DNA from: Bordetella genomosp. 5
Lineage (GTDB): Bacteria > Pseudomonadota > Gammaproteobacteria > Burkholderiales > Burkholderiaceae_B
Length of the DNA stretch: 64,000 bases
Reading direction: 5' to 3'
Assembly: GCF_002261475.1 (NCBI RefSeq)
Contig: NZ_NEVN01000004.1
Span: forward strand, 372,001-436,000
The first letter of the stretch is position 1, and each line of letters begins with the position of its first letter. The notes beneath the pieces were generated by a model. That model was not told the origin of the DNA, did not search any database, and was given only the letters and a program-made list of their open reading frames with translations. Of this stretch, positions 1-64,000 are shown in pieces. Made by a program: the position numbers and the translations under genes.

Positions 1-1317
1 CTGAACGCACGGCTCTCTCTGCGCGAGGTCGTCGAGACAGTGAACAATGCGCAGGCTGGCGTATTCATCGTCGACCCTGCACACGGGGATGGCGTGGCCG
101 AGATCGCGGGCGAGTTGACGGCGGTCCGGCACATGATCGTGACTGGGGGCGCGTCGATGCACGGATGGACGTCGTACGAATCGTTCATCGAAGCCGGTGC
201 CGATCGCAACCCGGATGTCGACATGGCGGCCGATGATCTGGCGGTACTGCACTTTACGTCCGGCTCCACCGGCAAGCTCAAGGCGGCCATGCAGACTGTG
301 GGCAACCGTATGGCATCGCTGCGCAAGGTGGTGATGGGTCGCATGCGGGCCAACCCCGGCGAGGTGCTGGCGCTTGCGGGACCGATCACACATGCGAGTG
401 GCATGTTCATGCAGCCGTTTCTATTCCAGGGCGGCACGATCCTGCTGCACGACCGATTCGATCCCGAGACATTCCTGGCGTCGGCGGCGCGGCATCGCGC
501 TGCCTTCAGCTTCATGGTGCCCACCATGGTCAACATGCTGATCGCCGAACCCAGTCTGCACCGGCACGATCTGAGCGCGTTGCGGCAGATTTCCTATGGC
601 GGCGCGCCCATGGCGCCGGCGCGCATCCGCGAGGCCTGGGACGCGCTGGGGCCGAAGCTCAGCCAGGGCTACGGCACCGGTGAAACCACCGGCGGCCTGG
701 CGCTGTTGAGCACGCTCGACCATGCGCATGCGCTCGCGTCATGCCCGGAGCGGCTGTCGTCTTGCGGCCGCCTTTTTGGCGAGGGGGAGCTTGTGCTGGC
801 GGACGAGGCGGGCAGGCCGGTGGCACAGGGCGAGGTGGGCGAAATCACCGTGCGCGGCCCGGACGTGTTCGCGGGGTATTGGGGCGAGCCGGAACTGTCT
901 GCCCAGGCGCTGCGCGACGGCTGGCTGCACACGGGCGACCTCGCCCGAATGGACGATGAAGGATTCGTCTACATCGTGGATCGCAAGAAAGACATGATCA
1001 TCACCGGCGGGTTCAACGTGTATCCCACCGAAGTGGAGCAGGCGCTGTATCAGCATCCCGATGTGTACGAGGCCTGCGTGTTCGGCATCCCGGATGATAA
1101 GTGGGGCGAGGCGATCAAGGCGGTGCTCGTGCTCAAGCCCGGTGCACGAACCGGCGAGGCCGAGCTGATGGCGCACTGCCGCGCGCATCTGGCGGATTTC
1201 AAGAAGCCGCGCAGTATCGACATCGTGGCAGAGCTGCCCAAGAACGCGAACGGCAAGCTCGCGCGCAAGCCGTTGCGCGACGCCTACTGGGAGGGGCAGG
1301 AACGCAAGGTGGGGTGA
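1..1317 (+). CDS. Acyl-CoA synthetase (AMP-binding), 5' end outside window
   Basis: Class I adenylate-forming ligase that would activate a carboxylic or fatty acid as acyl-AMP and then acyl-CoA. The reading frame is open from base 1, so the true start lies upstream; GTG at 40 is only the first internal start. Visible motifs are the nucleotide-binding loop FTSGSTGKLK, the YGTGETTGG adenine motif, the hinge region GWLHTGDLARMDDEGF followed by VDRKKDMI, and the C-terminal catalytic lysine in PKNANGKLARKPLR. The last motif shows that the C-terminus is complete. About 100 or more N-terminal residues are missing compared with the usual 500-550. The substrate cannot be told from sequence. Confidence 0.9.
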   Translation: MNARLSLREVVETVNNAQAGVFIVDPAHGDGVAEIAGELTAVRHMIVTGGASMHGWTSYESFIEAGADRNPDVDMAADDLAVLHFTSGSTGKLKAAMQTVGNRMASLRKVVMGRMRANPGEVLALAGPITHASGMFMQPFLFQGGTILLHDRFDPETFLASAARHRAAFSFMVPTMVNMLIAEPSLHRHDLSALRQISYGGAPMAPARIREAWDALGPKLSQGYGTGETTGGLALLSTLDHAHALASCPERLSSCGRLFGEGELVLADEAGRPVAQGEVGEITVRGPDVFAGYWGEPELSAQALRDGWLHTGDLARMDDEGFVYIVDRKKDMIITGGFNVYPTEVEQALYQHPDVYEACVFGIPDDKWGEAIKAVLVLKPGARTGEAELMAHCRAHLADFKKPRSIDIVAELPKNANGKLARKPLRDAYWEGQERKVG

Positions 1318-1383
1318 AATGGCTGTCGTGTGAACCGCAGGCCGCCTGTGCGGCCGCGTCCGCTCCGGCGCCGGAACACGCGG

Positions 1384-2181
1384 TCATAGATGCCGATGAC
1401 TGCATCCCATCGGCACACCCAGCATCTCGCCGATCGCGTTCGCCAGGTTTCTCGCGCTGGCTTCGTCCAGTCCGTCGGTGCGGATCATGCGGTAGCCGAA
1501 CGCGAAGCTGTATTGCCAGTCGAGCTCGAGGATGGTGTACGCGCGGCCGTCGGGGGCGTGCCACTGGACGGTCGGGTCGGCGTAGGCCGCGCCGATGAAG
1601 TCGAGATAGCTGCCGTAGGGCGGCAAGTCGTCGAGGGGCTGGGTGCTGCCGGGCAGCGTGGGTACGCTGAGGTTCTCACCCACGTGGACCGCGGGATCGG
1701 GGCCCTCATAGGCGAGCAGCAGCAGCCCGAACGGGCGCGGGTCCGCGTCGTAGGCTTGCGCGGCATCCGGGCTCATGAGGGCGCGGGCGGCGGGGCCCAT
1801 GCGGTAGTACGGGCTGCGCCAATCGCTGCCTTCATTGTCGGCGAAGGTATTGTCGAAGGCGATGCCGCGGGAGATGAGCAGCGCCAGCGTGTCGGCCATG
1901 CCCGCGTTGGCATGCAGCGGCAGATCCGCGGGCAGGGCGCCCGCGCGCATGTAGAGCGCCAGCACGTCGGCCGGCGTGCGCGTGCGGGCGTCGTATTGGT
2001 AGTCACAATAGAGCGCGCGGGAGAGCCGCAAGCTCAGGTTGTCTAACTCCCGCGGCGGAACACCGTCTCCTTCGGGCTTGAGCACATAACCCTGTTCGCG
2101 CAGGCGCGCCTCGAGGGCGCGCCAGTCGGGGGCCGGCAGGTGCGGATGCAACGGGAAGAGAAACTGATGGTGTTCGGACAT
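1384..2181 (-). CDS. Conserved hypothetical protein, 265 aa
   Basis: Soluble protein with no signal peptide or membrane segment and no catalytic motif that I recognise. It is acidic and rich in Trp, Tyr and Pro, with a central FADNEGSDWRSPYYRMG segment. The AGGAGG-like purine tract upstream is about 12 bases from the ATG, so the start is reasonable but not certain. It converges with the acyl-CoA synthetase and is followed upstream by a GNAT enzyme on the same strand. The antisense frame is also open, but the codon-position GC pattern and a sensible soluble protein favour this strand. Function unknown. Confidence 0.6.
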   Translation of the reverse strand: MSEHHQFLFPLHPHLPAPDWRALEARLREQGYVLKPEGDGVPPRELDNLSLRLSRALYCDYQYDARTRTPADVLALYMRAGALPADLPLHANAGMADTLALLISRGIAFDNTFADNEGSDWRSPYYRMGPAARALMSPDAAQAYDADPRPFGLLLLAYEGPDPAVHVGENLSVPTLPGSTQPLDDLPPYGSYLDFIGAAYADPTVQWHAPDGRAYTILELDWQYSFAFGYRMIRTDGLDEASARNLANAIGEMLGVPMGCSHRHL

Positions 2182-2243
2182 CGCGGCGTCGGCCTCCTCG
2201 TGAGGGCCTCATCGTAAACGAAGTACGCGTGCGCGCTGCGCGT

Positions 2244-2735
2244 TCAGAGCGTCATCACCATCTCGTGCCACGCCATGCCGCCGTGGTCGGAGGCCGACGG
2301 GCGCACATAGGTATAGCCGAGCTTTTCGTACAGCGGCACGTGGCGGTCTTTGCACATGAGGTGGATGGTGGCCTTGCCCATCGCGCGATTGCGGGCGATG
2401 AACTCGTGCATCAGGCGCGCGGCGTGGCCCTTGCCCTGTTCGGCGGGATCGATCACGACCGACATGATGACGACGTTGGGCGCGGCCGGATCGTGGCCGA
2501 CCAGTTCCTTGAACGCCTCGTCCGACATCACCACCTCGTGCGCGCAGCCCGAGTTGATGAAGCCGATGACGCGGCCGTCCTGCTCCAGGATCAGGAAACC
2601 TTCGGGATACTGGGCGATGCGGGTGACGATCTTGGCGTGCGTGGCGGCTTCGTCGCCTTCGTAGGCGGAGATTTCGATGTCGTAGCAGCGGTCGGCGTCG
2701 GCGGGGCGGGCGGGGCGAAAAAGGAGGTTGCTCAT
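2244..2735 (-). CDS. GNAT family N-acetyltransferase
   Basis: Single-domain GNAT of 163 aa, the usual length, which would move an acetyl group from acetyl-CoA to an amine. The acetyl-CoA pyrophosphate loop is seen as EQGKGHAARLMHEF (Q/RxxGxG/A type), preceded by the beta-strand VVIMSVVID and followed by LMCKDRHVPLYEKLGYTYV, the typical GNAT C-terminal 'YEKLGY' segment. Substrate unknown. It sits between an unknown protein and the gabD-like gene on the same strand but is separated from the latter by a strong terminator, so it probably has its own promoter. Confidence 0.85.
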   Translation of the reverse strand: MSNLLFRPARPADADRCYDIEISAYEGDEAATHAKIVTRIAQYPEGFLILEQDGRVIGFINSGCAHEVVMSDEAFKELVGHDPAAPNVVIMSVVIDPAEQGKGHAARLMHEFIARNRAMGKATIHLMCKDRHVPLYEKLGYTYVRPSASDHGGMAWHEMVMTL

Positions 2736-2793
2736 GATGCGGGCGTGAATTGAATGGCGGCGGACATGGTACAGCGGCGCGCGTGTCCCAAAG

Positions 2794-2825
2794 AAAAACG
2801 GGCCTTGCCCGAAGGCAAGACCCGT
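2794..2825 (-). terminator. Rho-independent terminator of the semialdehyde dehydrogenase gene
   Basis: Read on the minus strand: a 12-bp stem (ACGGGTCTTGCC pairing with GGCAAGGCCCGT, one G-T pair) closed by a TTCG tetraloop and followed by TTTTC. It lies 26 bases past the dehydrogenase stop codon. Confidence 0.9.
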
Positions 2826-2850
2826 CAGTGTCGAGCAGTGGCCTGAGTGA

Positions 2851-4290
2851 TCAGACGCCGACCACCGACACCGCCTTGGTGACGAGGTAGGGCTCGAGGG
2901 CTTCGAAACCGCCTTCGGTGCCGTAACCAGAGTCTTTCACGCCGCCGAACGGCAGTTCGGCCGAGGGCGTGGCGGGCTGGTTGATCCAGACCATGCCGAC
3001 TTCCAGGCGACGCGACAGTTCGGTGACGTTCTTGAACGACTTGGTGAACGCGTAAGCGGCCAGGCCGAACGGCAGGCGGTTGGCTTCGTTGATGGCCTCG
3101 TCGAGCGACTCGAAGCTGCGCACGGCGGCGACCGGGCCGAAGGGCTCTTCATTGAAGATGTCGGCGTCCAGGGGCACGTCGGTCAGGACGGTGGGCGCGA
3201 AGAAGTTGCCGGCGGTGCCGATGCGTTGGCCACCGGTGGCCACGCGGGCGCCCTTTTCGGCGGCGTTTTTCACGATCTTGTCCATGGCGGCCAGACGGCG
3301 GTCGTTGGCCAGGGGGCCGAGCGTCGTGCCGTCAGCCAGGCCGTCGCCGAGCTTGAGCTTCTCGGCCTGGGCGATGAAGGCCTGCTCGAAGGCGGACTTC
3401 ACGTCTTTGTGGACGAGGAAGCGAGTGGGCGAAATGCAGACCTGGCCGGCGTTGCGGAACTTGGCGCCACCGGCTGCCTTGACGGCGAGCTCGACGTCGG
3501 CGTCTTGAGCCACGATCACCGGCGCGTGACCGCCCAACTCCATCGTGACGCGCTTCATGTGCTGGCCGGCCAGGGCGGCGAGCTGCTTGCCGACCGGGGT
3601 CGAGCCCGTGAAGGTGATCTTGCGGATGACCGGGTGAGCGATCAGGTAGCTCGAGATCTCGGCGGGCGAGCCGAACACCAGGCCCACGACACCCTTGGGG
3701 ATGCCGGCATCGACGAAGCACTGCAGCAGGGCGGCAGGCGAGGCGGGGGTTTCTTCAGGGGCCTTGACCAGGAACGAGCAGCCCGAGGCCAGCGCGGCGC
3801 CGATCTTGCGCACGATCTGGTTGACCGGGAAGTTCCAGGGGGTGAAGGCGGCGACGGGGCCCACGGGCTCCTTCAGCACCATCTGCGTGGCGGCGGCGTT
3901 GCGCGCCGGAACCAGGCGGCCGTAGATGCGCAGCGCTTCGTTGGCGAACCAGTCGATGATCTCGACGCCGGCCAGGATTTCACCGCGCGCTTCGACCAGC
4001 GGCTTGCCTTGTTCTTGCGTGAGCAGGCGGGCGATGTCGTCGGCGCGTTCGCGCAGCAGCACGGCGGCCTTGCGCATGATGGCGCAACGTTCGTGGGCCG
4101 ACATGGCGCGCCAGGTTTCGAACCCGCGCTGCGTGGCTTCGACAGCCAGGTCCAGATCTTCGCGGCTGGCGCTGGCGACCTGACCGATCTTGCCACCCGT
4201 GGCAGGGTTGACGACGTCGATGCGCTTGTTGCCCTTGGCTTCGCGCCACTCGTTGTCGATCAACAAGAGGGTGTCGGGGTAACTGCTCAT
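2851..4290 (-). CDS. gabD: NAD(P)-dependent succinate-semialdehyde dehydrogenase (GabD-like)
   Basis: Aldehyde dehydrogenase superfamily enzyme, 479 aa, expected to oxidise succinate semialdehyde or a similar aldehyde acid. The start was set at 4290 because AGGAGCACCC precedes that ATG; the longer frame adds 24 implausible residues. Motifs are the cofactor fold [10 protein letters not shown], the general base in [10 protein letters not shown], the nucleophile region [13 protein letters not shown] (Cys in GQVC) and [11 protein letters not shown]. These fit the GabD/lactaldehyde-dehydrogenase subgroup. It is monocistronic, with its own terminator downstream. The exact substrate within the subgroup is inferred, not proven. 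Confidence 0.88.
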
Positions 4291-4609
4291 GGGTGCTCCT
4301 AAGTTGAATGGGGAACTACGGTGCAGGTCGTCGGGCAATGCGCAGCACTGCGGCGGCCACAAGCGTCTAGTGTAAACAGGGCAGGGGCCTGGAGGCGAGG
4401 GGCAGCGCGATTGGCCCCGGAGACCATGGAGCCAAGGTCATGAGGCGGCGGTGCCCGCAGGACGCGCTAAGTCATGGAAAACGTTGGATATTGTCGCGTT
4501 GCGGCGAGTCGATGGGGGCGGATTACGCCGCGGGTCGGCGTGCCGCGAGACTTCATATTCTGTTACGGGGGGCGGGAAAACTGGCCCGGGAGCCGGGCCG
4601 GCGGCGCGC
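4291..4609. other. Intergenic region, no gene seen
   Basis: About 320 bases upstream of gabD and downstream of the SMP-30 gene. It should hold the gabD promoter near its low-coordinate end and contains the terminator described separately. The short frames here lack coding character. Confidence 0.6.
4576..4599 (-). terminator. Terminator at the end of the Bug/RraA/SMP-30 cluster
   Basis: On the minus strand GGCCCGG and CCGGGCC form a perfect 7-bp stem with loop CTC, followed by AGTTTTCCC. It lies just downstream of the SMP-30 stop codon and is the likely end of the minus-strand catabolic transcript. Confidence 0.75.
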
Positions 4610-5551
4610 TCAGGGCGACGATCCCGCGGGTCTGGTCACGCCACGCGCCAGCGGCAGACCGGCATGCGGCGCCTGGGCGGTCAGGATCGCGCCAGTCGTG
4701 GAGTCGGTGCAGTACACCGTGCGGCCGTCGGCGCCGCCGAACGCGAGGTTGGTGGTGGACTGGCCCGCCGGGCTGCGCCAGATGATGCGCGGCTCGGCGC
4801 GGTGGTCGAGCAGCCACACGTAGCCCAGTCCCGGGTTGCAGACCAGCAGGTTGCCCTCGGTGTCCACGGCCAGTCCGTCGGGCCCGCTCGGGCCGTGCGA
4901 AGTGAAGAACTGGCTTACCTTGCTCACGCTGCCGTCCGGCAGCAGCGGCACGCGCCAGACGCAATTGCCGCGCGTGACGGCAAGATAGAGCACGCGGCCG
5001 TCGGGCGAGAGCGCCACGCCGTTGGGGCTGGGCACGTTCGCAAGCAGCAGGTCGAGCTGGCCATCGGGGCGCAGCCGGTAGAGGCGGCCGCTGGGATCGT
5101 GCAGCCCGCTCTGGCCCTGGTCCGTGAAGTACAGATTGCCCTGCGCGTCGAAGATCAGATCGTTCACGCCCTTGAAGCGCTCGCTGTTGCGCCGCTGCAG
5201 GAACGGCGTGACCTCGCCGGTACGGACGTCCAGCTTCATCAGGCCGTTTTTGTAATCGGTGATGAGCAGGTGCGTGTCGTCGATGAACTTCATGCCGTTG
5301 GGCTCGCCGTCGTACTCGGCGACGACCGACCATTCACCCGCGGGAGAGACGCGGAAGACGCGGCCCCACGGGATGTCGGTCACGTAGAGATTGCCGGCGC
5401 GATCGAACACCGGGCCTTCGAGAAACGAGTCCGCGGGCACGCCGCCGCGATTGGCGTCGGCCCAGTCGCTGCGGCGCGCGCGGCGCAGCGACTCGGGAAG
5501 CGAGGTCCAGATCTCGAACTCGATGAGTTCGGGAGGGTTCAGATAGAACAT
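4610..5551 (-). CDS. SMP-30/gluconolactonase-family lactonase
   Basis: Six-bladed beta-propeller of the SMP-30/gluconolactonase/LRE family (313 aa), usually a Ca2+/Zn2+-dependent hydrolase of sugar or other lactones. Blade-like repeats are visible: EGPVFDRAGNLYVTDIPWG (metal-binding Glu), VNDLIFDAQGNLYFTD (Asn ligand), SPNGVALSPDGRVLYLA and GPDGLAVDTEGNLLVCN (Asp ligand region). No signal peptide, so cytosolic. It is the last gene of the minus-strand cluster, 35 bases after a Bug receptor gene, suggesting lactone hydrolysis within the same catabolic route. The substrate is unknown. Confidence 0.85.
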   Translation of the reverse strand: MFYLNPPELIEFEIWTSLPESLRRARRSDWADANRGGVPADSFLEGPVFDRAGNLYVTDIPWGRVFRVSPAGEWSVVAEYDGEPNGMKFIDDTHLLITDYKNGLMKLDVRTGEVTPFLQRRNSERFKGVNDLIFDAQGNLYFTDQGQSGLHDPSGRLYRLRPDGQLDLLLANVPSPNGVALSPDGRVLYLAVTRGNCVWRVPLLPDGSVSKVSQFFTSHGPSGPDGLAVDTEGNLLVCNPGLGYVWLLDHRAEPRIIWRSPAGQSTTNLAFGGADGRTVYCTDSTTGAILTAQAPHAGLPLARGVTRPAGSSP

Positions 5552-5585
5552 GCGGTTTCCTTGGGCGGTGGGCGATCGCGCGGGA

Positions 5586-6572
5586 TCACTTGGCGTCGAA
5601 GCCGATGGTGCGGGCGACGTTGCCCCACATCGTATTGCTGTCGGCCAGGATGCGGGTGAACTCGGCGGTGTCGGCCGCGCGCGGCTCGGCGCCCATCTTG
5701 GTGGCGAACGCCTTCATCTCGGGCGACGCCATGGCTTTGGCCACTTCGCGCTGCAGCCGGGCGGACACTTCGGCGGGCGTGCCCTTCGGCACCCAGAGTC
5801 CGGTCCAGTTCACCACGCCGAAATCCTTGACGCCGGCCTCGGCGAAGGTGGGGACGCCGGGCAGCACGGCCAGGCGCTTGTCGCCGCTGACGGCCAGCAG
5901 CCGGAGTTGTCCGCCCTGCACCGGGCCCATGATGCCGGTGGTGGAGGCGAACTGGAAATCGATGGTCTTGCCCATCACCGCCTGCGTGGCCTCGGCGGCG
6001 CCTTTGAAGGGTACGTGCATGAACTTCGCGCCGGTCGCCGCGGCCAGGCCTTCGGCGGCGAAGTGCGGCGTGGTGCCCGGTCCGCCCGAACCATAGGTGA
6101 CGAGGCCGGGCTTGGCCTTGCCCTGCGCGATCAGGTCGCCCAGCGTGCGATAGGGGCTGTCGGCGGAGACGGCCAGACCCATGGGTGCGAATACGAACGC
6201 CGAGACGGGTTGCAGGTCCTGCGCCGGATCGAACGGCAGCTTCTTGAAGATATGCGGCAGCAGGGAATAGGTGGTGTCGTTGGCCACCAGCGTGTAGCCG
6301 TCGGGCGTGGCGCGGGCCACCTGGCTGACGCCGATGGTGCCGGTGGCGCCGGGCTTGTTCTCGACGACGAAGGTCTGGCCGGTCTGCGTGGACAGCATCT
6401 GCGCCATCTTGCGCGTGGCGACATCGACCGCGCCGCCGGGACCGTAGGGCACGACGATATGCACGGGACGCTCAGGCCAGGTGTCGGCGGCCTGCGCGGC
6501 CGGCAGCCACGGCGCGGTGAAGGGAAGGACGGCGAGCGCCAAGACGGCGCCGGTGCGGGAAAAGCGGATCAT
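5586..6572 (-). CDS. Bug/TctC-family tripartite tricarboxylate transporter receptor
   Basis: Periplasmic substrate-binding protein of the Bug (Bordetella uptake gene) family. A signal peptide ending near AAQAADTWPERP is followed by the family hallmarks IVVPYGPGGAVDVATR, VENKPGATGTIG, ARATPDGYT and the VPFKGAAEA segment. The start at 6572 was preferred over ATG 6581 because a GAGG ribosome site is nine bases upstream of the former and abuts the latter. No TctA/TctB membrane genes are nearby, so it is an orphan receptor. Its ligand is unknown but probably relates to the RraA/lactonase cluster. Confidence 0.9.
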   Translation of the reverse strand: MIRFSRTGAVLALAVLPFTAPWLPAAQAADTWPERPVHIVVPYGPGGAVDVATRKMAQMLSTQTGQTFVVENKPGATGTIGVSQVARATPDGYTLVANDTTYSLLPHIFKKLPFDPAQDLQPVSAFVFAPMGLAVSADSPYRTLGDLIAQGKAKPGLVTYGSGGPGTTPHFAAEGLAAATGAKFMHVPFKGAAEATQAVMGKTIDFQFASTTGIMGPVQGGQLRLLAVSGDKRLAVLPGVPTFAEAGVKDFGVVNWTGLWVPKGTPAEVSARLQREVAKAMASPEMKAFATKMGAEPRAADTAEFTRILADSNTMWGNVARTIGFDAK

Positions 6573-6597
6573 GGTTGTCATCCTCGTTATTCGTGGC

Positions 6598-7563
6598 TCA
6601 GTCGGCTTTCAGGCCGAGCTCGTTCGCCAGCTTTTGGTAAGTATCGATCTCTTGCGACAGCTGTGTGGTGAATGCGTCGCCGCAGGTCTGACGCGGCTGC
6701 ACGCCGAGCGCATCGAGACTGGCCCGGGTGGCGGGCGCCTGGGCGAAGTCACGCGCTACTTTTTCGAGCGTGGCGCGCACGTCCTGCGGCAGGCCGGCGG
6801 GGGCGAGCACGCCGTACCAGGCGTCGGCCGAGTAGCCCGGCACGCCGGCCTCGGCGAAGGTCGGCACCTGCGGCAGTTGGGGCAGACGCTGCGGCGCGGC
6901 GACGGCCAGGGCGGTGAGCTTGCCGGCCGTCACCTGCGGCAGCACCGAGCCCAGCGTCGCGAACGAGCTGTCGACCTGGCCGCCCATCAGGTCCGAGATC
7001 GCCTGCGCCGCACCCTTGTAGGGAATGTGATTCATCTGCGTCTGGGTCAGGCGCTGAAACTGTTCGGTCGCGAAATGGCCAGAGCTGCCGGTGCCGGGCG
7101 TGGCGTAGGTAATGCGGCCCGGCGCCTCGCGCACCTTGGCCAGAAACGCATCGAGTGAGTTCACGCCCATCGCGGGGCTGGTGACCAGCACGGTGGGGCT
7201 CACGGCGAAGGCGCAGAGCGGCGTGAAGGATTTGAGCGCGTCGAACTTCACCCGGTTGCTGTAGAGCGCCGGAATCATGGTGTGATTGGTCGCGCCGACC
7301 AGCAGCGTGTAGCCGTCGGGCGCGGCCTTCGACACCGCCTCGGCGGCCAGGATCGTGTTGGCGCCGGGTTTATTCTCGACGACGAAGGTCTGGCCGAGCG
7401 CCTGGCCGGCGTACGACGCGAACGCGCGCGCCACCACGTCGGTCGGGCCACCGGGCGAGAAGCCGACCACGACGCGCACGGGGCGCTCGGGATAGGCCGC
7501 ATGCGCGGTCGCGCCGCAGGCGGCGGCAATGGCCAGGCTCAGCGCGAGCAGGGGTTTGTTCAT
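6598..7563 (-). CDS. Bug/TctC-family solute receptor
   Basis: Second receptor of the cluster, 321 aa. The start at 7563 gives a clean signal peptide (MNKPLLALSLAIAAACG then cleavage near AHAAYPERP), preceded by an AGGAGACA ribosome site. Family motifs are VVVGFSPGGPTDVVAR, VENKPGANTI, SKAAPDGYT and the ligand-pocket loop ITYATPGTGSSGHF. The longer upstream frame is not needed. It lies 16 bases before the next Bug gene, and the three in a row look like one transcript. Neighbouring receptors share architecture but differ in sequence, so they are paralogues rather than recent duplicates. Confidence 0.9.
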   Translation of the reverse strand: MNKPLLALSLAIAAACGATAHAAYPERPVRVVVGFSPGGPTDVVARAFASYAGQALGQTFVVENKPGANTILAAEAVSKAAPDGYTLLVGATNHTMIPALYSNRVKFDALKSFTPLCAFAVSPTVLVTSPAMGVNSLDAFLAKVREAPGRITYATPGTGSSGHFATEQFQRLTQTQMNHIPYKGAAQAISDLMGGQVDSSFATLGSVLPQVTAGKLTALAVAAPQRLPQLPQVPTFAEAGVPGYSADAWYGVLAPAGLPQDVRATLEKVARDFAQAPATRASLDALGVQPRQTCGDAFTTQLSQEIDTYQKLANELGLKAD

Positions 7564-7610
7564 GTTTGTCTCCTGATGCGGATGGATCGCATGACGCGGC
7601 TCGCGCCGCG

Positions 7611-8564
7611 TCATTCTTTGGTGATGCCGGCGCGTGCCAGGATGCCGGCCGAGCGCTGCATCTGGTCGTCGATAAAGGCCTTGAATTCGGTGGCGCTGGA
7701 GCCGACCGGCTCGGCGCCGAGGTCCTGCAGGCTCTTGCGCACGGCGGGGTCCTGCAGCACGGCGCGCAGCTCGGTCTCGATGCGTGACGCCACCTCGGCG
7801 GGCAGGCCCGCGGGAGCAAGCACGCCATTCCACTCGTACACCGCGTAGTCGGGCACGCCGCTCTCGGCGACCGTGGGCACGTCGGGCAGCGCCTCGACCC
7901 GTTTGGGCGAGCTCACGGCCAGCGCGCGCAGCTTGCCGCTTTTCATCAGCGGATACGACGCGGCCATGTTGCTGAACATCATGTCGGTCTGGCCGCCCAT
8001 GAGATCGGTGAGCGCGGGCGCGCCGCCCTTGTAGGGGATGTGCGTGAGCGCGATGCGGTTGCCCTGCGCGAACCAGGCGGCGGCGATGTGCTGCGCGGTG
8101 CCCTGGCCCGGCGTGGCGAAGGTGAGGTGGCCGGCCCTGGCCGCCGCCGTCAGGTCCGCCACCTTCTGGTACGGCGCTTTGGCGGCGACGACGAGCAGGT
8201 TGGGCGTGAGGCTGACGAGCGAGATCGGCTGGAAATCCCGCTTGCTGTCGTAGCTGAGCGACTTGTACAGCGAGGGATTGATGGCGAACGCGGTGGCATC
8301 GTAGAGCAGCGTGTAGCCGTCGGCCGCGGCGTGCGCCACATTGGCGGCGCCGATGGTGCCGCTCGCGCCGGGACGGTTTTCGACCACGACGGTCTGTTGC
8401 AGGCGGGTGCCCAGGGCCATGGCGACCAGGCGGGCCTGGGCGTCGGCCGCGCCACCGGCCGAGTAGGGCACCACCAGCTTGATCGGACGCTCGGGATACT
8501 GCGCCGGGGCGCCGCCGGCGGACAGGGCCAGGACCGCGGCCAGGATAGGACGGATAAAAGACAT
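7611..8564 (-). CDS. Bug/TctC-family solute receptor
   Basis: Third tandem receptor, 317 aa. The start at 8564 is supported by a signal peptide (MSFIRPILAAVLALSAGGAPAQ) and the upstream GAGGAGACACC ribosome site. Motifs are LVVPYSAGGAADAQAR, VENRPGASGTIG, HAAADGYT, TFATPGQGTAQHIA and HIPYKGGAP. It lies downstream of the cyclase-family hydrolase gene, with about 80 bases between. It is an orphan receptor, with ligand unknown. Confidence 0.9.
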   Translation of the reverse strand: MSFIRPILAAVLALSAGGAPAQYPERPIKLVVPYSAGGAADAQARLVAMALGTRLQQTVVVENRPGASGTIGAANVAHAAADGYTLLYDATAFAINPSLYKSLSYDSKRDFQPISLVSLTPNLLVVAAKAPYQKVADLTAAARAGHLTFATPGQGTAQHIAAAWFAQGNRIALTHIPYKGGAPALTDLMGGQTDMMFSNMAASYPLMKSGKLRALAVSSPKRVEALPDVPTVAESGVPDYAVYEWNGVLAPAGLPAEVASRIETELRAVLQDPAVRKSLQDLGAEPVGSSATEFKAFIDDQMQRSAGILARAGITKE

Positions 8565-8644
8565 GGTGTCTCCTCGTGAGAGGGCGGTCGCGCGGCCTGT
8601 GCCGGCCGCTGCGCCGCGGGGCGTAAGGTTTCGGGTTGGCGGAC

Positions 8645-9715
8645 TCAGACGGTGGCGATAGGCGTGGCCGGCGAGCCGACGGCGCCGGGCAGGCGCAGCG
8701 GCGGTGCGGTCAACAGAAAGCGATGGCGGCCATGTTCGCGCAGCCAGCGGGCCAGCGGCGTGAGCCACCACAGTTCGCCCAGGTGGATACCGTTCTTGAA
8801 CAGGCAGTGTTCGTGCAGCGGCAGGCGCGGCCGGCGCAGCGGCGAGCCACCCCCTGCGAGATTGAGCGGCTGCGGCAGCTCGACCGCCGGGTTGTCCGCG
8901 ATCAGGCAGGCCAGGCGCACGTCCACGATCCACCGCAGCAGACGCGCGTCATTGCCGTCGAGGCCACTGCCGGTCGCGTGCAGGTGCGCGACATCGGGCT
9001 GGCGGTTCATCGACATCAAGGTCTCGCCGAAGCCGGTGTGCAGGCACACCATGTCGCCGGACTCGATCTCGACGCCGTCGGCTTCGAGGATGCGCATGAG
9101 CGCGTCGTAGCCCACGGCGGTACGCGTGCGGCCCACGTGCGCTTCCAGGTCGATCATCACCGCGCGACCCTGCGCGCCGTGCTCGGCCAGGTGCTCGATG
9201 CCGAGCGCATCGGCGCGCGGACCCGGGAAGCGGGCCCAGTCGGCGGGTGCCCGCGGATCTTCGGTGGCCGCGTGCACGTGTTCGCCGGCGCGGTAGCCGT
9301 TGTAGAACACGGCTTCGTCATGGCCATCGCCGTCGGCATCGAAGCGGCTGCCCATGTGGGCGAGGCTGTCCCACTGGGTGGAGTACTGCGTGTTCATGAG
9401 CAGCACATCGTCGCAGACCACGTCGGTGAGCTGCGGATCTTCGGACGCATACGACCAGCAGTAGCCCTGCACGCCGGCGCTCTTGCCGTCGCGCAGCGTG
9501 GCATAGCGTTGCGGCGGCAGACGCCGGGGATTGAGCGCCATGCCGCCCGGCACGTCGAGCGGGAGTGACAGGCAGAACGTCAGCCCCTCCCGCGCCTCGG
9601 CGATGCCTTGCAGCACCTTGGCGCGGTCCACCAGATTCATGCGGCCGCGCTGATCATCGGGGCCGAATTCGCCCCAATGACTGTCGGGCGGCGCGTGTTT
9701 CCAACGTTGCGACAT
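8645..9715 (-). CDS. Cyclase-family hydrolase (kynurenine-formamidase-like)
   Basis: 356-aa member of the putative cyclase family (Pfam PF04199), metal-dependent hydrolases of amides or lactones. The recognisable core is the metal-site region around QWDSLAHMGSRFDADGDG, a long-form variant of the family's HxGTHxDxPxH motif. Other matches are the beta-strand segment VMIDLEAHVGR and the Gly-rich GDMVCLHTGFGE, typical of the long-form subfamily found beside Bug genes. No signal peptide. It is followed 12 bases later by the dehydrogenase stop, consistent with one operon. The substrate is unknown. Confidence 0.8.
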   Translation of the reverse strand: MSQRWKHAPPDSHWGEFGPDDQRGRMNLVDRAKVLQGIAEAREGLTFCLSLPLDVPGGMALNPRRLPPQRYATLRDGKSAGVQGYCWSYASEDPQLTDVVCDDVLLMNTQYSTQWDSLAHMGSRFDADGDGHDEAVFYNGYRAGEHVHAATEDPRAPADWARFPGPRADALGIEHLAEHGAQGRAVMIDLEAHVGRTRTAVGYDALMRILEADGVEIESGDMVCLHTGFGETLMSMNRQPDVAHLHATGSGLDGNDARLLRWIVDVRLACLIADNPAVELPQPLNLAGGGSPLRRPRLPLHEHCLFKNGIHLGELWWLTPLARWLREHGRHRFLLTAPPLRLPGAVGSPATPIATV

Positions 9716-9726
9716 GGCGCTTTCCT

Positions 9727-10668
9727 TTATGCGTGCGTGGGCTGGCGGGCCAGCACCTCGAGGGCGTTGCGGGCCGCCGCGACGCCCATGTTCACGTAGG
9801 CCGCGCTGGTGACGCCACCGATGTGCGGGCTCAGCAGGATGCGGGCCTCCTGCTGGAACGGATGGCCGGCGGCCATGGGCTCGGTGGCGAAGCTGTCCAG
9901 CCCCGCGCCGTGCACGTGACCCGAGCGCACGGCGGCCAGGAGCGCGTCTTCGTCGATCAGGCCGCCACGGGCGGTGTTCACCACGATCACGCCCGGGCGG
10001 CAGGCCGCCAGCGTGGCGGCGTTGAGCATGCCGCGGTTGTCATCGGTGAGCGGGCAATGGAGCGAGACGGCATGCGATTCGCGCCAGATGGCGTCGAGCG
10101 CCACGGGCTCGATGTAGGCAGGCAGGTTTTTGGCGTAGGGGTCGTAGCCGATCACGCGCATGCCGAGGCTCTGGCCCATGGCGGCCATGCGCATGCCAAT
10201 CGCGCCCAGGCCCACCAGCCCCAGCGTCCTGCCGTCGAGCTCGATGCTCTTGTGGGTGGCCTTGTCCCAGTGACCGCCGCGCATGCGGGCGTCCAGCGTC
10301 ACCACCGATTTGGCGCAGGCCATCAGCAGGGCCAGCGCCTGCTCGGCGACGGCCGCGGCGTTCACGCCGATCGCGGCGACGACCTCGATGCCGCGCGCCT
10401 TCGCGGCCACTTTGTCGATGGTGTCGGTGCCGCTGCCGTGCTTGGAAATCACGCGCAGCGCGGGGGCCGCGTCCATCGCGGGCGCGCCGACCTTGCTATA
10501 GCGCACGATGATTGCCACCGGGTTGTGCTGACGGCACAGCGCGACAATGTCGTCTTCGGACGGCGTCTTGCCGGCGAACACGACCTGGAAATCGTCGAGC
10601 AGCGCGAGAGCCTCGGGCGCCAGGTCGGCCGCCGTAACGAGAAGCGCGGGCTTTGCGACGGCATTCAC
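9727..10668 (-). CDS. D-isomer-specific 2-hydroxyacid dehydrogenase
   Basis: NAD-dependent D-2-hydroxyacid dehydrogenase (SerA/glyoxylate-reductase type), 313 aa. The GTG start at 10668 is preferred because AAGGAG lies six to seven bases upstream and the start overlaps the TGA of the RraA gene (GTGA), a sign of translational coupling. Motifs are the Rossmann loop GLVGLGAIGMRMA, the catalytic Arg segment NTARGGLIDEDAL and the catalytic His in LSPHIGGVT. It probably reduces or oxidises a 2-oxo/2-hydroxy acid linked to the RraA aldolase reaction. Confidence 0.88.
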   Translation of the reverse strand: MNAVAKPALLVTAADLAPEALALLDDFQVVFAGKTPSEDDIVALCRQHNPVAIIVRYSKVGAPAMDAAPALRVISKHGSGTDTIDKVAAKARGIEVVAAIGVNAAAVAEQALALLMACAKSVVTLDARMRGGHWDKATHKSIELDGRTLGLVGLGAIGMRMAAMGQSLGMRVIGYDPYAKNLPAYIEPVALDAIWRESHAVSLHCPLTDDNRGMLNAATLAACRPGVIVVNTARGGLIDEDALLAAVRSGHVHGAGLDSFATEPMAAGHPFQQEARILLSPHIGGVTSAAYVNMGVAAARNALEVLARQPTHA

Positions 10669-11348
10669 AGCGATTCTCCTTCTTTGAGGACGCCGGCCGC
10701 GCGCAGGGCGGCATTGAGCCACTTGGCCTCAGTGTCGCCGCCCTGAATGGCGGCGATGCGGGCGGCTTCGTCGCGCACCTTCTTTTCGGCGGCGGGCAGC
10801 AGGCCTTCGAGCTTTTCGCGTTCGACCACGACCACGCCGTCGGCGTCGCCGATCACGAAGTCACCCGGGTGCACCGTCACGCCACCCAGCGAAATCGGGT
10901 GGCCGATGCGGCCCGGGACGTTCTTGGTCGGGCCGTTGGGATTCGTGCCGGCGGCAAACACCGGGTAGTCCATTTCGATGATCTCGGTGGCGTCGCGGGC
11001 GGCGCCGTCCATCACCACGCCGGCGATGCCGAGCTGGCGGCAGGCGTTCATCATGATGGTGCCCATGAGCGCGGCGCTCAGGTCGCCCTTGCCGTCGATC
11101 ACGAGCACGTCGCCCGGCTTGGCCAGCGAGAGGGCGGCGTGGATCATCAGGTTGTCGCCGGGACGCACCTCGACGGTGAACGCCGTGCCGGCGAGCTTCA
11201 TGCCCGGGTGCAGCGGCCGGATGCGGCCGTGCAGCGCGCCACGGCGGCCGGCCACGTCGGCCAGGATGGCGGGTTGCAGATCCGCGGCACGGCGCACGAG
11301 GTCGGCGCTGACGCGGGGGAAGTCTTTGATGATGTCCGGGTTTGCCAT
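10665..11348 (-). CDS. RraA-like aldolase (4-hydroxy-4-methyl-2-oxoglutarate / 4-carboxy-4-hydroxy-2-oxoadipate type)
   Basis: 227-aa RraA/DlpA-family protein, a divalent-metal class II pyruvate aldolase. Seen are the metal/active-site segments PGDVLVIDGKGD and VVMDGAARDATEI (conserved Arg-Asp pair) and the C-terminal GDADGVVVVEREK. The start at 11348 follows a weak purine site and is the first Met of the conserved domain. The context (hydroxyacid dehydrogenase, cyclase, lactonase, Bug receptors) favours carboxylic-acid catabolism over the RNase E-inhibitor role named for E. coli RraA. Confidence 0.85.
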   Translation of the reverse strand: MANPDIIKDFPRVSADLVRRAADLQPAILADVAGRRGALHGRIRPLHPGMKLAGTAFTVEVRPGDNLMIHAALSLAKPGDVLVIDGKGDLSAALMGTIMMNACRQLGIAGVVMDGAARDATEIIEMDYPVFAAGTNPNGPTKNVPGRIGHPISLGGVTVHPGDFVIGDADGVVVVEREKLEGLLPAAEKKVRDEAARIAAIQGGDTEAKWLNAALRAAGVLKEGESL

Positions 11349-11437
11349 GAGAAATTCCAGGGTAGAGAAAGGTAAGGGCGGCCAGCGGCCGGCGCCACGC
11401 GCGGGCGCCGACTGCAAATCGAAGGGAAGGTGGGGGA

Positions 11438-12406
11438 TTACTCGACGCGGGCGCCCGAGTCCTTGACGATCTTTCCCCAGCGGATGCGGTCGTCATGGAT
11501 GAGTCGGGCGAACTCCTCGGGCGTGCTGGTCAGCACGCGCGCGCCTTGCTCCTGATACTTTTTGGCCAGATCCGGCGTCTTCAGCGCCTTGTTGAACTCA
11601 GCGTTCAGGCGCTTCACGATCTCCGGCGGCACGCCGTCCGGCGCGGCGAGGCCGAACCAGGTGACGGCCTCGAAGCCCGGATAGCCGCGCTCGGCGATGG
11701 TGGGCACGTCGGGCATGTCGGGCACGCGCTGCGCGGAGGTCACCGCGAGCGCACGCATCTTGCCGTTGCGCACATGGCCGATGAGCGTGGGCACCGAAGA
11801 CAGGTACATGTCGATCTGCCCGCCGATCAGATCGTTGGAGGCCTGCGCCGCGCCTTTGTACGGCACGTGCATGAGCTTGATGCCGGCGGCGTTCTGCAGC
11901 TGCACGGCAGCCAGATGCGAGACGGTGCCGTTGCCGGAGCTGGCGTAGCTCAGCATGTCGGGCTTGGCCTTGGCGGCCGCGATCATGTCGTCGAGCGACT
12001 TGAGCGGCGAGTTGGCCGGCACGACGATGACGAGCGGCGCGTCGGCGATCAGGCCGATCGCGGTGAGGTCCTTTTCCGGGTCGTACGGCAGCTTGGGATA
12101 CAGCGTGGGATTGATGGCCAGGTTGCTGGTCTGGCCGAGCACCAGGGTGTAGCCGTCCGGGTCGGCCTTCGCCACGGCGTCCACGCCGATGTTGCCGCCG
12201 GAGCCGGGGCGGTTCTCGGCCACGATGTTCCAGCCCGTGTTGCGTGCCACACCGAGCGCGGCCTCGCGGGCCAGCACGTCGGTGCCGCCGCCCGGCGGGA
12301 ACGGAACGATCAGGCGGATGGGCTTGTTCGGAAAGTCCTGCGCCAGGCTGAGCCCGGTGGCGCAGAGCAAGGTGAGGCCCGACAACAGGCGCACGATCCT
12401 CTTCAT
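11438..12406 (-). CDS. Bug/TctC-family solute receptor, first gene of the IclR-linked cluster
   Basis: 322-aa periplasmic receptor. The start at 12406 gives a signal peptide (MKRIVRLLSGLTLLCATGLSLAQ) after a GGAGACAA ribosome site. Motifs are LIVPFPPGGGTDVLAR, VENRPGSGGNIGVD and KADPDGYT, then the ligand loop YASSGNGTVSH and HVPYKGAAQA. It is the promoter-proximal gene of the minus-strand cluster and divergent from the IclR regulator 86 bases away, so the two probably share control. Confidence 0.9.
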   Translation of the reverse strand: MKRIVRLLSGLTLLCATGLSLAQDFPNKPIRLIVPFPPGGGTDVLAREAALGVARNTGWNIVAENRPGSGGNIGVDAVAKADPDGYTLVLGQTSNLAINPTLYPKLPYDPEKDLTAIGLIADAPLVIVVPANSPLKSLDDMIAAAKAKPDMLSYASSGNGTVSHLAAVQLQNAAGIKLMHVPYKGAAQASNDLIGGQIDMYLSSVPTLIGHVRNGKMRALAVTSAQRVPDMPDVPTIAERGYPGFEAVTWFGLAAPDGVPPEIVKRLNAEFNKALKTPDLAKKYQEQGARVLTSTPEEFARLIHDDRIRWGKIVKDSGARVE

Positions 12407-12474
12407 GATTTGTCTCCGATGAATTTGTTTTTGGTGAAAGGGATTGTGGTCGCGTGTTCCACCCAATACAATCC

Positions 12475-12494
12475 ATGTTCGTATAGCGAAACAT
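12475..12494. promoter_or_regulatory. Candidate IclR operator in divergent promoter
   Basis: A 20-bp interrupted dyad, ATGTTCG-N5-CGAAACAT, lies between the Bug gene and the IclR gene. Its TTCG/CGAA core resembles the TTTCG-N-CGAAA style of several IclR-family operators. It overlaps the first ATG of the regulator gene, fitting autoregulation or pointing to the ATG at 12505 as the true start. Confidence 0.45.
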
Positions 12495-13242
12495 GTCTCG
12501 TACAATGAACACTGATCCAAGCCAAGATCCGGATGCCGATCCGGCCGAAGAGGGCGTAGTCGCGGTGCGCCGCGCCATGCGCATCCTCGAAGCTTTCGGC
12601 GTCGAAGACACGCATCTGTCGCTGGCCGAGCTGAGCCGCCGCACCGAATGCCACCGATCCACGGTGCTGCGCCTGGCGCGCACGCTGGCGCTCGACGATT
12701 ACCTGGCGCAGCGTGCCGACGGCACTTGGCGTCTGGGCCGCGCGGCGGGCTGGCTGGGCGCCTGTTATCAGGCCACGTTCAATGTGGTCGATGTCGTGCA
12801 GCCGGTATTGCGCGAGCTGTCGGCGGCCACGGGCGAGAGCGCCACGTTTTATGTGCGCGAAGGCAATCAGCGCATCTGCATGGCGCGGGTGGAAGGGCCA
12901 CGGTCCATCCGGCATCACGTGCGCGTCGGCGCCGCGCTGCCGCTGGTCCAGGGGAGCCCCGGACGAGTGCTGCTGGCGTTCGCGGGCGAGGCCGGCGAGC
13001 CCTACGAATCGATTCGACGCGCGGGCTACATGATTTCGCTGGGCGAGCGCGACGCCGAGGTGTCGAGCATCTCGGCGCCGGTGTACGGCATCAACTGGAC
13101 GCTGCTGGGCGCGATCTGCATTTCCGGGCCGCTCTCCCGCCTGACCGAATCCGTGCTGCTCGAGCACAAGGAGTCGATCCTCGGCGCCGCCAGCCAGTTA
13201 TCGCGTTCGATGATGGGCGTGCGGCAGGGCGAGGGCCGGTAG
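12493..13242 (+). CDS. IclR-family transcriptional regulator
   Basis: 249-aa regulator with an N-terminal winged helix (VRRAMRILEAFG...LSLAELSRRTECHRSTVLRLARTL, about residues 20-70) and a C-terminal effector-binding domain (residues about 85-245; GESATFYVREGNQRICMARV, LVQGSPGRVLLAF). Divergent from the Bug/RraA/cyclase cluster, which it probably controls. ATG 12493 lies inside a palindrome; ATG 12505 (MNTDPSQ) is an alternative start. The effector is unknown. Confidence 0.9.
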   Translation: MSRTMNTDPSQDPDADPAEEGVVAVRRAMRILEAFGVEDTHLSLAELSRRTECHRSTVLRLARTLALDDYLAQRADGTWRLGRAAGWLGACYQATFNVVDVVQPVLRELSAATGESATFYVREGNQRICMARVEGPRSIRHHVRVGAALPLVQGSPGRVLLAFAGEAGEPYESIRRAGYMISLGERDAEVSSISAPVYGINWTLLGAICISGPLSRLTESVLLEHKESILGAASQLSRSMMGVRQGEGR

Positions 13243-13353
13243 GCGCGGGTCGTCCAGGCTCGCGCTGCCGCGGTTCCACCGCTGCCGTGCCGCCGGCGGC
13301 CGAACAGGCGTCGGGTACACTTGCGCAGGCTTTTTTTCTCCTCCGAAGGTCGC

Positions 13354-13581
13354 ATGCCCCTCATCGAATTTACGCTTGCCGAAGGCAGCCCCTACATCGA
13401 AGTCAACCAGCTGCTTAAGGCCACTGGCGTGTGCGATAGCGGTGGCGCGGGCAAGGCGCTCGTGGCCGAGGGCTACGTCAGCGTGGGCGGCGTGATCGAG
13501 ACCCGCAAGACCGCCAAGATCCGCGACGGCCAGATCGTCGACTGCGGCGATGTGCGCATCGTGGTGCGGGCGGCATCATGA
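13354..13581 (+). CDS. S4-domain RNA-binding protein (YbcJ-like)
   Basis: 75-aa protein that is essentially one S4 domain: EVNQLLKATGVCDSGGAGKALVAEG, then YVSVGGVIETRKTAKIRDGQIVDC. Length and sequence match the YbcJ family of small S4 proteins that bind structured RNA; the cellular target is unknown. Start chosen at 13354 (MPLIEFTLAEG). Its stop overlaps the next start as ATGA, indicating translational coupling with the membrane protein gene that follows. Confidence 0.85.
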   Translation: MPLIEFTLAEGSPYIEVNQLLKATGVCDSGGAGKALVAEGYVSVGGVIETRKTAKIRDGQIVDCGDVRIVVRAAS

Positions 13582-14153
13582 AATTGAAGATGGCGAAAAA
13601 CTCCATCTTTGCGGTGCTGCTGCGCTCGTCGTGGTGGATGAGCGCGGGGGTGGCTCTGCTGCTCTGCGTTGGTGGTTTTGCCGTATTGCCGCGCGATTTC
13701 GCGGCCATGGGCGTGTTTGCCGCCGTGCCGTTCGCCGTGATCGCGATCATCGCGGGCTACAAGCAGGCGAAGCGTCCGTCCGAGGCACGCATCGAGGTGG
13801 TGGTCAAAGCGGTGGCGACCCTGCACTGGGACCGGTTCCGGCCGCTGGTCGAGGGCGGGTTCATGCGCGACGGTTGCGAGGTGCGGCATCTCAATACCCC
13901 CGGCGCCGACTTCGCCCTCACCAAGGACGGCAACGTGGCGTTGGTCAGCGCCAGGCGCTGGAAAATCGCACGCGTGGGCGTGGAGCATCTGCGCGAGCTG
14001 CAGGCGCTGCGCGAACAGCAGGGTGCACGCGAGGCAATCTTCATCACGCTGGGCGATGTTTCCGACAATGCCTGGCAATACGCCAGGCAGCACGACGTGG
14101 CGATCATGCGGGCGCCCGAGCTGGCCCAGCTGCTGCGCCACCACAAGTTCTAG
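13578..14153 (+). CDS. Membrane-anchored Mrr-like restriction-endonuclease-fold protein
   Basis: 191 aa. Two N-terminal membrane segments (residues about 19-36 and 41-58) are followed by a domain resembling Mrr_cat (PF04471): [16 protein letters not shown], a GADFAL Asp, [23 protein letters not shown], then [21 protein letters not shown]. In active Mrr-like nucleases the strand carries Q/E-x-K; here it reads S-A-R, so catalysis may be lost or altered. Such TM-plus-Mrr proteins are common in proteobacteria with unknown role. Coupled to the S4 gene by ATGA overlap. Confidence 0.75.
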
Positions 14154-14224
14154 CCTCCAGGGCCCCGGGGCCGCCGGTATTTCTGAGGCCCCGGCGCTTC
14201 ACGCCACCGGTATTTCTTTCTGCA

Positions 14225-14248
14225 CGCCCGCGCCCGCCGCGGGCGTTT
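14225..14248 (+). terminator. Possible terminator after the S4/Mrr-like pair
   Basis: CGCCCGC and GCGGGCG form a 7-bp stem with a 7-base loop, followed by TTT. Just before it, a 15-base direct repeat (one mismatch; copies at 14170 and 14203, core CCGGTATTTCT) occurs. Weak T-run, so moderate support. Confidence 0.4.
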
Positions 14249-14418
14249 GCCTTCTGGGCCGGGCCTGGCCTGTCGTTAACGATCTGTTAAATGTCGCTTC
14301 GTATAGTGCCGCCGGTCGGCGTGTGCTGAGCGTGCGCCGACCCCGCAAATCGGCCGGTACGAGCGGCGCGGATCGCAGCATGCGCGCATTGCCGGGCATC
14401 CAGACAGACAGGCTAAAT

Positions 14419-16068
14419 ATGAATCTTGCAGCGATGAAAGTGAGGTCGCGCCTCGCATTGGGTTTTCTGACGTTGGTCATGGCATTGACGTTCCTCGGCG
14501 TGTTGTCGATCTACGCCCTGCGTACGCTGGACGCCGCCATTCACGAGATCGCTTTCGTGAACAACCAGCAGATGAAGCTGGCGCTGACCATGACGGATCG
14601 GATTCAGGATCGCGCCATCGCGGTGCGTAACGTGGTGCTGTCGACCGACGCGCAGGTGGTGGATCGCGAGGCCAAGCGCGCGGCCACCGCTGCCAGCGCC
14701 TACAGCGAGGCCAGCGATCGGCTGGCGCAGATGTTCGCGGCAGATAGCGGCACCACCGAGGAGGAGCATCGCCTGTTCCGCGCCGTGCGGCAGGCGCAGC
14801 AGGAAGCGTTGCCGATCTTCAATCGGGCAATGGATGCCGGCATCCGCAACGACGCCGCCGAGGCCGCGCGCATCCTGCGCGATGAGCTCCGCGCCAAGCA
14901 GGATGCGTGGCTGGGGCACCTGAACGCGTTGAGCGAGCTCGAAAGCAAGCTGAGCGACGAGGCCGCCAATCTTGCGGCAGGCACGGTGACGACCTTGCAG
15001 TCGACCATCGTCGTCACCATGGTGATCGCGCTATTGCTGGGCGTGGCGGCCGCCATGCTGATCACGCGCAGCATTCTCAAGCAGCTGGGCGGCGAGCCCG
15101 CCGACGCGCAGCGCCTGGCCGGTGCCATCGCCGCGGGCGATCTCACCACCTCGCTGCAGCTGGACCCCAAAGACCGCAGCAGCCTGATGCATTCCCTCGA
15201 GGCGATGCGCGGTCAACTGGCGGAAACCGTGGGCACCATCGTGGTCGCCGCCGAGGCGATCTCGACCGCGTCGGCGCAGATCGCGGAAGGCAACGCCGAC
15301 CTGTCGCAGCGCACCGAAGAGCAGGCTGCCTCTCTTGAAGAAACCGCCGCCAGCATCGAAGAGCTCACCTCGACGGTCCGCATGAACCAGGACAACGCGG
15401 TCAGCGGCAGCAGCCTGGCGCTGGACTGCACCAGCCTGACCGAGGCCGCCGGCCAGGTGGTCCAGGAGGTGGTCGCCTCGATGGGCGCCATTTCGGGTGA
15501 TGCCGAACGCGTGGGCGAGATCGTCGCGGTGATCGACAGCATCGCGTTCCAGACCAACATCCTGGCGCTGAACGCCGCCGTCGAGGCGGCCCGCGCAGGC
15601 GAGCAGGGCCGCGGGTTCGCGGTCGTGGCAACCGAAGTGCGCGCCCTGGCGCAGCGCAGTGCCACGGCGGCGAAGGAGATCAAGGTTCTGATCGAGAACT
15701 CCAAGCAGGCCGTGAACAGCGGCGCCGGCCTGGCTGGGCGTGCGGGTGACCAGATGGAAAAGGTGCTCACCGCCGTCGCGGGGCTGAAGGAAGTGACGGC
15801 GGAAATCGCCACCGCCTCGACCGAGCAGACGGGCGGGATCGAGCAGGTCAATGTGGCGGTGGCGCAGATGGACGCCATGACGCAGCAAAACGCGGCCCTG
15901 GTCGAAGAGTCCGCCGCGGCGGCGAGCGCGATGGCCACGCAGGCGCGCGAGCTCCTGAACGCGGTGGCCCGCTTCAAGACGCACGCACAGGCGGGGCGCG
16001 TGCAGCCGCCTCGCGCCGCCGCAAGCGGTGCCACGGCCCGCCTCGCGCTCGCGCATTCCGCGCTGTAA
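14419..16068 (+). CDS. Methyl-accepting chemotaxis protein
   Basis: 549-aa chemoreceptor, start at 14419 ([16 protein letters not shown]). TM1 about residues 9-32, periplasmic four-helix-bundle sensor (residues about 33-190, with the [20 protein letters not shown] segment typical of 4HB_MCP), TM2 about 192-214 ([18 protein letters not shown]), HAMP, then the signalling domain with the conserved hairpin region around [20 protein letters not shown] and [20 protein letters not shown]. No C-terminal NWETF-type CheR/CheB docking pentapeptide is seen, so adaptation may depend on other receptors. The ligand is unknown; monocistronic. Confidence 0.95.
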
Positions 16069-16121
16069 GCGCGATGACGCCACGGCCGGCGCGGGATGCG
16101 TCCGCCGTGGCAGGAACACCC

Positions 16122-16143
16122 GCCGCGCCCCGGCGGGCGCGGC
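16122..16143. terminator. GC-rich stem-loop between chemoreceptor and two-component genes
   Basis: Perfect 9-bp stem GCCGCGCCC / GGGCGCGGC with loop CGGC, without a T-run. Possibly a termination or transcript-end structure for the chemoreceptor gene. Confidence 0.4.
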
Positions 16144-16183
16144 GCGGCTATGATGCCGGCACAATAAAAGGAGAAAGGAATTG

Positions 16184-16846
16184 ATGCGAGTCCTGCTGGT
16201 CGAGGACGACGCCATGCTTGCCGATGCGTTGACACTGGCCCTGGAAGAACAGGGCTTTGTCGCGACCATCGTGCAGGACGTGCAGGCCGCCAAGGTGATG
16301 CTGCTCGCGCACGACTTCGTCGTGGTGTTGCTGGACATCGCGTTGGTGCGCGGCTCGGGGCTGGACGTGCTGCGGTTCGTGCGAAACCGCGGCGACTGTG
16401 TACCGGTGATCCTGATCACGGCCCGCGACGCGCTGAGCGATCGCATCAAGGGCCTGGACCTGGGCGCCGATGATTACCTGACCAAGCCGTTCGAGCCCTC
16501 CGAACTGTTCGCGCGGATGCGGGCGCTGCTGCGCCGGAGCAACACGGGATCGGATCAGGTGTTGGTGTGGCAACACCTGCGACTCGATCTCGCCCGCCAT
16601 TGCCTGCATGTCGATGGCATCGAGCTGCGCCTCTCCGAGCAGGAGCACCGCACGCTGGCGGTGTTGCTGCGCAATCCGAACCGGCTGGTGCCCAAAGAAG
16701 AACTGGAGGCGGGCATCTATGGGCAGGAGTACACGGGCGCGAGCAACACGGTCGCGGTCTTCATCCATGCCTTGCGGCGCAAACTCGGCAACGACCTGAT
16801 CGAGACCGTCCACGGTCAGGGCTATCGCATGCGCAGGGGTATGTGA
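16184..16846 (+). CDS. OmpR/PhoB-family response regulator
   Basis: 220-aa two-component regulator. Receiver domain with acidic pocket VEDD (residues 6-9), phospho-acceptor Asp51 in VVVLLDIAL, the TARD threonine and the DYLTKPFEPSEL lysine; C-terminal winged helix with LRLDLARHCLHVDG, LSEQEHRTLAVLL and NTVAVFIHALRRKLG...IETVHGQGYRM. AAGGAGAAAGG precedes ATG 16184 (an in-frame TTG sits just before). The stop overlaps the kinase start (TGATG), so both are one operon. QseB/PmrA-like subclass; signal unknown. Confidence 0.93.
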   Translation: MRVLLVEDDAMLADALTLALEEQGFVATIVQDVQAAKVMLLAHDFVVVLLDIALVRGSGLDVLRFVRNRGDCVPVILITARDALSDRIKGLDLGADDYLTKPFEPSELFARMRALLRRSNTGSDQVLVWQHLRLDLARHCLHVDGIELRLSEQEHRTLAVLLRNPNRLVPKEELEAGIYGQEYTGASNTVAVFIHALRRKLGNDLIETVHGQGYRMRRGM

Positions 16847-18210
16847 TGAGGATCGCGGTGCAGCGCTCGCTGCGCGTGCAGGTGCTGGTGGGCATCCTCG
16901 GCGCGATGCTGGTGTCATGGCTGGTGCAGTTCGGTTTTTACTGGAGCAGCCATACGCGCGAGCAATCCGGCGTCCGAGACCACGAGCTGCGCACCGCGGC
17001 GCGCAGCATCGGGTTTCTGCTTGCCACGGTGCCGCCGGGGCAGGCGCTTCAATGGGGCACGCCCGCGCCCGGCCGCCATCCCTTGCAAAGCATCGGGCCG
17101 GCCGAGTTCCAGATCTGGGATCTGGTGGCGGACAAGCTCGTCCTGTCGTCGCAGCGCGCGCCCGCCGTGCGGATGGCACCGGAGCAATCGGGGGGCTTCG
17201 TCACCCATGACGTGGCGGGTGAGTCCTGGCGCGTCTACACCTCGCTCGACGCATCCGCGCGCTACGAGATCATGGCAGGCGCGCCGACCCGACGGTTCTA
17301 CGAACAGCTGGTCTCGCGGTTCTGGCTGGGCTCGTTCGTGACGCTGGTGATGTTTCTTGCGATCGGCAGCATCGCGGTGCTGATCGTGTGGCGCTCGCTG
17401 CGCGAGTTGAACCGCGTGGGCGCCGACCTGAGCGCGCGCGACCCGGCCGATGGTGTCGAGCTCGACGAGCGCGCGGTACCGACCGAGACCCGCCCGCTCA
17501 TCCGTGCCATCAATCAGCGGCAGCGCCGGGTGCTCGAGCTGATCGCCAACGAGCGCCGCTTCATCGGCGACGCCGCGCACGAGCTCCGCACGCCGCTGGC
17601 CGTACTGGCCGTCTACGCCGACACCGCGTATCGTACGGGTGATCCCGAGAAGGCAAAGCTCCTGATGCAGAAGATCTCGGACACGACGCGGCGCAGCACA
17701 CGCATCGTGGAACAGCTGCTGGATATGGCGCGCATGGACTCGCAGGGCAGCACGATGCGCTTCGAGGCGGTCGACCTGGCGGAAGTCGCTCGCCTGGTGA
17801 TATCGGACATGCAATCGGCGATCGACGAGCGCGAGCAGACGCTGCGCCCGGAGCTGCCGTCGCTGCGGGTGTGGGGGCAGGTCGACGCGTTGGGCACCCT
17901 GATGCGCAATCTGCTGGACAATGCCAGCCGCTACAGCGGCGAGGGCAGCGAGCTGGGTCTGTGCATCCGGCAGGAAGGCGACGAGATTCTGCTGGTCGTG
18001 TGCGACACCGGCCCGGGCATCCCCGCGGCGGAGCGCACGCGTGTCTTCAACCCGTTCTACCGCCTGCCGGGCGCACCCAGCCACGGCAGCGGCATCGGCC
18101 TCGCGCTGGTGGCCCGCATCGCGGCGTTGCACCGGGCGACGGTGACCGTGACGGACACGCGCGACGGTCGCGGGGCGTGCTTTGTCGTGCGGTTTCCGGT
18201 ATTGCCTTGA
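16846..18210 (+). CDS. Sensor histidine kinase
   Basis: 454-aa partner of the upstream regulator. TM1 about residues 12-34, a periplasmic sensor of about 125 residues, TM2 about 160-183, a linker and dimerisation H-box FIGDAAHELRTPLAVLAVYA with phospho-His245, then the ATPase domain with N-box LMRNLLDNASRYS, G1 VCDTGPGIP and G2 GSGIGLALV. QseC/PmrB-like architecture. The start overlaps the regulator's stop, and the longer open frame upstream is a shadow of the regulator. Stimulus unknown. Confidence 0.93.
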   Translation: MRIAVQRSLRVQVLVGILGAMLVSWLVQFGFYWSSHTREQSGVRDHELRTAARSIGFLLATVPPGQALQWGTPAPGRHPLQSIGPAEFQIWDLVADKLVLSSQRAPAVRMAPEQSGGFVTHDVAGESWRVYTSLDASARYEIMAGAPTRRFYEQLVSRFWLGSFVTLVMFLAIGSIAVLIVWRSLRELNRVGADLSARDPADGVELDERAVPTETRPLIRAINQRQRRVLELIANERRFIGDAAHELRTPLAVLAVYADTAYRTGDPEKAKLLMQKISDTTRRSTRIVEQLLDMARMDSQGSTMRFEAVDLAEVARLVISDMQSAIDEREQTLRPELPSLRVWGQVDALGTLMRNLLDNASRYSGEGSELGLCIRQEGDEILLVVCDTGPGIPAAERTRVFNPFYRLPGAPSHGSGIGLALVARIAALHRATVTVTDTRDGRGACFVVRFPVLP

Positions 18211-18364
18211 GCCGGGGCGCGAGGTTTCCTGCGGCCGTTAGTCCAGGTGAGTGACAGTGTGGACCGCAGGTTCCAGGCCGGGGGGGCAGGGGCAGAGCGG
18301 CGGATACGGACGCCATGTCCGCCGTGGTACCTTTTCCCTGCATCGATTTCAGTGGAGAGGGAAC

Positions 18365-19366
18365 ATGGCGTGGCGTGGGCTGTTGGCAATCGGAACCGCA
18401 CTCGGACTGGCCTGCGGCGGCCCGGCAGCGGCGGCGCCCGCAGGCGTGCCCGCCTGGGAGGTGACCGCGCCTTCGGGCGCCACCAGCATCGTGCTGGGTG
18501 GCCTGCAACGTCCGGCCGCCGGGCTGCTGATGCCGGCGCCCGCCGTGGTCCAGGGCAAGTCGCGCCTGGTGTTGATGCTCGACAGGGCCGCCGAAGCGGA
18601 GCCCTTCGAGCCGGGGCCCGCGTTTGTCGACCCGGCGGCGATGGCGGAGACCGGCCGCACCGGCGGGTTGGGCCGGGCGCCCTGGGCCAGCAAGCTGACG
18701 GATGCACAGATCGACCAGATGCGCACCAACGCGCGCTGCTTCATGCGGCAAGCCGCCGAGGAGGAGGGCGAGCCCGTCGATCCCGCGCTGGACGCGAGCG
18801 ATGCCGAGTACTGGCTGCGCATCGCGGTGGGTGGGCGTGATCCATATTTCGCGCTGGCGCTGGCCGCCGCGCACTGCATGCCGCCGGGCACGCGTTCGCG
18901 CGAGTCCGTTCTGCGTGAGGCGGCCGCCGCGGCGGACGTGCCGGTGGTGGCGGTGGACAGTACCACGCAGCTCTATGCCCGCTACTGGTCGACGCCGATT
19001 GCGCTGCTCCGGACCCTGCTTTATCAAAACGCCCTGACACCGCTGGCGCGCCAGGATCTGCAGCGCCTCGTCGACGCGCTCAATGCCGGCGATCTGGATG
19101 CGCTGGCGCAAGCCTCGAAGCCGAGCGGACTGTCAGCGTCCGAGCAGAAGCGGTTCGATCGGCTGATGGTGTTCGATGCGGTGGACGCGATACTGCCCAA
19201 GCTCGAGGTTCATCTCGGTCAGGGCAACGCGCTGGTGGTGTTCGATGCCGGCAAGCTGAGCGGCGAGTATGGCCTGCTGCCGAAGCTCACGCAGGCGGGC
19301 TACACGGTCAAGCCCATCGCGCTGCCGGCGGACGGGGCGCCCGTGCCGCCGCGCCAGGGCGGGTGA
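18365..19366 (+). CDS. TraB/GumN-family protein lacking the GxxH histidines
   Basis: 333-aa exported protein. Signal peptide at residues 1 to about 24 (LLAIGTALGLACGGPAAAAP); GAGAGG ribosome site before ATG 18365. The layout follows TraB/GumN (PF01963): an N-terminal GATSIVLGGLQRP where active members have GxxH, and a C-terminal VFDAGKLSG...LLPKLTQAGYTVKPI where they have GxxHL. Both histidines are replaced (Gln48 and a Lys). The protein is therefore probably a non-catalytic relative of these Tiki-like metalloproteases, or a divergent subfamily. No operon partner is apparent. Confidence 0.7.
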   Translation: MAWRGLLAIGTALGLACGGPAAAAPAGVPAWEVTAPSGATSIVLGGLQRPAAGLLMPAPAVVQGKSRLVLMLDRAAEAEPFEPGPAFVDPAAMAETGRTGGLGRAPWASKLTDAQIDQMRTNARCFMRQAAEEEGEPVDPALDASDAEYWLRIAVGGRDPYFALALAAAHCMPPGTRSRESVLREAAAAADVPVVAVDSTTQLYARYWSTPIALLRTLLYQNALTPLARQDLQRLVDALNAGDLDALAQASKPSGLSASEQKRFDRLMVFDAVDAILPKLEVHLGQGNALVVFDAGKLSGEYGLLPKLTQAGYTVKPIALPADGAPVPPRQGG

Positions 19367-19389
19367 GGCAGGGAAGGGTAGCTGCTACG

Positions 19390-19509
19390 CGGCCAGGGTG
19401 GCCTGCGCGGTCTATGCGGCCTACGCGGCCCGGCCCGGCCTACGCGACCTGCGCGGCCCCGCTCGGCCTACGCGACCTGCCCGGCCCGGCCCGCCCCTCT
19501 CGCGAGGGG
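19390..19509. repeat. Degenerate GC-rich repeats plus hairpin between convergent genes
   Basis: Imperfect repeats of a GGCCTACGCGRCC-like unit. Two 28-base copies begin at 19437 and 19465 with few differences. They end in a perfect hairpin CCCCTC-TCGC-GAGGGG (19494-19509). It lies between convergent genes and may serve as a bidirectional transcript end. No gene is seen here. Confidence 0.6.
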
Positions 19510-19514
19510 TTAAG

Positions 19515-20726
19515 TCAGCTCAGCGGCTGGCGCTCGGGCCAATGGATCGCGGGCACGCGGTTGAGCGCGGGGCGGGCAAACAGATAGCCCTGGAATCGCT
19601 CCACGCCCGCCGCCTGAAGCCAGCACCACTCCTCGACCTCTTCCACGCCTTCGGCCACGGGGGTGATGCCCATCGCGGCGCAGGCCTGCAGAATGGCGCG
19701 CACGATGGCCTGACGCGGTCCGTCGGTGTGGATGCCCTGGATCAGCTTGCGGTCGATCTTGAGCTTGTCGGGCTGGAATTCGGCCAGGAGCGACAGCCCT
19801 GCGAAACCCGCGCCGAAATCGTCGATGGCGACGCCGATGCCCGCCTTGCGCAGTTGCGTGATGGAAGCGCCGAACGTGCTCAGGCAGGAGATGGCCTCCT
19901 GCTCCGTCACTTCCACGATGACCTGTCGCGGCGACAATCCGCTCTCCGCGATCTGTGCCAGCAGACAGTCCACCGCATCGGGCACGGTGATCAACGACAT
20001 GGGAAACAGATTGACCGAGATTTTGGTGCTCTGGATGCCCAGCTGCTTTGCCGCGTCGAAGGCCACGCCCTTGGACTGCAGGTCGGCCATGTAGCGCGCT
20101 TCGTGCGGAACCGACGCGAAATACTCGTCCGGCGAGCCGCCCGTGTCGCTGCGGATCAATAGCTCGTAAGAAGTGACCTTGCGTCGCAGTGGTTCGACGA
20201 TGGGCTGCAGCGCGAATTGGCAGGGCGGGCCGGGCAGAAGCCGTCCGGGCCCCGACGCGGGCTGGCCCGCCGTGGTGAACTGCCACTCGCGCGCATCGTC
20301 GCCTTCGACGATGTGATCGGTCCAGCGTGCCTTGGCATAGACGTGCAGGATATTGACCACGCGGTCATCGCGGCTCGGGCTCTTGGTCATCTTGTCGAGC
20401 ACGGCGGACAGCACGTCGTCGGGACGGCTGTCGCGCAGGTCGAGCATCGCCATCTCATCGCCGTCGAAGCGCCGCGTCGGCGCATTGTCGCGCAGCAGCT
20501 GCACCACGTTGCAATGTCGATCATCGCGCTTGATCGAGTCGTACAACGACGTCACCGCGGCTTCCGGCCCCTCGAGCAGCTGCACGAAATGCACGCCATC
20601 GAAGAGCAGGATGCCGGTGACACCCAGCGCCGCATTGCGCTGCCGGGCCGCATCGAGCAGCCGATCGAACTCTTCCAGCGGCAGTGGCGCGCTGAGGCGA
20701 CTGCGGTAGATCAACGTGCAAAGCAT
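19515..20726 (-). CDS. BLUF-EAL blue-light-regulated c-di-GMP phosphodiesterase
   Basis: 403-aa photoreceptor enzyme, start at 20726. BLUF domain at about residues 1-95: flavin-site Tyr in MLCTLIYRS, GVTGILLF, and the switching Gln in HFVQLLEG. EAL domain at about 155-395: YELLIRS (EAL position), Asn in ISVNLFP, EVTEQE, the DDFGAGFAGLSLL metal motif, Lys in KIDRKL, AEGVEE and FQGYLFARP. All catalytic positions of EAL hydrolases appear kept, so light-controlled c-di-GMP hydrolysis is predicted, as in BlrP1. The enormous upstream extension of the frame is antisense to the epimerase gene. Confidence 0.92.
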   Translation of the reverse strand: MLCTLIYRSRLSAPLPLEEFDRLLDAARQRNAALGVTGILLFDGVHFVQLLEGPEAAVTSLYDSIKRDDRHCNVVQLLRDNAPTRRFDGDEMAMLDLRDSRPDDVLSAVLDKMTKSPSRDDRVVNILHVYAKARWTDHIVEGDDAREWQFTTAGQPASGPGRLLPGPPCQFALQPIVEPLRRKVTSYELLIRSDTGGSPDEYFASVPHEARYMADLQSKGVAFDAAKQLGIQSTKISVNLFPMSLITVPDAVDCLLAQIAESGLSPRQVIVEVTEQEAISCLSTFGASITQLRKAGIGVAIDDFGAGFAGLSLLAEFQPDKLKIDRKLIQGIHTDGPRQAIVRAILQACAAMGITPVAEGVEEVEEWCWLQAAGVERFQGYLFARPALNRVPAIHWPERQPLS

Positions 20727-20948
20727 GGCATCCTCTGTGAGTGCGCTGCAGGCGGAGAGGTCGCCGGGGTACGGGACTAGCATATCAGCAGGATGGCATC
20801 CGATATGCATGAAATGAGGGGGAGATACGGGGCACTTCATGAATTGCAGGGCTTTATGCGAACGTTTTCTGCATACTTCATGCAAAATACTTGCCTGTCT
20901 TCTTTTTTGTTCCGGTTTATTGCGGAACGTGTCGTCCAGGAGTGTGTG

Positions 20949-21116
20949 TTGAAGCCGATTTACTACCTCGCGGGCATCGTGCCCGCCGTGATCGTCGTGG
21001 GTGTACTGCTGGCCGTGAAGCCCGATGCACTGACGCTGCCGATCTATATCGGAATCGGCGTCGGCGCGGGTGCCATCGTTGCGATCGTGTCGCAGATCTA
21101 CGGCAAGAAAGACTGA
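20949..21116 (+). CDS. Small membrane protein, 55 aa
   Basis: AGGAG at 20939-20943 precedes the TTG at 20949 by about five bases (GTG 20946 is the alternative). The product, LKPIYYLAGIVPAVIVVG..., has two hydrophobic helices split by a KPDALTLP turn and ends SQIYGKKD. It lies three bases before the epimerase start, so they are probably co-transcribed. The upstream frame to 20793 is AT-rich, non-coding-looking DNA. Function unknown. Confidence 0.6.
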   Translation: MKPIYYLAGIVPAVIVVGVLLAVKPDALTLPIYIGIGVGAGAIVAIVSQIYGKKD

Positions 21117-21119
21117 GCC

Positions 21120-22142
21120 ATGCAGGATCTTGCGTTGCCACAGCGCCTGTTTCTCACGGGCGGCAGCGGCTATGTCGGCCGCAATCTGATCCGGCATTTC
21201 GTCGCGCTCGGTGTCGAAGTGGTTGCGCTCGCACGCAACGATCGCGCCTGCGAAACGGTCGAAGCGCTCGGCGCCCAAGCCGTGCAGGGCGATCTGCTTG
21301 CCGAAGGAATGAGCGAGGCAATGCAAGGCTGCCAGGCCTTGATCCATGCCGCGGCGCATACGGGCCATGGTCTGCCCACGCCCGCGCAACGCCGTGTCAA
21401 TGTCGAAGGCACTCAGCACATCCTCGCCGCCGCGCGCGAGGCCGGCATCCGACGCGTGGTGCATCTCAGCACCGAGTCGGTCCTGCTCGACGGCCGGCCT
21501 TTGATCAGCGCCAACGAATCGCAGCCCTATCCGCGCCGGCCCGCCGGCGGATACTCGGTCACGAAAGCCGAGGCCGAGCGCATCGCGCTGGCCCACAACG
21601 ATGCGCGGATGGAAGTCATCGTGCTGCGACCGCGTTTCGTGTGGGGCCGCGACGACACCACGGCCTTGCCGCAGTTGCTCAAGGCGGTCGAGAAAAAGAG
21701 ATTCGCCTGGGTCGATGGCGGGCGTTATCTGACGTCCACCACGCACATCGGCAATCTGATGCATGGGGTGGAGCGCGCGCTGCGGGCGGGCAAAGCGGGC
21801 GAGGTCTACTTCATCACGGATGGCGAGCCCGTCGAGTTTCGCGGTTTCATCACCGCGCTGCTCGCCACGCAGGGGCGCACGGCGCCGGACAAGAGCGTGC
21901 CGCGCTGGTTGCTGCGTGCGATCGCCACCTTGAGTACCTGGGCCGCCACCACCAGCCGGGGCAATCGTCCGCCGCCCGTCACGTTGCAGCAGTTCGCGAC
22001 GTCGGCGGTCGAAGTCACGCTCGATATTTCCAAGGCGCGGCGCGAGCTGGATTACGCGCCGCCCATCGATCGCGAGCAGGGCCTGCAGGAATTGCGCGAT
22101 CGGCGGCAGGCGGACACCGGCGTGCCGGCATCCGCGGGCTAA
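21120..22142 (+). CDS. NAD(P)-dependent epimerase/dehydratase (extended SDR)
   Basis: 340-aa extended short-chain dehydrogenase. Nucleotide motif LTGGSGYVGRNL at residues 12-23, HAAAHTG-type segment, active-site YSVTKAEAE (YxxxK), and the GYSV/RPRFVWGRDD substrate region. It belongs to the broad nucleotide-sugar epimerase / 3-beta-HSD-like group acting on an unknown substrate. It follows the 55-aa membrane protein directly. Confidence 0.85.
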   Translation: MQDLALPQRLFLTGGSGYVGRNLIRHFVALGVEVVALARNDRACETVEALGAQAVQGDLLAEGMSEAMQGCQALIHAAAHTGHGLPTPAQRRVNVEGTQHILAAAREAGIRRVVHLSTESVLLDGRPLISANESQPYPRRPAGGYSVTKAEAERIALAHNDARMEVIVLRPRFVWGRDDTTALPQLLKAVEKKRFAWVDGGRYLTSTTHIGNLMHGVERALRAGKAGEVYFITDGEPVEFRGFITALLATQGRTAPDKSVPRWLLRAIATLSTWAATTSRGNRPPPVTLQQFATSAVEVTLDISKARRELDYAPPIDREQGLQELRDRRQADTGVPASAG

Positions 22143-22329
22143 GGTAAGGTCCTGCTCATCCGGCGTCGCGGCACCGGCGTATGCCGCGCCGCTCGACGCC
22201 GGATGCTCTCGCCGTACTCAGTGGACCTGCCGACGGCGGCTGGCAGCGGGAGCGCCGGTGAACGCACTGCGATGACGCGGCCGCCTTCTTCGGCCACGCC
22301 GGTCATGATGAGCTCGTGGCGCTCGGCCC

Positions 22330-23949
22330 TCATTTTGCCGCCGCGGGCGTCACCCGCAGCAGCCGCGCATCCACGCCGTCGGTCAGCACATAGATCGCGC
22401 CGTCGGGTGCCACCTTGACGTCACGCATGCGCTCGCCGAGCTCCGATAGCAGCAATTGCTCGCCCGTGATGCGCTGACCCTCGCGCATCACGCGGCGTAC
22501 CGCGCGTTCCTTCAACGCTGGGACCAGCAGATCGCCGCGCCATTCGGGGAACAGCGCGCCGCGGTAGATCGCCAGCCCGGCCGGCGCGATCGAGGGCGTC
22601 CAGTCGAGGATCGGGTCTTGATAACCGGCCAGCGTCTGGAATGGCGTGATCCGGGCAAACGGGTAGTCGATCCCGCCGGTGATCAGCGGCCAGCCGTAGT
22701 TGCCGCCCGCGACCACGCGATTGACCTCGTCGCCGCCGCGCGCACCGTGTTCGGTCACGAGCAGTTCGCCGTTTTCGGGGTCAACGGCGATGCCTTGCGC
22801 GTTGCGATGGCCGAGGCTGTAGATCTCGCGGGCGGCGCCGGCTCGTTGTGCGTAGGGATTGTCGTGGGGCACCTGTCCGTCATGCGTCAGCCGCACGACG
22901 GTACCGAGGTGGTTGGCCCGGTTCTGCGCTTCTTCGCGCTGCGCATTGCCGTCGCCCACCGTGAGCACGAGCGTGCCGTCGCCGAGAAACGCCAGCCGGC
23001 CGCCGTTGTTGCCCGCCGTGGATTTCGAGGTGGCGCTGAACAGCACGCGCACGTCCTCGAGCCGGTCGTGCACGAGTCGCGCACTGACCAGACGCGTGCC
23101 ATTGGCCCGCGGCTCGCCGTGGCCCATCGTGAGATAGATGCGGGCATTGCTGGCGAAGTCGGGGTCGAGCGCCACCTCCATCAGGCCGCTCACGCCGCCC
23201 TGATGAAAAATCGGCGGCAATCCGGTGAGCGCGATGTCGCCGGTCGAGCCGTCGCGCGCGATCGTGCGCAGCCGTCCCGCCATCTCCGTGACGAGCACGC
23301 GGCCGTCAGGCAGGAACGCCACCGACCAAGGGCGATTCAATCCGCTCGCCACCGTCTGCACCGCATAGCTCGCCGGATCCACGGGCTCGGGCTTCGCGCC
23401 CGCGCGAGGGGCCGCGATCGCAAAGAGCGCTGCGGGTATGAGCGCCAGCACGCCCGTTGCCGCGCCTTCGCGCCACGCCGACAGTCCGCGCTGTGCGCGG
23501 GCGGCGAGCCGCACGGGCGAGGTCATCCGGGCATACAGCAAGCCCGCCGGCAGCGCGCAGAGCGACATCAGCGCGTAGCCGGGCATCCCCCGCGTACCGG
23601 GAAGCGCGGGCATCGGAATCACCCAGCGCATCAAGGCGAATGCCGTTGCCAGGCCGGCCACGGCCGCCAGACTCAACAACGCGGTGCGGGCCTGGATCCG
23701 CGTGAGGCGCAAGAGCAGGTGCGCCACGGTAAAGGCGAGCAGCAGCGCCACCAGGGCGATGCCCGTCATCACGGGCCCGAAGGTCGCCACGTCCTGCAGC
23801 GTGGTGATCAGCCAGAGCGGCGTCGTCAGCGGCGCGCCGAGCGCAAGCAGGGCGCTCAGGCTCACCTGCGTCTGCACGGCACTGGCGAGAGCGCCTGTCA
23901 GAAGGGCGGCGGCGAGGAGGGCGGTGAGGTGGCGGAGTTTGGTGACCAT
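22330..23949 (-). CDS. Membrane-anchored PQQ-type glucose/sorbosone dehydrogenase (GSDH)
   Basis: 539 aa, start at 23949. Residues 1 to about 195 contain a signal-like helix and about four further transmembrane helices (for example PVMTGIALVALLLAFTVAHL and LSLAAVAGLATAFALMRWVI). Residues about 205-535 form a GSDH beta-propeller: VASGLNRPWSVAFLPDGRVLVTE, PDFASNARIYLTMGH, SLGHRNAQGIAVDPENGEL, TEHGARGGDEVN and GGNYGWPLI. Soluble PQQ glucose dehydrogenase relatives oxidise sugars in the periplasm; the multi-helix anchor is less common. Electron acceptor and substrate unknown. Confidence 0.85.
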   Translation of the reverse strand: MVTKLRHLTALLAAALLTGALASAVQTQVSLSALLALGAPLTTPLWLITTLQDVATFGPVMTGIALVALLLAFTVAHLLLRLTRIQARTALLSLAAVAGLATAFALMRWVIPMPALPGTRGMPGYALMSLCALPAGLLYARMTSPVRLAARAQRGLSAWREGAATGVLALIPAALFAIAAPRAGAKPEPVDPASYAVQTVASGLNRPWSVAFLPDGRVLVTEMAGRLRTIARDGSTGDIALTGLPPIFHQGGVSGLMEVALDPDFASNARIYLTMGHGEPRANGTRLVSARLVHDRLEDVRVLFSATSKSTAGNNGGRLAFLGDGTLVLTVGDGNAQREEAQNRANHLGTVVRLTHDGQVPHDNPYAQRAGAAREIYSLGHRNAQGIAVDPENGELLVTEHGARGGDEVNRVVAGGNYGWPLITGGIDYPFARITPFQTLAGYQDPILDWTPSIAPAGLAIYRGALFPEWRGDLLVPALKERAVRRVMREGQRITGEQLLLSELGERMRDVKVAPDGAIYVLTDGVDARLLRVTPAAAK

Positions 23950-24472
23950 TGCAGGGCGTGGGCAAATGCGGGAATAGGGGCGTGGCGGGTCAATCGTGCG
24001 CGCAGGGCCGGACTCGCATCCGCACACGTGCGACACCGTGCACGCGGGCGGACGAGCCCGCGCGTACGCCTGGCGCCTCGGCGCGACACGACGGGGATCT
24101 CGGCATCGGCGTCTTTCACCGGCGGTTTCGCGACGACTGCGAGCCCGTATTCCTGCGCCGCCGGCCGTAGGCTACCCGCAGTGTGCCTGGAGCCTGCCAC
24201 CGCCGGTGGGGATCTCTGTACCGTAGCAGCCCGCTCGAGCTACGGCCGGCCCTTCCCCGCAGGCATGATTAAAGAAGTATAAATAGGGTTAGTGCGCCAT
24301 TAATGATGCATTGTGGGGAAACGGCAGCGGCGGGATGAAGGTCGGTGCGGCGCGCGTGGGGCCCACATTGCCCCCTCGTAACCTCGGGGTGCGACCGGCG
24401 CGACAAGCCACATTTGCTTCCATTTGGCCTGTTAATTGTTCATTAAGTTGATTTATGTGCTATTAATTAGTC
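23950..24472. other. Divergent intergenic region upstream of hipBA
   Basis: About 520 bases, no gene seen. The right half becomes AT-rich with repeated TTAAT/ATTAA elements, including the 15-base dyad TTAATTGTTCATTAA at 24432-24446 and a second ATTAATTAG block at 24462, suitable for autoregulation by the HipB-like protein. No Shine-Dalgarno sequence precedes the hipB ATG. Confidence 0.5.
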
Positions 24473-24820
24473 ATGAAAAAGAAGCTCAAGCCCTCTTTCG
24501 CCACCGAGCTCACGCTTCAGCAGATCGGGCAGAACATCCGCACGGCGCGTCTGCGCCGCGGCGAGACGGAATCCGCGCTGGCCGACAGCCTGGGTGTGGC
24601 ACGCGCGACGATCGCGCGGCTCGAGCGCGGCGACGGCGGCGTCTCGGCCGCGCTCTTGCTCGAAGCCCTGGGCCATTACGGCTTCGGTGCGCAGACCGAG
24701 GGGCTCGGTGATCCCGACACCGACGGCGTCGGCAAACGGCTCGAAGCGCAGCGCCGCCCCGAGCGCGGTTCGCGCCGCGCGGCGGGCACGCGCCGGCCCG
24801 TCGATCCGCGGCTGCTGTAG
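24473..24820 (+). CDS. hipB: HipB-like XRE-family DNA-binding antitoxin/regulator
   Basis: 115 aa. Helix-turn-helix of Cro/C1 type at about residues 14-70: LQQIGQNIRTARLRRGETESALADSLGVARATIARLERGDG, with a basic, disordered tail after it. Ten bases upstream of the HipA-like kinase, the usual hipBA order. It probably represses its own promoter through the AT-rich dyads upstream. The ATG at 24473 has no ribosome site; translation may be leaderless or weak. Confidence 0.85.
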   Translation: MKKKLKPSFATELTLQQIGQNIRTARLRRGETESALADSLGVARATIARLERGDGGVSAALLLEALGHYGFGAQTEGLGDPDTDGVGKRLEAQRRPERGSRRAAGTRRPVDPRLL

Positions 24821-24829
24821 GCGGCACCC

Positions 24830-26122
24830 ATGGCAAGCCGCAAGGACAAGCCCGTCGAGAGTCCGCTCTTCGTCTACGTGGATATCGCGGGCGAGGCAGT
24901 GCTTGCCGGAGTCCTGAGCCTCGATGATTCCGACGAGGAGAGCTTCTACGCGGAGTTCACCTATGTCGAATCCTATGTGCGAGACCCGCGCGGCTTTTCG
25001 CTCGACCCCATCAATCTGCCGCTCGCCGACTCGCGCACCACGTTTCGCACCACCAGCCGCTACGAGGTCCTGGGCGCGATCTTCGATGCCGCGCCCGACG
25101 CCTGGGGGCGCAACGTCATGGCGGTCGACACGGGCGCGCGCGTGTCCGAGGATCAGGTGCTGCTGAAGGGGCGGGGCATGGGCGTGGGCGCGCTGTTCTT
25201 CAGCGCGGTCCAGCTCACACCCAACATGCGCAAGACCTACCGCCTGCCCGAAATGACCGAGCTCGAGACGCTTGGCAGCCTGCTGGCCGATGTCGATCAG
25301 GGCATCAAGCCCAAGAAGCTGTATCGCGATCTGCTCGGCAGCTCGTGGGATATCGGCGGCGCGCGTCCCAAGACCATCGTGCGCGACGCGGAGGGCGAGA
25401 TGTGGATCGCCAAGTTTCCGCGCCGCGGCGACAGCTACGACCGGCAGCGGGTGGAGTTCGCCAACCTCCGGATGGCGAGCGCGATCGGTCTCACGGTGCC
25501 TGAAATCAGGCTCGAAGAGACGCCTTTGGGCGCCGTGCTGCTGACGCACCGGTTCGACCGCTACCGCGTGCGACCCGACGTGGCGGGCGCGCCGGTCGTG
25601 GCACGGCGGCACTTCCTGAGCGGCGCGTCGCTCATCAGTCCGTCGGTCTCGATCGGCAAGCGCGAACTCGACGGCACTCGCGGACGCGCCACCTTCTCGT
25701 ATGGCCGCCTGGCCGATGTCGTGCGCCGCATCTCCTCGAATCCGGTCCGCGACCTTAAGGAGCTGTATGCGCGCATGGCGCTCAACGTGGCCGTCCACAA
25801 CACCGACGACCATCTGAAAAACTTCGGCTTCGTCAAAGACGACGGCGCGGAAACCTACCGACTCTCGCCGCTCTTCGACGTCGTCACGCAGGAGGGCTCG
25901 GCAAAGCACTACCTGCACGTGGGCACGCTGGGACGCGAGAGCACCTTCGATAACGTGCTGAGCGACTACCGCCGCTTCGGCCTGCGCTCGGAGGCGGCCG
26001 CGGCCTCGATCGTGGACCGCGTGCGCGCCGTGGTGGCCGAGCGCCGCACGTATTACGAGGCGGCGGGCCTGTCGCCGATCGAGATCGAGCGCCTGGAAGC
26101 AACGCTGACCGCCTGGCATTGA
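24830..26122 (+). CDS. hipA: HipA-like serine/threonine kinase toxin
   Basis: 430 aa, in the normal HipA range. N-terminal subdomain (SPLFVYVDIAGEAVLAGVLS, residues about 11-30), glycine-rich SSWDIGGARPKTIV, ATP-lysine in WIAKFP, catalytic loop LNVAVHNTDDHLKNFGF (His-x-x-Asp and Asn) and the metal motif LSPLFDVV. HipA kinases phosphorylate translation factors or aminoacyl-tRNA synthetases and cause growth arrest; the target here is unknown. Partner of the upstream XRE protein. Confidence 0.9.
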   Translation: MASRKDKPVESPLFVYVDIAGEAVLAGVLSLDDSDEESFYAEFTYVESYVRDPRGFSLDPINLPLADSRTTFRTTSRYEVLGAIFDAAPDAWGRNVMAVDTGARVSEDQVLLKGRGMGVGALFFSAVQLTPNMRKTYRLPEMTELETLGSLLADVDQGIKPKKLYRDLLGSSWDIGGARPKTIVRDAEGEMWIAKFPRRGDSYDRQRVEFANLRMASAIGLTVPEIRLEETPLGAVLLTHRFDRYRVRPDVAGAPVVARRHFLSGASLISPSVSIGKRELDGTRGRATFSYGRLADVVRRISSNPVRDLKELYARMALNVAVHNTDDHLKNFGFVKDDGAETYRLSPLFDVVTQEGSAKHYLHVGTLGRESTFDNVLSDYRRFGLRSEAAAASIVDRVRAVVAERRTYYEAAGLSPIEIERLEATLTAWH

Positions 26123-26135
26123 AACTGATGCAGCC

Positions 26136-26150
26136 CCACATGGAATGTGG
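26136..26150. terminator. Short stem-loop between convergent genes
   Basis: CCACAT-GGA-ATGTGG hairpin between hipA and the NAD operon end, no T-run. Weak candidate for transcript termination. Confidence 0.25.
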
Positions 26151-26194
26151 CCGCTTCGTACCGTCGTCGGTCGGCGGCCACCCAGCCCGACGCC

Positions 26195-27259
26195 TTACGC
26201 GTGCGCCGGCACGATCGTGGCCTGCGAGCTCAGGATCCCGAGGAACCGATCGAGGATCAGCGCGTGATCCTCGAACAGCTGGTCGACCATGCCGGGCAGT
26301 TCCGATACCGGCACCCAGCGCGCCTCCTTCGCGTCGTCCGCACCCTTCACCTCGGGCAGGCGCTCGCTCTTCAACGCAAAGTAAAACGCCTGCGTGATGA
26401 GGCGGCCGCGCGGACTGCGGCCGGGGTTGTCGAAGATCGCCTGGTCCTTGAGCGCGTGCTCCATCACGGACGAGGGCAGCTCAAAAAGGGTTTCTTCGCC
26501 GAGCTCGCGTACCGCTCCGTCGAACCAGCGCTCGTCCTTGTCCAGAAAGCCGCCGGGCAGGGCCCACTGGCCGCGGCCGATGATGTTGGCCCGTTTGATG
26601 AGCAGCACGTGGTCGGCGGCCCGCACCACCGCGTCCGCCGTGAGGTACACGGGGGCGGTGTACTTCAGGCGGTAGGCCTTCACGGCCAGATGCTCGTCGC
26701 GGCAGGCGGCATAGACGGGCAGCTCGGCCCAGGCACGCAGGTAGTCGAGCACGCCTTCGTGCAGATAGGGGCGCAACACATCCAGCGATGCCGCGACAGA
26801 CGCGTCGCTGAAGTACACGTCGCGCAGACCGGTCGCGTCCACGTCGCGCGTGCTGCCCGCGTCCACGAAGGTCCACGACTTGAACTGCGGCAGGGTCAGG
26901 TAGTAACTGGAAGGGTCCTTTTGGTAGCCGACCAGGCAGACCGGCGTCTGGCCATGGATCTCGATGACGGCGGCCTGCACCGCATCGGCCCAGCGCTTGT
27001 CATTGCCGTAGTCCTGCACCATCACGAAGCTCACGCGCTGGCGCTGCTCGGTGCTCAGCATGCTTTCCAGCATGGCCTGGCGCTCGCCTTCGGTGAACGG
27101 ATTCTTGGGATTACGCGAGCGGTGCGCGGAGCCGATCACGATGCTCACACGTTGCGCCACCGCCAGCGCGCGCTGGATCAGGTCGAAATGCGCCAGGTGG
27201 GGAAGCTGCCAACGGCCGATCACGACGGCGGCGGCGTACTGCGGGGTGTCGGGGGTCAT
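26195..27259 (-). CDS. nadM: Bifunctional NMN adenylyltransferase / Nudix hydrolase
   Basis: 354-aa fusion. N-terminal NadM-type nucleotidyltransferase (residues about 8-180) with the class I motif GRWQLPHLAHFDLI (HxxH-like) and the ISSSR-like segment seen as SAHRSRNPKNPF; C-terminal Nudix domain (about 205-345) with a complete box starting GGFLDKDE and continuing REL-GEE. It would adenylate NMN or NaMN to NAD or NaAD and may hydrolyse ADP-ribose-type products. Last gene of the pncA-pncB-nadE-nadM operon. Confidence 0.92.
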   Translation of the reverse strand: MTPDTPQYAAAVVIGRWQLPHLAHFDLIQRALAVAQRVSIVIGSAHRSRNPKNPFTEGERQAMLESMLSTEQRQRVSFVMVQDYGNDKRWADAVQAAVIEIHGQTPVCLVGYQKDPSSYYLTLPQFKSWTFVDAGSTRDVDATGLRDVYFSDASVAASLDVLRPYLHEGVLDYLRAWAELPVYAACRDEHLAVKAYRLKYTAPVYLTADAVVRAADHVLLIKRANIIGRGQWALPGGFLDKDERWFDGAVRELGEETLFELPSSVMEHALKDQAIFDNPGRSPRGRLITQAFYFALKSERLPEVKGADDAKEARWVPVSELPGMVDQLFEDHALILDRFLGILSSQATIVPAHA

Positions 27260-27275
27260 TCGGATCTCCGTGGAT

Positions 27276-28988
27276 TCAGTATTGCCGCGCGGTAATCGGC
27301 ACTTGCCGGCCGGTGCCGAAGGCGCGAGCGCGCACGCGGATGATGGGCGGGGCCTGGCGCCGCTTGTATTCGCTGCGAGCGATCAGCTGCTTGACCCTGG
27401 CGATCGTCGCGCGGCCCTCGGCCGTCTCGCCGAGCGCCTGCACGACGGCATGGGCGTGATCGTGCTCGTCGGCCTCGAGCAGGGAGCCTTCGATGAGCAC
27501 CTTGAGGATCTCATCGAGCACCTCGTACGGCGGCAACGAGTCAGAGTCTTTCTGGTCGGGCGCCAGCTCGGCCGAGGGCGCCTTGTCGATGATGGCCTGC
27601 GGGATCAATTCACGACCCGCGGTGCTGTTGATGTGGCGCGACAGGGCGAAGACCTCGGTCTTGTACAGATCACCCAGCAAGCCCAGACCGCCGTTCGTGT
27701 CGCCATAGAGCGTGCAGTAGCCCACCGACAGCTCCGACTTGTTGCCGGTCGTGAGCACCAGCGGACCGAACTGGTTGGAGTAGGTCATGAGCAGCGTGCC
27801 GCGCACCCGCGCCTGGAGGTTTTCCAGTGCCAGCCCGGCGGGCTCGGCGCCGACGCTGCTTTGCCCCAGCGTGCCCGCGAACGCCGACACGATGGATTTG
27901 ATGGCGACCTCGTGCAGCGTGACGCCGAGGTTGCGGCACAACGCCACCGAGTCGGCCACGCTACCCTCGCTGGAATAGACCGACGGCATGGTGATCGCGG
28001 TCACGTTGGCCGGACCGAGCGCCTCGGCGGCCAGCGCCAGCGTCAGGGCGGAGTCGATCCCGCCCGACGAGCCGACCACCACCTGCGTGAAGCCGCAGCG
28101 GCGGGCGTAATCGCGCAGGCCCAGCACGATCTGCTGGCGATAGAACTCTATGTCCGTCAGCCCTGCGGCGGGCACCCCGCTCAATGCCACGCCGCGTGCA
28201 TTGCGAAAGCTGCGCGAGCCCCGGTCGAAGATCAGCGTGCTCGTGTCTTCGGCGAAGCGCTTGCCCTCGAACACGATGGCGCCCGTGGCATCGGCCGCAA
28301 ACGAAGCGCCATCGAACACGAGCTGATCCTGCCCGCCGACCTGCGCCACATACAGCAGCGGCAGCGCGTGGCGCGCGCAGGCCTTGGCCATGACGTCGTG
28401 GCGCCGCCGGCGCTTGCCTTTGTCGCTCGGGCTGGCGTTGATCGAGATCACCAGATCGGGGGCGGCGTCGGCCAGACGCTGAAACGGATTCACCGGGTAG
28501 TCCTGCCCGTCGTCGTTCCAGGCGTCTTCGCAGATCAGGAACCCGACCGACACCCCCTGCACCCGCAGCACCCTGGCCGTGTCGGCGCCGGGTTCGAAGT
28601 GGCGGTGTTCGTTGAACACGCCATAGGTGGGCAGCAACTGCTTGTGATAGGTAAGCACCGCCTCGCCGTTGCGCAACACCTGCAGCGCGTTGAAGTAGCG
28701 GCGCTCGCTGGCGGGCAGCGGCAGGCCGACCACCCAGTGCAGGCCGGGCGTCTGGCGGCTGGCGGCGATGAGCGTACCGTGCGCGGTGCGCAGACGCTCC
28801 TGGAAGGCGGGGTCGTCGAGCAGATCGCCGGGCGAGTAGCCCGTCAGCGAGAGCTCCGGAAATACGACCAGGTGCGCGCCGGCGGCCTCGGCCTTGCGGG
28901 CGGCCGCCAGCATCAGGGCGATGTTGCCATCGAGATCCCCGGCGGTAGGGTTGATCTGGCCTAACGTGACGGTGAGAGAGTTCTGCAT
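27276..28988 (-). CDS. nadE: Glutamine-dependent NAD+ synthetase
   Basis: 570-aa two-domain enzyme: an N-terminal nitrilase-like glutaminase (Glu in VVFPELSLTGYSP, Lys in YHKQLLPTYGVF, Cys in FLICEDAWND) and a C-terminal NAD synthetase with the ATP loop VVGSSGGIDSALTL and the STAGRELIPQAIIDKAPSAEL segment. It converts nicotinate adenine dinucleotide to NAD. The middle of the NAD salvage operon, 24-25 bases after pncB. The 637-codon frame on the other strand is a GC-rich shadow. Confidence 0.95.
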   Translation of the reverse strand: MQNSLTVTLGQINPTAGDLDGNIALMLAAARKAEAAGAHLVVFPELSLTGYSPGDLLDDPAFQERLRTAHGTLIAASRQTPGLHWVVGLPLPASERRYFNALQVLRNGEAVLTYHKQLLPTYGVFNEHRHFEPGADTARVLRVQGVSVGFLICEDAWNDDGQDYPVNPFQRLADAAPDLVISINASPSDKGKRRRRHDVMAKACARHALPLLYVAQVGGQDQLVFDGASFAADATGAIVFEGKRFAEDTSTLIFDRGSRSFRNARGVALSGVPAAGLTDIEFYRQQIVLGLRDYARRCGFTQVVVGSSGGIDSALTLALAAEALGPANVTAITMPSVYSSEGSVADSVALCRNLGVTLHEVAIKSIVSAFAGTLGQSSVGAEPAGLALENLQARVRGTLLMTYSNQFGPLVLTTGNKSELSVGYCTLYGDTNGGLGLLGDLYKTEVFALSRHINSTAGRELIPQAIIDKAPSAELAPDQKDSDSLPPYEVLDEILKVLIEGSLLEADEHDHAHAVVQALGETAEGRATIARVKQLIARSEYKRRQAPPIIRVRARAFGTGRQVPITARQY

Positions 28989-29012
28989 ACAACGGCTCTG
29001 CTGAAAAGGGGC

Positions 29013-30209
29013 TCAGTCTTCGGTGCGGTTGAAGACACTGCGCAGGTACGCCAGGAAGGTCGGGTCGTCGCACAGCGTTTTGCCCGGCGTGTCGGCAAGC
29101 TTCGCCACCGGCTGGTCATTGCAGCGCACCAGCTTCATCACGATGTTCAGCGGCTTCGGGCCTACATCGTTGGTCAGGTTGGTGCCGATGCCGAAACCCA
29201 GCTGCACGCGGTCGCCAAACTGCCGATAGAGTTCCAGCGCCTTCGGGATGTCCAGACCATCGGAGAAGGTGAGGCGCTTGTTGTGCGCATCGATGCGGAG
29301 CTTGGCGTAGTGCGCCAAGGCCTTTTCGCCCCAGACGCCCGGGTCGCCGGAATCGTGGCGCAGGCCATCGAACAGCTTGGCGAAGTACAGGTCGAAATCC
29401 GCCAGAAATGCGTCCATGCCGACCACGTCGGTGAGGGCGGTGCCCAGATCGCCGCGGTACTCCTGCACCCAGGCCTCGAGCGCGGCCTTCTGCGACAGCT
29501 TGAGTTGCACGCCCACGGCCTGGAAGGTCTGCAGGTATTCGTGCGCCATGGTGCCGATCGGCACGAGACCGTACTTCTTGGCCAGGTAGACATTCGAGGT
29601 GCCCTTGAAGAACTGCGGCACGCGCGCCTTCAACGTGGACACCACCTCGTCGTGCCAGGCGCCGCTGTAGCGGCGGCGCACGCCGAAGTCGAAGAACTCG
29701 AAGGGGTGCCGCAGCGCCGGCTGGCACGAGGCGTCGACGAGCATGCCGATCTTCGCCTCGAGCCGCGCCCGGCCCTCGGCGAGATCGACCTCGCCCAGCG
29801 TGCGGAAATACAGCTCGTTGACGATCGCCAGCACGTAGATCTCGAACGGCATCACGTGAATCTGCGGCCCCTCCGCCTCGATGACCAGCTCGTCGCCCTC
29901 GGCGCGCGCCGAGATGAAGCCGCGGTTGAGCTGGAAGATGCGCAGAAACTGGATGAAATCCGGCTTGATGAAGCGCAGGCTGCCCACGTAGTCGAGCTCA
30001 TCGGGCGAGAAGCGCAGGTTGCACAGCCAGTCGAGCTGGCGATTCACTTCGTCGGCCAGGGTGGCGAGCGGGTAGGCCGTTACGCTGCGGCAGACGAACC
30101 GGTACCTGGCCGTGTTCGTCGGAAAGCGGTGCAGCAGCGCCTGCCACATCGTGAATTTGTAGAGATCGGTCTCGAGCAGCGAGTTGATGATGGGACGAAA
30201 GGTGGTCAT
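29013..30209 (-). CDS. pncB: Nicotinate phosphoribosyltransferase
   Basis: 398 aa, the bacterial PncB length. It makes nicotinate mononucleotide from nicotinate and PRPP. Characteristic segments are [15 protein letters not shown] (N-terminus), [17 protein letters not shown]...[25 protein letters not shown] and [13 protein letters not shown]. Start at 30209 was preferred (GGAG eight bases upstream) over the GTG at 30218. Second gene of the salvage operon, 15 bases after pncA. Confidence 0.95.
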
Positions 30210-30224
30210 GGTCGGCACTCCGAT

Positions 30225-31115
30225 TCAGTTGGCGCGCAGGCGTTGCAAGGCTTGCGCGGCGGTGAGCGTTTCGCAGCCGGCGGCGCGCGCACGGTCCAGG
30301 AACGCATCGGCCTGCGCGCCGAAGCCGGCGACCGGGCTCATGCAGTCGGTGATGAGCACGATGCCCTTGCCGGAATTGCGATAGCGGATGAGCTGGTCGA
30401 CGCTGGCGGAGACGCAGTGGCTCGAGGCTTCGCCGGCCACGTAGAGCGTGTCCACGCCCTCGGTCAGACCCTGCGCCAGCGCCGTATCGAACTGCGTCGA
30501 CGGCACTTCGTCCAGCGGCGTTTCGGCTTCGAACGCGCCGTAGTGCTCGGTAAGGAAGTACTCGCCCTTGTGCGCCTTGATGACGGGCGCGTCGGCGCCG
30601 CGTTCCCATTGGGCCAGCGCGTCGGCCACCGAACGGTGAATGTTGGCGCCCCAGGTGCCGGCCACGCAGTGCACCGGCCAGACCATCAGCGTGTAGCGGC
30701 CCGCCGCTTCGAGCCGGCCAAGCAGCTCGATCACGCGCGCCGACAGCGGCTTGCCGCTCAGGGGCTCGATCCGTTCGCCATTGACGGGCAGGTACTTGCC
30801 GGCCGCCACGTCGGCAGCGGTGATCGGGGTGAACGGCGCCACCTCCTTGCCCGCGGCGTCTTGCCAGAAGGTGGTGCGCTCGATGGCGACGAAGGGGTGC
30901 CAGTCGAGGGTGACGGTGATGCCGGCCAGCGCGCGGCCCGCCTGCGTGATGAAATCCGCCGTGCGCAGCATATCGGAGTGGGCGCCGCTCACGGGCAGCG
31001 CCGGCGTCTCGGTGACCTCGCCGGCCTGACCGCCCAGGGTGGGCAGCAGCTCCGCGGGAATATCGCAGAAGTCGTTCTGCGGGTCGATGACGAGGAGTTT
31101 GGCGGTGCGGGTCAT
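30225..31115 (-). CDS. pncA: Nicotinamidase (isochorismatase superfamily)
   Basis: 296 aa, longer than E. coli PncA (about 213). It deamidates nicotinamide to nicotinate. Catalytic Asp in LLVIDPQNDFCDIP, active-site Lys probably in PVIKAHKGEYF, the HCVAGTWGANIH segment and the nucleophile Cys in ASSHCVSASVDQL. Extra length comes from insertions around residues 60-110, as in the long nicotinamidase type. First gene of the salvage operon and divergent from nrtR; start at 31115. Confidence 0.92.
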   Translation of the reverse strand: MTRTAKLLVIDPQNDFCDIPAELLPTLGGQAGEVTETPALPVSGAHSDMLRTADFITQAGRALAGITVTLDWHPFVAIERTTFWQDAAGKEVAPFTPITAADVAAGKYLPVNGERIEPLSGKPLSARVIELLGRLEAAGRYTLMVWPVHCVAGTWGANIHRSVADALAQWERGADAPVIKAHKGEYFLTEHYGAFEAETPLDEVPSTQFDTALAQGLTEGVDTLYVAGEASSHCVSASVDQLIRYRNSGKGIVLITDCMSPVAGFGAQADAFLDRARAAGCETLTAAQALQRLRAN

Positions 31116-31167
31116 GATGCGGTCTCCGATATGTTGCGTGCTGGTTCCCACTATACGCCGGCTTAAG

Positions 31168-31185
31168 GCAAAAACGCCGTAAGTA
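31168..31185 (+). promoter_or_regulatory. Candidate NrtR box, copy 1 (pncA side)
   Basis: GCAAAAACGCCGTAAGTA. The same 18-base motif, with three differences, appears inverted at 31237-31254. The two copies flank the pncA/nrtR divergent promoter, as expected for operators of the divergently coded NrtR repressor. The assignment to NrtR is inferred from position. Confidence 0.6.
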
Positions 31186-31236
31186 ATTGATGCTGGATGT
31201 TGCCGGAACCGCTGAAGACATTGGCAGGCGGGGAGA

Positions 31237-31254
31237 TACTTACGGCGATTTCGC
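31237..31254 (-). promoter_or_regulatory. Candidate NrtR box, copy 2 (nrtR side)
   Basis: On the minus strand GCGAAATCGCCGTAAGTA, matching copy 1 in 15 of 18 positions, 12 bases upstream of the nrtR ATG and overlapping the likely -10 region (TATAAT at 31255-31260). Confidence 0.6.
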
Positions 31255-31265
31255 TATAATGGCGC

Positions 31266-31958
31266 ATGGCCCATGAAAACCCCCGCCCGCTTCTGATGGT
31301 CGACGTGGTCCTCCTGACGCTGCTCGAGGAGGCGCTGCATGTCGGCCTGGTGCGGCGCACGCAAGAGAGCGAACCTTACTTTGGGGCGTGGGGATTGCCG
31401 GGCGGGTTCATCCGTCCGGAGCAGGATCTCGACGCGATGGACACCGCCCGCCGCGTGCTCGCCACCAAGGCGGCGGTAGAGAGCCCGTATCTCGAGCAGC
31501 TGGCCACCTTCACCGGCGCGTCGCGCGATCCGCGCGGCTGGTCGGCGTCGATCGCCTACTACGCGCTGGTGCCGTCTCACATCGCGCCGGACAACAACGC
31601 TCATTTCGCCTGGACGCGCGTGGATGAGGCGCTGTCGCGCACCTTGCCGTTCGACCACACCACGATTCTGCGCGCCGCGGTCGAACGCGTGCGCTCCAAG
31701 ACCAGCTACTCCGCGCTGCCGGTGCACCTGATGCCGGATACCTTCACGATGTCGGAGCTGCGGGCGGTCTACGAGCAGCTGTTGGGCGGCCGTCTGGAGC
31801 CCCGCGGCTTCATTCGCCGCATCGACGAGCTCGACATCCTCGAAGAAACCGGCGACACCAAGACCGAAGGCCATCGGCCCGCCCGGGTATACCGCGTGCG
31901 CTCCGGCAAGGAAGCGGTTCAGCTCGAGCCGTCGCTGGCACCTCGGCCCAAACGCTAG
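31266..31958 (+). CDS. nrtR: NrtR, Nudix-related repressor of NAD metabolism
   Basis: 230 aa. N-terminal Nudix-fold domain in which the catalytic box has decayed (GGFIRPEQDLD followed by ARRVLATKA, lacking the REx-EE residues), and a C-terminal winged helix (FTMSELRAVYEQLLGGRLEPRGFIRRI). This is the NrtR layout, a repressor that senses ADP-ribose or NAD-related ligands. Divergent from the complete pncA-pncB-nadE-nadM operon, with paired motif copies between. A TATAAT box lies five bases upstream of the ATG, so the transcript may be almost leaderless. Confidence 0.92.
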   Translation: MAHENPRPLLMVDVVLLTLLEEALHVGLVRRTQESEPYFGAWGLPGGFIRPEQDLDAMDTARRVLATKAAVESPYLEQLATFTGASRDPRGWSASIAYYALVPSHIAPDNNAHFAWTRVDEALSRTLPFDHTTILRAAVERVRSKTSYSALPVHLMPDTFTMSELRAVYEQLLGGRLEPRGFIRRIDELDILEETGDTKTEGHRPARVYRVRSGKEAVQLEPSLAPRPKR

Positions 31959-31998
31959 GGCGCTACCCCGGCAGGTGCCGCCGCGCCGCGTGCCGCAT

Positions 31999-32466
31999 TC
32001 ACTCGGATGAGCCGCGCCGCCGCGGGCGCGTCACGCGACGCCACACGGCGCGTGCCGCGCACCGCAACACCACGGCCGCCAGCGCAATGGGCACCACCAT
32101 GTCCAGCTGCGCGAGGAACAATTCCCGCGTCGCTTCGCCCGGCGCCCAGGTATTGCCGAACACCTGGGGCGAGGGTGGTCCGAGATACAGCGCGAGCAGC
32201 GCCGCGATGAAAAACGCCGCGGCACGCAGCGATTCGGATGCGCGCACCCGTGCGAACCGCTCCAACGCCAGCAGCGCCAACAGGCCGCCCGTGCCCGCGA
32301 GTGCCGCGTCCGCATAGAAGTCGCTGGCCTCGTACATGTACGGCGCGACGGGGGCGGCCCAGCCGTAAGCACCGGTCGTCAGCACGGACGTCAGGCAGGC
32401 GCCGAACAGCGCCGCCGACGCGGCGAGGATGAGAAGGTCGAGGATGCGGGCGAGCAACACGGGCAT
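31999..32466 (-). CDS. Hypothetical membrane protein, 155 aa
   Basis: Four predicted transmembrane helices: ARILDLLILAASAALFGACL, AALAGTGGLLALLALERF, AAAFFIAALLALYLGPP and VVPIALAAVVLRCAARAV. The periplasmic loop is rich in Tyr and Trp, and the C-terminus is a basic tail. Start at 32466. No family recognised; no operon partner. It converges with nrtR. Confidence 0.55.
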   Translation of the reverse strand: MPVLLARILDLLILAASAALFGACLTSVLTTGAYGWAAPVAPYMYEASDFYADAALAGTGGLLALLALERFARVRASESLRAAAFFIAALLALYLGPPSPQVFGNTWAPGEATRELFLAQLDMVVPIALAAVVLRCAARAVWRRVTRPRRRGSSE

Positions 32467-32646
32467 GGGGGTCGGTCGGCGTAGGGCTGGCGGCGAAGCA
32501 TGCCACATGCGCTCGATCTTGGCTGTTGCGGGCGACCGGCAGCGGGGCTTGCCCGCCGCCGGTCACCCGCCGCCAGCCGCTGCCCCCGCGCGCGATGTGC
32601 GGGGGGCGCTGCGCTGGCGCGCGCACATCCGTGCGCGCCGCGCCTC

Positions 32647-33648
32647 TTATTTCACGAACGGTTCCGGACGCGGCGTGTCGTCTTCCGACGGCGGCAGCAC
32701 CGGGTACTGGATAACCGGTTGATCGCCCGTGAGGGTTTTCAGGAACGCCACGATCTGCCCGTTTTCTTCGTCGGTGAACGTGCGCCCCAATTGCAGGCGG
32801 CCCATCACGTCGACGGCCTGCGTGAGCGTGGCTGCCTCGCCGTCATGGAAGTACGGGTAGGTCAGGGCCACGTTGCGCAGTGTCGGCACCTTGAAGTTGA
32901 AGCGGTCGGCGTCCTGACCCGTCACGCCGGCTCGACCCTCCGCCTTGTTGTCGGTGACATACGGCGAAACCAGGCCCATTTTCTGGAACGAGTTGCCGCC
33001 GACCGCGGCACCGTTGTGACAGGCCACGCAACCGCTGTTCTTGAACAGCTCATAGCCGGCGAGCTCGCGCACGGTAAGCGCGTTCTTGTCACCCTTGAGC
33101 CACTTGTCGAAGCGAGAGTTCGGCGTGACCAGCGTTTCCTCGAACGCGGCCAACGCGCTGGTCACCTCGTCGATCGTGATGCCATCCTTGCCGAACACGC
33201 GCTTGAACTCCGACCGGTAGCCCGGAATGGAGTTGAGCACCTGCACCGCCACCTCATGAGAGGAGGCCATCTCCGCCGGATTCGCGATCGGGCCGCCGGC
33301 TTGCTCGCGCAGATCCTTGGCGCGCCCATCCCAGAACTGGGCGATGTTCAGGCTCGAGTTGAGCACGGTGGGTGAATTGATGCCGCCCATCTGCCACTGG
33401 TGGCCGATCGACGCCTTGAGGTTATCGGAGCCGCCCATGGCCAGGTTGTGGCAGGAATTACAGGAGATCGCGCCGGACCGCGACAGACGGGGATCGAAGA
33501 ACAGCATTTTGCCCAGCTCGACCTTCGCGGGCTCTTTGATCACGACGGGCTCGATCGGCTGGATGGGCTCTTGCGATGCGCTCATGGCCTGACCCGCCCA
33601 CAAGGCCAATACGATGCCCACACCCCACGACACACTGTGCTTTCTCAT
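32647..33648 (-). CDS. Di-haem cytochrome c peroxidase (CcpA/MauG family)
   Basis: 333-aa periplasmic enzyme that would reduce H2O2 using electrons from cytochromes. Signal peptide in residues 1-24 (VGIVLALWAGQAMSAS); two haem sites, ISCNSCHNLAMGG and SGCVACHNGAAVGG (CxxCH); conserved peroxidase segments LFFDPRLSRSG, KVPTLRNVALTYPYFHDG and the C-terminal QIVAFLKTLTGDQP. A GAGGAG ribosome site precedes ATG 33648. Monocistronic, divergent from the WG-repeat gene. Confidence 0.93.
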   Translation of the reverse strand: MRKHSVSWGVGIVLALWAGQAMSASQEPIQPIEPVVIKEPAKVELGKMLFFDPRLSRSGAISCNSCHNLAMGGSDNLKASIGHQWQMGGINSPTVLNSSLNIAQFWDGRAKDLREQAGGPIANPAEMASSHEVAVQVLNSIPGYRSEFKRVFGKDGITIDEVTSALAAFEETLVTPNSRFDKWLKGDKNALTVRELAGYELFKNSGCVACHNGAAVGGNSFQKMGLVSPYVTDNKAEGRAGVTGQDADRFNFKVPTLRNVALTYPYFHDGEAATLTQAVDVMGRLQLGRTFTDEENGQIVAFLKTLTGDQPVIQYPVLPPSEDDTPRPEPFVK

Positions 33649-34008
33649 CGACTTCTCCTCTAAACACCTTGACGGCACAGGGTCATTACAGCGAGCGCGG
33701 CGCGCCGGCCGCTTGCGCCGCATCAAGGCATTCGAGTCCAGGACGCGCGCGCGAGCGGATCCTTGACGATGCGCAAAGGGGAGGGCAGATCGCCTCGTAC
33801 AGGGCCACTATCGGACGAGTGCGTTCCGGCGGCGCGGGCGGTCGGCAGCGTGCCGCGGCGTTCGTCGCCAAGCCGTCTTCATGGCCTCACTACAATCACG
33901 GGCGCCTGCACGGGAAAGCGCGAGCCGGATCATCCGGCCGAACCCTGTCAGGCCGCCGTTGAAACGCAAGACCCGACGCCCGTGGCGTCCGCAACACCAA
34001 GGAAAAAA
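33649..34008. other. Divergent promoter region, no gene seen
   Basis: About 360 bases between the peroxidase and WG-repeat genes. Open frames here are GC-rich artefacts without ribosome sites or recognisable products; both promoters should lie in this stretch. Confidence 0.5.
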
Positions 34009-35931
34009 ATGGGCAATCGCGCCTGGCTGTATCTGCAATCCGACTCGACCGAGGACACGCCGCCCACGGAAGTCGCCAGCGCGAACGGGAACCTGCCCAC
34101 GCTCTGGCAGGTCCTGCTGGCGAGCGGTGCTGAGGCCCTGCCTGTCGATGCCCAGGACATCATGGACGAGGGCGGCGCGGCCGGTGTCGCCAGCGATGCG
34201 CGCGCCGCGTACGACCGCCTGGGCGAGCTGGCCGCGTTTCTGTCGCGGCACGCGGGCCGCGAGGACGCGCCGCTCTGCTTGCAGCTCGACGCCGCCGTCC
34301 GGTATCTGGCGGGTTTGATCGACGAGCACGACGAGACCGAGGCGCTGCGGTTCAGCGCAAACCTGAACGAGCTCTCATGGCTGCATGGCGATGGCGCCCA
34401 CGCCTATGCGGCGCATGTAAACCGCACGAGCAATGCGCTCTGGGCTGCCTTGCAGCGGGGGATGGGTGCCGACGACGTGGCCGGCGTGTTCGCGTTGCTG
34501 TGCGTCCAGGATGCCGACGACGACCCGGGCTGGGCCTGGACCTTCGGCTTCGGCGGGCTCTCGCATCCTTACTTCCACGAGCAGGAGCCGGTGCGTAGCG
34601 TCAGCTTCGAGGACTTCGACGCGGAGGACGGGCAGGAAGAGGGCGAGTGGCTGGGCGGCAGGCGCTACACCTTTTGCGTGGACGGGCGCTGGGGGCTGCG
34701 CGCGCTCGACGACGCCGGTGCCGAATCCGAGGACGAATGCTGGCGCACCCTGTTGCAACCGGAATGGGACGCCATCTGGTCCGGTGACGCGACGGATAAA
34801 GGTGTGCTGTGGATGCGCCGCGAGGGGCTGATCGGGCTGCTGCACGCCGACGACCAGCGCGTGCGGGTGCTCATCGAGCCGCGTTTCGACGCCGTGTGGG
34901 ATTTCTCGGAAGACATCGCGAGCGTCGAATCCGGCGGCAAGGTCGGGCTGGTCGCGGCGGATGGCCGCGTGGTGATGGCGCCCGTGTTGGACGAGGCCTG
35001 GCGCTGCGCCCAGGGTCTCGTGATCGCGCTCGTCGGCGACCTGATGGGCTATGTCGGCAAGGACGGACAATGGGCCATCACGCCGCGCTTCGAGGACGCG
35101 GGGTCGTTCCAGCCCGGCGGACTGGCGCCCGCTTACGAGAACGAGGCGTGGGGGCTCATCGATCGCCAGGGCGCGTGGGTGGTCGCGCCCACCTGGCAAG
35201 AGATCTTCTGGGAAGAAGAGCTGCACGCGTATGTGGTGCAACGCGACGCGCTGAACGGCGTGGTCGACGCGGCGGGACGTCTGGTGCTCGACGCCTGCCA
35301 CGTCGGCGTGTCGGCCCTGGACACCGAGACCGATCTGGCCGAACAATGGGATCGTGGCGTGATGCGGATCAACGTGCTGACCACCGACGAGCGCCGCGGC
35401 GTCGTCGATGGCGCGGGCGAGGTGTTGGTACCCCTGGTATACGCCGACGTCGGCGAGGTGACCTGGTTGCCCTCGCGTCTGCCCGGCGTTCCCGAACCCG
35501 CGCCGTCGGGCCAGGCGGCTCGCTACGTGCGCGTGCTCGCCGCCGCGGCAGGCGACGACATGGCCGGGTCCGAGGGCGTCTACGACTGCACGCGGGGCCG
35601 CGAAGTGCTGCCCTGCGCGTACGTCCTTACGTTCGGGCTGGCCTGGAACGACGGCTACGGCTGGCTCGTGCTTCAGGCGCCCGACGACGCATGCGCGCAC
35701 AGCGAGGACGGCCTGCTGGTCGGTGTCGCGCATCCGGACGGCGCGTGGCTGCACGCGCCGGTCTATGCCTGGATCGGCGCGCCCGCATCGCTGCAGACGG
35801 CCGCGGGGATCTACAACGGCCCGCCCGCGCTGGTGCGGCGTTGGAACGAAGGCCTGCCGGTCGCCGCCGTGCGCGGCGACACGGGCGAGCAGGTGCTGCT
35901 GCATCCGGACGGCCGGGAGACGGCTGCCTGA
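34009..35931 (+). CDS. WG-repeat protein, 640 aa
   Basis: Start at 34009 (AAGG just upstream). The first 200 residues are an acidic, helix-rich region with no signal peptide. From about residue 200 come successive WG-type (KWGxID) beta repeats: DGRWGLRALDDAG, REGLIGLLHADD, GKVGLVAADGRVVMAP, LMGYVGKDGQWAITPRFEDAG, EAWGLIDRQGAWVVAPTWQEI, LNGVVDAAGRLVLDA and RGVVDGAGEVLVPLVYADV. WG repeats form beta-rich binding modules found in surface and conflict-related proteins; the ligand is unknown. Extremely acidic overall and monocistronic. Confidence 0.8.
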   Translation: MGNRAWLYLQSDSTEDTPPTEVASANGNLPTLWQVLLASGAEALPVDAQDIMDEGGAAGVASDARAAYDRLGELAAFLSRHAGREDAPLCLQLDAAVRYLAGLIDEHDETEALRFSANLNELSWLHGDGAHAYAAHVNRTSNALWAALQRGMGADDVAGVFALLCVQDADDDPGWAWTFGFGGLSHPYFHEQEPVRSVSFEDFDAEDGQEEGEWLGGRRYTFCVDGRWGLRALDDAGAESEDECWRTLLQPEWDAIWSGDATDKGVLWMRREGLIGLLHADDQRVRVLIEPRFDAVWDFSEDIASVESGGKVGLVAADGRVVMAPVLDEAWRCAQGLVIALVGDLMGYVGKDGQWAITPRFEDAGSFQPGGLAPAYENEAWGLIDRQGAWVVAPTWQEIFWEEELHAYVVQRDALNGVVDAAGRLVLDACHVGVSALDTETDLAEQWDRGVMRINVLTTDERRGVVDGAGEVLVPLVYADVGEVTWLPSRLPGVPEPAPSGQAARYVRVLAAAAGDDMAGSEGVYDCTRGREVLPCAYVLTFGLAWNDGYGWLVLQAPDDACAHSEDGLLVGVAHPDGAWLHAPVYAWIGAPASLQTAAGIYNGPPALVRRWNEGLPVAAVRGDTGEQVLLHPDGRETAA

Positions 35932-35951
35932 AGACGTGTGGCCCAACGTCT

Positions 35952-35969
35952 GGCGCCAGGCCTGGCGCC
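35952..35969. repeat. Perfect 18-bp palindrome
   Basis: GGCGCCAGGCCTGGCGCC just past the WG-repeat stop codon. Possibly part of a transcript-end structure; no T-run follows. Confidence 0.4.
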
Positions 35970-36056
35970 TATTCGAGCACCTGCCCTGGCGCGTGCAGCC
36001 TCCGTGGCCCGCGTCGGGCCGGGCCCGTGGCGCGACCAGAGTAAAATCCGCTCCCC

Positions 36057-37112
36057 ATGCGCTTCTCCGATCTCGACCAACGCCTCACCGCCCTCGGCGC
36101 CCGGCCCGTTCATCGCGGCCGGGTCGTGCGCGTCTGGCTGAACGGTCAGGCGCTCGACACGGGCACCCGGCGCAGACATTCCGATGATTTCCTCCCGCTC
36201 TCGCTGCGTGAGGGCCTGCCCGGCGTGACCGCCGAACTCGACGGCCTGGCGCGCATCCGCTCCGAACACGCCGGCGACGACGGCTCGCGCCTGCTGGTGG
36301 AGCTGGCCGACGGCCAGATGGTGGAAAGCGTGCTGCTGCCGCGCGACGGCCTCTGTGTGTCGACCCAGGTCGGCTGTGCGGTCGGCTGTCGTTTCTGCAT
36401 GACCGGCAAGAGCGGCCTGCTGCGTCAGGTGTCGAGCATGGAGATCCTGGCGCAGGTGGTGCTCGCGCGCCGCCAGCGCGCCGTGAAGAAGGTCGTCTTC
36501 ATGGGCATGGGCGAGCCCGCGCACAACCTGGAAAACGTGCTCGAGGCCATCGATCTGCTCGGCACCGAGGGCGGCATCGGCCACAAGAACCTCGTGTTCT
36601 CCACCGTGGGCGATCACCGTGTGTTCGATGCCCTGCCGCAGCAGCGCATCAAGCCCGCGCTCGCGCTCTCGCTGCACACGACCAAGGCCGAGCTGCGCGA
36701 ACACCTGCTGCCGCGCGCACCCCGGATCGCGCCTGACGAGCTCATCGCGCTCGGCGAGAAATACGCGCGCGACACCGGCTACCCGATCCAGTATCAGTGG
36801 ACGCTGCTCAAGGGCATCAACGACGGCAACGACGAGCTCGACGCCGTCCTGCGCCTGCTCAAGGGCAAGTACGGCGTGCTCAACGTCATCCCGTTCAACA
36901 GCCTCGAGGGCGACGACTACCAGCGCCCCGATCCCGAACGCATCCGCGACATCGTGCGATACCTGCACCAGGGCGGCGTGTTGGCCAAGGTGCGAAACAG
37001 CGCGGGCCAGGACGTGGATGCCGGCTGTGGTCAGCTGCGGGCGCGCGCGGTCGGGGCGGAGCAGGTAGTCGCGTTGCGCCGTCAGCGCACCGTGCGCGTG
37101 AACGCGGCGTAA
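36057..37112 (+). CDS. RlmN-like radical SAM RNA methyltransferase (paralogue)
   Basis: 351 aa. Radical SAM cluster ligands Cys107, Cys111 and Cys114 in VGCAVGCRFCMTGKSG, an upstream Cys100 (GLCVSTQVGC) equivalent to RlmN Cys118, and a C-terminal methyl-carrying Cys in DVDAGCGQLR. VFMGMGEPAHNLENV and VFSTVGDHR are also family segments. All cysteines of the RlmN/Cfr mechanism are kept, so it should methylate adenosine C2 (or C8) in RNA. It is shorter than E. coli RlmN at the N-terminus and lacks the usual ndk/pilF/ispG neighbourhood, which suggests a second copy. Confidence 0.85.
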   Translation: MRFSDLDQRLTALGARPVHRGRVVRVWLNGQALDTGTRRRHSDDFLPLSLREGLPGVTAELDGLARIRSEHAGDDGSRLLVELADGQMVESVLLPRDGLCVSTQVGCAVGCRFCMTGKSGLLRQVSSMEILAQVVLARRQRAVKKVVFMGMGEPAHNLENVLEAIDLLGTEGGIGHKNLVFSTVGDHRVFDALPQQRIKPALALSLHTTKAELREHLLPRAPRIAPDELIALGEKYARDTGYPIQYQWTLLKGINDGNDELDAVLRLLKGKYGVLNVIPFNSLEGDDYQRPDPERIRDIVRYLHQGGVLAKVRNSAGQDVDAGCGQLRARAVGAEQVVALRRQRTVRVNAA

Positions 37113-37200
37113 GCCGGCTTTCTACCGTATCGATGGCGCATGCCGGCCGGCACGCGACGGCTGATCGGCGCGCATCAACAGGGCGACGTTAGGTTATAAA

Positions 37201-37986
37201 ATGACGACCGGAATTGATCCGGGGGCCTGTGCCGCCATGTCCAAAGTCAACCACACCGATACCGTCAGGGAAACGCTGATCGCCAAACTCACGTATGGCG
37301 AGTACATGCCTGGCCACACGTTCAAGCTGCGCGAGCTGCTCGAAGACCCGGCGTTCCAGGGCATGAGCCAAACCCCGATCCGCGAGGCGCTGCTGCAGCT
37401 GGTGGCCAAGGATATCCTGATCGGTCAACGCGGCTTCAGCGTGCGCGTCCCGATTCCGTCCGTCGAGCACCTGACCGAAGTGCGTGCGATCCGTACCAAG
37501 CTGGAGGTGATGGCGGCGCTGCAGACGCTCGACGCCTGGACGCCCCGGCAGATCGCGCAGCTCGAGAGCCTGCACGTGGCGCTGGTAAAGGCCAAGGCGC
37601 GCGGCGATGCGCGGAGCCAGCTCAAGCAGAATGCCCTGTTCCATATGGCCTTGTGCCGTGTGGAAGAGAAGTCGTACCTCAAGACCATGATCCAGACGCT
37701 CTGGGCCATCACGGGGCCGAGCGTGGGGTTTCTCTACGAGAAGGGCTCGCCGGCCATCTTCAGCGGCACGCATCCGCACGAGGATATGCTCGAGGCCCTG
37801 CGAACCCGCGACGCGGCGCTACTCGAGAGCGCGCTGATCCGGGACCTGTCCGGATCGGGCACGAAGATCATCGAGGTACTGCACCAGAAGCTCAGCCCCG
37901 AGGCGCTGACCGTGCAGCCTTTCAAGAAGATGGAGCTGGTGCGTGCGCGCCAGCGCGCCGGGCGTCAGTTGCAGCAACTGGGCTAG
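37201..37986 (+). CDS. GntR-family regulator (FCD type)
   Basis: 261 aa: an N-terminal winged helix (TVRETLIAKLTYGEYMPGHTFKLRELLEDP, TPIREALLQLVAKDIL) followed by an all-helical FCD effector domain (EVRAIRTKLEVMAALQ, ALFHMALCRV, PHEDMLEALRTRDAALLE). The ATG at 37237 (MSKVNHTD) is an alternative start, and the first ATG lies in the AT-rich TTATAAAAT element. It converges with the Bug/SDR/ThDP operon that it probably controls. Confidence 0.88.
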   Translation: MTTGIDPGACAAMSKVNHTDTVRETLIAKLTYGEYMPGHTFKLRELLEDPAFQGMSQTPIREALLQLVAKDILIGQRGFSVRVPIPSVEHLTEVRAIRTKLEVMAALQTLDAWTPRQIAQLESLHVALVKAKARGDARSQLKQNALFHMALCRVEEKSYLKTMIQTLWAITGPSVGFLYEKGSPAIFSGTHPHEDMLEALRTRDAALLESALIRDLSGSGTKIIEVLHQKLSPEALTVQPFKKMELVRARQRAGRQLQQLG

Positions 37987-38011
37987 CCCGGCCCGAGGCC
38001 GGCGGCAGGGT

Positions 38012-38983
38012 TCAGAGATTGGTGGGAATGTTGGCGGCCTTGATCGCCTGGCCCATGAACTCGCGGCCGTCGACCAGCATCTTGTGATACTCGGCGCCAT
38101 CGACGGCCACGGGCTCCATGCCGCCCAGCACAAAGACCTTCGTGGTTTCCGGCGACTTCAGCGCCTGGATGGCGACGCGCTCGAGCTTGTCGCGCACGGC
38201 CGGATCCACGCCTTTGGGAAAGGCCAGGCCCAGCCACGAGTCCACCTCGACGTCATAGCCCTGTTCCTTCATCGTCGGGATATCGGGCAGCTCGGTCCAG
38301 CGCATCGGGCTCGCGCTCGCCAGCATACGCATCTTTCCTGCATTGACGTGCGGCATGATGTCGGAGGGGTTCTGCACGATGACATCGACCTGGCGGCTCA
38401 GCAGCGCGGACACCGTTTCGGCACCCGACTTGTAGCTGACCTGTTCGAAAGTGCCGCCCGTTTTACGACCCAGCTCGTACATCGCGATGTTGTTTGGCGC
38501 CGACGGAGCGCCGAAGAAGACGCCTTTGCCTTTCTTGCTGGCCTCGACCAGATCGTCCAGGGTCTTGTACGGCGAATCGGCGAGCACCGCCACGCCATAC
38601 TTGAATCGCCCGACCCCCGCCACGAAGTCGAAGCTGTCGGCCGTGTAGTCGACCTTCATCAGATGCGGCGTGATGGAAATGGTCGAGTACGTCACGATGC
38701 CGAACGTGTAGCCATCGGGCTTTTGCCGCGCCAGCTGCGATACGCCCAGCGTGCCCTGTGCGCCGGCGCGATTCTGGATCACGACCGGCTTGTCCAGGAT
38801 GGCCTCCATGCCCCGGGCCAGCCCGCGGGCGGCGACGTCGGTGTTGCCGCCCGCGCCGTAGTTCACGTACATGTTCAGCTCACGCGCAGGGTAGTCGGCG
38901 GCTTGCTGGGCGCCGGCCGCGAACGATGCCAGCGTGGCGCCGATCGCGGTCGCCAACGCCACGATGATTCTATTTGTCGTCAT
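38012..38983 (-). CDS. Bug/TctC-family solute receptor
   Basis: 323 aa, start at 38983 after AAGGAGACAACC. Signal peptide MTTNRIIVALATAIGATLASFAAGAQQAA cut before DYPARE. Family motifs in variant form are MYVNYGAGGNTDVAARGLAR, IQNRAGAQGTLG and RQKPDGYT. It carries the 'YGAGGxTDV' variant shared with the other receptor of this operon, so the two form a subfamily distinct from those at 5-12 kb. Last gene of the operon. Ligand unknown. Confidence 0.9.
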   Translation of the reverse strand: MTTNRIIVALATAIGATLASFAAGAQQAADYPARELNMYVNYGAGGNTDVAARGLARGMEAILDKPVVIQNRAGAQGTLGVSQLARQKPDGYTFGIVTYSTISITPHLMKVDYTADSFDFVAGVGRFKYGVAVLADSPYKTLDDLVEASKKGKGVFFGAPSAPNNIAMYELGRKTGGTFEQVSYKSGAETVSALLSRQVDVIVQNPSDIMPHVNAGKMRMLASASPMRWTELPDIPTMKEQGYDVEVDSWLGLAFPKGVDPAVRDKLERVAIQALKSPETTKVFVLGGMEPVAVDGAEYHKMLVDGREFMGQAIKAANIPTNL

Positions 38984-39009
38984 GGTTGTCTCCTTGGTGG
39001 GTGGTGGCG

Positions 39010-39765
39010 TCAGGACATGAAGACGCCACCGTTGATGTCCAGGCATGCGCCGGTCGTGAAGGCCGCGGCCTCGGCGCACAGCATGGCAACCGCGTAGGCA
39101 ACCTCTTCAGGTTGTCCGATGCGGCCGACAGGGATGGCGCTGGCGAGGCGCGCGTTGAGCTCCGCGCCGCCCTGCATCGCCATGTCGGTCTGCACGCGGC
39201 CGGGTGCGATCGCGTTGCAGGTGATGCCGTAGGGCGCCATCTCGAGCGCGACAGCACGGGTCCAGGCAAGCAGCGCCGCCTTGCTCATCATGTAGGTCGG
39301 ACCCGAGACCGCGCTTTTGCTGCGTCCGGCCAGCGAGGCGATGTTGACGATGCGGCCCCAGCGACGCTCCCGCATGCGAGGCAGAACGTGTTGCGCGAGC
39401 AACATGGGCGCCAGTGCATTGACACGCATGGTGTCGTCGAACTCGGCGGCCGTCGCCGTCAGCACGCCGTTGGAGAGGCCGCGCGGGTTCTTCAGGCTGA
39501 CGCCGGCGTTGTTCACCAGGATGTCGATATCGCCGAGATCGCTGGCCAGCTTGTTTACGAAGGGGCCGAACGTATCGGGTTGCGTCATGTCGAGCGACAT
39601 CACATGAGCCCGGCTCGACAGGGCCTCGGGGATGTCGCCATGCACGCGGCCGGAGCGGCCGGTCAGCACGACGATATGACCCTGGCGCAGCAGTTCGATG
39701 CCGCTGGCCAGCCCGATGCCGCGGGTGCCGCCGGTGATGAGCGCCAGCTTGCCTGAGGAATGCAT
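39010..39765 (-). CDS. Short-chain dehydrogenase/reductase
   Basis: 251-aa classical SDR. Cofactor motif ITGGTRGIGLASG (TGxxxGIG), LVNNAGVS, catalytic Ser in NIASLAGRSKS, and a YxxxK-position variant: the active-site stretch reads GPTYMMSKAALLAWTR (Y-M-M-S-K). C-terminal MLCAEAAAFTTGACLDINGG. The oxidised or reduced substrate is unknown. 26 bases before the Bug gene. Confidence 0.88.
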   Translation of the reverse strand: MHSSGKLALITGGTRGIGLASGIELLRQGHIVVLTGRSGRVHGDIPEALSSRAHVMSLDMTQPDTFGPFVNKLASDLGDIDILVNNAGVSLKNPRGLSNGVLTATAAEFDDTMRVNALAPMLLAQHVLPRMRERRWGRIVNIASLAGRSKSAVSGPTYMMSKAALLAWTRAVALEMAPYGITCNAIAPGRVQTDMAMQGGAELNARLASAIPVGRIGQPEEVAYAVAMLCAEAAAFTTGACLDINGGVFMS

Positions 39766-39834
39766 GTTGCGTGTCTCCGCGGTGAAGTAGGGTGCGGCGG
39801 CAGGCTTGCCGCCGCGGGCTGCCGTGACGCCGGT

Positions 39835-40800
39835 TCAGTTCAGCATCGGGATGTTCATTTCTTTGATGAACACGCCCATGTTCACGTAACCGTCGCGCAG
39901 CTTCTGCGCGAAGGCCGGGCCGTCGACCTGATTGACGTACATGTGCTGGGTTTTCATGAACTCCACGTATTGCGGATTGGCCAGGATCTTCAGCGTGGCG
40001 GCCTGCAGCTTTCTGCCGATGTCCGCCGGAATTCCCTTGGGCGCTGCGAGGCCCAGGCTGCTGTAGACCTGCACGTCATAGCCCTGTTCGCGCGCCGTAG
40101 GCACGCTCTCCTGGCCTGCGATGCGCTGTTCTGTCATGGAGGCGATCAGGCGCAACTGGCCGGACTGCACCAGCGGCAGAAGGTCTTGCGGGTTTTGCAG
40201 CGCGGACTCCACATGGCCGCCCGCGGCCGCCGTCGCGGCCTCGAGGCCGGACTTGTAGTTCACCTCCTCGAAGGTGCCGCCGGTGGTCCTCTTCAGCGTG
40301 GCATACGGGATGTTGTTCGGCGCACCCGTCACGCCATAGGTGATGCCCTTCGGCTTCTTGCTGGCGGCGATGTAGTCGTCCATGTTCTTGATGGGCGAGG
40401 AGCTGGGCACCACCAGCCCATAGGAAAACGTGCCGATCTCGCCGAAGTAGGTGAAGTCGTCCACCGTAAAGGGAGGCTTGGACATGCGCTGCGCGGTATA
40501 GGTCAGGGCGTTGTAGCCGGCTACACCGAGCGAGTAGCCATCGGGTTTGGCCTTGGCCAGGTGGCTCATTTGCAGCGTGCCCTGCGCGCCGGGGCGGTTG
40601 ACCACCACAATGGGCTGACCCAGCTCTTTTTCGAGAAAGGTCGCGAACTTGCGTGCCATGACGTCGGTGGCGCCGCCCGCGCCATACGGCACGCTGAGTT
40701 CGATGGACCGGATGGGATACGCGGTTTGCGCCTGCGCCGACACGCTGAAGCCGCCAAGGATGGCGATCGCTGCGATCGGGCCGATGGCTTTGTGTTTCAT
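39835..40800 (-). CDS. Bug/TctC-family solute receptor
   Basis: 321 aa. Signal peptide MKHKAIGPIAAIAILGGFSVSAQAQ; motifs LSVPYGAGGATDVMARKFA, VNRPGAQGTLQMSHLAKAKPDGYS and a NYKSG ligand segment. AAGGAGACAAAC ribosome site. It sits between two SDR genes in the GntR-linked operon and is a close relative of the receptor at 38012-38983. Confidence 0.9.
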   Translation of the reverse strand: MKHKAIGPIAAIAILGGFSVSAQAQTAYPIRSIELSVPYGAGGATDVMARKFATFLEKELGQPIVVVNRPGAQGTLQMSHLAKAKPDGYSLGVAGYNALTYTAQRMSKPPFTVDDFTYFGEIGTFSYGLVVPSSSPIKNMDDYIAASKKPKGITYGVTGAPNNIPYATLKRTTGGTFEEVNYKSGLEAATAAAGGHVESALQNPQDLLPLVQSGQLRLIASMTEQRIAGQESVPTAREQGYDVQVYSSLGLAAPKGIPADIGRKLQAATLKILANPQYVEFMKTQHMYVNQVDGPAFAQKLRDGYVNMGVFIKEMNIPMLN

Positions 40801-40844
40801 GTTTGTCTCCTTTTTTATGGTGCTGCGGGTGGTACCGCCCTGTG

Positions 40845-41600
40845 CTACTGCATGAACAAACCTCCATTGACGTCGAGTACGGCGCCGGAGATGAAATCAC
40901 CCGACGGCGCGCAGAAGAAGGCAATGGCTTTGGCGACCTCTTCGGGTGTGCCCATGCGGCGCAGCGGTGTGCTGCTGTTCAGGCGTGCCGTGACTTCCGC
41001 GCCCGCGGAGGCCGTCATGGGCGAGGCGATGCGGCCCGGCGTCACCGCGTTGCACGTGATGCCATAGGGGCCGAGCTCTTCGGCGGCGTAGCGCGTCAGG
41101 CCGAGCACGGCGGTCTTGGTGCAGACGTACGCCACGCCAGGCACGGTTGAGCGGGTGCGCGCGGCCTGCGAAGACAGATTGACGATCCTGCCCCATTCCT
41201 GGCCCATCATGTCCGGGGCGGTCTTCTGGATCAGCGTGAGCAGCGACGTGAGGTTGATGTCCACCACGCTTTTCCACTCCTGCGCCGAGACGTCCAGGAT
41301 TCCGCGGCCCGTGCCATCCGGTGTTTTCGGCGAAATGCCGGCATTGTTGATGAGGACGGAGATCCCGCCCCATCTGTCGCGCACCTCGGCCAGTGCCGCG
41401 TCGATCCGGCTCGCGTCGGTGACATCCACGGTCTGAGTCATGACGCGCTCTTTGTCGTTCTCCAGCTCCGCCGGAAATTGTCCGGCGACATCCCACATCA
41501 CCACCCTGAAGCCGCTGGCATGCAGCTCCCTGGCCGTCGCCGCGCCGATCCCGCCGGCGGCGCCGGTGACCAGCGCGACCTTGAACTTGTCGTGGCCCAT
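40845..41600 (-). CDS. Short-chain dehydrogenase/reductase
   Basis: 251-aa SDR with VTGAAGGIGAATA, LINNAGISPKTPDG, Ser in NLSSQAARTRS, YxxxK as GVAYVCTKTAVLGLTRYAA and a C-terminal FISGAVLDVNGGLFMQ. AGGAG lies five bases upstream of ATG 41600, so this was chosen over the adjacent ATG at 41603. FabG-like in form; the operon suggests a catabolic role. Confidence 0.88.
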   Translation of the reverse strand: MGHDKFKVALVTGAAGGIGAATARELHASGFRVVMWDVAGQFPAELENDKERVMTQTVDVTDASRIDAALAEVRDRWGGISVLINNAGISPKTPDGTGRGILDVSAQEWKSVVDINLTSLLTLIQKTAPDMMGQEWGRIVNLSSQAARTRSTVPGVAYVCTKTAVLGLTRYAAEELGPYGITCNAVTPGRIASPMTASAGAEVTARLNSSTPLRRMGTPEEVAKAIAFFCAPSGDFISGAVLDVNGGLFMQ

Positions 41601-41684
41601 CATTGCTCCTGGAAATAGCGATTGCGCATCGCGCGAGGGCGAGGCAGCCGGGCGCGCGTCGACGCCATCCGGCTGCCCGCCTCA

Positions 41685-42431
41685 TCAGCTCATGAAGAAT
41701 CCGCCGTTGATGTCGATGACCGCGCCGTTGGTAAAGCCGGCATGCTCGCTGCAGAGGTAGGCGATGCCGGCGGCGATCTCGACGGGCTGGCCAATGCGGC
41801 GCACGGGAATCTGCTCCGCATACCCCTCGTTGACGCCGGGCGCGGCGTTCTCGGTCATCGCCGACAGAACACGGCCGGGGGCCACCGCATTGCAGGTGAT
41901 GCCGTGCGGGCCCATCTCGGCGGCGGTCGCGCGAGTCAGGCCCAGGACGGCCGACTTGCTCATCATGTACAGCGGGCCAGACACGATGGATTTGCTTCGG
42001 CCGGCCAACGAGGCGACGTTCACAATGCGACCCCAGCGCTTGTGCATCATGCCGGGCAGGACCCGCTGGGTCATTTGCATCAGCGCCAGGGTATTGATGC
42101 GCATCATGTCGAAAAACTGCGCCTCGGTGGCATCGAGCAGGCTTTGCGGCTGTCCGTTGGCGCCTCGGATCGAGATGCCGGCGTTGTTGACCAGGATGTC
42201 GATGGCGCCATGGCGGGCCAGCACGTCCGAGGTCACCTTTTGCTGCTCGTCCGGATGTTGCAGGTCGAGCGTCACGGCCCGGGCGCGTTCGCGTAGCGAC
42301 GCGTCGATCCTGTCGAGATCCGTGGCGTTGCGATCGGTGAAGTACACCGTGTGCCCCGCCTCGAGCAGCGCCACGCCGGTGGCGAATCCGATGCCACTGG
42401 CGGCGCCAGTGACCAGTGCGACTTTATTCAT
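41685..42431 (-). CDS. Short-chain dehydrogenase/reductase
   Basis: 248-aa SDR. VTGAASGIGFATG, VNNAGISIRGA, Ser in NVASLAGRSKSIVSG, active-site GPLYMMSKSAVLGLTR (YMMSK) and C-terminal FTNGAVIDINGGFFMS. It is clearly similar to the SDR at 39010-39765, implying duplication inside the operon. 27 bases downstream of the ThDP-enzyme gene. Confidence 0.88.
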   Translation of the reverse strand: MNKVALVTGAASGIGFATGVALLEAGHTVYFTDRNATDLDRIDASLRERARAVTLDLQHPDEQQKVTSDVLARHGAIDILVNNAGISIRGANGQPQSLLDATEAQFFDMMRINTLALMQMTQRVLPGMMHKRWGRIVNVASLAGRSKSIVSGPLYMMSKSAVLGLTRATAAEMGPHGITCNAVAPGRVLSAMTENAAPGVNEGYAEQIPVRRIGQPVEIAAGIAYLCSEHAGFTNGAVIDINGGFFMS

Positions 42432-42458
42432 ATGGGGTCTCTGATGGCGGTTGGCGGG

Positions 42459-44192
42459 TCAGACCTGGGCATCGGGCGTGTAGAACGTGATGGGCGGGTA
42501 GGCCTGATCCGTGCACATCACTTCGATCAGCGTGCCTGTGTCATGCCGCGCCGCGGTCGCGATGGCGTCGCGAAGCTGCGCGGGGTCGGTGATCCGCACG
42601 CCGTTCAGCCCCGCCGCGCGAGCGATGGCCGCGTGATCCACCGAGGCGAAGTGCACCGCCGACGTGTGCGAGCCGTACTTGAGGCATTCGGCGTGCTTCT
42701 GATACCCGAGGATGCCGTTGTTGATCAGGATGGTGACCACCTTGATGCCCATCCGCGCGGCGGTTTCCATTTCCGACCACACGTGGCCGAAGCCGCCGTC
42801 GCCGACGAGGCAGTACGTGGTGCCGGCTTCATTCGCCACGCGCGCACCCATGGCCATCGGCATGCCCCAGCCCAGCCCCGCGAGGCCGCGCGGCGTGAGG
42901 AAACGCTGGCCGCACTTGCGCACCTTGAGGTAGTTGGTGACCCACAGCGTGGAGTAGCTGGCATCCGCCACCACCGTGTCGTCGGCGCCCAGCAGCGCGT
43001 CGAGCTCGGCCATGATGCGTTCCGGCCGAATCGGCACGTCGTTGCTCTGCAGCAGGGGCGCCACTTCACTTTGGTGCCGGTCGCGGCCGCGCGCGATGGC
43101 GGTGGCGACATCCTTGCGCGCGGCCGTACGCTCGCGCAGATCGGCTTTGGTGGCCAATTGCAGCATGGCCTGCAGCGTTGCCTTCGCGTCGCCAACCAGC
43201 CGCACCTGGGTTTCGTAGTTGCGCCCGATCTCCTGGGGGTCGATGTCCAGGTGGATATAGGTTGCGTTCTTCGGATACAACGCCCAGCTGTCGGTGCCGT
43301 TCTGGTTGGTGCGATTGCCCACCAGCAGCACGACATCGGCGTCGCTGATGAAGGGCTTGAGGTAGCGGCCCGAGCCGTTCGGGCCGAGGCAGTTGGCGAT
43401 CACGCCGAGCGCCAGTTCATGGCTGTCGGGTATGGCACCTTTGCCCATGTTGGTGGTGGCCAAGGGCACGCTCATCGCCTCGGCGAAATCCGTGAGCTCC
43501 TGCGCCGCCTGGGACACATGCACGCCGCCGCCGCTCACGATCACCGGCCGCTTGGCCGAGGCGAGCAGCGCGATCGCCTTCTCCATGGCCTGCGGGTTGG
43601 CGCAAGGGCGATCAAGCGGAAAGCGGCCGAGCGAGAGGGTGCGGGCGAAAGGGGCGGGGACGGCTTGCTCCTGCAGCAGATCCGCGGGCAGCAGCAGTGC
43701 GACGGGCCCCGGACGCCCCGACGTGGCTACCACGAAGGCTTGGTCGATGTAGTCCTCGACGCGGGTGGCCAGATCGATCCGGCGCACCCATTTGCAGACC
43801 GATCCCAGCATCGCGATGTGATCGAGATCCTGGAACGCGTTTTTGTCGTGCTGGTCCCGGTTCACGTCTTGCACCAGGGCGATCACCGGAATCGAGACCT
43901 TCTGTGCCTCGGCCAGCGGAGCCACCAGGAGCGCGGCAGCCGGGCCATTCTGGGCAGTGACGATGGCGGGGGTGTTGCTCATGCGGGCGTAGGCATCGGC
44001 CATATACCCCCCCGCGTTTTCCGTGCGGTAGGACACCTGTTTGATGCCGATCTGCTCGGCCGCGAGCACGAACATGCTGGGCAGGCTCTGGCCGAAAAAG
44101 TGCGTCACGCCATGCTTCTTGAGCGCCGCGGCGAGCAGGTGCGCCACGGTGTCCTGCTTGGTGAATCCCGTCTTCGTCAATGGGCTGGTCAT
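42459..44192 (-). CDS. Thiamine-diphosphate-dependent enzyme (acetolactate-synthase-like)
   Basis: 577 aa, three ThDP-fold domains. Catalytic Glu in SYRTENAGGYMADAYAR, central domain VIVSGGGVHVSQAA, and the ThDP-Mg motif beginning LVGDGGFGH and ending INNGILG. The acetolactate-synthase superfamily also includes carboxylases, lyases and hydrolases; with SDRs and Bug receptors around it, a catabolic 2-oxoacid or acyloin enzyme is more likely than branched-chain biosynthesis. No ilvN-like small subunit is present. First gene of the operon, with the palindrome at 44239-44260 upstream. Confidence 0.85.
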   Translation of the reverse strand: MTSPLTKTGFTKQDTVAHLLAAALKKHGVTHFFGQSLPSMFVLAAEQIGIKQVSYRTENAGGYMADAYARMSNTPAIVTAQNGPAAALLVAPLAEAQKVSIPVIALVQDVNRDQHDKNAFQDLDHIAMLGSVCKWVRRIDLATRVEDYIDQAFVVATSGRPGPVALLLPADLLQEQAVPAPFARTLSLGRFPLDRPCANPQAMEKAIALLASAKRPVIVSGGGVHVSQAAQELTDFAEAMSVPLATTNMGKGAIPDSHELALGVIANCLGPNGSGRYLKPFISDADVVLLVGNRTNQNGTDSWALYPKNATYIHLDIDPQEIGRNYETQVRLVGDAKATLQAMLQLATKADLRERTAARKDVATAIARGRDRHQSEVAPLLQSNDVPIRPERIMAELDALLGADDTVVADASYSTLWVTNYLKVRKCGQRFLTPRGLAGLGWGMPMAMGARVANEAGTTYCLVGDGGFGHVWSEMETAARMGIKVVTILINNGILGYQKHAECLKYGSHTSAVHFASVDHAAIARAAGLNGVRITDPAQLRDAIATAARHDTGTLIEVMCTDQAYPPITFYTPDAQV

Positions 44193-44238
44193 GCGTCGTC
44201 TCCGCTTTTTGGGTCGAGGTATCGAACGCAGTTTAGGT

Positions 44239-44260
44239 GAATTATTTTATAAATTAATTC
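44239..44260. promoter_or_regulatory. 22-bp palindromic operator upstream of the ThDP operon
   Basis: Twenty of 22 positions are symmetric: arms GAATTA and TAATTC around a TTTATAAA-like centre. It is 47 bases before the ThDP-enzyme ATG, in an otherwise GC-rich context. The internal ATTTTATAA recurs inverted as TTATAAAAT at 37194-37202, at the start of the GntR gene, so this is probably the GntR site. Confidence 0.6.
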
Positions 44261-44459
44261 TGGTTAGCCCTAGGTTGGCAATGGGAGCCAGGGGAGGTGG
44301 GCAGCGATCCATGCGGAGCGGGCACGTGCGCGCCGAGGCTGGCGCAACGACGAAGGCATCGAGTGCGTGGCCGACGCCAGCCGCGCTGGTTATCCATGAC
44401 ATGGCATGGATATTGCTTTTTTCCTGAGTGATTTTTCGTAGTTCACTCAGGAGTTTCGA

Positions 44460-46010
44460 ATGCCCAGGATGCAGACTGTTCTAGGCGGCGCTGTCGTTGC
44501 CGCCGCCGCTTTTTCATCGCACGCCGCACCCTTCAAGATCGAAGAGGCGACGATAGAGGGCGTCCATCGAGCCTTCAGCGCGAAGACGTTGACGTGCGAG
44601 AAGCTCGTCCAGGGCTACCTGGCACGCATCGAGGCGTACAACCTGCAAGGGCCCGCGCTGCGCGCCATCATCAGCGTCAACGCCAAGGCGCTCGACGAGG
44701 CGCGGCAGATGGATCGTCAGTTCGCGGCGAATCCCAAAGCCGTCGGCAGCCTGCACTGCGTGCCCATCGTCCTGAAAGACAACTTCGACACCGCGGACAT
44801 GCCCACCTCCAGCGGGAATGTGGCGATGAAAGACTCGCGGCCCCAACGTGATGCATTTACGGTGGCGAAGATGCGCCAAGCTGGTGCGCTGATCCTGGCC
44901 AAGTCGAATCTGCAAGAGTTCGCGCGTGGCGGCGTATCCGTGAGCAGCCTGGGTGGTCAGGTGCTGAACCCTTATGACCTCGGCCGCAATCCGGGGGGCT
45001 CGAGTGGCGGCACGGGCGCGGCGTTGGCAGCAAACATGGCGCTGGTCGGCACGGGCAGCGATACGGGGCAGTCGATCCGTTCGCCGGCCTCGGCCAACAG
45101 CCTGGTCGGAGTTAGGCCCACGCGGGGTTTGGTCAGCCGCGGCGGCGTCATGCCCAACAGCTACACCCAGGATGAGATCGGACCGATCGCACGCACCGTC
45201 GGCGACGCCGCGCGGCTGCTAGACGTGATGGTGGGGTTCGACGCGAATGACCCGATCACGGCGCTGGGCGTGGACCAGCATCCGCGCTCGTATGTCGAGG
45301 CCCTCGATACGAAGGCGCTAAAGGGTGCGAGGATCGGACTGCTGACCACGCTGATGGGCAAGGAAGAGCGCCACGCCGACGTCAACAAGGCGATCAAGTC
45401 GGCCGCCGCGGCGATGCAGAAGCAGGGCGCGGCCGTTGTCGAATTCGACATGAAGGATCTTCGCGCGTTGACGAGCGAGGTCGCGACCGATTCGTTCGAA
45501 GCCAAGGCCGCTTTCGACAGCTACTTCGCCACCTTGCCCGCGAACGCGCCGATCACGTCGTTCGCCCGGCTGATCGAAACCAAAAGCGCTTCCCCTGCAA
45601 TCCAGGCGACGCTGGAGAAGGAGTTCGCAATCGAGGCGGGCATGCAGAGCGACGCGTACAAGACGCGCATGCTGAACCGCGAGAAGCTCAAGATTGCCTT
45701 GCTGGCGAAGATGGCCGAACTGGACCTGGATGCGATCATGTATCCGATGCAGAGCATCCTGGTCACGGAGGCCGGTCGTCAGGATCAACCCGAGCGCAAC
45801 GGCGTGCTGTCCAACGGCACGGGTATGCCGGCGGTCACGTTCCAGGCCGGCTTCTCGTCGCCGACCGATCGCGCACCGCTCGGCGTGCCGATCGGCGGCG
45901 AGCTGCTCGGGCGGGACTTTTCGGAAGGCAAGCTGCTCGGGTACGCCTACGCCCTCGAGCAGGCGACATCGGTGCGCAAACCGCCGCAAAGCACGCCGCC
46001 GCTGAAGTAG
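44460..46010 (+). CDS. Exported amidase (amidase-signature family)
   Basis: 516 aa. Signal peptide in residues 1-22 (VLGGAVVAAAAFSSHAA). Ser-cisSer-Lys triad: Lys106 in VPIVLKDNFD, Ser181 in NPGGSSGGTG and nucleophile Ser205 in TGSDTGQSIRSPAS, with the 24-residue Ser-Ser spacing usual for the family. The C-terminal MYPMQS...NGVLSNGTGMPAVTFQAGF is also typical. It would hydrolyse an amide in the periplasm; substrate unknown. Divergent from the ThDP operon with 267 bases between, and preceded by an AGGAG site. Confidence 0.9.
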   Translation: MPRMQTVLGGAVVAAAAFSSHAAPFKIEEATIEGVHRAFSAKTLTCEKLVQGYLARIEAYNLQGPALRAIISVNAKALDEARQMDRQFAANPKAVGSLHCVPIVLKDNFDTADMPTSSGNVAMKDSRPQRDAFTVAKMRQAGALILAKSNLQEFARGGVSVSSLGGQVLNPYDLGRNPGGSSGGTGAALAANMALVGTGSDTGQSIRSPASANSLVGVRPTRGLVSRGGVMPNSYTQDEIGPIARTVGDAARLLDVMVGFDANDPITALGVDQHPRSYVEALDTKALKGARIGLLTTLMGKEERHADVNKAIKSAAAAMQKQGAAVVEFDMKDLRALTSEVATDSFEAKAAFDSYFATLPANAPITSFARLIETKSASPAIQATLEKEFAIEAGMQSDAYKTRMLNREKLKIALLAKMAELDLDAIMYPMQSILVTEAGRQDQPERNGVLSNGTGMPAVTFQAGFSSPTDRAPLGVPIGGELLGRDFSEGKLLGYAYALEQATSVRKPPQSTPPLK

Positions 46011-46026
46011 GTTGATGGTGTCTGAC

Positions 46027-46299
46027 TACCTTTTTTTAAGGTGTCAGACTGCATTTTTGCGGGCGCTCGACTGAGCGCCCGCTCTACCATCACACCCCGA
46101 TCACACCCGCATCACCACGCATATTCCATCGTGGCGTACATGGTCCTGCCCTGGCCGTACTGGTACCTTTTTTAAGGTGTCAGACTGCATTTTTGCGGGC
46201 GCTCGACTGAGCGCCCGCTTTACCATCACACCCCGATCACACCCGCATCACCACGCATATTCCATCGTGGCGTACATGGTCCGACCCTGGCCGTACTGG
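46027..46299. repeat. Tandem duplication of the TonB-receptor 3' end (2 x about 137 bp)
   Basis: Copy 1 is 46027-46163, copy 2 46164-46299; they differ by one T in a T-run and a few substitutions. Each unit holds AAGGTGTCAGAC, a perfect hairpin GCGGGCGCTC-GACT-GAGCGCCCGC, the receptor's stop region and its last 17 codons. Copy 2 overlaps the functional gene end (46248 onwards), so copy 1 is an orphan 3' fragment. TGTCTGACTACC just before copy 1 pairs with GGTGTCAGAC. Confidence 0.9.
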
Positions 46300-48665
46300 C
46301 ATCCCATCATGCTGTAGCAAGACGCCACGTACTTCTTGTCGAACAGGTTCGACGCATTCAGCGAGAGCGCGAGTCCGCGTCCCGGCGTGAATTCATAGCG
46401 CACCATGGCGTCCATGACCGTGTACGACGACACCTTGAAAGAGTTCTCGCGGTCGCCGTAGCTGTCGCCGACATATCGCACGCCGCCACCGACGCGCAGT
46501 CCGGCCAACGGTCCCGAGGCCGGCAGGCGGTAATCGACCCACACCGACGCCATGTGCTCGGGCACGCGGATGGGCCGGTTGCCCTGAATCTCAGGCTCGG
46601 TGGAGCGCTTCACCTTGACGTCGTTCCACGTGTAGCTCGCCAGCAGATCCACGTTGCGCGTCAGGCCGACCTTGGCCTCCAGCTCCACGCCGCGCGAGCG
46701 TGTCTGGCCTTCCTGAATGTTGAACCCCGGATTCGCCGGATCGGGCGTGCTGACGTTGCGTTTGGTCAGGTCGAACAGCGCCAGCGTGTACATCGCGTTG
46801 GACTGCGGCGGCTCGTACTTCACACCGATCTCGTACTGCCGGCCCATTTCCGGTTTGAAGACGCGGTTATCGAACGTGCGGCCCGTGGCCGGCAGGAACG
46901 ATTCGGAGTAGCTGATGTAAGGGGCCAGGCCGCTATCGCTCAGATAGACCAGCCCCGCGCGCCCGGTGAACTTCTCGTCGTTCTGCACCGGTGCCGAGGC
47001 CCAGGTGGCGGAATTTTCGTTGCGCACCCAGTCATAACGGCCGCCCAGCAACAGCACCCATTTCTTGTCGAACTTCAGCTGGTCCTGCAGGTAGAGGCCG
47101 GTCTGCTGTACCGTCTGGCGGTAGTCGCTGCCCGGAAACATCATCATGTCGGTATTGCCGTAAACCGGGCGGAACAGGTCCAGCGGCGCCGCCATGCCCA
47201 GCTGCTGCCATTGCGAGTACTGGATGCGGCTGTAGTCCAGGCCGGTCAGCAGCGTGTGATCGATCGGGCCCGTGCTGAACTTCGATTGCAGCTGGTTATC
47301 CATGGCCAGCACGTCGCCACTGCCGCGCCGCGAGTCCGCGAAACGGTTGGCCACCCGCTGGTCCGCATCCGCCCAACCGAGCAGGAACAACTCATCGCTG
47401 CTGTGGCGCACATGCGAGTAGCGCAGGTTCTGCCGCACGGTGATGGTGTCGTTGAACTTGTGCTCGAACAGATAGCCGATCGAGGTCTTCTCGTTGACCG
47501 AACGGTCGAAGTCCGGCTCGCCGATATAGCGATGCCGCGGGATGGTGCCATTCGGGTTGCTCAGCACCGTGCCCTGGGCGGGCAGGGCATTGGCGAAGTT
47601 GCCGGTCTGTTTCTGGTACTCGGTCAGCACCGTGAACTCGGTCGCCGCGCTGGGCCGCCAGGTGAACGTGGGCGCAACGAACGTGCGCTCGTTGTGGATC
47701 TTGTCGACCTGCACGTCATTGCTGCGCACCAGCCCGGTCAGACGGTACGACCAGACCCCTTCGGCGTCGAGCGGCGCGCCGATGTCGAACGCCGCATGCG
47801 AATAGCCGTTGCTGCCGCCTTGCACCTGCACCTGATACAAGGGCGTGCGCGGCGCACGCTTGGTCACGAGGTTGATCTGTCCGCCGGGATCCGACGCACC
47901 GTAGAGCACCGAGCTGGCGCCCCGCAGCACTTCGATTCGTTCCAGTCCGTACGGCTCCGGCGCGTCCCATCCCAGATAGTCGCTCGGAAAACCGCGTAAT
48001 CCGTCGCGCAACAATCGGCCGGTGCCCTGTTGGAAGCCCCGGATGATGAGTTGGTCGGCGATGATCTGGCCGCCGGCCACTTCGCTGGTCACGCCCGGCG
48101 TGTAGCGCAAGGCTTGCGTGACAGTCTTGGGTTGCTGGGCTTCGATCTGCTCGGCCGTGATCACCGACACCGACGCCGGCACCTCGATCAACGGCGTGTC
48201 GGTTTTGGTCGCCGTCGCGCTGCGATAGGCGATATAGCCATCCGCCGGGCCATAGGCCGTCGATGCGCCGCCTTCGACCAGCACCGGCGCCAGCTGCGTG
48301 GTGCTGTCCGAGCCCCGGGGCAGTGGCCGGATCGTCACCACGTTGCCGGAGATGTCATGGGTGAAGCCGCTGCCGGCGAGCATCTCGTTCAGCGCGCGCG
48401 AGGCGGGCATCTGCCCCTGCACCCCGCTGGCGCGGGCTGCGCGAATCAGCGCGCCGTCGACCGTCACCTGATAGCCCGACTGCGCACCGAAGATCACCAG
48501 GGCGTCGGCGAGCGGTTGCGCCGGGATGTTGAACGAGACCCCCTGCGCGGCGCGCGGCTGCGCTATTGCCTGGCCGGGCACGCCGATGGTCAGCCCGGCG
48601 ATGGCGATGGTGCTCGTTGCGACGCCATACGCCAGGCGCATCCCCACTTTTTTCTTCATTTTCAT
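46248..48665 (-). CDS. TonB-dependent siderophore receptor with STN domain
   Basis: 805-aa FecA/FpvA-type outer-membrane receptor. Signal peptide to about residue 36; STN (secretin/TonB N-terminal) signalling domain at about 43-113 (VSFNIPAQPLADALVIFGAQSGYQV ... MPASRALNEMLAGSGF); plug at about 145-255 with LIRGFQ, GLERIEVLRGASSVLYG and GGQINLVTKR; 22-strand barrel ending in the Phe/Trp-type terminal strand ATMEYAW. The STN domain means it transmits ligand occupancy to the FecR/FecI pair just upstream. It transports a ferric siderophore of unknown type. Confidence 0.95.
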   Translation of the reverse strand: MKMKKKVGMRLAYGVATSTIAIAGLTIGVPGQAIAQPRAAQGVSFNIPAQPLADALVIFGAQSGYQVTVDGALIRAARASGVQGQMPASRALNEMLAGSGFTHDISGNVVTIRPLPRGSDSTTQLAPVLVEGGASTAYGPADGYIAYRSATATKTDTPLIEVPASVSVITAEQIEAQQPKTVTQALRYTPGVTSEVAGGQIIADQLIIRGFQQGTGRLLRDGLRGFPSDYLGWDAPEPYGLERIEVLRGASSVLYGASDPGGQINLVTKRAPRTPLYQVQVQGGSNGYSHAAFDIGAPLDAEGVWSYRLTGLVRSNDVQVDKIHNERTFVAPTFTWRPSAATEFTVLTEYQKQTGNFANALPAQGTVLSNPNGTIPRHRYIGEPDFDRSVNEKTSIGYLFEHKFNDTITVRQNLRYSHVRHSSDELFLLGWADADQRVANRFADSRRGSGDVLAMDNQLQSKFSTGPIDHTLLTGLDYSRIQYSQWQQLGMAAPLDLFRPVYGNTDMMMFPGSDYRQTVQQTGLYLQDQLKFDKKWVLLLGGRYDWVRNENSATWASAPVQNDEKFTGRAGLVYLSDSGLAPYISYSESFLPATGRTFDNRVFKPEMGRQYEIGVKYEPPQSNAMYTLALFDLTKRNVSTPDPANPGFNIQEGQTRSRGVELEAKVGLTRNVDLLASYTWNDVKVKRSTEPEIQGNRPIRVPEHMASVWVDYRLPASGPLAGLRVGGGVRYVGDSYGDRENSFKVSSYTVMDAMVRYEFTPGRGLALSLNASNLFDKKYVASCYSMMGCQYGQGRTMYATMEYAW

Positions 48666-48756
48666 TGACTCCGATTGTGCGAAATCCCGCGGCTCGGATC
48701 AGGTGTTCCGAGCGGGGTCTATCCACACAACGAAGCAGCGCACGGTTTTTTCGGTA

Positions 48757-48780
48757 TTTCCCTACGATGCGTAGGGGAAA
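48757..48780. promoter_or_regulatory. Stem-loop between fecR and the receptor gene
   Basis: TTTCCCTACG-ATG-CGTAGGGGAAA forms a 10-bp stem with one bulge in the 119-base gap upstream of the receptor gene. It could attenuate read-through from fecIR or overlap the FecI-dependent promoter; no T-run on either side supports a simple terminator. Confidence 0.45.
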
Positions 48781-48784
48781 GGGC

Positions 48785-49795
48785 TCAGGAGGCCTGGCCG
48801 TCCAGCGACACAATCAGCAGCCACGGGGTGACCTGACGTACCCGGCCACCGTGCGGCCGCACGATCAGCTCGGCCGCGGCGGCCGCGTCGCGAGTGTCGA
48901 AGATGCCGGTCACGCTCAGATCCTGCGGCGCGTCGCCCAGCAGCACGATCCGGCCGGCATAGCGCCGGCCCAGATCCTCGATGACGTCGGGCAACGGACG
49001 GTCGACGGCCACCAGCCGCGTGCCCGACCAGCTCCCCACGACATCCGGCGAGACATCGCCCCGGACGGCACCGCCTTTCGCCGACATGCGCACCCACTGG
49101 CCGCCGGTCAGCACCTCGGCCGGGGCAGGAGGCGAGGTGTATTCGACCTGCACGCGGCCGTGCTTGACCGCGACATCGGTGTCGCGCTCGCCGATCCGCA
49201 CATTGAAGCCGGTGCCCAGGACTCGCACCTGTGTGCCATTGGCCTCGACCTTGAACGGGCGGGCAGGGTCGGGGCTGACCTCGAAGAACGCTTCTCCCGC
49301 ATACAGCGTGACCTCCCGTCCGGCGGCGGAAACGTTGGCGCGAAATGCGCTGCCGGGCGCCAGACGCACCAGGCTGCCGTCCTCCAGACGAATCTCCGCC
49401 TGGCTCTTGGAGTCGGTGATGACATCGGCCTGGGCCTGCAGCCAGACGATCGGCGCCACCCACCAGGCCAGGGCCGCCAGACAGACGCCGGCGGCGATGT
49501 GCCGCACGCGCGGCCGCGTCGGCGTGCGAGGTGGAGCGGGCGCAACGGATGCGGACACGGGCGTGGGCTGGGGCGCGGAATGTGGCACGGAGCTGGCCGC
49601 GTGCGATTGGCGGATCAGGCCGTCGACGTGAGCCGTTTGCCGCCAGGCGCCATCGTGCAGCGGGTCGGCCATGCGCCACGCCTCGAAGCGCGCGCGCAGA
49701 TCGGGATCGTCGGGGTCGTCGTCGAGCAGGATGCTCCAATCCACCGCGGCGCGCAGCGCGGCATCCCAGGCGGCGTCGTGATCTTCGTGCTTCAC
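48785..49795 (-). CDS. fecR: FecR-family anti-sigma / signal-transfer protein
   Basis: 336 aa. N-terminal cytoplasmic anti-sigma domain with WSILLDDDPDDPDLRARFEAW and ADPLHDGAW, one transmembrane helix (HIAAGVCLAALAWWVAPIVW, about residues 88-107), periplasmic FecR domain (EIRLEDGSLVRLAPGSAFRANV, GEAFFEVSPDPARPFKV, GTGFNVRI) and a C-terminal domain that meets the receptor's STN domain. The GTG at 49795 overlaps the fecI TGA (GTGA) and is the probable start. Confidence 0.92.
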   Translation of the reverse strand: MKHEDHDAAWDAALRAAVDWSILLDDDPDDPDLRARFEAWRMADPLHDGAWRQTAHVDGLIRQSHAASSVPHSAPQPTPVSASVAPAPPRTPTRPRVRHIAAGVCLAALAWWVAPIVWLQAQADVITDSKSQAEIRLEDGSLVRLAPGSAFRANVSAAGREVTLYAGEAFFEVSPDPARPFKVEANGTQVRVLGTGFNVRIGERDTDVAVKHGRVQVEYTSPPAPAEVLTGGQWVRMSAKGGAVRGDVSPDVVGSWSGTRLVAVDRPLPDVIEDLGRRYAGRIVLLGDAPQDLSVTGIFDTRDAAAAAELIVRPHGGRVRQVTPWLLIVSLDGQAS

Positions 49796-50304
49796 AGGCG
49801 GCGCGACAAACGTTGGATGCAATGCATCTTCGCTTCGGCGATCAGCTGATGCGTGAAGGTCACCGAGAGACCCAGTTGCTGGGCAATTTCTCGCAATTTC
49901 AGTCCGTCGACGGTGTGCAAAGTGAGGGCGAGGCGGGAACGCTCGGGCAATTCGTTGAGGCTTTCAAGGACCATGCTGAGGTCCTTGCGTGCCGAGACGG
50001 TCGCTTCCGGCGAGGGGGATTGGTCTTGAAGCGTGGCGGCCAGCTCGGTGGGATCGCTGTCGGTTTCGGCGCCATCGCGCTTGCGCGCGCGCAGCCAATC
50101 CAGCGCCAGATTGCGCACCGTGCGGTAGAAATACCCCAACGGCTCAGCCAGCGAGCGCCCTTGCTCGACCGCCTGCACGCGTTCCCAGGCGTCTTGCACG
50201 ATGTCTTCGGCGCAGGCGCGGTCCCGCACGAAACTGTCGGCGTAGCTTATCAGATCGCTCCGGTGCAGCTTGTAGAAGCGCACGGACTCAAGTTCGGAAC
50301 TCAC
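49792..50304 (-). CDS. fecI: FecI-family ECF sigma factor
   Basis: 170 aa from the GTG at 50304. Region 2 (FVRDRACAEDIVQDAWERV, LGYFYRTVRNLALDWLR) and region 4 (LNELPERSRLALTLHTVDGLKLREIAQQLGLSVTFTHQLIAEAKMHC) are clear. It directs transcription of the receptor gene after a signal from FecR. A Fur-type box lies 47 bases upstream, so expression should rise in iron starvation. Confidence 0.92.
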   Translation of the reverse strand: MSSELESVRFYKLHRSDLISYADSFVRDRACAEDIVQDAWERVQAVEQGRSLAEPLGYFYRTVRNLALDWLRARKRDGAETDSDPTELAATLQDQSPSPEATVSARKDLSMVLESLNELPERSRLALTLHTVDGLKLREIAQQLGLSVTFTHQLIAEAKMHCIQRLSRRL

Positions 50305-50341
50305 GTGACGGAAGCGGTCGGAAGGCCAACAGGCGGGAAGG

Positions 50342-51967
50342 GTGGAAATTGTAAATGACAATGATTTCAATTTCCATGGGCGCGTGGGTGCACGGCTCCT
50401 TCGGCAGGTAAAAGCGAATGCCAATCTGCCCAATATTGTCTTTGTGCTCCTTTTTCAACCAAGTATCGTTGAAGCGGCTCTTAAGGACATAGCTGGTGGC
50501 GATGGCCGCGCTTTCCTTGAGAAGATTGTGCAGACGAATTTCGACTTGCCAGCAGTTCCAGTGTCCACCGTTCACCGACTGTTCGGCGAGACTCTCGGAG
50601 TTTTAGCTGGCGCTCATGCGACGGAGCAGAACGGTTTTTCCGAGACTCGATGGGGAAACGTCTTCATAGGGTCCATCCAACCACTATTGAGCAACATGAG
50701 GGACGCGCGGCGGCTTCTGTCGTCCATATCGGTTCACCTGCCAATGCATATGGCCGACGATGTATTCGAAGTCAACCTCGTGGATTTCTTGCTTCTGGAG
50801 GCGATTCGGGTCGCAGAACCGAACGTTCACGGCGCGCTATTCCGGGAAAGAGACTTAGTGCTTCAACTACGAGGGAGAATGGATGATCGTCAGCGAGATC
50901 AAACACGGGCCGCAGTGGAAAATCTGCTGGAGTCTGCTTCTTTGGCAAGGCGAGAAGCCACCCGGGATGCTCTTGTAGAGCTGTTTCCTCAACTGGCCAG
51001 GTTCTTTGGCGGAGTGAGCTACGGGGCGGATTTTCACGCGATGTGGCTCGCAGAGAAGCGCGTGTGCTCGCCCCGCTACTTTGCTCGCTACTTCGAACTA
51101 CAGACGGCCGCTGGCGAGGTGTCAGAGCGACGGTTCGTCTTGTTTCTTGAAAGTACGGAGTCAGATGAGCGACTCGCTCAGGTCATAGAGGGGCTTGAGC
51201 GTGATGACTTGCTGAGTTCGCTAGTCAAGCGCCTTGATGAGTCCGTTGATCGCTTGCCGATCGAGAACGCGGCTGTTCTGCTTCCCGCGATGTTCTCCCT
51301 CGCACAAAAATTTGCAGGGCAGCCCGTTGGAGACGCGTTCAGCTCACCTTGGATCTCGGCCTGGAGAGCAACGAATTGGTACTTAAAGCGCATTCCTCAA
51401 GAACAGCGGGCAGAGCGCGCGCTCGCTGCCCTGGAGCGCTCTGGGGCGTTGTCGGTAGGGGCCGTGCTGATTCATCTTAGTGATCCCGCGGATCTGCCGG
51501 AGGAGCGTCGTGCTGGTTTTGCCCCAGCCATGAATGCTGAGGGACTCGAGGGCATGAAGGCGGTATGGCTTCGGCTGATCACAGATCGCGCGGCGCGGGG
51601 CGAAGATCTCCTAAGCGATCTCGACCTTTTCTCGCATCTCTCTCGATGGGCGAAATTCGAGGGGTCTTTGGATGTACCAAAGGCATGGGTTGCTGAGAGA
51701 ATTCGGACTGATGCGGGGTTCGTGGCCGTCGTGTCGAGAATGGCCACGCGTGGGACATCGCATACCCATGGCGATAGAGTGTCCACCTCGCATATCCGAT
51801 TCAATCGTTCAACCGTTGAGGACTTCATAGGCATCGAGGCAGCCAATACTCGCATTCAATCAATTGATTTTGCCGCGTTTGCAGAGAATCAAATCGAGCT
51901 GGAAAAACTGAAGATATCCCTGGAGTCTTGGCTCGGGCTCCGTGAGCCGGACCCGTTCGATTTCTAG
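50342..51967 (+). pseudogene. 5'-truncated KAP-family P-loop NTPase
   Basis: The readable product begins with non-homologous residues that translate the fecI promoter and then, from about base 50390, matches the part of KAP NTPases that follows Walker B: LLRQVKANANLPNIVFVLLF, then FLEKIVQTNFDLP, RDARRLLSSISVHLP and EVNLVDFLLLEAIRV. Walker A and B and the KAP membrane insertion are absent, so ATPase activity is lost. KAP NTPases are common in defence and surface-signalling contexts. The rest of the frame (to DPFDF) is intact, indicating a fairly recent truncation. Codon use is AT-richer than the neighbours to the left. Confidence 0.75.
50351..50369 (-). promoter_or_regulatory. Fur box upstream of fecI
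   Basis: GTAAATGACAATGATTTCA matches the 19-bp Fur consensus GATAATGATAATCATTATC in 13 of 19 positions. It is 47 bases upstream of the fecI start. Iron-dependent repression of fecIR is expected. Confidence 0.75.
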
Positions 51968-52461
51968 TTGGGTATTTTCTCAATCTGGTGCCGGTGCGCG
52001 TCGAACGTGTCTAATTCAAGGGATTTGACGTGGCCGTTGCGTTGAGCGGGCCTAATGTGGCAAGGCAACCTCGCGTTAGCATTTAGGAGAGAATTCGAAT
52101 ATGCACCCCGCAAAGTATTTGAGGCATTGGTAGGAAAAGAACCATTCCAAGATTTGGCATACGTCGGCTGATGTTTCTTCACATATTGGACAGTGCAAAA
52201 CTGGGAAGAGGCGATTTGTGAATCGAAGCGGAACAGTCCGATATATTTGTCCGGAACGCGCCCAGGTTGGAACCCTGAATTTCTAAGTTTTCATGCGGAC
52301 GACTTGAGTGGATAAGGCACTATTGCGGAAACGGTCTTGGGTCGCATTGGCAACTAGACAGTGGGCATTGAGTTAGTCGCCCTTTTATACAATATTGAAG
52401 GCACGCGGTACAATAGTAGATTGTAGCAACAATCATCCACCTGCAAATTTCGCTAAAAATC
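51968..52461. other. Gap between the KAP remnant and the Nudix operon
   Basis: About 490 AT-richer bases. A 38-codon frame at 52055-52171 (starts MWQGNLALAFRREFEYAPRK, ends LAYVG) looks coding-like but matches nothing I know. Near the right end, TTGAGT (52375) and AATATT 17 bases later could form a sigma70-type promoter for the operon starting at 52462. Confidence 0.4.
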
Positions 52462-52986
52462 ATGCAATTATTGTGCCGCCGTTCTAATGGTGAACCGGAT
52501 TCGTATTATGAGTCGCTGCAACGGTCTGCCGTGCGATCAGGCCGCCTTTGTGTGGTCAATGCCATTATTTTGGACGATTGGGGACGAGTTCTAATACTCA
52601 GACGCGCACCGTGGAAGTCCTTCTTGCCATCGTGTTGGGATTTGCCGGGCGGTCATGTTGAGCCGGGTGAGACACTCGAGCAGGCGCTTCGACGAGAAGT
52701 ATTCGAAGAGGTGGGGCTCGAACTTGGCGCCATTGACACATTGACCGCGATCTGGGAGTGGCAGGTCAAACGAGCCCAACGCATACGCAAGGTGCGCCAG
52801 TTCGACTTCAGAGTAACCCTCTCTCGAACTGGTCAGGAAGTTTGCATGGCGCGAGACGACTTCGTAGAATATCGCTGGATTTCTAGCAGCGATCTACATA
52901 TTCTCAAAGAAAATCGGTCAGCCGACGACACTAATATGCTGGAGGTCATCGGCCATACAATGATGTTGCCTCGCGAGCAGTTATGA
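52462..52986 (+). CDS. Nudix hydrolase, first gene of island operon
   Basis: 174 aa. Complete Nudix box at residues 63-86: GGHVEPGE, then ALRREVFEEVGL (Gx5Ex7REVxEExGL), so pyrophosphohydrolase activity on a nucleoside-diphosphate-X compound is expected. It resembles the MutT/8-oxo-dGTP and dNTP-type group in size, with a 25-residue N-terminal extension. Its stop overlaps the next start (ATGA), so it is translationally coupled to the kinase-like gene. No clear ribosome site precedes ATG 52462. The substrate is not predictable. Confidence 0.88.
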   Translation: MQLLCRRSNGEPDSYYESLQRSAVRSGRLCVVNAIILDDWGRVLILRRAPWKSFLPSCWDLPGGHVEPGETLEQALRREVFEEVGLELGAIDTLTAIWEWQVKRAQRIRKVRQFDFRVTLSRTGQEVCMARDDFVEYRWISSSDLHILKENRSADDTNMLEVIGHTMMLPREQL

Positions 52987-53627
52987 GTTCCCAATTTTAT
53001 CTCAGCGTCGAAGGCGTCGATGCCGTCGGCAAGACGACACTCGTTCAGAAACTGCGCTCGGATTTGATAGGGCGCGGCGTGCGGGCCGCAATTAAGTCGG
53101 AGTTTCCAGCCTCGTCTAACATTTCCAACGAAATTGAGCAGGCGCTGCAACGTTCTCCCTTCATCAGCGAAGGCTTTTCGTCAGGCCCGGCCGCCGCGTT
53201 CTTTTTCATGCTATATGCCGAACTGGCAGCTATTGCGGACACGGCTGAAACTTGCGACGTGTTGGTCAGTGATCGGGGGCCTGAATCAGCGTGCATCTAT
53301 CAAGGATCGTCGCTCCACTCGAGGGGGTCTTTCGATGCAAATAAAGTGGTGTTGGCAGTGGAGAATTTGTATTCGAGTCTTGGGCTGCGGCTTCCTGATT
53401 GCACCTTACTGCTGACACTTTCGCCGCAAGAGCTTGCACATCGCCTTGAGATGCGGAACGGTCGCGCCCCAATGCCCGCCGAACTCGAATATCTATTATG
53501 GCTTCAGGATAAGTTCGTGGAGGTGGCGGCCCTCCGGCCACGCTTCGTGAGACTAAATGCAGGCGGCGAGGTAGAAGAAGTTCTCCAAGAGGCGTTGGAG
53601 ATTGTGCAGGCCAAAATAAATTTATGA
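52983..53627 (+). CDS. Thymidylate-kinase-like P-loop nucleotide kinase
   Basis: 214 aa, the usual Tmk length. P-loop GVDAVGKTT at residues 11-19, DR motif in VLVSDRGPESACIYQG (97-108; Tmk has DRYxxSxxAYQG) and a lid-like RNGRAPMP segment. The Tyr of the DRY motif is replaced by Gly, hinting at a changed nucleotide substrate. It is not the housekeeping Tmk by context. It overlaps the Nudix gene by four bases, and its TGA abuts the GTG of the patatin fusion gene. Confidence 0.85.
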   Translation: MSSQFYLSVEGVDAVGKTTLVQKLRSDLIGRGVRAAIKSEFPASSNISNEIEQALQRSPFISEGFSSGPAAAFFFMLYAELAAIADTAETCDVLVSDRGPESACIYQGSSLHSRGSFDANKVVLAVENLYSSLGLRLPDCTLLLTLSPQELAHRLEMRNGRAPMPAELEYLLWLQDKFVEVAALRPRFVRLNAGGEVEEVLQEALEIVQAKINL

Positions 53628-56105
53628 GTGCGCAAACGAATGTTACGGGAAAGTAGCGGAACCTTGTTGCTGGACCCTCAGGCCGACGTTTTTATCGAGA
53701 AGTTCGGGGGTGACCCGAACAATATCGATGTGCTCACTTTCTGGAGTGTTGAGCCGGCCTATCCCTCCGATGTGCTCAGATATCATCTAGGACAACTTGG
53801 CACTCTCAGGATGATGAACGAGTTAGCAGCAAAGGGTTGCGTTGTACAAGCCTTCATCTGCGATTCTGAATCTCGGACGTTGGTGGGAGGAGGTGCGACC
53901 AAGCCTGGGCGTGATATCAGTGTTACGCAACGATTCATTCGGGCGTTGGCAGACAGCTCAATTAGAACGAGGTTGATGAGTGAGGCCGTCGAGGATTTGT
54001 TCCGGAAAGACCCAGATGAGTTCACTCGGCTTACCAACTCTGCGGTGCGGGGTGCGCAGAAGTTCAGGGAATGCATTCAGGAGTATCGACCCCCGAGTTC
54101 CGTGCAAAATGTATTGCCTCAATTTCGTGCCTTTCAAGAAAGTGTGTGTCTGGATTTAGATGTTCAGAGATTCGTCGATAAGTTAAAGCTTCGTTGTCCA
54201 ACTATTTCGTCAGCCGAGTTGCTTTCGAGTCTCTACGCCTCGGTTAGACGACCGAAATGGTTCGATGCGTTCTGGATGGGCGATATGGCGGCGTGGCTCT
54301 CTCTTTATGTGGAAGAGCGGCAAAGAGATTCACCATCACGGCAAGTAGTCCTTTTCGAAGCGAACCGTAGCGCCTATTCTTGGATGACACATCGTTGCTT
54401 CCTCAATATCGGATTGCGGACTCAGCAGGAATCGGGGAGGGAAGTCGTTTGGCCTGAGATGTGTTTTGCTGCGCCATTGCTTTCCACTCAAGGAGGCAGT
54501 GCGATGGAACTCTCCGAGCGCTCAAAGGCAATTTTTCTAACGCACAAGCCGGAAGTTATTCATAAGCGTCTGCTGGCCGCTACGAACGAAGCGCTAGAGT
54601 CGTATCAACGATGGCTTCTGCCCTTTGAGAATCGCCGTACAACTCGCGCGGCACAGGTGATGGAGCTGTCGAGCCGCATTATTGAGTACCGAAAGGCGTT
54701 AGAAGCAGAAGATATAACGCTGCTGACCAGGCCGGCGGAACGCCGTGCGGACCTCACCGGACCGCAAGCCGACGTCAGGATAGGACTGTGTCTCTCCGGA
54801 GGAGGCTTTCGCGCAACTTTCTTCCATTTAGGCCTGATTAAGCTGCTCAGAGATGCAGGACTTTTGAGCCGGGTGAACGCGGTCTATTCAGTATCGGGTG
54901 GGAGTATTCTCGCTGCAAACCTAGCGCTGAACTGGGATTCCTACGCTTCGGGACAAGATGACGAGGCATTCTTTGAAGCGGCCTCAGCCCTCTTTAGGTT
55001 GGCACGTACCGATGTTAGAGGCCGCATAGTGCGCCGCTTTTGGCTCTTTCTGCCGTTTCTTGGGCGGTGGCGCACGGCTTATCTAGAACGACTTTTCCAA
55101 GCTGACGCAGTCTTTGGTAAAGCGGAACTTGGTCAACTTCCCGAGTTGCCGTTCTTCAATTTTTTAGCTACCAGCATGAAGTCGGGGAAGCTAGTCACAT
55201 TTACGAAAAAGGGCTTCAACGACGGCACCACGCTGCATGATAGTTCGCATCTTTCCGTGGCGAGCGCGGTTTCTGCATCGTCGGCGTTTCCTCCACTCTT
55301 TCCGCCTATTGCGTTATCAGCCAAGGATGCGATGTCAGGCGTCGAATCGTTTCCGCGAACGGAACGGCTTACCGACGGAGGAGTTTTTGACAACCTAGGC
55401 TTGACAAGAATGCTCGCAGAGGCGGAAGCGCTACGAGAGGAGGATTGGTGCAATCTTGCGCTGGTGAGCGATGCGTCGGCTCCTTTTGAATGGTCCGGGC
55501 CAGAGAGCTTTAGCTCAATGGTAAAACGGACTGTTAGGACAACCGACATCTTGATGAAGCGAGTGGCTGAGCTTGAAGCCGAAAGAGCTGCACGCAATAT
55601 CAGTCGGCAGACACAAGGAAACGAACCCTTCGTTACTGTGGTCAAGATCGAAGACACCGTGCAGGAGATGCCTACCGGCACGGTAGGCGCCAATGGATAC
55701 TGCGTGCAGGACATCGTGATCCAGAAACTTACTAAGGGAATTCGTACGGATCTCGACAGGTTCTCCATGGAGGAGGTGTGTTCGCTCATGCGCCATGGCT
55801 ATGAGGTCGGACTTCGCACGTTAAAGGACGACTCGTTACTGAGTGCAGATTTTGTGCCGAAAGACCCATGCGGTGTGCCGTTTCCTATGTGCCGCGACTT
55901 GGCTTCAAAATCGGCGAAAGAGCATGGTTCGGCAGGTGCCAGCTTACTGACGAAGTCACGGGCCAAAGCAACGGATCATCTGCGAAAACATCTAATGAAG
56001 TCAGCGAAGCGACGCTGTCGTCTATGGAGCATCCGAGACGGTGCAAGCTGGACGGTTACAGTAGTCGCCGCCGTGCTCGGTGGGGTTTTATTTCTGTTGT
56101 ATTAA
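53628..56105 (+). CDS. Class I aaRS-like domain fused to patatin lipase with C-terminal membrane anchor
   Basis: 825 aa from GTG 53628 (ATG 53640 possible). Residues about 30-330 resemble a degenerate TrpRS/TyrRS catalytic domain: TFWSVEPAYPSDVLRYHLGQ holds a HIGH-like motif (HLGQ 53-56) followed by helix LGTLRMMNELAAKG and strand VVQAFICDSES. Near the end AAPLLSTQGGSAMELSERSK (281-300) plus AIFLTHKPEVIHKRLLAAT matches the KMSKS region, although the lysines are altered. Residues about 384-610 are a patatin domain: oxyanion loop LSGGGFRATFFHLG, nucleophile Ser423 in YSVSGGSILAA and dyad Asp583 in LTDGGVFDNLG. One transmembrane helix ends the protein (808-824). Middle gene of the operon. Confidence 0.75.
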   Translation: MRKRMLRESSGTLLLDPQADVFIEKFGGDPNNIDVLTFWSVEPAYPSDVLRYHLGQLGTLRMMNELAAKGCVVQAFICDSESRTLVGGGATKPGRDISVTQRFIRALADSSIRTRLMSEAVEDLFRKDPDEFTRLTNSAVRGAQKFRECIQEYRPPSSVQNVLPQFRAFQESVCLDLDVQRFVDKLKLRCPTISSAELLSSLYASVRRPKWFDAFWMGDMAAWLSLYVEERQRDSPSRQVVLFEANRSAYSWMTHRCFLNIGLRTQQESGREVVWPEMCFAAPLLSTQGGSAMELSERSKAIFLTHKPEVIHKRLLAATNEALESYQRWLLPFENRRTTRAAQVMELSSRIIEYRKALEAEDITLLTRPAERRADLTGPQADVRIGLCLSGGGFRATFFHLGLIKLLRDAGLLSRVNAVYSVSGGSILAANLALNWDSYASGQDDEAFFEAASALFRLARTDVRGRIVRRFWLFLPFLGRWRTAYLERLFQADAVFGKAELGQLPELPFFNFLATSMKSGKLVTFTKKGFNDGTTLHDSSHLSVASAVSASSAFPPLFPPIALSAKDAMSGVESFPRTERLTDGGVFDNLGLTRMLAEAEALREEDWCNLALVSDASAPFEWSGPESFSSMVKRTVRTTDILMKRVAELEAERAARNISRQTQGNEPFVTVVKIEDTVQEMPTGTVGANGYCVQDIVIQKLTKGIRTDLDRFSMEEVCSLMRHGYEVGLRTLKDDSLLSADFVPKDPCGVPFPMCRDLASKSAKEHGSAGASLLTKSRAKATDHLRKHLMKSAKRRCRLWSIRDGASWTVTVVAAVLGGVLFLLY

Positions 56106-56194
56106 CAAGAGTAAATGTGCGGACAGTCGCGCTTATGACTAAGTCCGGAGGAAAACCCTGTTCAAATTTCGATATAAAAATGAGAGAAACTCCA

Positions 56195-56932
56195 ATGAAG
56201 GTGGTGGTGACGGGCAGCAAAGGCGGCGTGGGAAAGCATCTGGTTGAAAAATACCTGCGAGAAGGCGCGACGGTGATCGGCATCGATCGCCTACCGCGTG
56301 CCTCAGACCACGATGAAGCTGCGTTGGACCGTTATATCGAATGTGATATCGCTTCCATGTCGGCCATTGATGAGGCTGTTGGAAAAATCCAGTCGTGTGT
56401 GCAGAGCATCGATCTACTAATTCATGCGGCTGGCGTCTTCCATGACGATGACACCGTCGCGGTGTCGTCCTCTGCGATGGAAGCGTTGTGGCGCTCGAAC
56501 TATCTAGGTCCAATGCTGCTGACTGAGCGGCTGCGCTCACTGTTGCTTCTGGGGCGGGATCCCTCAGTCGTTTTCATCGCATCCGCCGATGCAATCGTGG
56601 CTAGTGGCGGACAGGATTGCGAGGTCGGCGTCCGCCATGATATGCATTACGCAGCCTCTAAAGGCGCTTTGGTAACTGCCACGCGTGCACTTGCCATGCG
56701 GTGGGCGAGAGACAGGATTCGCGTTAATGCGATCTGTCCGACCATCATCCGCTCTCCGATGGCAGACAGTCTTCTGGCGCAACCAGGAAAAGAACGCGAG
56801 CTTGTCGCGCATATTCCCTTAGGGCGGATCTGCGAGGTGTCCGATGTCGCGGTGGCAGTCGATGCGCTTCACGGACTTACGATGACGACGTCGCACGTCC
56901 TTCCGCTTGATGGTGGATATCTATGCCAATGA
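56195..56932 (+). CDS. Short-chain dehydrogenase in island operon
   Basis: 245 aa. TGSKGGVGKHL cofactor motif (residues 6-16), acidic Asp31 after the second strand suggesting NAD(H), HAAGV, Ser130 in VVFIASADA, Tyr152 and Lys156 in MHYAASKGAL and NAICPTIIRSPMA. Catalytically complete. ATG 56180 (five residues longer) is another possible start. It overlaps the aminotransferase gene (ATGA at 56929), so the two products are likely made together and act on the same intermediate. Confidence 0.85.
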   Translation: MKVVVTGSKGGVGKHLVEKYLREGATVIGIDRLPRASDHDEAALDRYIECDIASMSAIDEAVGKIQSCVQSIDLLIHAAGVFHDDDTVAVSSSAMEALWRSNYLGPMLLTERLRSLLLLGRDPSVVFIASADAIVASGGQDCEVGVRHDMHYAASKGALVTATRALAMRWARDRIRVNAICPTIIRSPMADSLLAQPGKERELVAHIPLGRICEVSDVAVAVDALHGLTMTTSHVLPLDGGYLCQ

Positions 56933-58260
56933 CGGACATGAGATCACCCTCTACCCTCGCCCTCCTAGGAGGCGATGCGCTCGCATGCAGTCGGCAGTTC
57001 CCGCGCAATAGAGTGAAGGCTTCCGAGGACTGTGGCAATGCGGCTATACGCGCACTGCAGTCTGGGGGATGGTCCATGTTCACTTCGGACGAGGTGTCGG
57101 CGTTTGAAACGGAATTCGCTCAGTTTGTGGGTGCAAAGCACACTGTGTTGGTGAACAGCTGCACAACAGCCATATTGGCGAGTCTGATGGCTTCTGGGAT
57201 AGGTCCTGGGGACCACGTCGCAGTGCCTGGCTACACGTATATTGGCACATGCATGCCTGTATTGGCTCTAGGAGCGCATCCCGTTCTGATCGATATCGAC
57301 CCGACCACTCAGTCGATGGATCCTCGGTCTCTCGCACAAGCATTTGAGCAGTATTCCATTCGCGCAGTAGTGCAGGCTCATCTTTTCGGACTATGCAGCG
57401 GCGCGGCCGAGATCGTAGAGCTCTGTGGTCGACACAATGCCGTGTATATCGCCGACAACGCGCAATTATTAGGAGAGCGAGGCATCACCTCCACGCTTGC
57501 GGAATATGGCGCGACCTGCTTTAGTTTCGGAGAGAGCAAACTATTGAGGTTGGGTGAAGGTGGCGCGATCGCGACCAACTCGGACGCTCTTGCAGAGCGG
57601 CTCAGACTGGCACGGCATGAGGGAGAGCAATGGACGAGACTCAATTCGTCTCGACTCGTCGGCACTCAGCCAACCACCAATGATCTGATCGAGCATTTGT
57701 CCAGTGTGCAAGCGGGACTCAACTTTCGCCCTTTTTCGGTAGCAGCCGCGATCGGGCGGGTCATGCTGCGCGAGCTGCCCGAGCGTTTGCAGAAGTTGTC
57801 GGCGAATGCAGCTGTTTTTAATGGGCTTTTGGGAGGCCATTCATGTCTGAAATTGCCTGCGGAGGGTGTTCGGACTTGGTGGACGTATCCTCTATGTGTG
57901 GATCCGAAACACATTGAACGTAACGTTGCTCTTGCGGCGCTGTTAGCCGAAGGAATCCCAGTGGGCGTGCATTTTCCTCGCCTGATTTCCGAGCACCCCA
58001 CAGTTAAGGAGCGTGCAAGAATTGGACCATCTGGCCTCATGGGGGCGACGCAGTTTTCTAAAACACACCTAGTTCTGCCCATCTACCCCTCCCTGGATAC
58101 AAAAGACATCGAGACGATGTGCGCGGCGGTCTCGAAGGTATTAGTCAATGGCAATGACCTTAAGTCAGAGCTTGCGCGTGCTCGTGCGGAGCACTTACTC
58201 AAAACGCGCCCCATATCCGAGCTTTGTGATGGCCTATTCATATTTCTGGAAGACAACTAG
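56929..58260 (+). CDS. DegT/DnrJ/EryC1/StrS-family PLP aminotransferase
   Basis: About 443 aa from ATG 56929 (ATG 56923 possible). Numbered from 56923: PLP-lysine Lys206 in SFGESKLLRLGEGGAI, Asp178 in VYIADNAQLLG, and the GGW and VPGYTYIGTCMP segments. This family transaminates keto-sugars or keto-cyclitols (StsC, RebC, DesV types), usually on nucleotide-linked sugars. It overlaps the SDR stop codon, an SDR/transaminase pair that can turn an alcohol into an amine. Last gene of the five-gene operon. The substrate is unknown. Confidence 0.88.
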   Translation: MTDMRSPSTLALLGGDALACSRQFPRNRVKASEDCGNAAIRALQSGGWSMFTSDEVSAFETEFAQFVGAKHTVLVNSCTTAILASLMASGIGPGDHVAVPGYTYIGTCMPVLALGAHPVLIDIDPTTQSMDPRSLAQAFEQYSIRAVVQAHLFGLCSGAAEIVELCGRHNAVYIADNAQLLGERGITSTLAEYGATCFSFGESKLLRLGEGGAIATNSDALAERLRLARHEGEQWTRLNSSRLVGTQPTTNDLIEHLSSVQAGLNFRPFSVAAAIGRVMLRELPERLQKLSANAAVFNGLLGGHSCLKLPAEGVRTWWTYPLCVDPKHIERNVALAALLAEGIPVGVHFPRLISEHPTVKERARIGPSGLMGATQFSKTHLVLPIYPSLDTKDIETMCAAVSKVLVNGNDLKSELARARAEHLLKTRPISELCDGLFIFLEDN

Positions 58261-58743
58261 CAAATCTTGCGTCCCTATTTTTCTCGGCATGTGAAATTCT
58301 GACGTTCCAGTGACTTGGCTGCTCTGCATGCGAAGGTAGACGAACTTCAGCGTGAGAACGAGCGCCTAAGGCGTCAAGTCTCCGCTAGGGGCAGCATTAG
58401 GCTGATAACTTCGTCGGATTAGGATTTCAAGGACTGACCAAGTAGTAGTGCCTGTAAGGGCGTGCCTCATGCCTCTGCGCAAATTCTCATGGCCCGAGTA
58501 ATTGCTGCCCAGCCTTCCAGTTGCTGATTCGATGATACCCTGTCTTCCTACATCTTTGACCCGCTAGATCTGCGCTTGCTGGAAAACTTACCGTAAGCGG
58601 CTTGTTCTACCGCTTATCCTCGGTTTCGTGGCTTTTGGCTTTGCACTAGCATGTCATCTGTAGGTGGTGACTATGCTTGGTGTCACCTTGGCTGAGTGGC
58701 AGAGCCGTCGATTATTAAAGGCCTCGTGCAAATTGGAGAGCGA
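58261..58743. other. Gap after the operon, with hairpin and a possible coiled-coil remnant
   Basis: About 480 bases. A frame at 58303-58422 without a good start reads LAALHAKVDELQRENERLRR, a coiled coil, possibly a relic of a transposase orfA or another gene. TAAGCGG (58594-58600) and CCGCTTA (58610-58616) form a 7-bp stem. The promoter of the next gene should lie near 58630-58730. Confidence 0.4.
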
Positions 58744-59676
58744 ATGGACCAAAAGTTGCGGCAGAACGCGTTGGGTGAGAATTGGGAGGAGGAAAGATTA
58801 CAGAGGTCCACGACCATTACCGTCGTAGCCGTACTAGTAGTGCTCTTGACTGTGCCAGCAGCTTATTTTGCGTGGTGGCATGGGATCGCCGAGCTACCCA
58901 TAAACGTTACTGACCCAGCTGCCTGGGGAGCCTTTGGCGATTTTTTCGGGGGCTTGCTAAACCCGGTTGTAGCCTTTCTAGCTTTGTTTTGGCTTACCCG
59001 TTCGATTCAAATACAACGTACAGAATTGCGCGAAACCCGTCGAGCGATGAGCGAACAGTCAGCGACATTAGATAAGCAGCGCTTTGAAGATACTTTTTTT
59101 GCGTTACTGGATCAGCACAATAAGGTCTTAGATAGTCTGTCGGCCCGATCGGTCTATGAGGACTTTAGTAGCGAAATCGAGCGAGTTCATCATCACTCAC
59201 TGCGGTCTGCCTCATATTTGAGCACTGCGCGTCAGTTCCTGATGCGCCATGACGCAAGCGTTGGCCACTATTTTCGAATTCTTTATCAGCTATTCAAGCT
59301 CATTGCCACCAATAGTCCTGGTAGTACCTTGGGAGGAAGGTTTACGCCGGACGCTATACTTGATCAGTTACCATCAGATGAAGAAAAGAAGTATGCAAAC
59401 ATTGTGCGAGCGTTCCTCAGTTCTCATCTAACTCAGCTCTTGGCGGTTAACTGTTATTGTAAATCGGAAGATAGGACTTACTGGGCTTACAAGTGTTTAG
59501 TTGAGCGATACTCGTTGCTTGAGCATATGCCATTTGATGTAAACGGTGAGGATAGTTTTCCGTTGCTCGAAGCACGCGAAGCTTATAAAAGTTGTGCGTT
59601 CGGAAATAGCGAATTTGTCCGGCGGCTGGAGAACTCTGATAGATGGCTAGCTCGTCCAGCCGGAAACGGCAGTTAA
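58744..59676 (+). CDS. Putative phage abortive-infection protein (putAbiC-like)
   Basis: 310 aa from ATG 58744 (GGAG five bases upstream; GTG 58696 is an alternative). Layout: TM1 (TITVVAVLVVLLTVPAAYFA), the signature WGAFGDFFGGLLNPVVAFLALFWL as TM2, a coiled coil (IQIQRTELRETRRAMSEQ), then KQRFEDTFFALLDQHNKVLDSL and a helical cytoplasmic domain with YFRILYQLFKLI. These features match putAbiC-type proteins (Pfam PF16872), named for similarity to lactococcal AbiC. Phage defence is inferred from the family and the island setting. Confidence 0.75.
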   Translation: MDQKLRQNALGENWEEERLQRSTTITVVAVLVVLLTVPAAYFAWWHGIAELPINVTDPAAWGAFGDFFGGLLNPVVAFLALFWLTRSIQIQRTELRETRRAMSEQSATLDKQRFEDTFFALLDQHNKVLDSLSARSVYEDFSSEIERVHHHSLRSASYLSTARQFLMRHDASVGHYFRILYQLFKLIATNSPGSTLGGRFTPDAILDQLPSDEEKKYANIVRAFLSSHLTQLLAVNCYCKSEDRTYWAYKCLVERYSLLEHMPFDVNGEDSFPLLEAREAYKSCAFGNSEFVRRLENSDRWLARPAGNGS

Positions 59677-60057
59677 GGTGTGCCGTGCCACCTGGCTCGC
59701 ACGGTCGTTAACTCCTCCGGCTAACGAGAGCCAGATTGGAACGATGTGTCGGGCGTTATGAAAAGGAAAGCAAAATCTTTTGGCAAATTCTATATCGCTG
59801 CTCAGGCCGTCATATCCGGTTTTGGTCGCGTGTGTCTCGCGATGCTCGTAAAAGCACTGGCTGATGTGCCGTTTCGCAGGGCAACAGAGCACATCGCTTC
59901 GCAAATTAGACTGGGACTGGTTCGCAAAGCTGCGCAGGTTGAAATCCGAGGCTCCCAATTTACAAAAACTTGGCCACCACAGGGCACTTCTATGGACCTA
60001 TTCTGGCCTGCCGAATTCCAACGGCGGAGGCGTGAACCGGTACCACTTTTTTTTCAT
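59677..60057. other. Gap with no recognisable gene
   Basis: About 380 bases of mosaic DNA between the AbiC-like gene and the amidase ghost. Short frames exist on both strands but none has a ribosome site and recognisable product together. Confidence 0.5.
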
Positions 60058-60330
60058 TCACTCAGCAAAGCGAATGCCGGTTGCATCCGCTAAAGTGCGG
60101 CCGACGATCTGCACTCCAACGGGCAGACCCGCGCGTGTGCGCGCCAATGGGAACGACGTCGCAGGGAGACCGATCATTCCAGGGTAGCCGGTCTAAATGA
60201 GACCAGTGGTGGTGTCGTGCTTCTTTCCGTTCACCGACGATTGCGCGCGGTTAGGGGGAGGTCGAGACAGCGCAGATGAGCAAATCATACGACTCGAAGA
60301 AGTTGCGCCAGTCTCGCTTCAGACGCTTTC
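60058..60330 (-). pseudogene. Amidase C-terminal fragment (decayed)
   Basis: On the minus strand, LKRDWRNFFESYDLLICAVS (ending near 60251) is followed in another frame by SVNGKKHDTTTGLI, a TAG (60193-60195) where amidases usually have Trp, and TGYPGMIGLPATSFPL, RAGLPVGVQIVGRTLAD, RFAE and a stop. This is the typical C-terminal third of an amidase-signature enzyme with a frameshift and an in-frame stop. It is not closely similar to the intact amidase at 44460. Confidence 0.75.
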
Positions 60331-60525
60331 GCTGAACAATGTGCACTTGCCAAACCCGAAACGTGATCGTGCTGCTTCGACACGCCCCAGCCTATAGCTC
60401 GTGTCTTTATCCTAAAGCGTAGTCGCAATTTCCTGCTTTCTCGCGAACGCAATGTGGTCCAGCCACACACCTTTAGCGGAGCGGAGCAGGTGAAAGGTGA
60501 CTATCCGGATGAGCCGGCGGAATGC

Positions 60526-61731
60526 CTAGCGGAATGGTGTGACCAGGCTTGTGCCATTCTTGTAACCGTAAAGCACTTTGTATGGAGGGCTCTCCGCGTC
60601 GAAAAGCACATTCTCGCTGGTGTGGGCTCTCCGCCGCAGTTCGAGCAGCTGATCATAGTACTCCGCGATTGATGCCTGAATGCCTCGGTCAAGCAGCACC
60701 GACGAGCTCAACAGCCGGAGATGTTGCAGCAGCGATGCGTGTCTGCCAAACAGCTTGATCGCACCGTGCGAGATCAGCATTCTTGGACTGACATCATCAC
60801 GGTCTCGGGCTTCAACGAGGTCGCGACCGCGCCGCAGAAATCCTGGGTGCGAGGTGTCATCGAGAACTTCTTCCAACGAGCGGTCAAAGGCTAGAAGTTG
60901 GCGCCTCAACTGGCCCAGCGCAACGGTAAGATGTACCAATTGTTCCACCGGCGACGGAAGTGCGGGTGCCGATGGGCGCGGGTTCGACTCTGCGTTAAAC
61001 CATTGCACGGAGACTGGTTGCGTGATCGTCGACGCGCCCGCCGGCAGGTACGTGTACGCCAGCAGATGCCGAGGCTTGACCGCACCGAGCGTCGCGTTAA
61101 TTGACTGCGTCTTGTTAGGGCCGTACCCCCGTGGCTTTGCCTGATACCGGCCGGAAACGCCTTTTATTTCGTAAAAAGCTAGCCCGCCATTCATGTGGGT
61201 CATCAGGTAGTCTGGCGCCAGCCCCTGCCATCGGTTAATCCAGGGGCCATAGTGTGCCGGCCAAAGCACGTCAAAGTCTCGTCGAGAAACGAAGTCCACG
61301 TAACCGTTCTCTAACGCCGCGGCAAGCGCAATCGGGACCGACAGCAGCTCGCCGAATGATTTGCGCTGATGCGGCGGCGACGTTGCCATTGGGGCGGTGA
61401 CAAACAGCTTGCCAGTGACGGGATGACGTTCGAGCAGCATTTCCAACAAGTTCTGATACAGCGCAATAGGCATCTCATTCTTGGTGCCGTCAGCAGCCAT
61501 GCATGCAGTGATTGCGTCGCGAGTAACGCTCAGGCTTCTAGCCGGGGCCCCTTGGTTTTTGGGGTGTGCGAACCACTGGTCCCATTTCGTTGTCACCAAG
61601 CGGCGGGCACTTGCTTCGGTCTTCGAATTGAACGCCAAGGTCGACGGTGGAGGTCTTGGAGCCGTCTGTTTATTGGGTGCATCAAAGAAAACGATGGACT
61701 CACTGGCGGGTGGACTGATTGACGGCAGCAT
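60526..61731 (-). CDS. Uncharacterised protein, candidate PD-(D/E)XK nuclease
   Basis: 401 aa, start 61731 with AAGG upstream. I do not recognise the family. Residues about 125-210 contain elements of the PD-(D/E)XK fold: a helix Glu in SFGELL (128), PD at 173-174 in LAPDYLMTH, ExK at 188-190 in LAFYEIKGVS and Lys207-x-Gln209 in GPNKTQS. The C-terminal half is helical (LVHLTVALGQLRRQLLAFD, SLLQHLRLLSSSVLLDRG). With island neighbours a nuclease effector is plausible but unproven. No obvious operon partner; an IS30 scrap lies just upstream. Confidence 0.55.
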   Translation of the reverse strand: MLPSISPPASESIVFFDAPNKQTAPRPPPSTLAFNSKTEASARRLVTTKWDQWFAHPKNQGAPARSLSVTRDAITACMAADGTKNEMPIALYQNLLEMLLERHPVTGKLFVTAPMATSPPHQRKSFGELLSVPIALAAALENGYVDFVSRRDFDVLWPAHYGPWINRWQGLAPDYLMTHMNGGLAFYEIKGVSGRYQAKPRGYGPNKTQSINATLGAVKPRHLLAYTYLPAGASTITQPVSVQWFNAESNPRPSAPALPSPVEQLVHLTVALGQLRRQLLAFDRSLEEVLDDTSHPGFLRRGRDLVEARDRDDVSPRMLISHGAIKLFGRHASLLQHLRLLSSSVLLDRGIQASIAEYYDQLLELRRRAHTSENVLFDAESPPYKVLYGYKNGTSLVTPFR

Positions 61732-61817
61732 TGTGACCTTCGAGGCATGTAGAAATATTCAAATAAAATAGTGTAGCATTTTGTAGATGCTGTTCAGAGC
61801 GCGGCACTTCCGACGGC

Positions 61818-61931
61818 ATCTCAATTCGCTGTCGTCCTACGGACATCGAAGACCGCGCATGGCCAGGGCATTGGGAAGGCGATCTTATTTCGCGAGCAAA
61901 TCAGAGCGCCAAGTCGCTTGAGGTGGTCTAG
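61818..61931 (+). mobile_element. IS30-family transposase fragment
   Basis: 38 codons reading ISIRC then RPTDIEDRAWPGHWEGDLI, a near-exact match to the conserved IS30 transposase block around the first catalytic Asp (GHWEGDLI), ending in TAG. No flanking ends or remainder found, so it is a relic. Confidence 0.8.
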
Positions 61932-61952
61932 GGAAAACTGCGTGCGACTAAG

Positions 61953-63722
61953 CTAGCAAGCTGAGCTAGCTGTAATCAATGCTTTTCCCCAATGTCGTTC
62001 TCCAAGAGGAATCAGACGTTGAAAACGCGCGATAATTGCGGCGAGCGCGGAACATGATGCACCACGTGGCAACTTGTAGGCGAGGGTTAGTAACTTGTCT
62101 CCTGCCCATTTGGAGGCGGAAATCTTATCTTTTTCTGCGCCGGCAGCTAGCAGGATTAGCCATACTATGGGCTCAACTTGTTTGGGGTCGTTCAAGTTAT
62201 CGCAGTATTCGAGAATTTTCTCCACTGCCGCTTCTGCCAGTTTCACATCTCCCTGCCTGCTTGCTGCTTTGCAGCAAGGCTCGAGCGTCAAAACAGTTTG
62301 CCTAAAACAGTCTTCCGTCGGCGGAGAGAACGCCTTGATAATTTGGCACGCTTTGATAGTAGGCTCTCGTTGAAGTGGTGTGCCCGGGCATAATGCGCTA
62401 ACGCCGTAAACATCTGCATTTGCTTACTCTCGCTTTCAAGGTGAGAATAGGGATCGAGAATATCCTCGTCTAGCGACTTGGCAGGGTGGAGCGCCCAGTC
62501 GCGCCTACCACCATCAATAATGTCGGGCAAGCCGATTAGCAGTCGACAGTATGACTCGAGTTCTTCGGGCTGCGATGCCGTCTGTGTAGCAGGAAGCCCT
62601 ACTGCCGATGCGTTGTCCGTCGCGCGAAGCAATGCGGTACCCCAAGGTTGGCGGGGGCTAAGGTCCTCAAAGCTCCATCTGGGCTCCGCAAGATGATCAA
62701 GCATTTCGACCGTCATGTAGTCTGCGGCGAGATTGCCGTCGAGTTGGCTTGTTAAATCGTGCGCTTCCTCGTCGGACAGGAAAATGGTTTCGAGAATGAT
62801 GGTTGCATGGGTAAACGCTGCCAGCCTTCGCCAAAATACGGGCGCCGGCGCTAGGGCGCTCGCCTGGCTGATCGAAGCCATTGTCAGTTGCGCTAGCTTA
62901 ATCAGAAGATCGACATGTTCGATTCGCGCTTCCTCTTTTTCGCCGTTCTCGATGAGATGCTTTAGGGCCTCTCGCGAAATCGGGCTAAATCGCTCATCGG
63001 AAGACGCGCGAGCTCTAGATAGCTCGTAAGTGACCATTAGAGCGAAAGGAGTGACGCCGATGCCTATTATTTGAAAGGCAGTCAACAGGTCGTCGTTCGA
63101 CACAAAAGCCATGGCAGCCACCGGATCTACACTTTCTGTAACGCAGACTGCTTGAAGGCACCTAAGGGCCCAAGGCGGACTCTTTGCAATGATGGCAGCG
63201 AGGTGAGGTGTGAGCAATTCCGCGGCATACTCCTTAGGTCCGATGTGTTCCGGGATTGATCCCAAGATCGATTCGTAGTAGGCCGTGGCCTTGGGAATTA
63301 TCTCTGAGATACTAAAGCCCCCGCTTTGGAGGCTTTGTAAGATCCTGGCGAGTGTTGGTTGTGCTAGCTGTCGCAGCTCTTCCAGCACTAATTCGAAGTC
63401 ACTATCAGAAAGCGGTGCACTCGACACGCGTTCCTGCCAAATTAACGCACGTGGCCAATTGGGAAGCGCTCGATTAGCGAGGTGTCGAATACCCTCAGTC
63501 CGGATATCTGCTGAAGGATCGAGCAGGGAGAGTTCTGGAATATCTGTTTGATGCCCCGACTGCCCTTTGACCCGAAACATTGCATTTGCGGCCCGAGCTG
63601 CGTAGACGGGCCCGGCTTCCAGGGAGGAAACTTAGTGCGAGCCCGACTTCGGTAGGCAGTCGTTCTGCCGCGGATTGCAGGTCACAGCATTCCTTATGTA
63701 ACAGTGGACTTTCCAGAGTCAT
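61953..63722 (-). pseudogene. Frameshifted large hypothetical protein (helical repeats)
   Basis: Three frames on the minus strand join into one gene: MTLESPLLHKECCDLQSAAE (from 63722), shift near 63635 to a frame reading SLEAGPVYAARAANAMFRVK and on through the 430-aa open frame (63580-62288), then shift near 62380 to EPTIKACQIIKAFSPPTEDC...LEYCDNLNDPKQVEPIVW and the stop at 61953. Together about 590 residues, mostly alpha-helical (HEAT/TPR-like in feel), no catalytic motif seen. Either a pseudogene or, less likely, programmed or sequencing frameshifts. A hairpin AGCTAGC/GCTAGCT (61951-61971) covers its end. Confidence 0.55.
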
Positions 63723-63836
63723 GGCCGCGCTCCCGGAGGCGTTTCTCAACGTTTTTTCTCACACTACGACCTCTTCAGGTGGCTGCCTATCCGAGATCAT
63801 GGAAGGTACCCGGGCGCAGGTTCAGAAAAAATTGTT

Positions 63837-63871
63837 CGCAGTTCAATTTGTTCAACTCGAATTGTTCTGCG
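63837..63871. repeat. 35-bp imperfect palindrome near right edge
   Basis: Arms CGCAGTTCAATTTG and CGAATTGTTCTGCG pair in 10 of 14 positions about a 7-base centre (CAATT and CGCAG blocks mirror exactly). It is AT-rich and lies upstream of the frameshifted minus-strand gene, so it may be an operator. The stretch 63723-64000 otherwise shows only a short minus-strand frame (63797-63991) of uncertain reality. Confidence 0.45.
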
Positions 63872-64000
63872 GATGACGTAAGTCCTTGATTTCTCATCGC
63901 ACGCGCCATCGTGCCTTAGGGCGGCGCGAAGTGGCGAGAGGCGACTGCGGCGCATGGCTGGGCGGCGACAGAGACGGCGCTTTGCTGACAAATCCGGCGT

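Follow-up and report, generated by a model that had tools for sequence, protein, structure and literature searches.

A membrane-anchored patatin lipase with a probable, degenerate TyrRS/TrpRS-like front domain in a predicted five-gene operon of Bordetella genomosp. 5

From what does the long N-terminal part of a patatin-like protein of Bordetella genomosp. 5 derive, and what could it do for the lipase that follows it? The protein is encoded by ORF 53628..56105 on the forward strand of the window, which is the whole 64,000-nucleotide stretch of DNA analysed here. The ORF has a GTG start, its first base lying directly after the stop codon of the upstream gene, and encodes 825 amino acids. The layout comprises a probable TyrRS/TrpRS-like domain of degenerate type (residues 1-381, 53628..54770), a patatin domain (residues 387-592, 54786..55403) and a hydrophobic C-terminal helix (about residues 804-825, 56037..56102).

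The lipase part matches PF01734 (patatin) over residues 387-592 with 68.6 bits against a gathering cut-off of 27.7 (E 1.1e-18). The patatin core reported in the first-pass annotation is found as described there, with GGGFR at residues 391-395, VSGG at 422-425 including the predicted catalytic Ser423 (54894..54896), and DGG starting at the predicted catalytic Asp583 (55374..55376). Alignment with 14 relatives, chosen out of 20 listed rows, places VSGG in the fusion protein and in all 14 of them; DG is present in 14/14 and DGG in 10/14. The single C-terminal membrane helix proposed earlier also stands, the most hydrophobic 19-residue window beginning at residue 806 with a mean Kyte-Doolittle value of 2.1. 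These features support the assignment as a membrane-anchored patatin lipase with a predicted Ser/Asp dyad. The closest relative among the matches listed is the Rhizobium plasmid patatin QDG93965.1 (locus L022), with 33.9% identity over query residues 382-727. Its lipase domain is likewise followed by a hydrophobic segment, but the synthetase-like part is missing, and the other four genes of the operon described below are absent from the 17 kb fetched around it. The Rhizobium gene (L022, 7821-9725) codes for about 160 extra residues past that segment, some of them in a glutamine-rich region resembling a coiled coil. An ORF of 1142 aa considered as a homologue of the fusion was rejected, being an ordinary patatin in which the N-terminal part is missing.

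The N-terminal part had been proposed to resemble class I synthetases of the TyrRS/TrpRS type. PF00579 is the one Pfam family listed for residues 1-381 at E-values up to 10. It aligns residues 52-84 to profile positions 18-50 with 12.4 bits (E 0.1), below the gathering cut-off of 21.1. The best match among PDB sequences is Thermus TyrRS 1h3e, query residues 259-336 pairing with 201-275 at E 0.029, or E 0.0066 when the query is cut to 110 residues. The two matches cover separate parts of the protein and come from separate libraries, and they designate the same family in the correct order. The HIGH position reads HLGQ at residues 53-56 (53784..53795), exactly where it had been noted, with the first His and the Gly retained and the second His replaced. 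At the aligned place of KMSKS the protein reads AMELS (residues 292-296), which departs from the signature; together with ERSKAIFLTHKPEVIHKRL it forms residues 292-315 (54501..54572), from which the signature lysines are absent. The stretch of the KMSKS region formerly placed at 297-314 is indeed present, but SERSKAIFLTHKPEVIHKRL spans 296-315 and begins one residue before the start given. In archaeal and eukaryotic TrpRS the signature is of the KMSAS type, and we take AMELSERSKAIFL to resemble it.

The likeness to HIGH and KMSKS could alternatively be fortuitous, the N-terminal part then being unrelated to synthetases and mainly helical, with a regulatory or phage-sensing role in a patatin protein of defence. 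We find this explanation rather unlikely, yet several results speak for it. The HIGH piece is also matched, at E 0.02, by a chimera containing Myc, showing that hits with similar E-values arise by chance; PF00579 is not matched when the motif pieces are searched alone; and hhalign of the N-terminal part against TyrRS/TrpRS gives a Prob of 0.2. Whole-length profiles also score near chance. They were built from 47 TyrRS/TrpRS of other genomes with a recognisable HIGH/KMSKS motif, namely 30 TyrRS-type sequences (of 32 loci, two having failed the motif filter and L102 having been dropped beforehand) and 17 TrpRS-type sequences (of 20 regions), and from 90 sequences after addition of viral-contig sequences longer than 230 aa (43 of 46 loci; alignment A4 includes 26 of the 46 viral-contig sequences). 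Shuffled sequences score as well as the N-terminal part in 93/5000 cases with the 47-sequence profile, 57/5000 with the TyrRS-type and 590/5000 with the TrpRS-type profile. The 90-sequence profile is equalled by 80 of 20,000 shuffles and by 2 of 235 control ORFs, which are six-frame ORFs of at least 300 aa from 18 loci and are possibly not all genes.

Against a chance likeness stands the fact that independent libraries assign two distinct regions to one family, in the correct order, and that no control matches both motifs. With fixed sub-profiles of the 47 sequences, the HIGH region is equalled or bettered by 270 of 20,000 shuffles, the KMSKS region by 106 and both together by 0; the corresponding numbers for the 235 control ORFs are 9, 1 and 0. 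Sub-profiles of the 90 sequences give 187, 11 and 0 among 20,000 shuffles, and 5, 0 and 0 among the control ORFs. The matches of the fusion protein are in the correct order, HIGH at residues 53-83 and KMSKS at 267-322 or 282-323.

Structure prediction had been suggested as a check for a class I fold. The single-sequence AF2 model of the N-terminal part has a mean pLDDT of 36.6 and is uninformative, matching no PDB structure at E ≤ 0.001. The alignment-aided model is TyrRS/TrpRS-like, with a mean pLDDT of 58, residues 124-222 below 50 and thus regarded as unmodelled, and Foldseek TM-scores (by query length) of 0.48 at most among the matches listed. Since its input alignment is made up of TyrRS/TrpRS, this model indicates compatibility and does not amount to independent proof. 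Both models contain long helical stretches, a point in favour of the unrelated domain, as is the failure to find homologues that would confirm conservation. For residues 1-381 there are no convincing relatives in plasmids, phages and viral contigs, none in a search of genome contigs that detects close relatives only, and no match in a family-wide PHROGs search. Among 299 genomes of the phylum the own genome alone is matched at E 0.001. Among 268 genomes of the family, 33 give matches at E up to 1 that we read as noise, the best besides the protein itself being at E 0.0015 (own genome, two internal stops) and 0.022. The full-length query matches 35 plasmid records, none across 80% of the protein, and the listed matches all begin at residue 341 at least. 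In 399 genomes of the order it matches 28 including its own, the other 28 listed places beginning at least at residue 316; in 117 genomes of another family 2 are matched, in the lipase part, and a DNA-level search of E. coli genomes gives no match. Homologues could thus not settle the fold, and a single locus without them limits the claim. Literature searches, covering open-licence papers, returned no paper on a patatin-synthetase fusion. The domain claim of the first-pass annotation is therefore moderately supported by its colinear motif regions, whereas the Pfam match is below cut-off and the whole-length signal weak: judged from sequence, the N-terminal part is probably, though short of proof, a remote TyrRS/TrpRS homologue.

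The fusion gene is the third of a predicted five-gene operon on the forward strand. The first gene (52462..52986) encodes a NUDIX hydrolase of 174 aa (PF00293, E 6.6e-22) with an intact Nudix box. It overlaps by 4 bp the gene of a dTMP-kinase-like P-loop kinase of 214 aa (52983..53627; PF02223, E 9.3e-14), which is followed by the fusion ORF with a gap of 0 bp. After 74 bp comes a short-chain dehydrogenase/reductase (SDR) of 250 aa counted from the Met at 56180 (56180..56932; PF13561, E 4.5e-34 for the longer frame), whose Pfam matches are SDR families and whose TGxxxGxG and YxxxK motifs are intact. Its gene overlaps by 10 bp that of a DegT/DnrJ/EryC1 aminotransferase of 445 aa (56923..58260; PF01041, E 2.4e-67) with an intact lysine motif, SKxxxxGEGG; among NCBIfam families this protein comes closest to PseC and ArnB-type ones, all of which it matches below cut-off. 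A weak promoter-like site precedes the NUDIX gene (52386..52414, forward strand) in a region whose count of such sites is no higher than in shuffles. PADLOC matches the NUDIX protein to PDC-S07 and the kinase to VakA and PDC-M51B, but these matches span widespread domains and are possibly unspecific. This predicted operon, absent from the first-pass annotation, is the best argument for a link of the fusion protein to nucleotides.

Relatives of the single enzymes do not reproduce the gene set. The dTMP-kinase-like query matches 22 of 369 genomes of the class at 1e-5, its own included (best other 5.2e-7), and 2 of 399 genomes of the order at 1e-7, again with its own (the other at 1.2e-8), and nothing in plasmids, phages and viral contigs. 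Its matches elsewhere were discarded as relatives of the operon and taken for housekeeping Tmk, two of their neighbourhoods having been inspected. The DegT query has no match in plasmids at the strict limit of 1e-40 and finds ten genome loci, whose best listed identity is 41%, for a short segment, with 32-33% for longer alignments. None of the 33 loci retrieved around relatives brings three of the five genes together; at L211 the dTMP-kinase and SDR matches are 3 kb apart, and at L096 an SDR match adjoins a DegT match.

The operon and the other island genes have 48-58% GC against 64% for the window. The low-GC stretch extends over about 15 kb of a high-GC chromosome, from about position 50300 of the window to about G000:C6:437300. 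No tRNA gene is present in the 60 kb scanned, and no integrase was recognised by eye. The gene next after the operon (58696-59676, forward strand) encodes an AbiC-like protein (PF16872, E 3.8e-15) with a hydrophobic N-terminal part, and its 48% GC is the lowest among the island genes listed. At the other island edge, a PifA/KAP-NTPase-like ORF (50342-51967, forward strand) matches positions 202-711 of 720 of the PifA profile and 171-289 of 293 of the KAP profile. It looks 5'-truncated, corresponding to the C-terminal part, and its span covers the beginning of an ECF sigma-like gene on the opposite strand. That gene belongs to a group directly beside the island (46248-50433, reverse strand) whose translations read as a TonB-dependent receptor, a FecR-like and an ECF sigma-like protein. 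Minus-strand ORFs 60526-61731, 62288-63580 and, past the window, G000:C6:436300-437274 have 53-58% GC. The first two have no Pfam, PADLOC or NCBIfam match; the motif FYEIKG in ORF 60526-61731 presumably recalls a PD-(D/E)xK nuclease core.

Our tentative best reading is that of a membrane-tethered patatin lipase switched by a nucleotide-like ligand through a diverged, probably non-activating TyrRS/TrpRS relative, in phage defence. Its synthetase part is borne out in part, by a sequence signal that is weak yet colinear and by the compatibility of the model. Class I synthetases deprived of the KMSKS lysines should form adenylates poorly or not at all. The altered KMSKS speaks for a domain that would bind a nucleotide rather than make one, and with the second His of HIGH also lost the N-terminal part most likely serves as a switch operated by ligand binding. 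The former adenylate pocket would bind a nucleotide-like or aminoacyl-nucleotide-like molecule and control the lipase, which once switched would damage the membrane. The NUDIX hydrolase, the dTMP-kinase-like enzyme, the SDR and the DegT protein may make, phosphorylate or clear the ligand, for example an amino-deoxy nucleotide, a role that we infer from the enzyme families and by analogy with the puromycin and aminodeoxyguanosine (ADG) pathways. The setting, a low-GC island that also carries AbiC-like and PifA/KAP-like genes, suggests abortive infection as a defence against phages.

The operon could be a metabolic cluster instead, serving biosynthesis and not signalling. In this doubtful but coherent alternative, it would produce a lipid- or amino-acid-decorated aminonucleoside: the SDR and DegT enzymes would aminate a nucleotide sugar, the NUDIX hydrolase and the kinase modify phosphate groups, the synthetase-like domain assist in attaching an amino acid, and the patatin serve as a membrane acyl-hydrolase or acyltransferase. 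The intact catalytic motifs of DegT and SDR fit this scheme, as do the NUDIX, DegT-type aminotransferase and NAD-dependent dehydrogenase that form the shared core of the puromycin and ADG pathways in PMC9239236 and PMC11641026, and the use of class I synthetase relatives in peptide and metabolite synthesis described in PMC2922099. Against it, the lost KMSKS makes adenylate formation by the N-terminal domain doubtful, the five operon genes include no recognised transporter, defence-like genes are also present in the island, and the SDR is likened to Pur10/AdgB and the DegT protein to Pur4/AdgC by family only. Less probable still is an alarm of new chemistry, in which SDR and DegT would aminate a nucleotide, NUDIX and kinase set its phosphates, the retired synthetase site read the product or an aminoacyl-adenylate, and the lipase kill the infected cell. 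TyrRS and TrpRS are dimers, DegT and SDR enzymes are common in sugar-nucleotide clusters and the sub-threshold PseC and ArnB-type matches agree with this, but a substrate trap or housekeeping lipid-metabolism patatin, with an old synthetase domain for dimerisation or localisation and co-acquired sugar-nucleotide genes as neighbours, is very unlikely given the tight coupling of the lipase to NUDIX and kinase genes without obvious lipid-metabolism reason and the island setting.

The ligand-switched lipase, our preferred reading, is best placed by comparison with known systems. Bacterial immunity is known to use patatin effectors that take cyclic nucleotides as input, and the new element here would be a front domain of a new kind. 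A synthetase-derived sensor, if true, would give patatin effectors a new kind of input and be a retired tRNA-synthetase pocket reused as a switch, while the adjoining enzymes restrict the range of candidate ligands and open them to testing. With CBASS patatin effectors (NF041079) the fusion shares the patatin and, by hypothesis, a nucleotide-type input. Its score for that family is 20.5 bits, with the cut-off at 200, and none of the proteins scanned, in the operon or elsewhere in the island, was recognised as a CD-NTase. From PF01734 phospholipases, with which it has in common the domain, the oxyanion GGGFR and the Ser/Asp dyad, it differs by a GxSxG that reads SVSGG and by the long unrelated N-terminal part attached. 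With TyrRS/TrpRS (PF00579) it shares HLG at the HIGH position, the stretch after KMSKS and a compatible model, and differs by its score below cut-off, by AMELS for KMSKS, by HLGQ for HIGH and by the attached lipase. Cyclodipeptide synthases, as described in PMC2922099, diverged from class I synthetases towards a different function; HIGH has disappeared from them and a conserved serine (GxSxx, following strand 1) has been acquired, a precedent for such relatives taking up other tasks; the fusion protein retains HLG, and Pfam lists no cyclodipeptide synthase family for it. Three of the four operon neighbours match the puromycin and ADG pathways by family, not gene by gene, as these are described in PMC9239236 and PMC11641026. 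The operon differs by the added lipase fusion, by a dehydrogenase of the SDR family and by a kinase in place of the monophosphatase, the phosphatase that ends both pathways, so that its product may stay phosphorylated.
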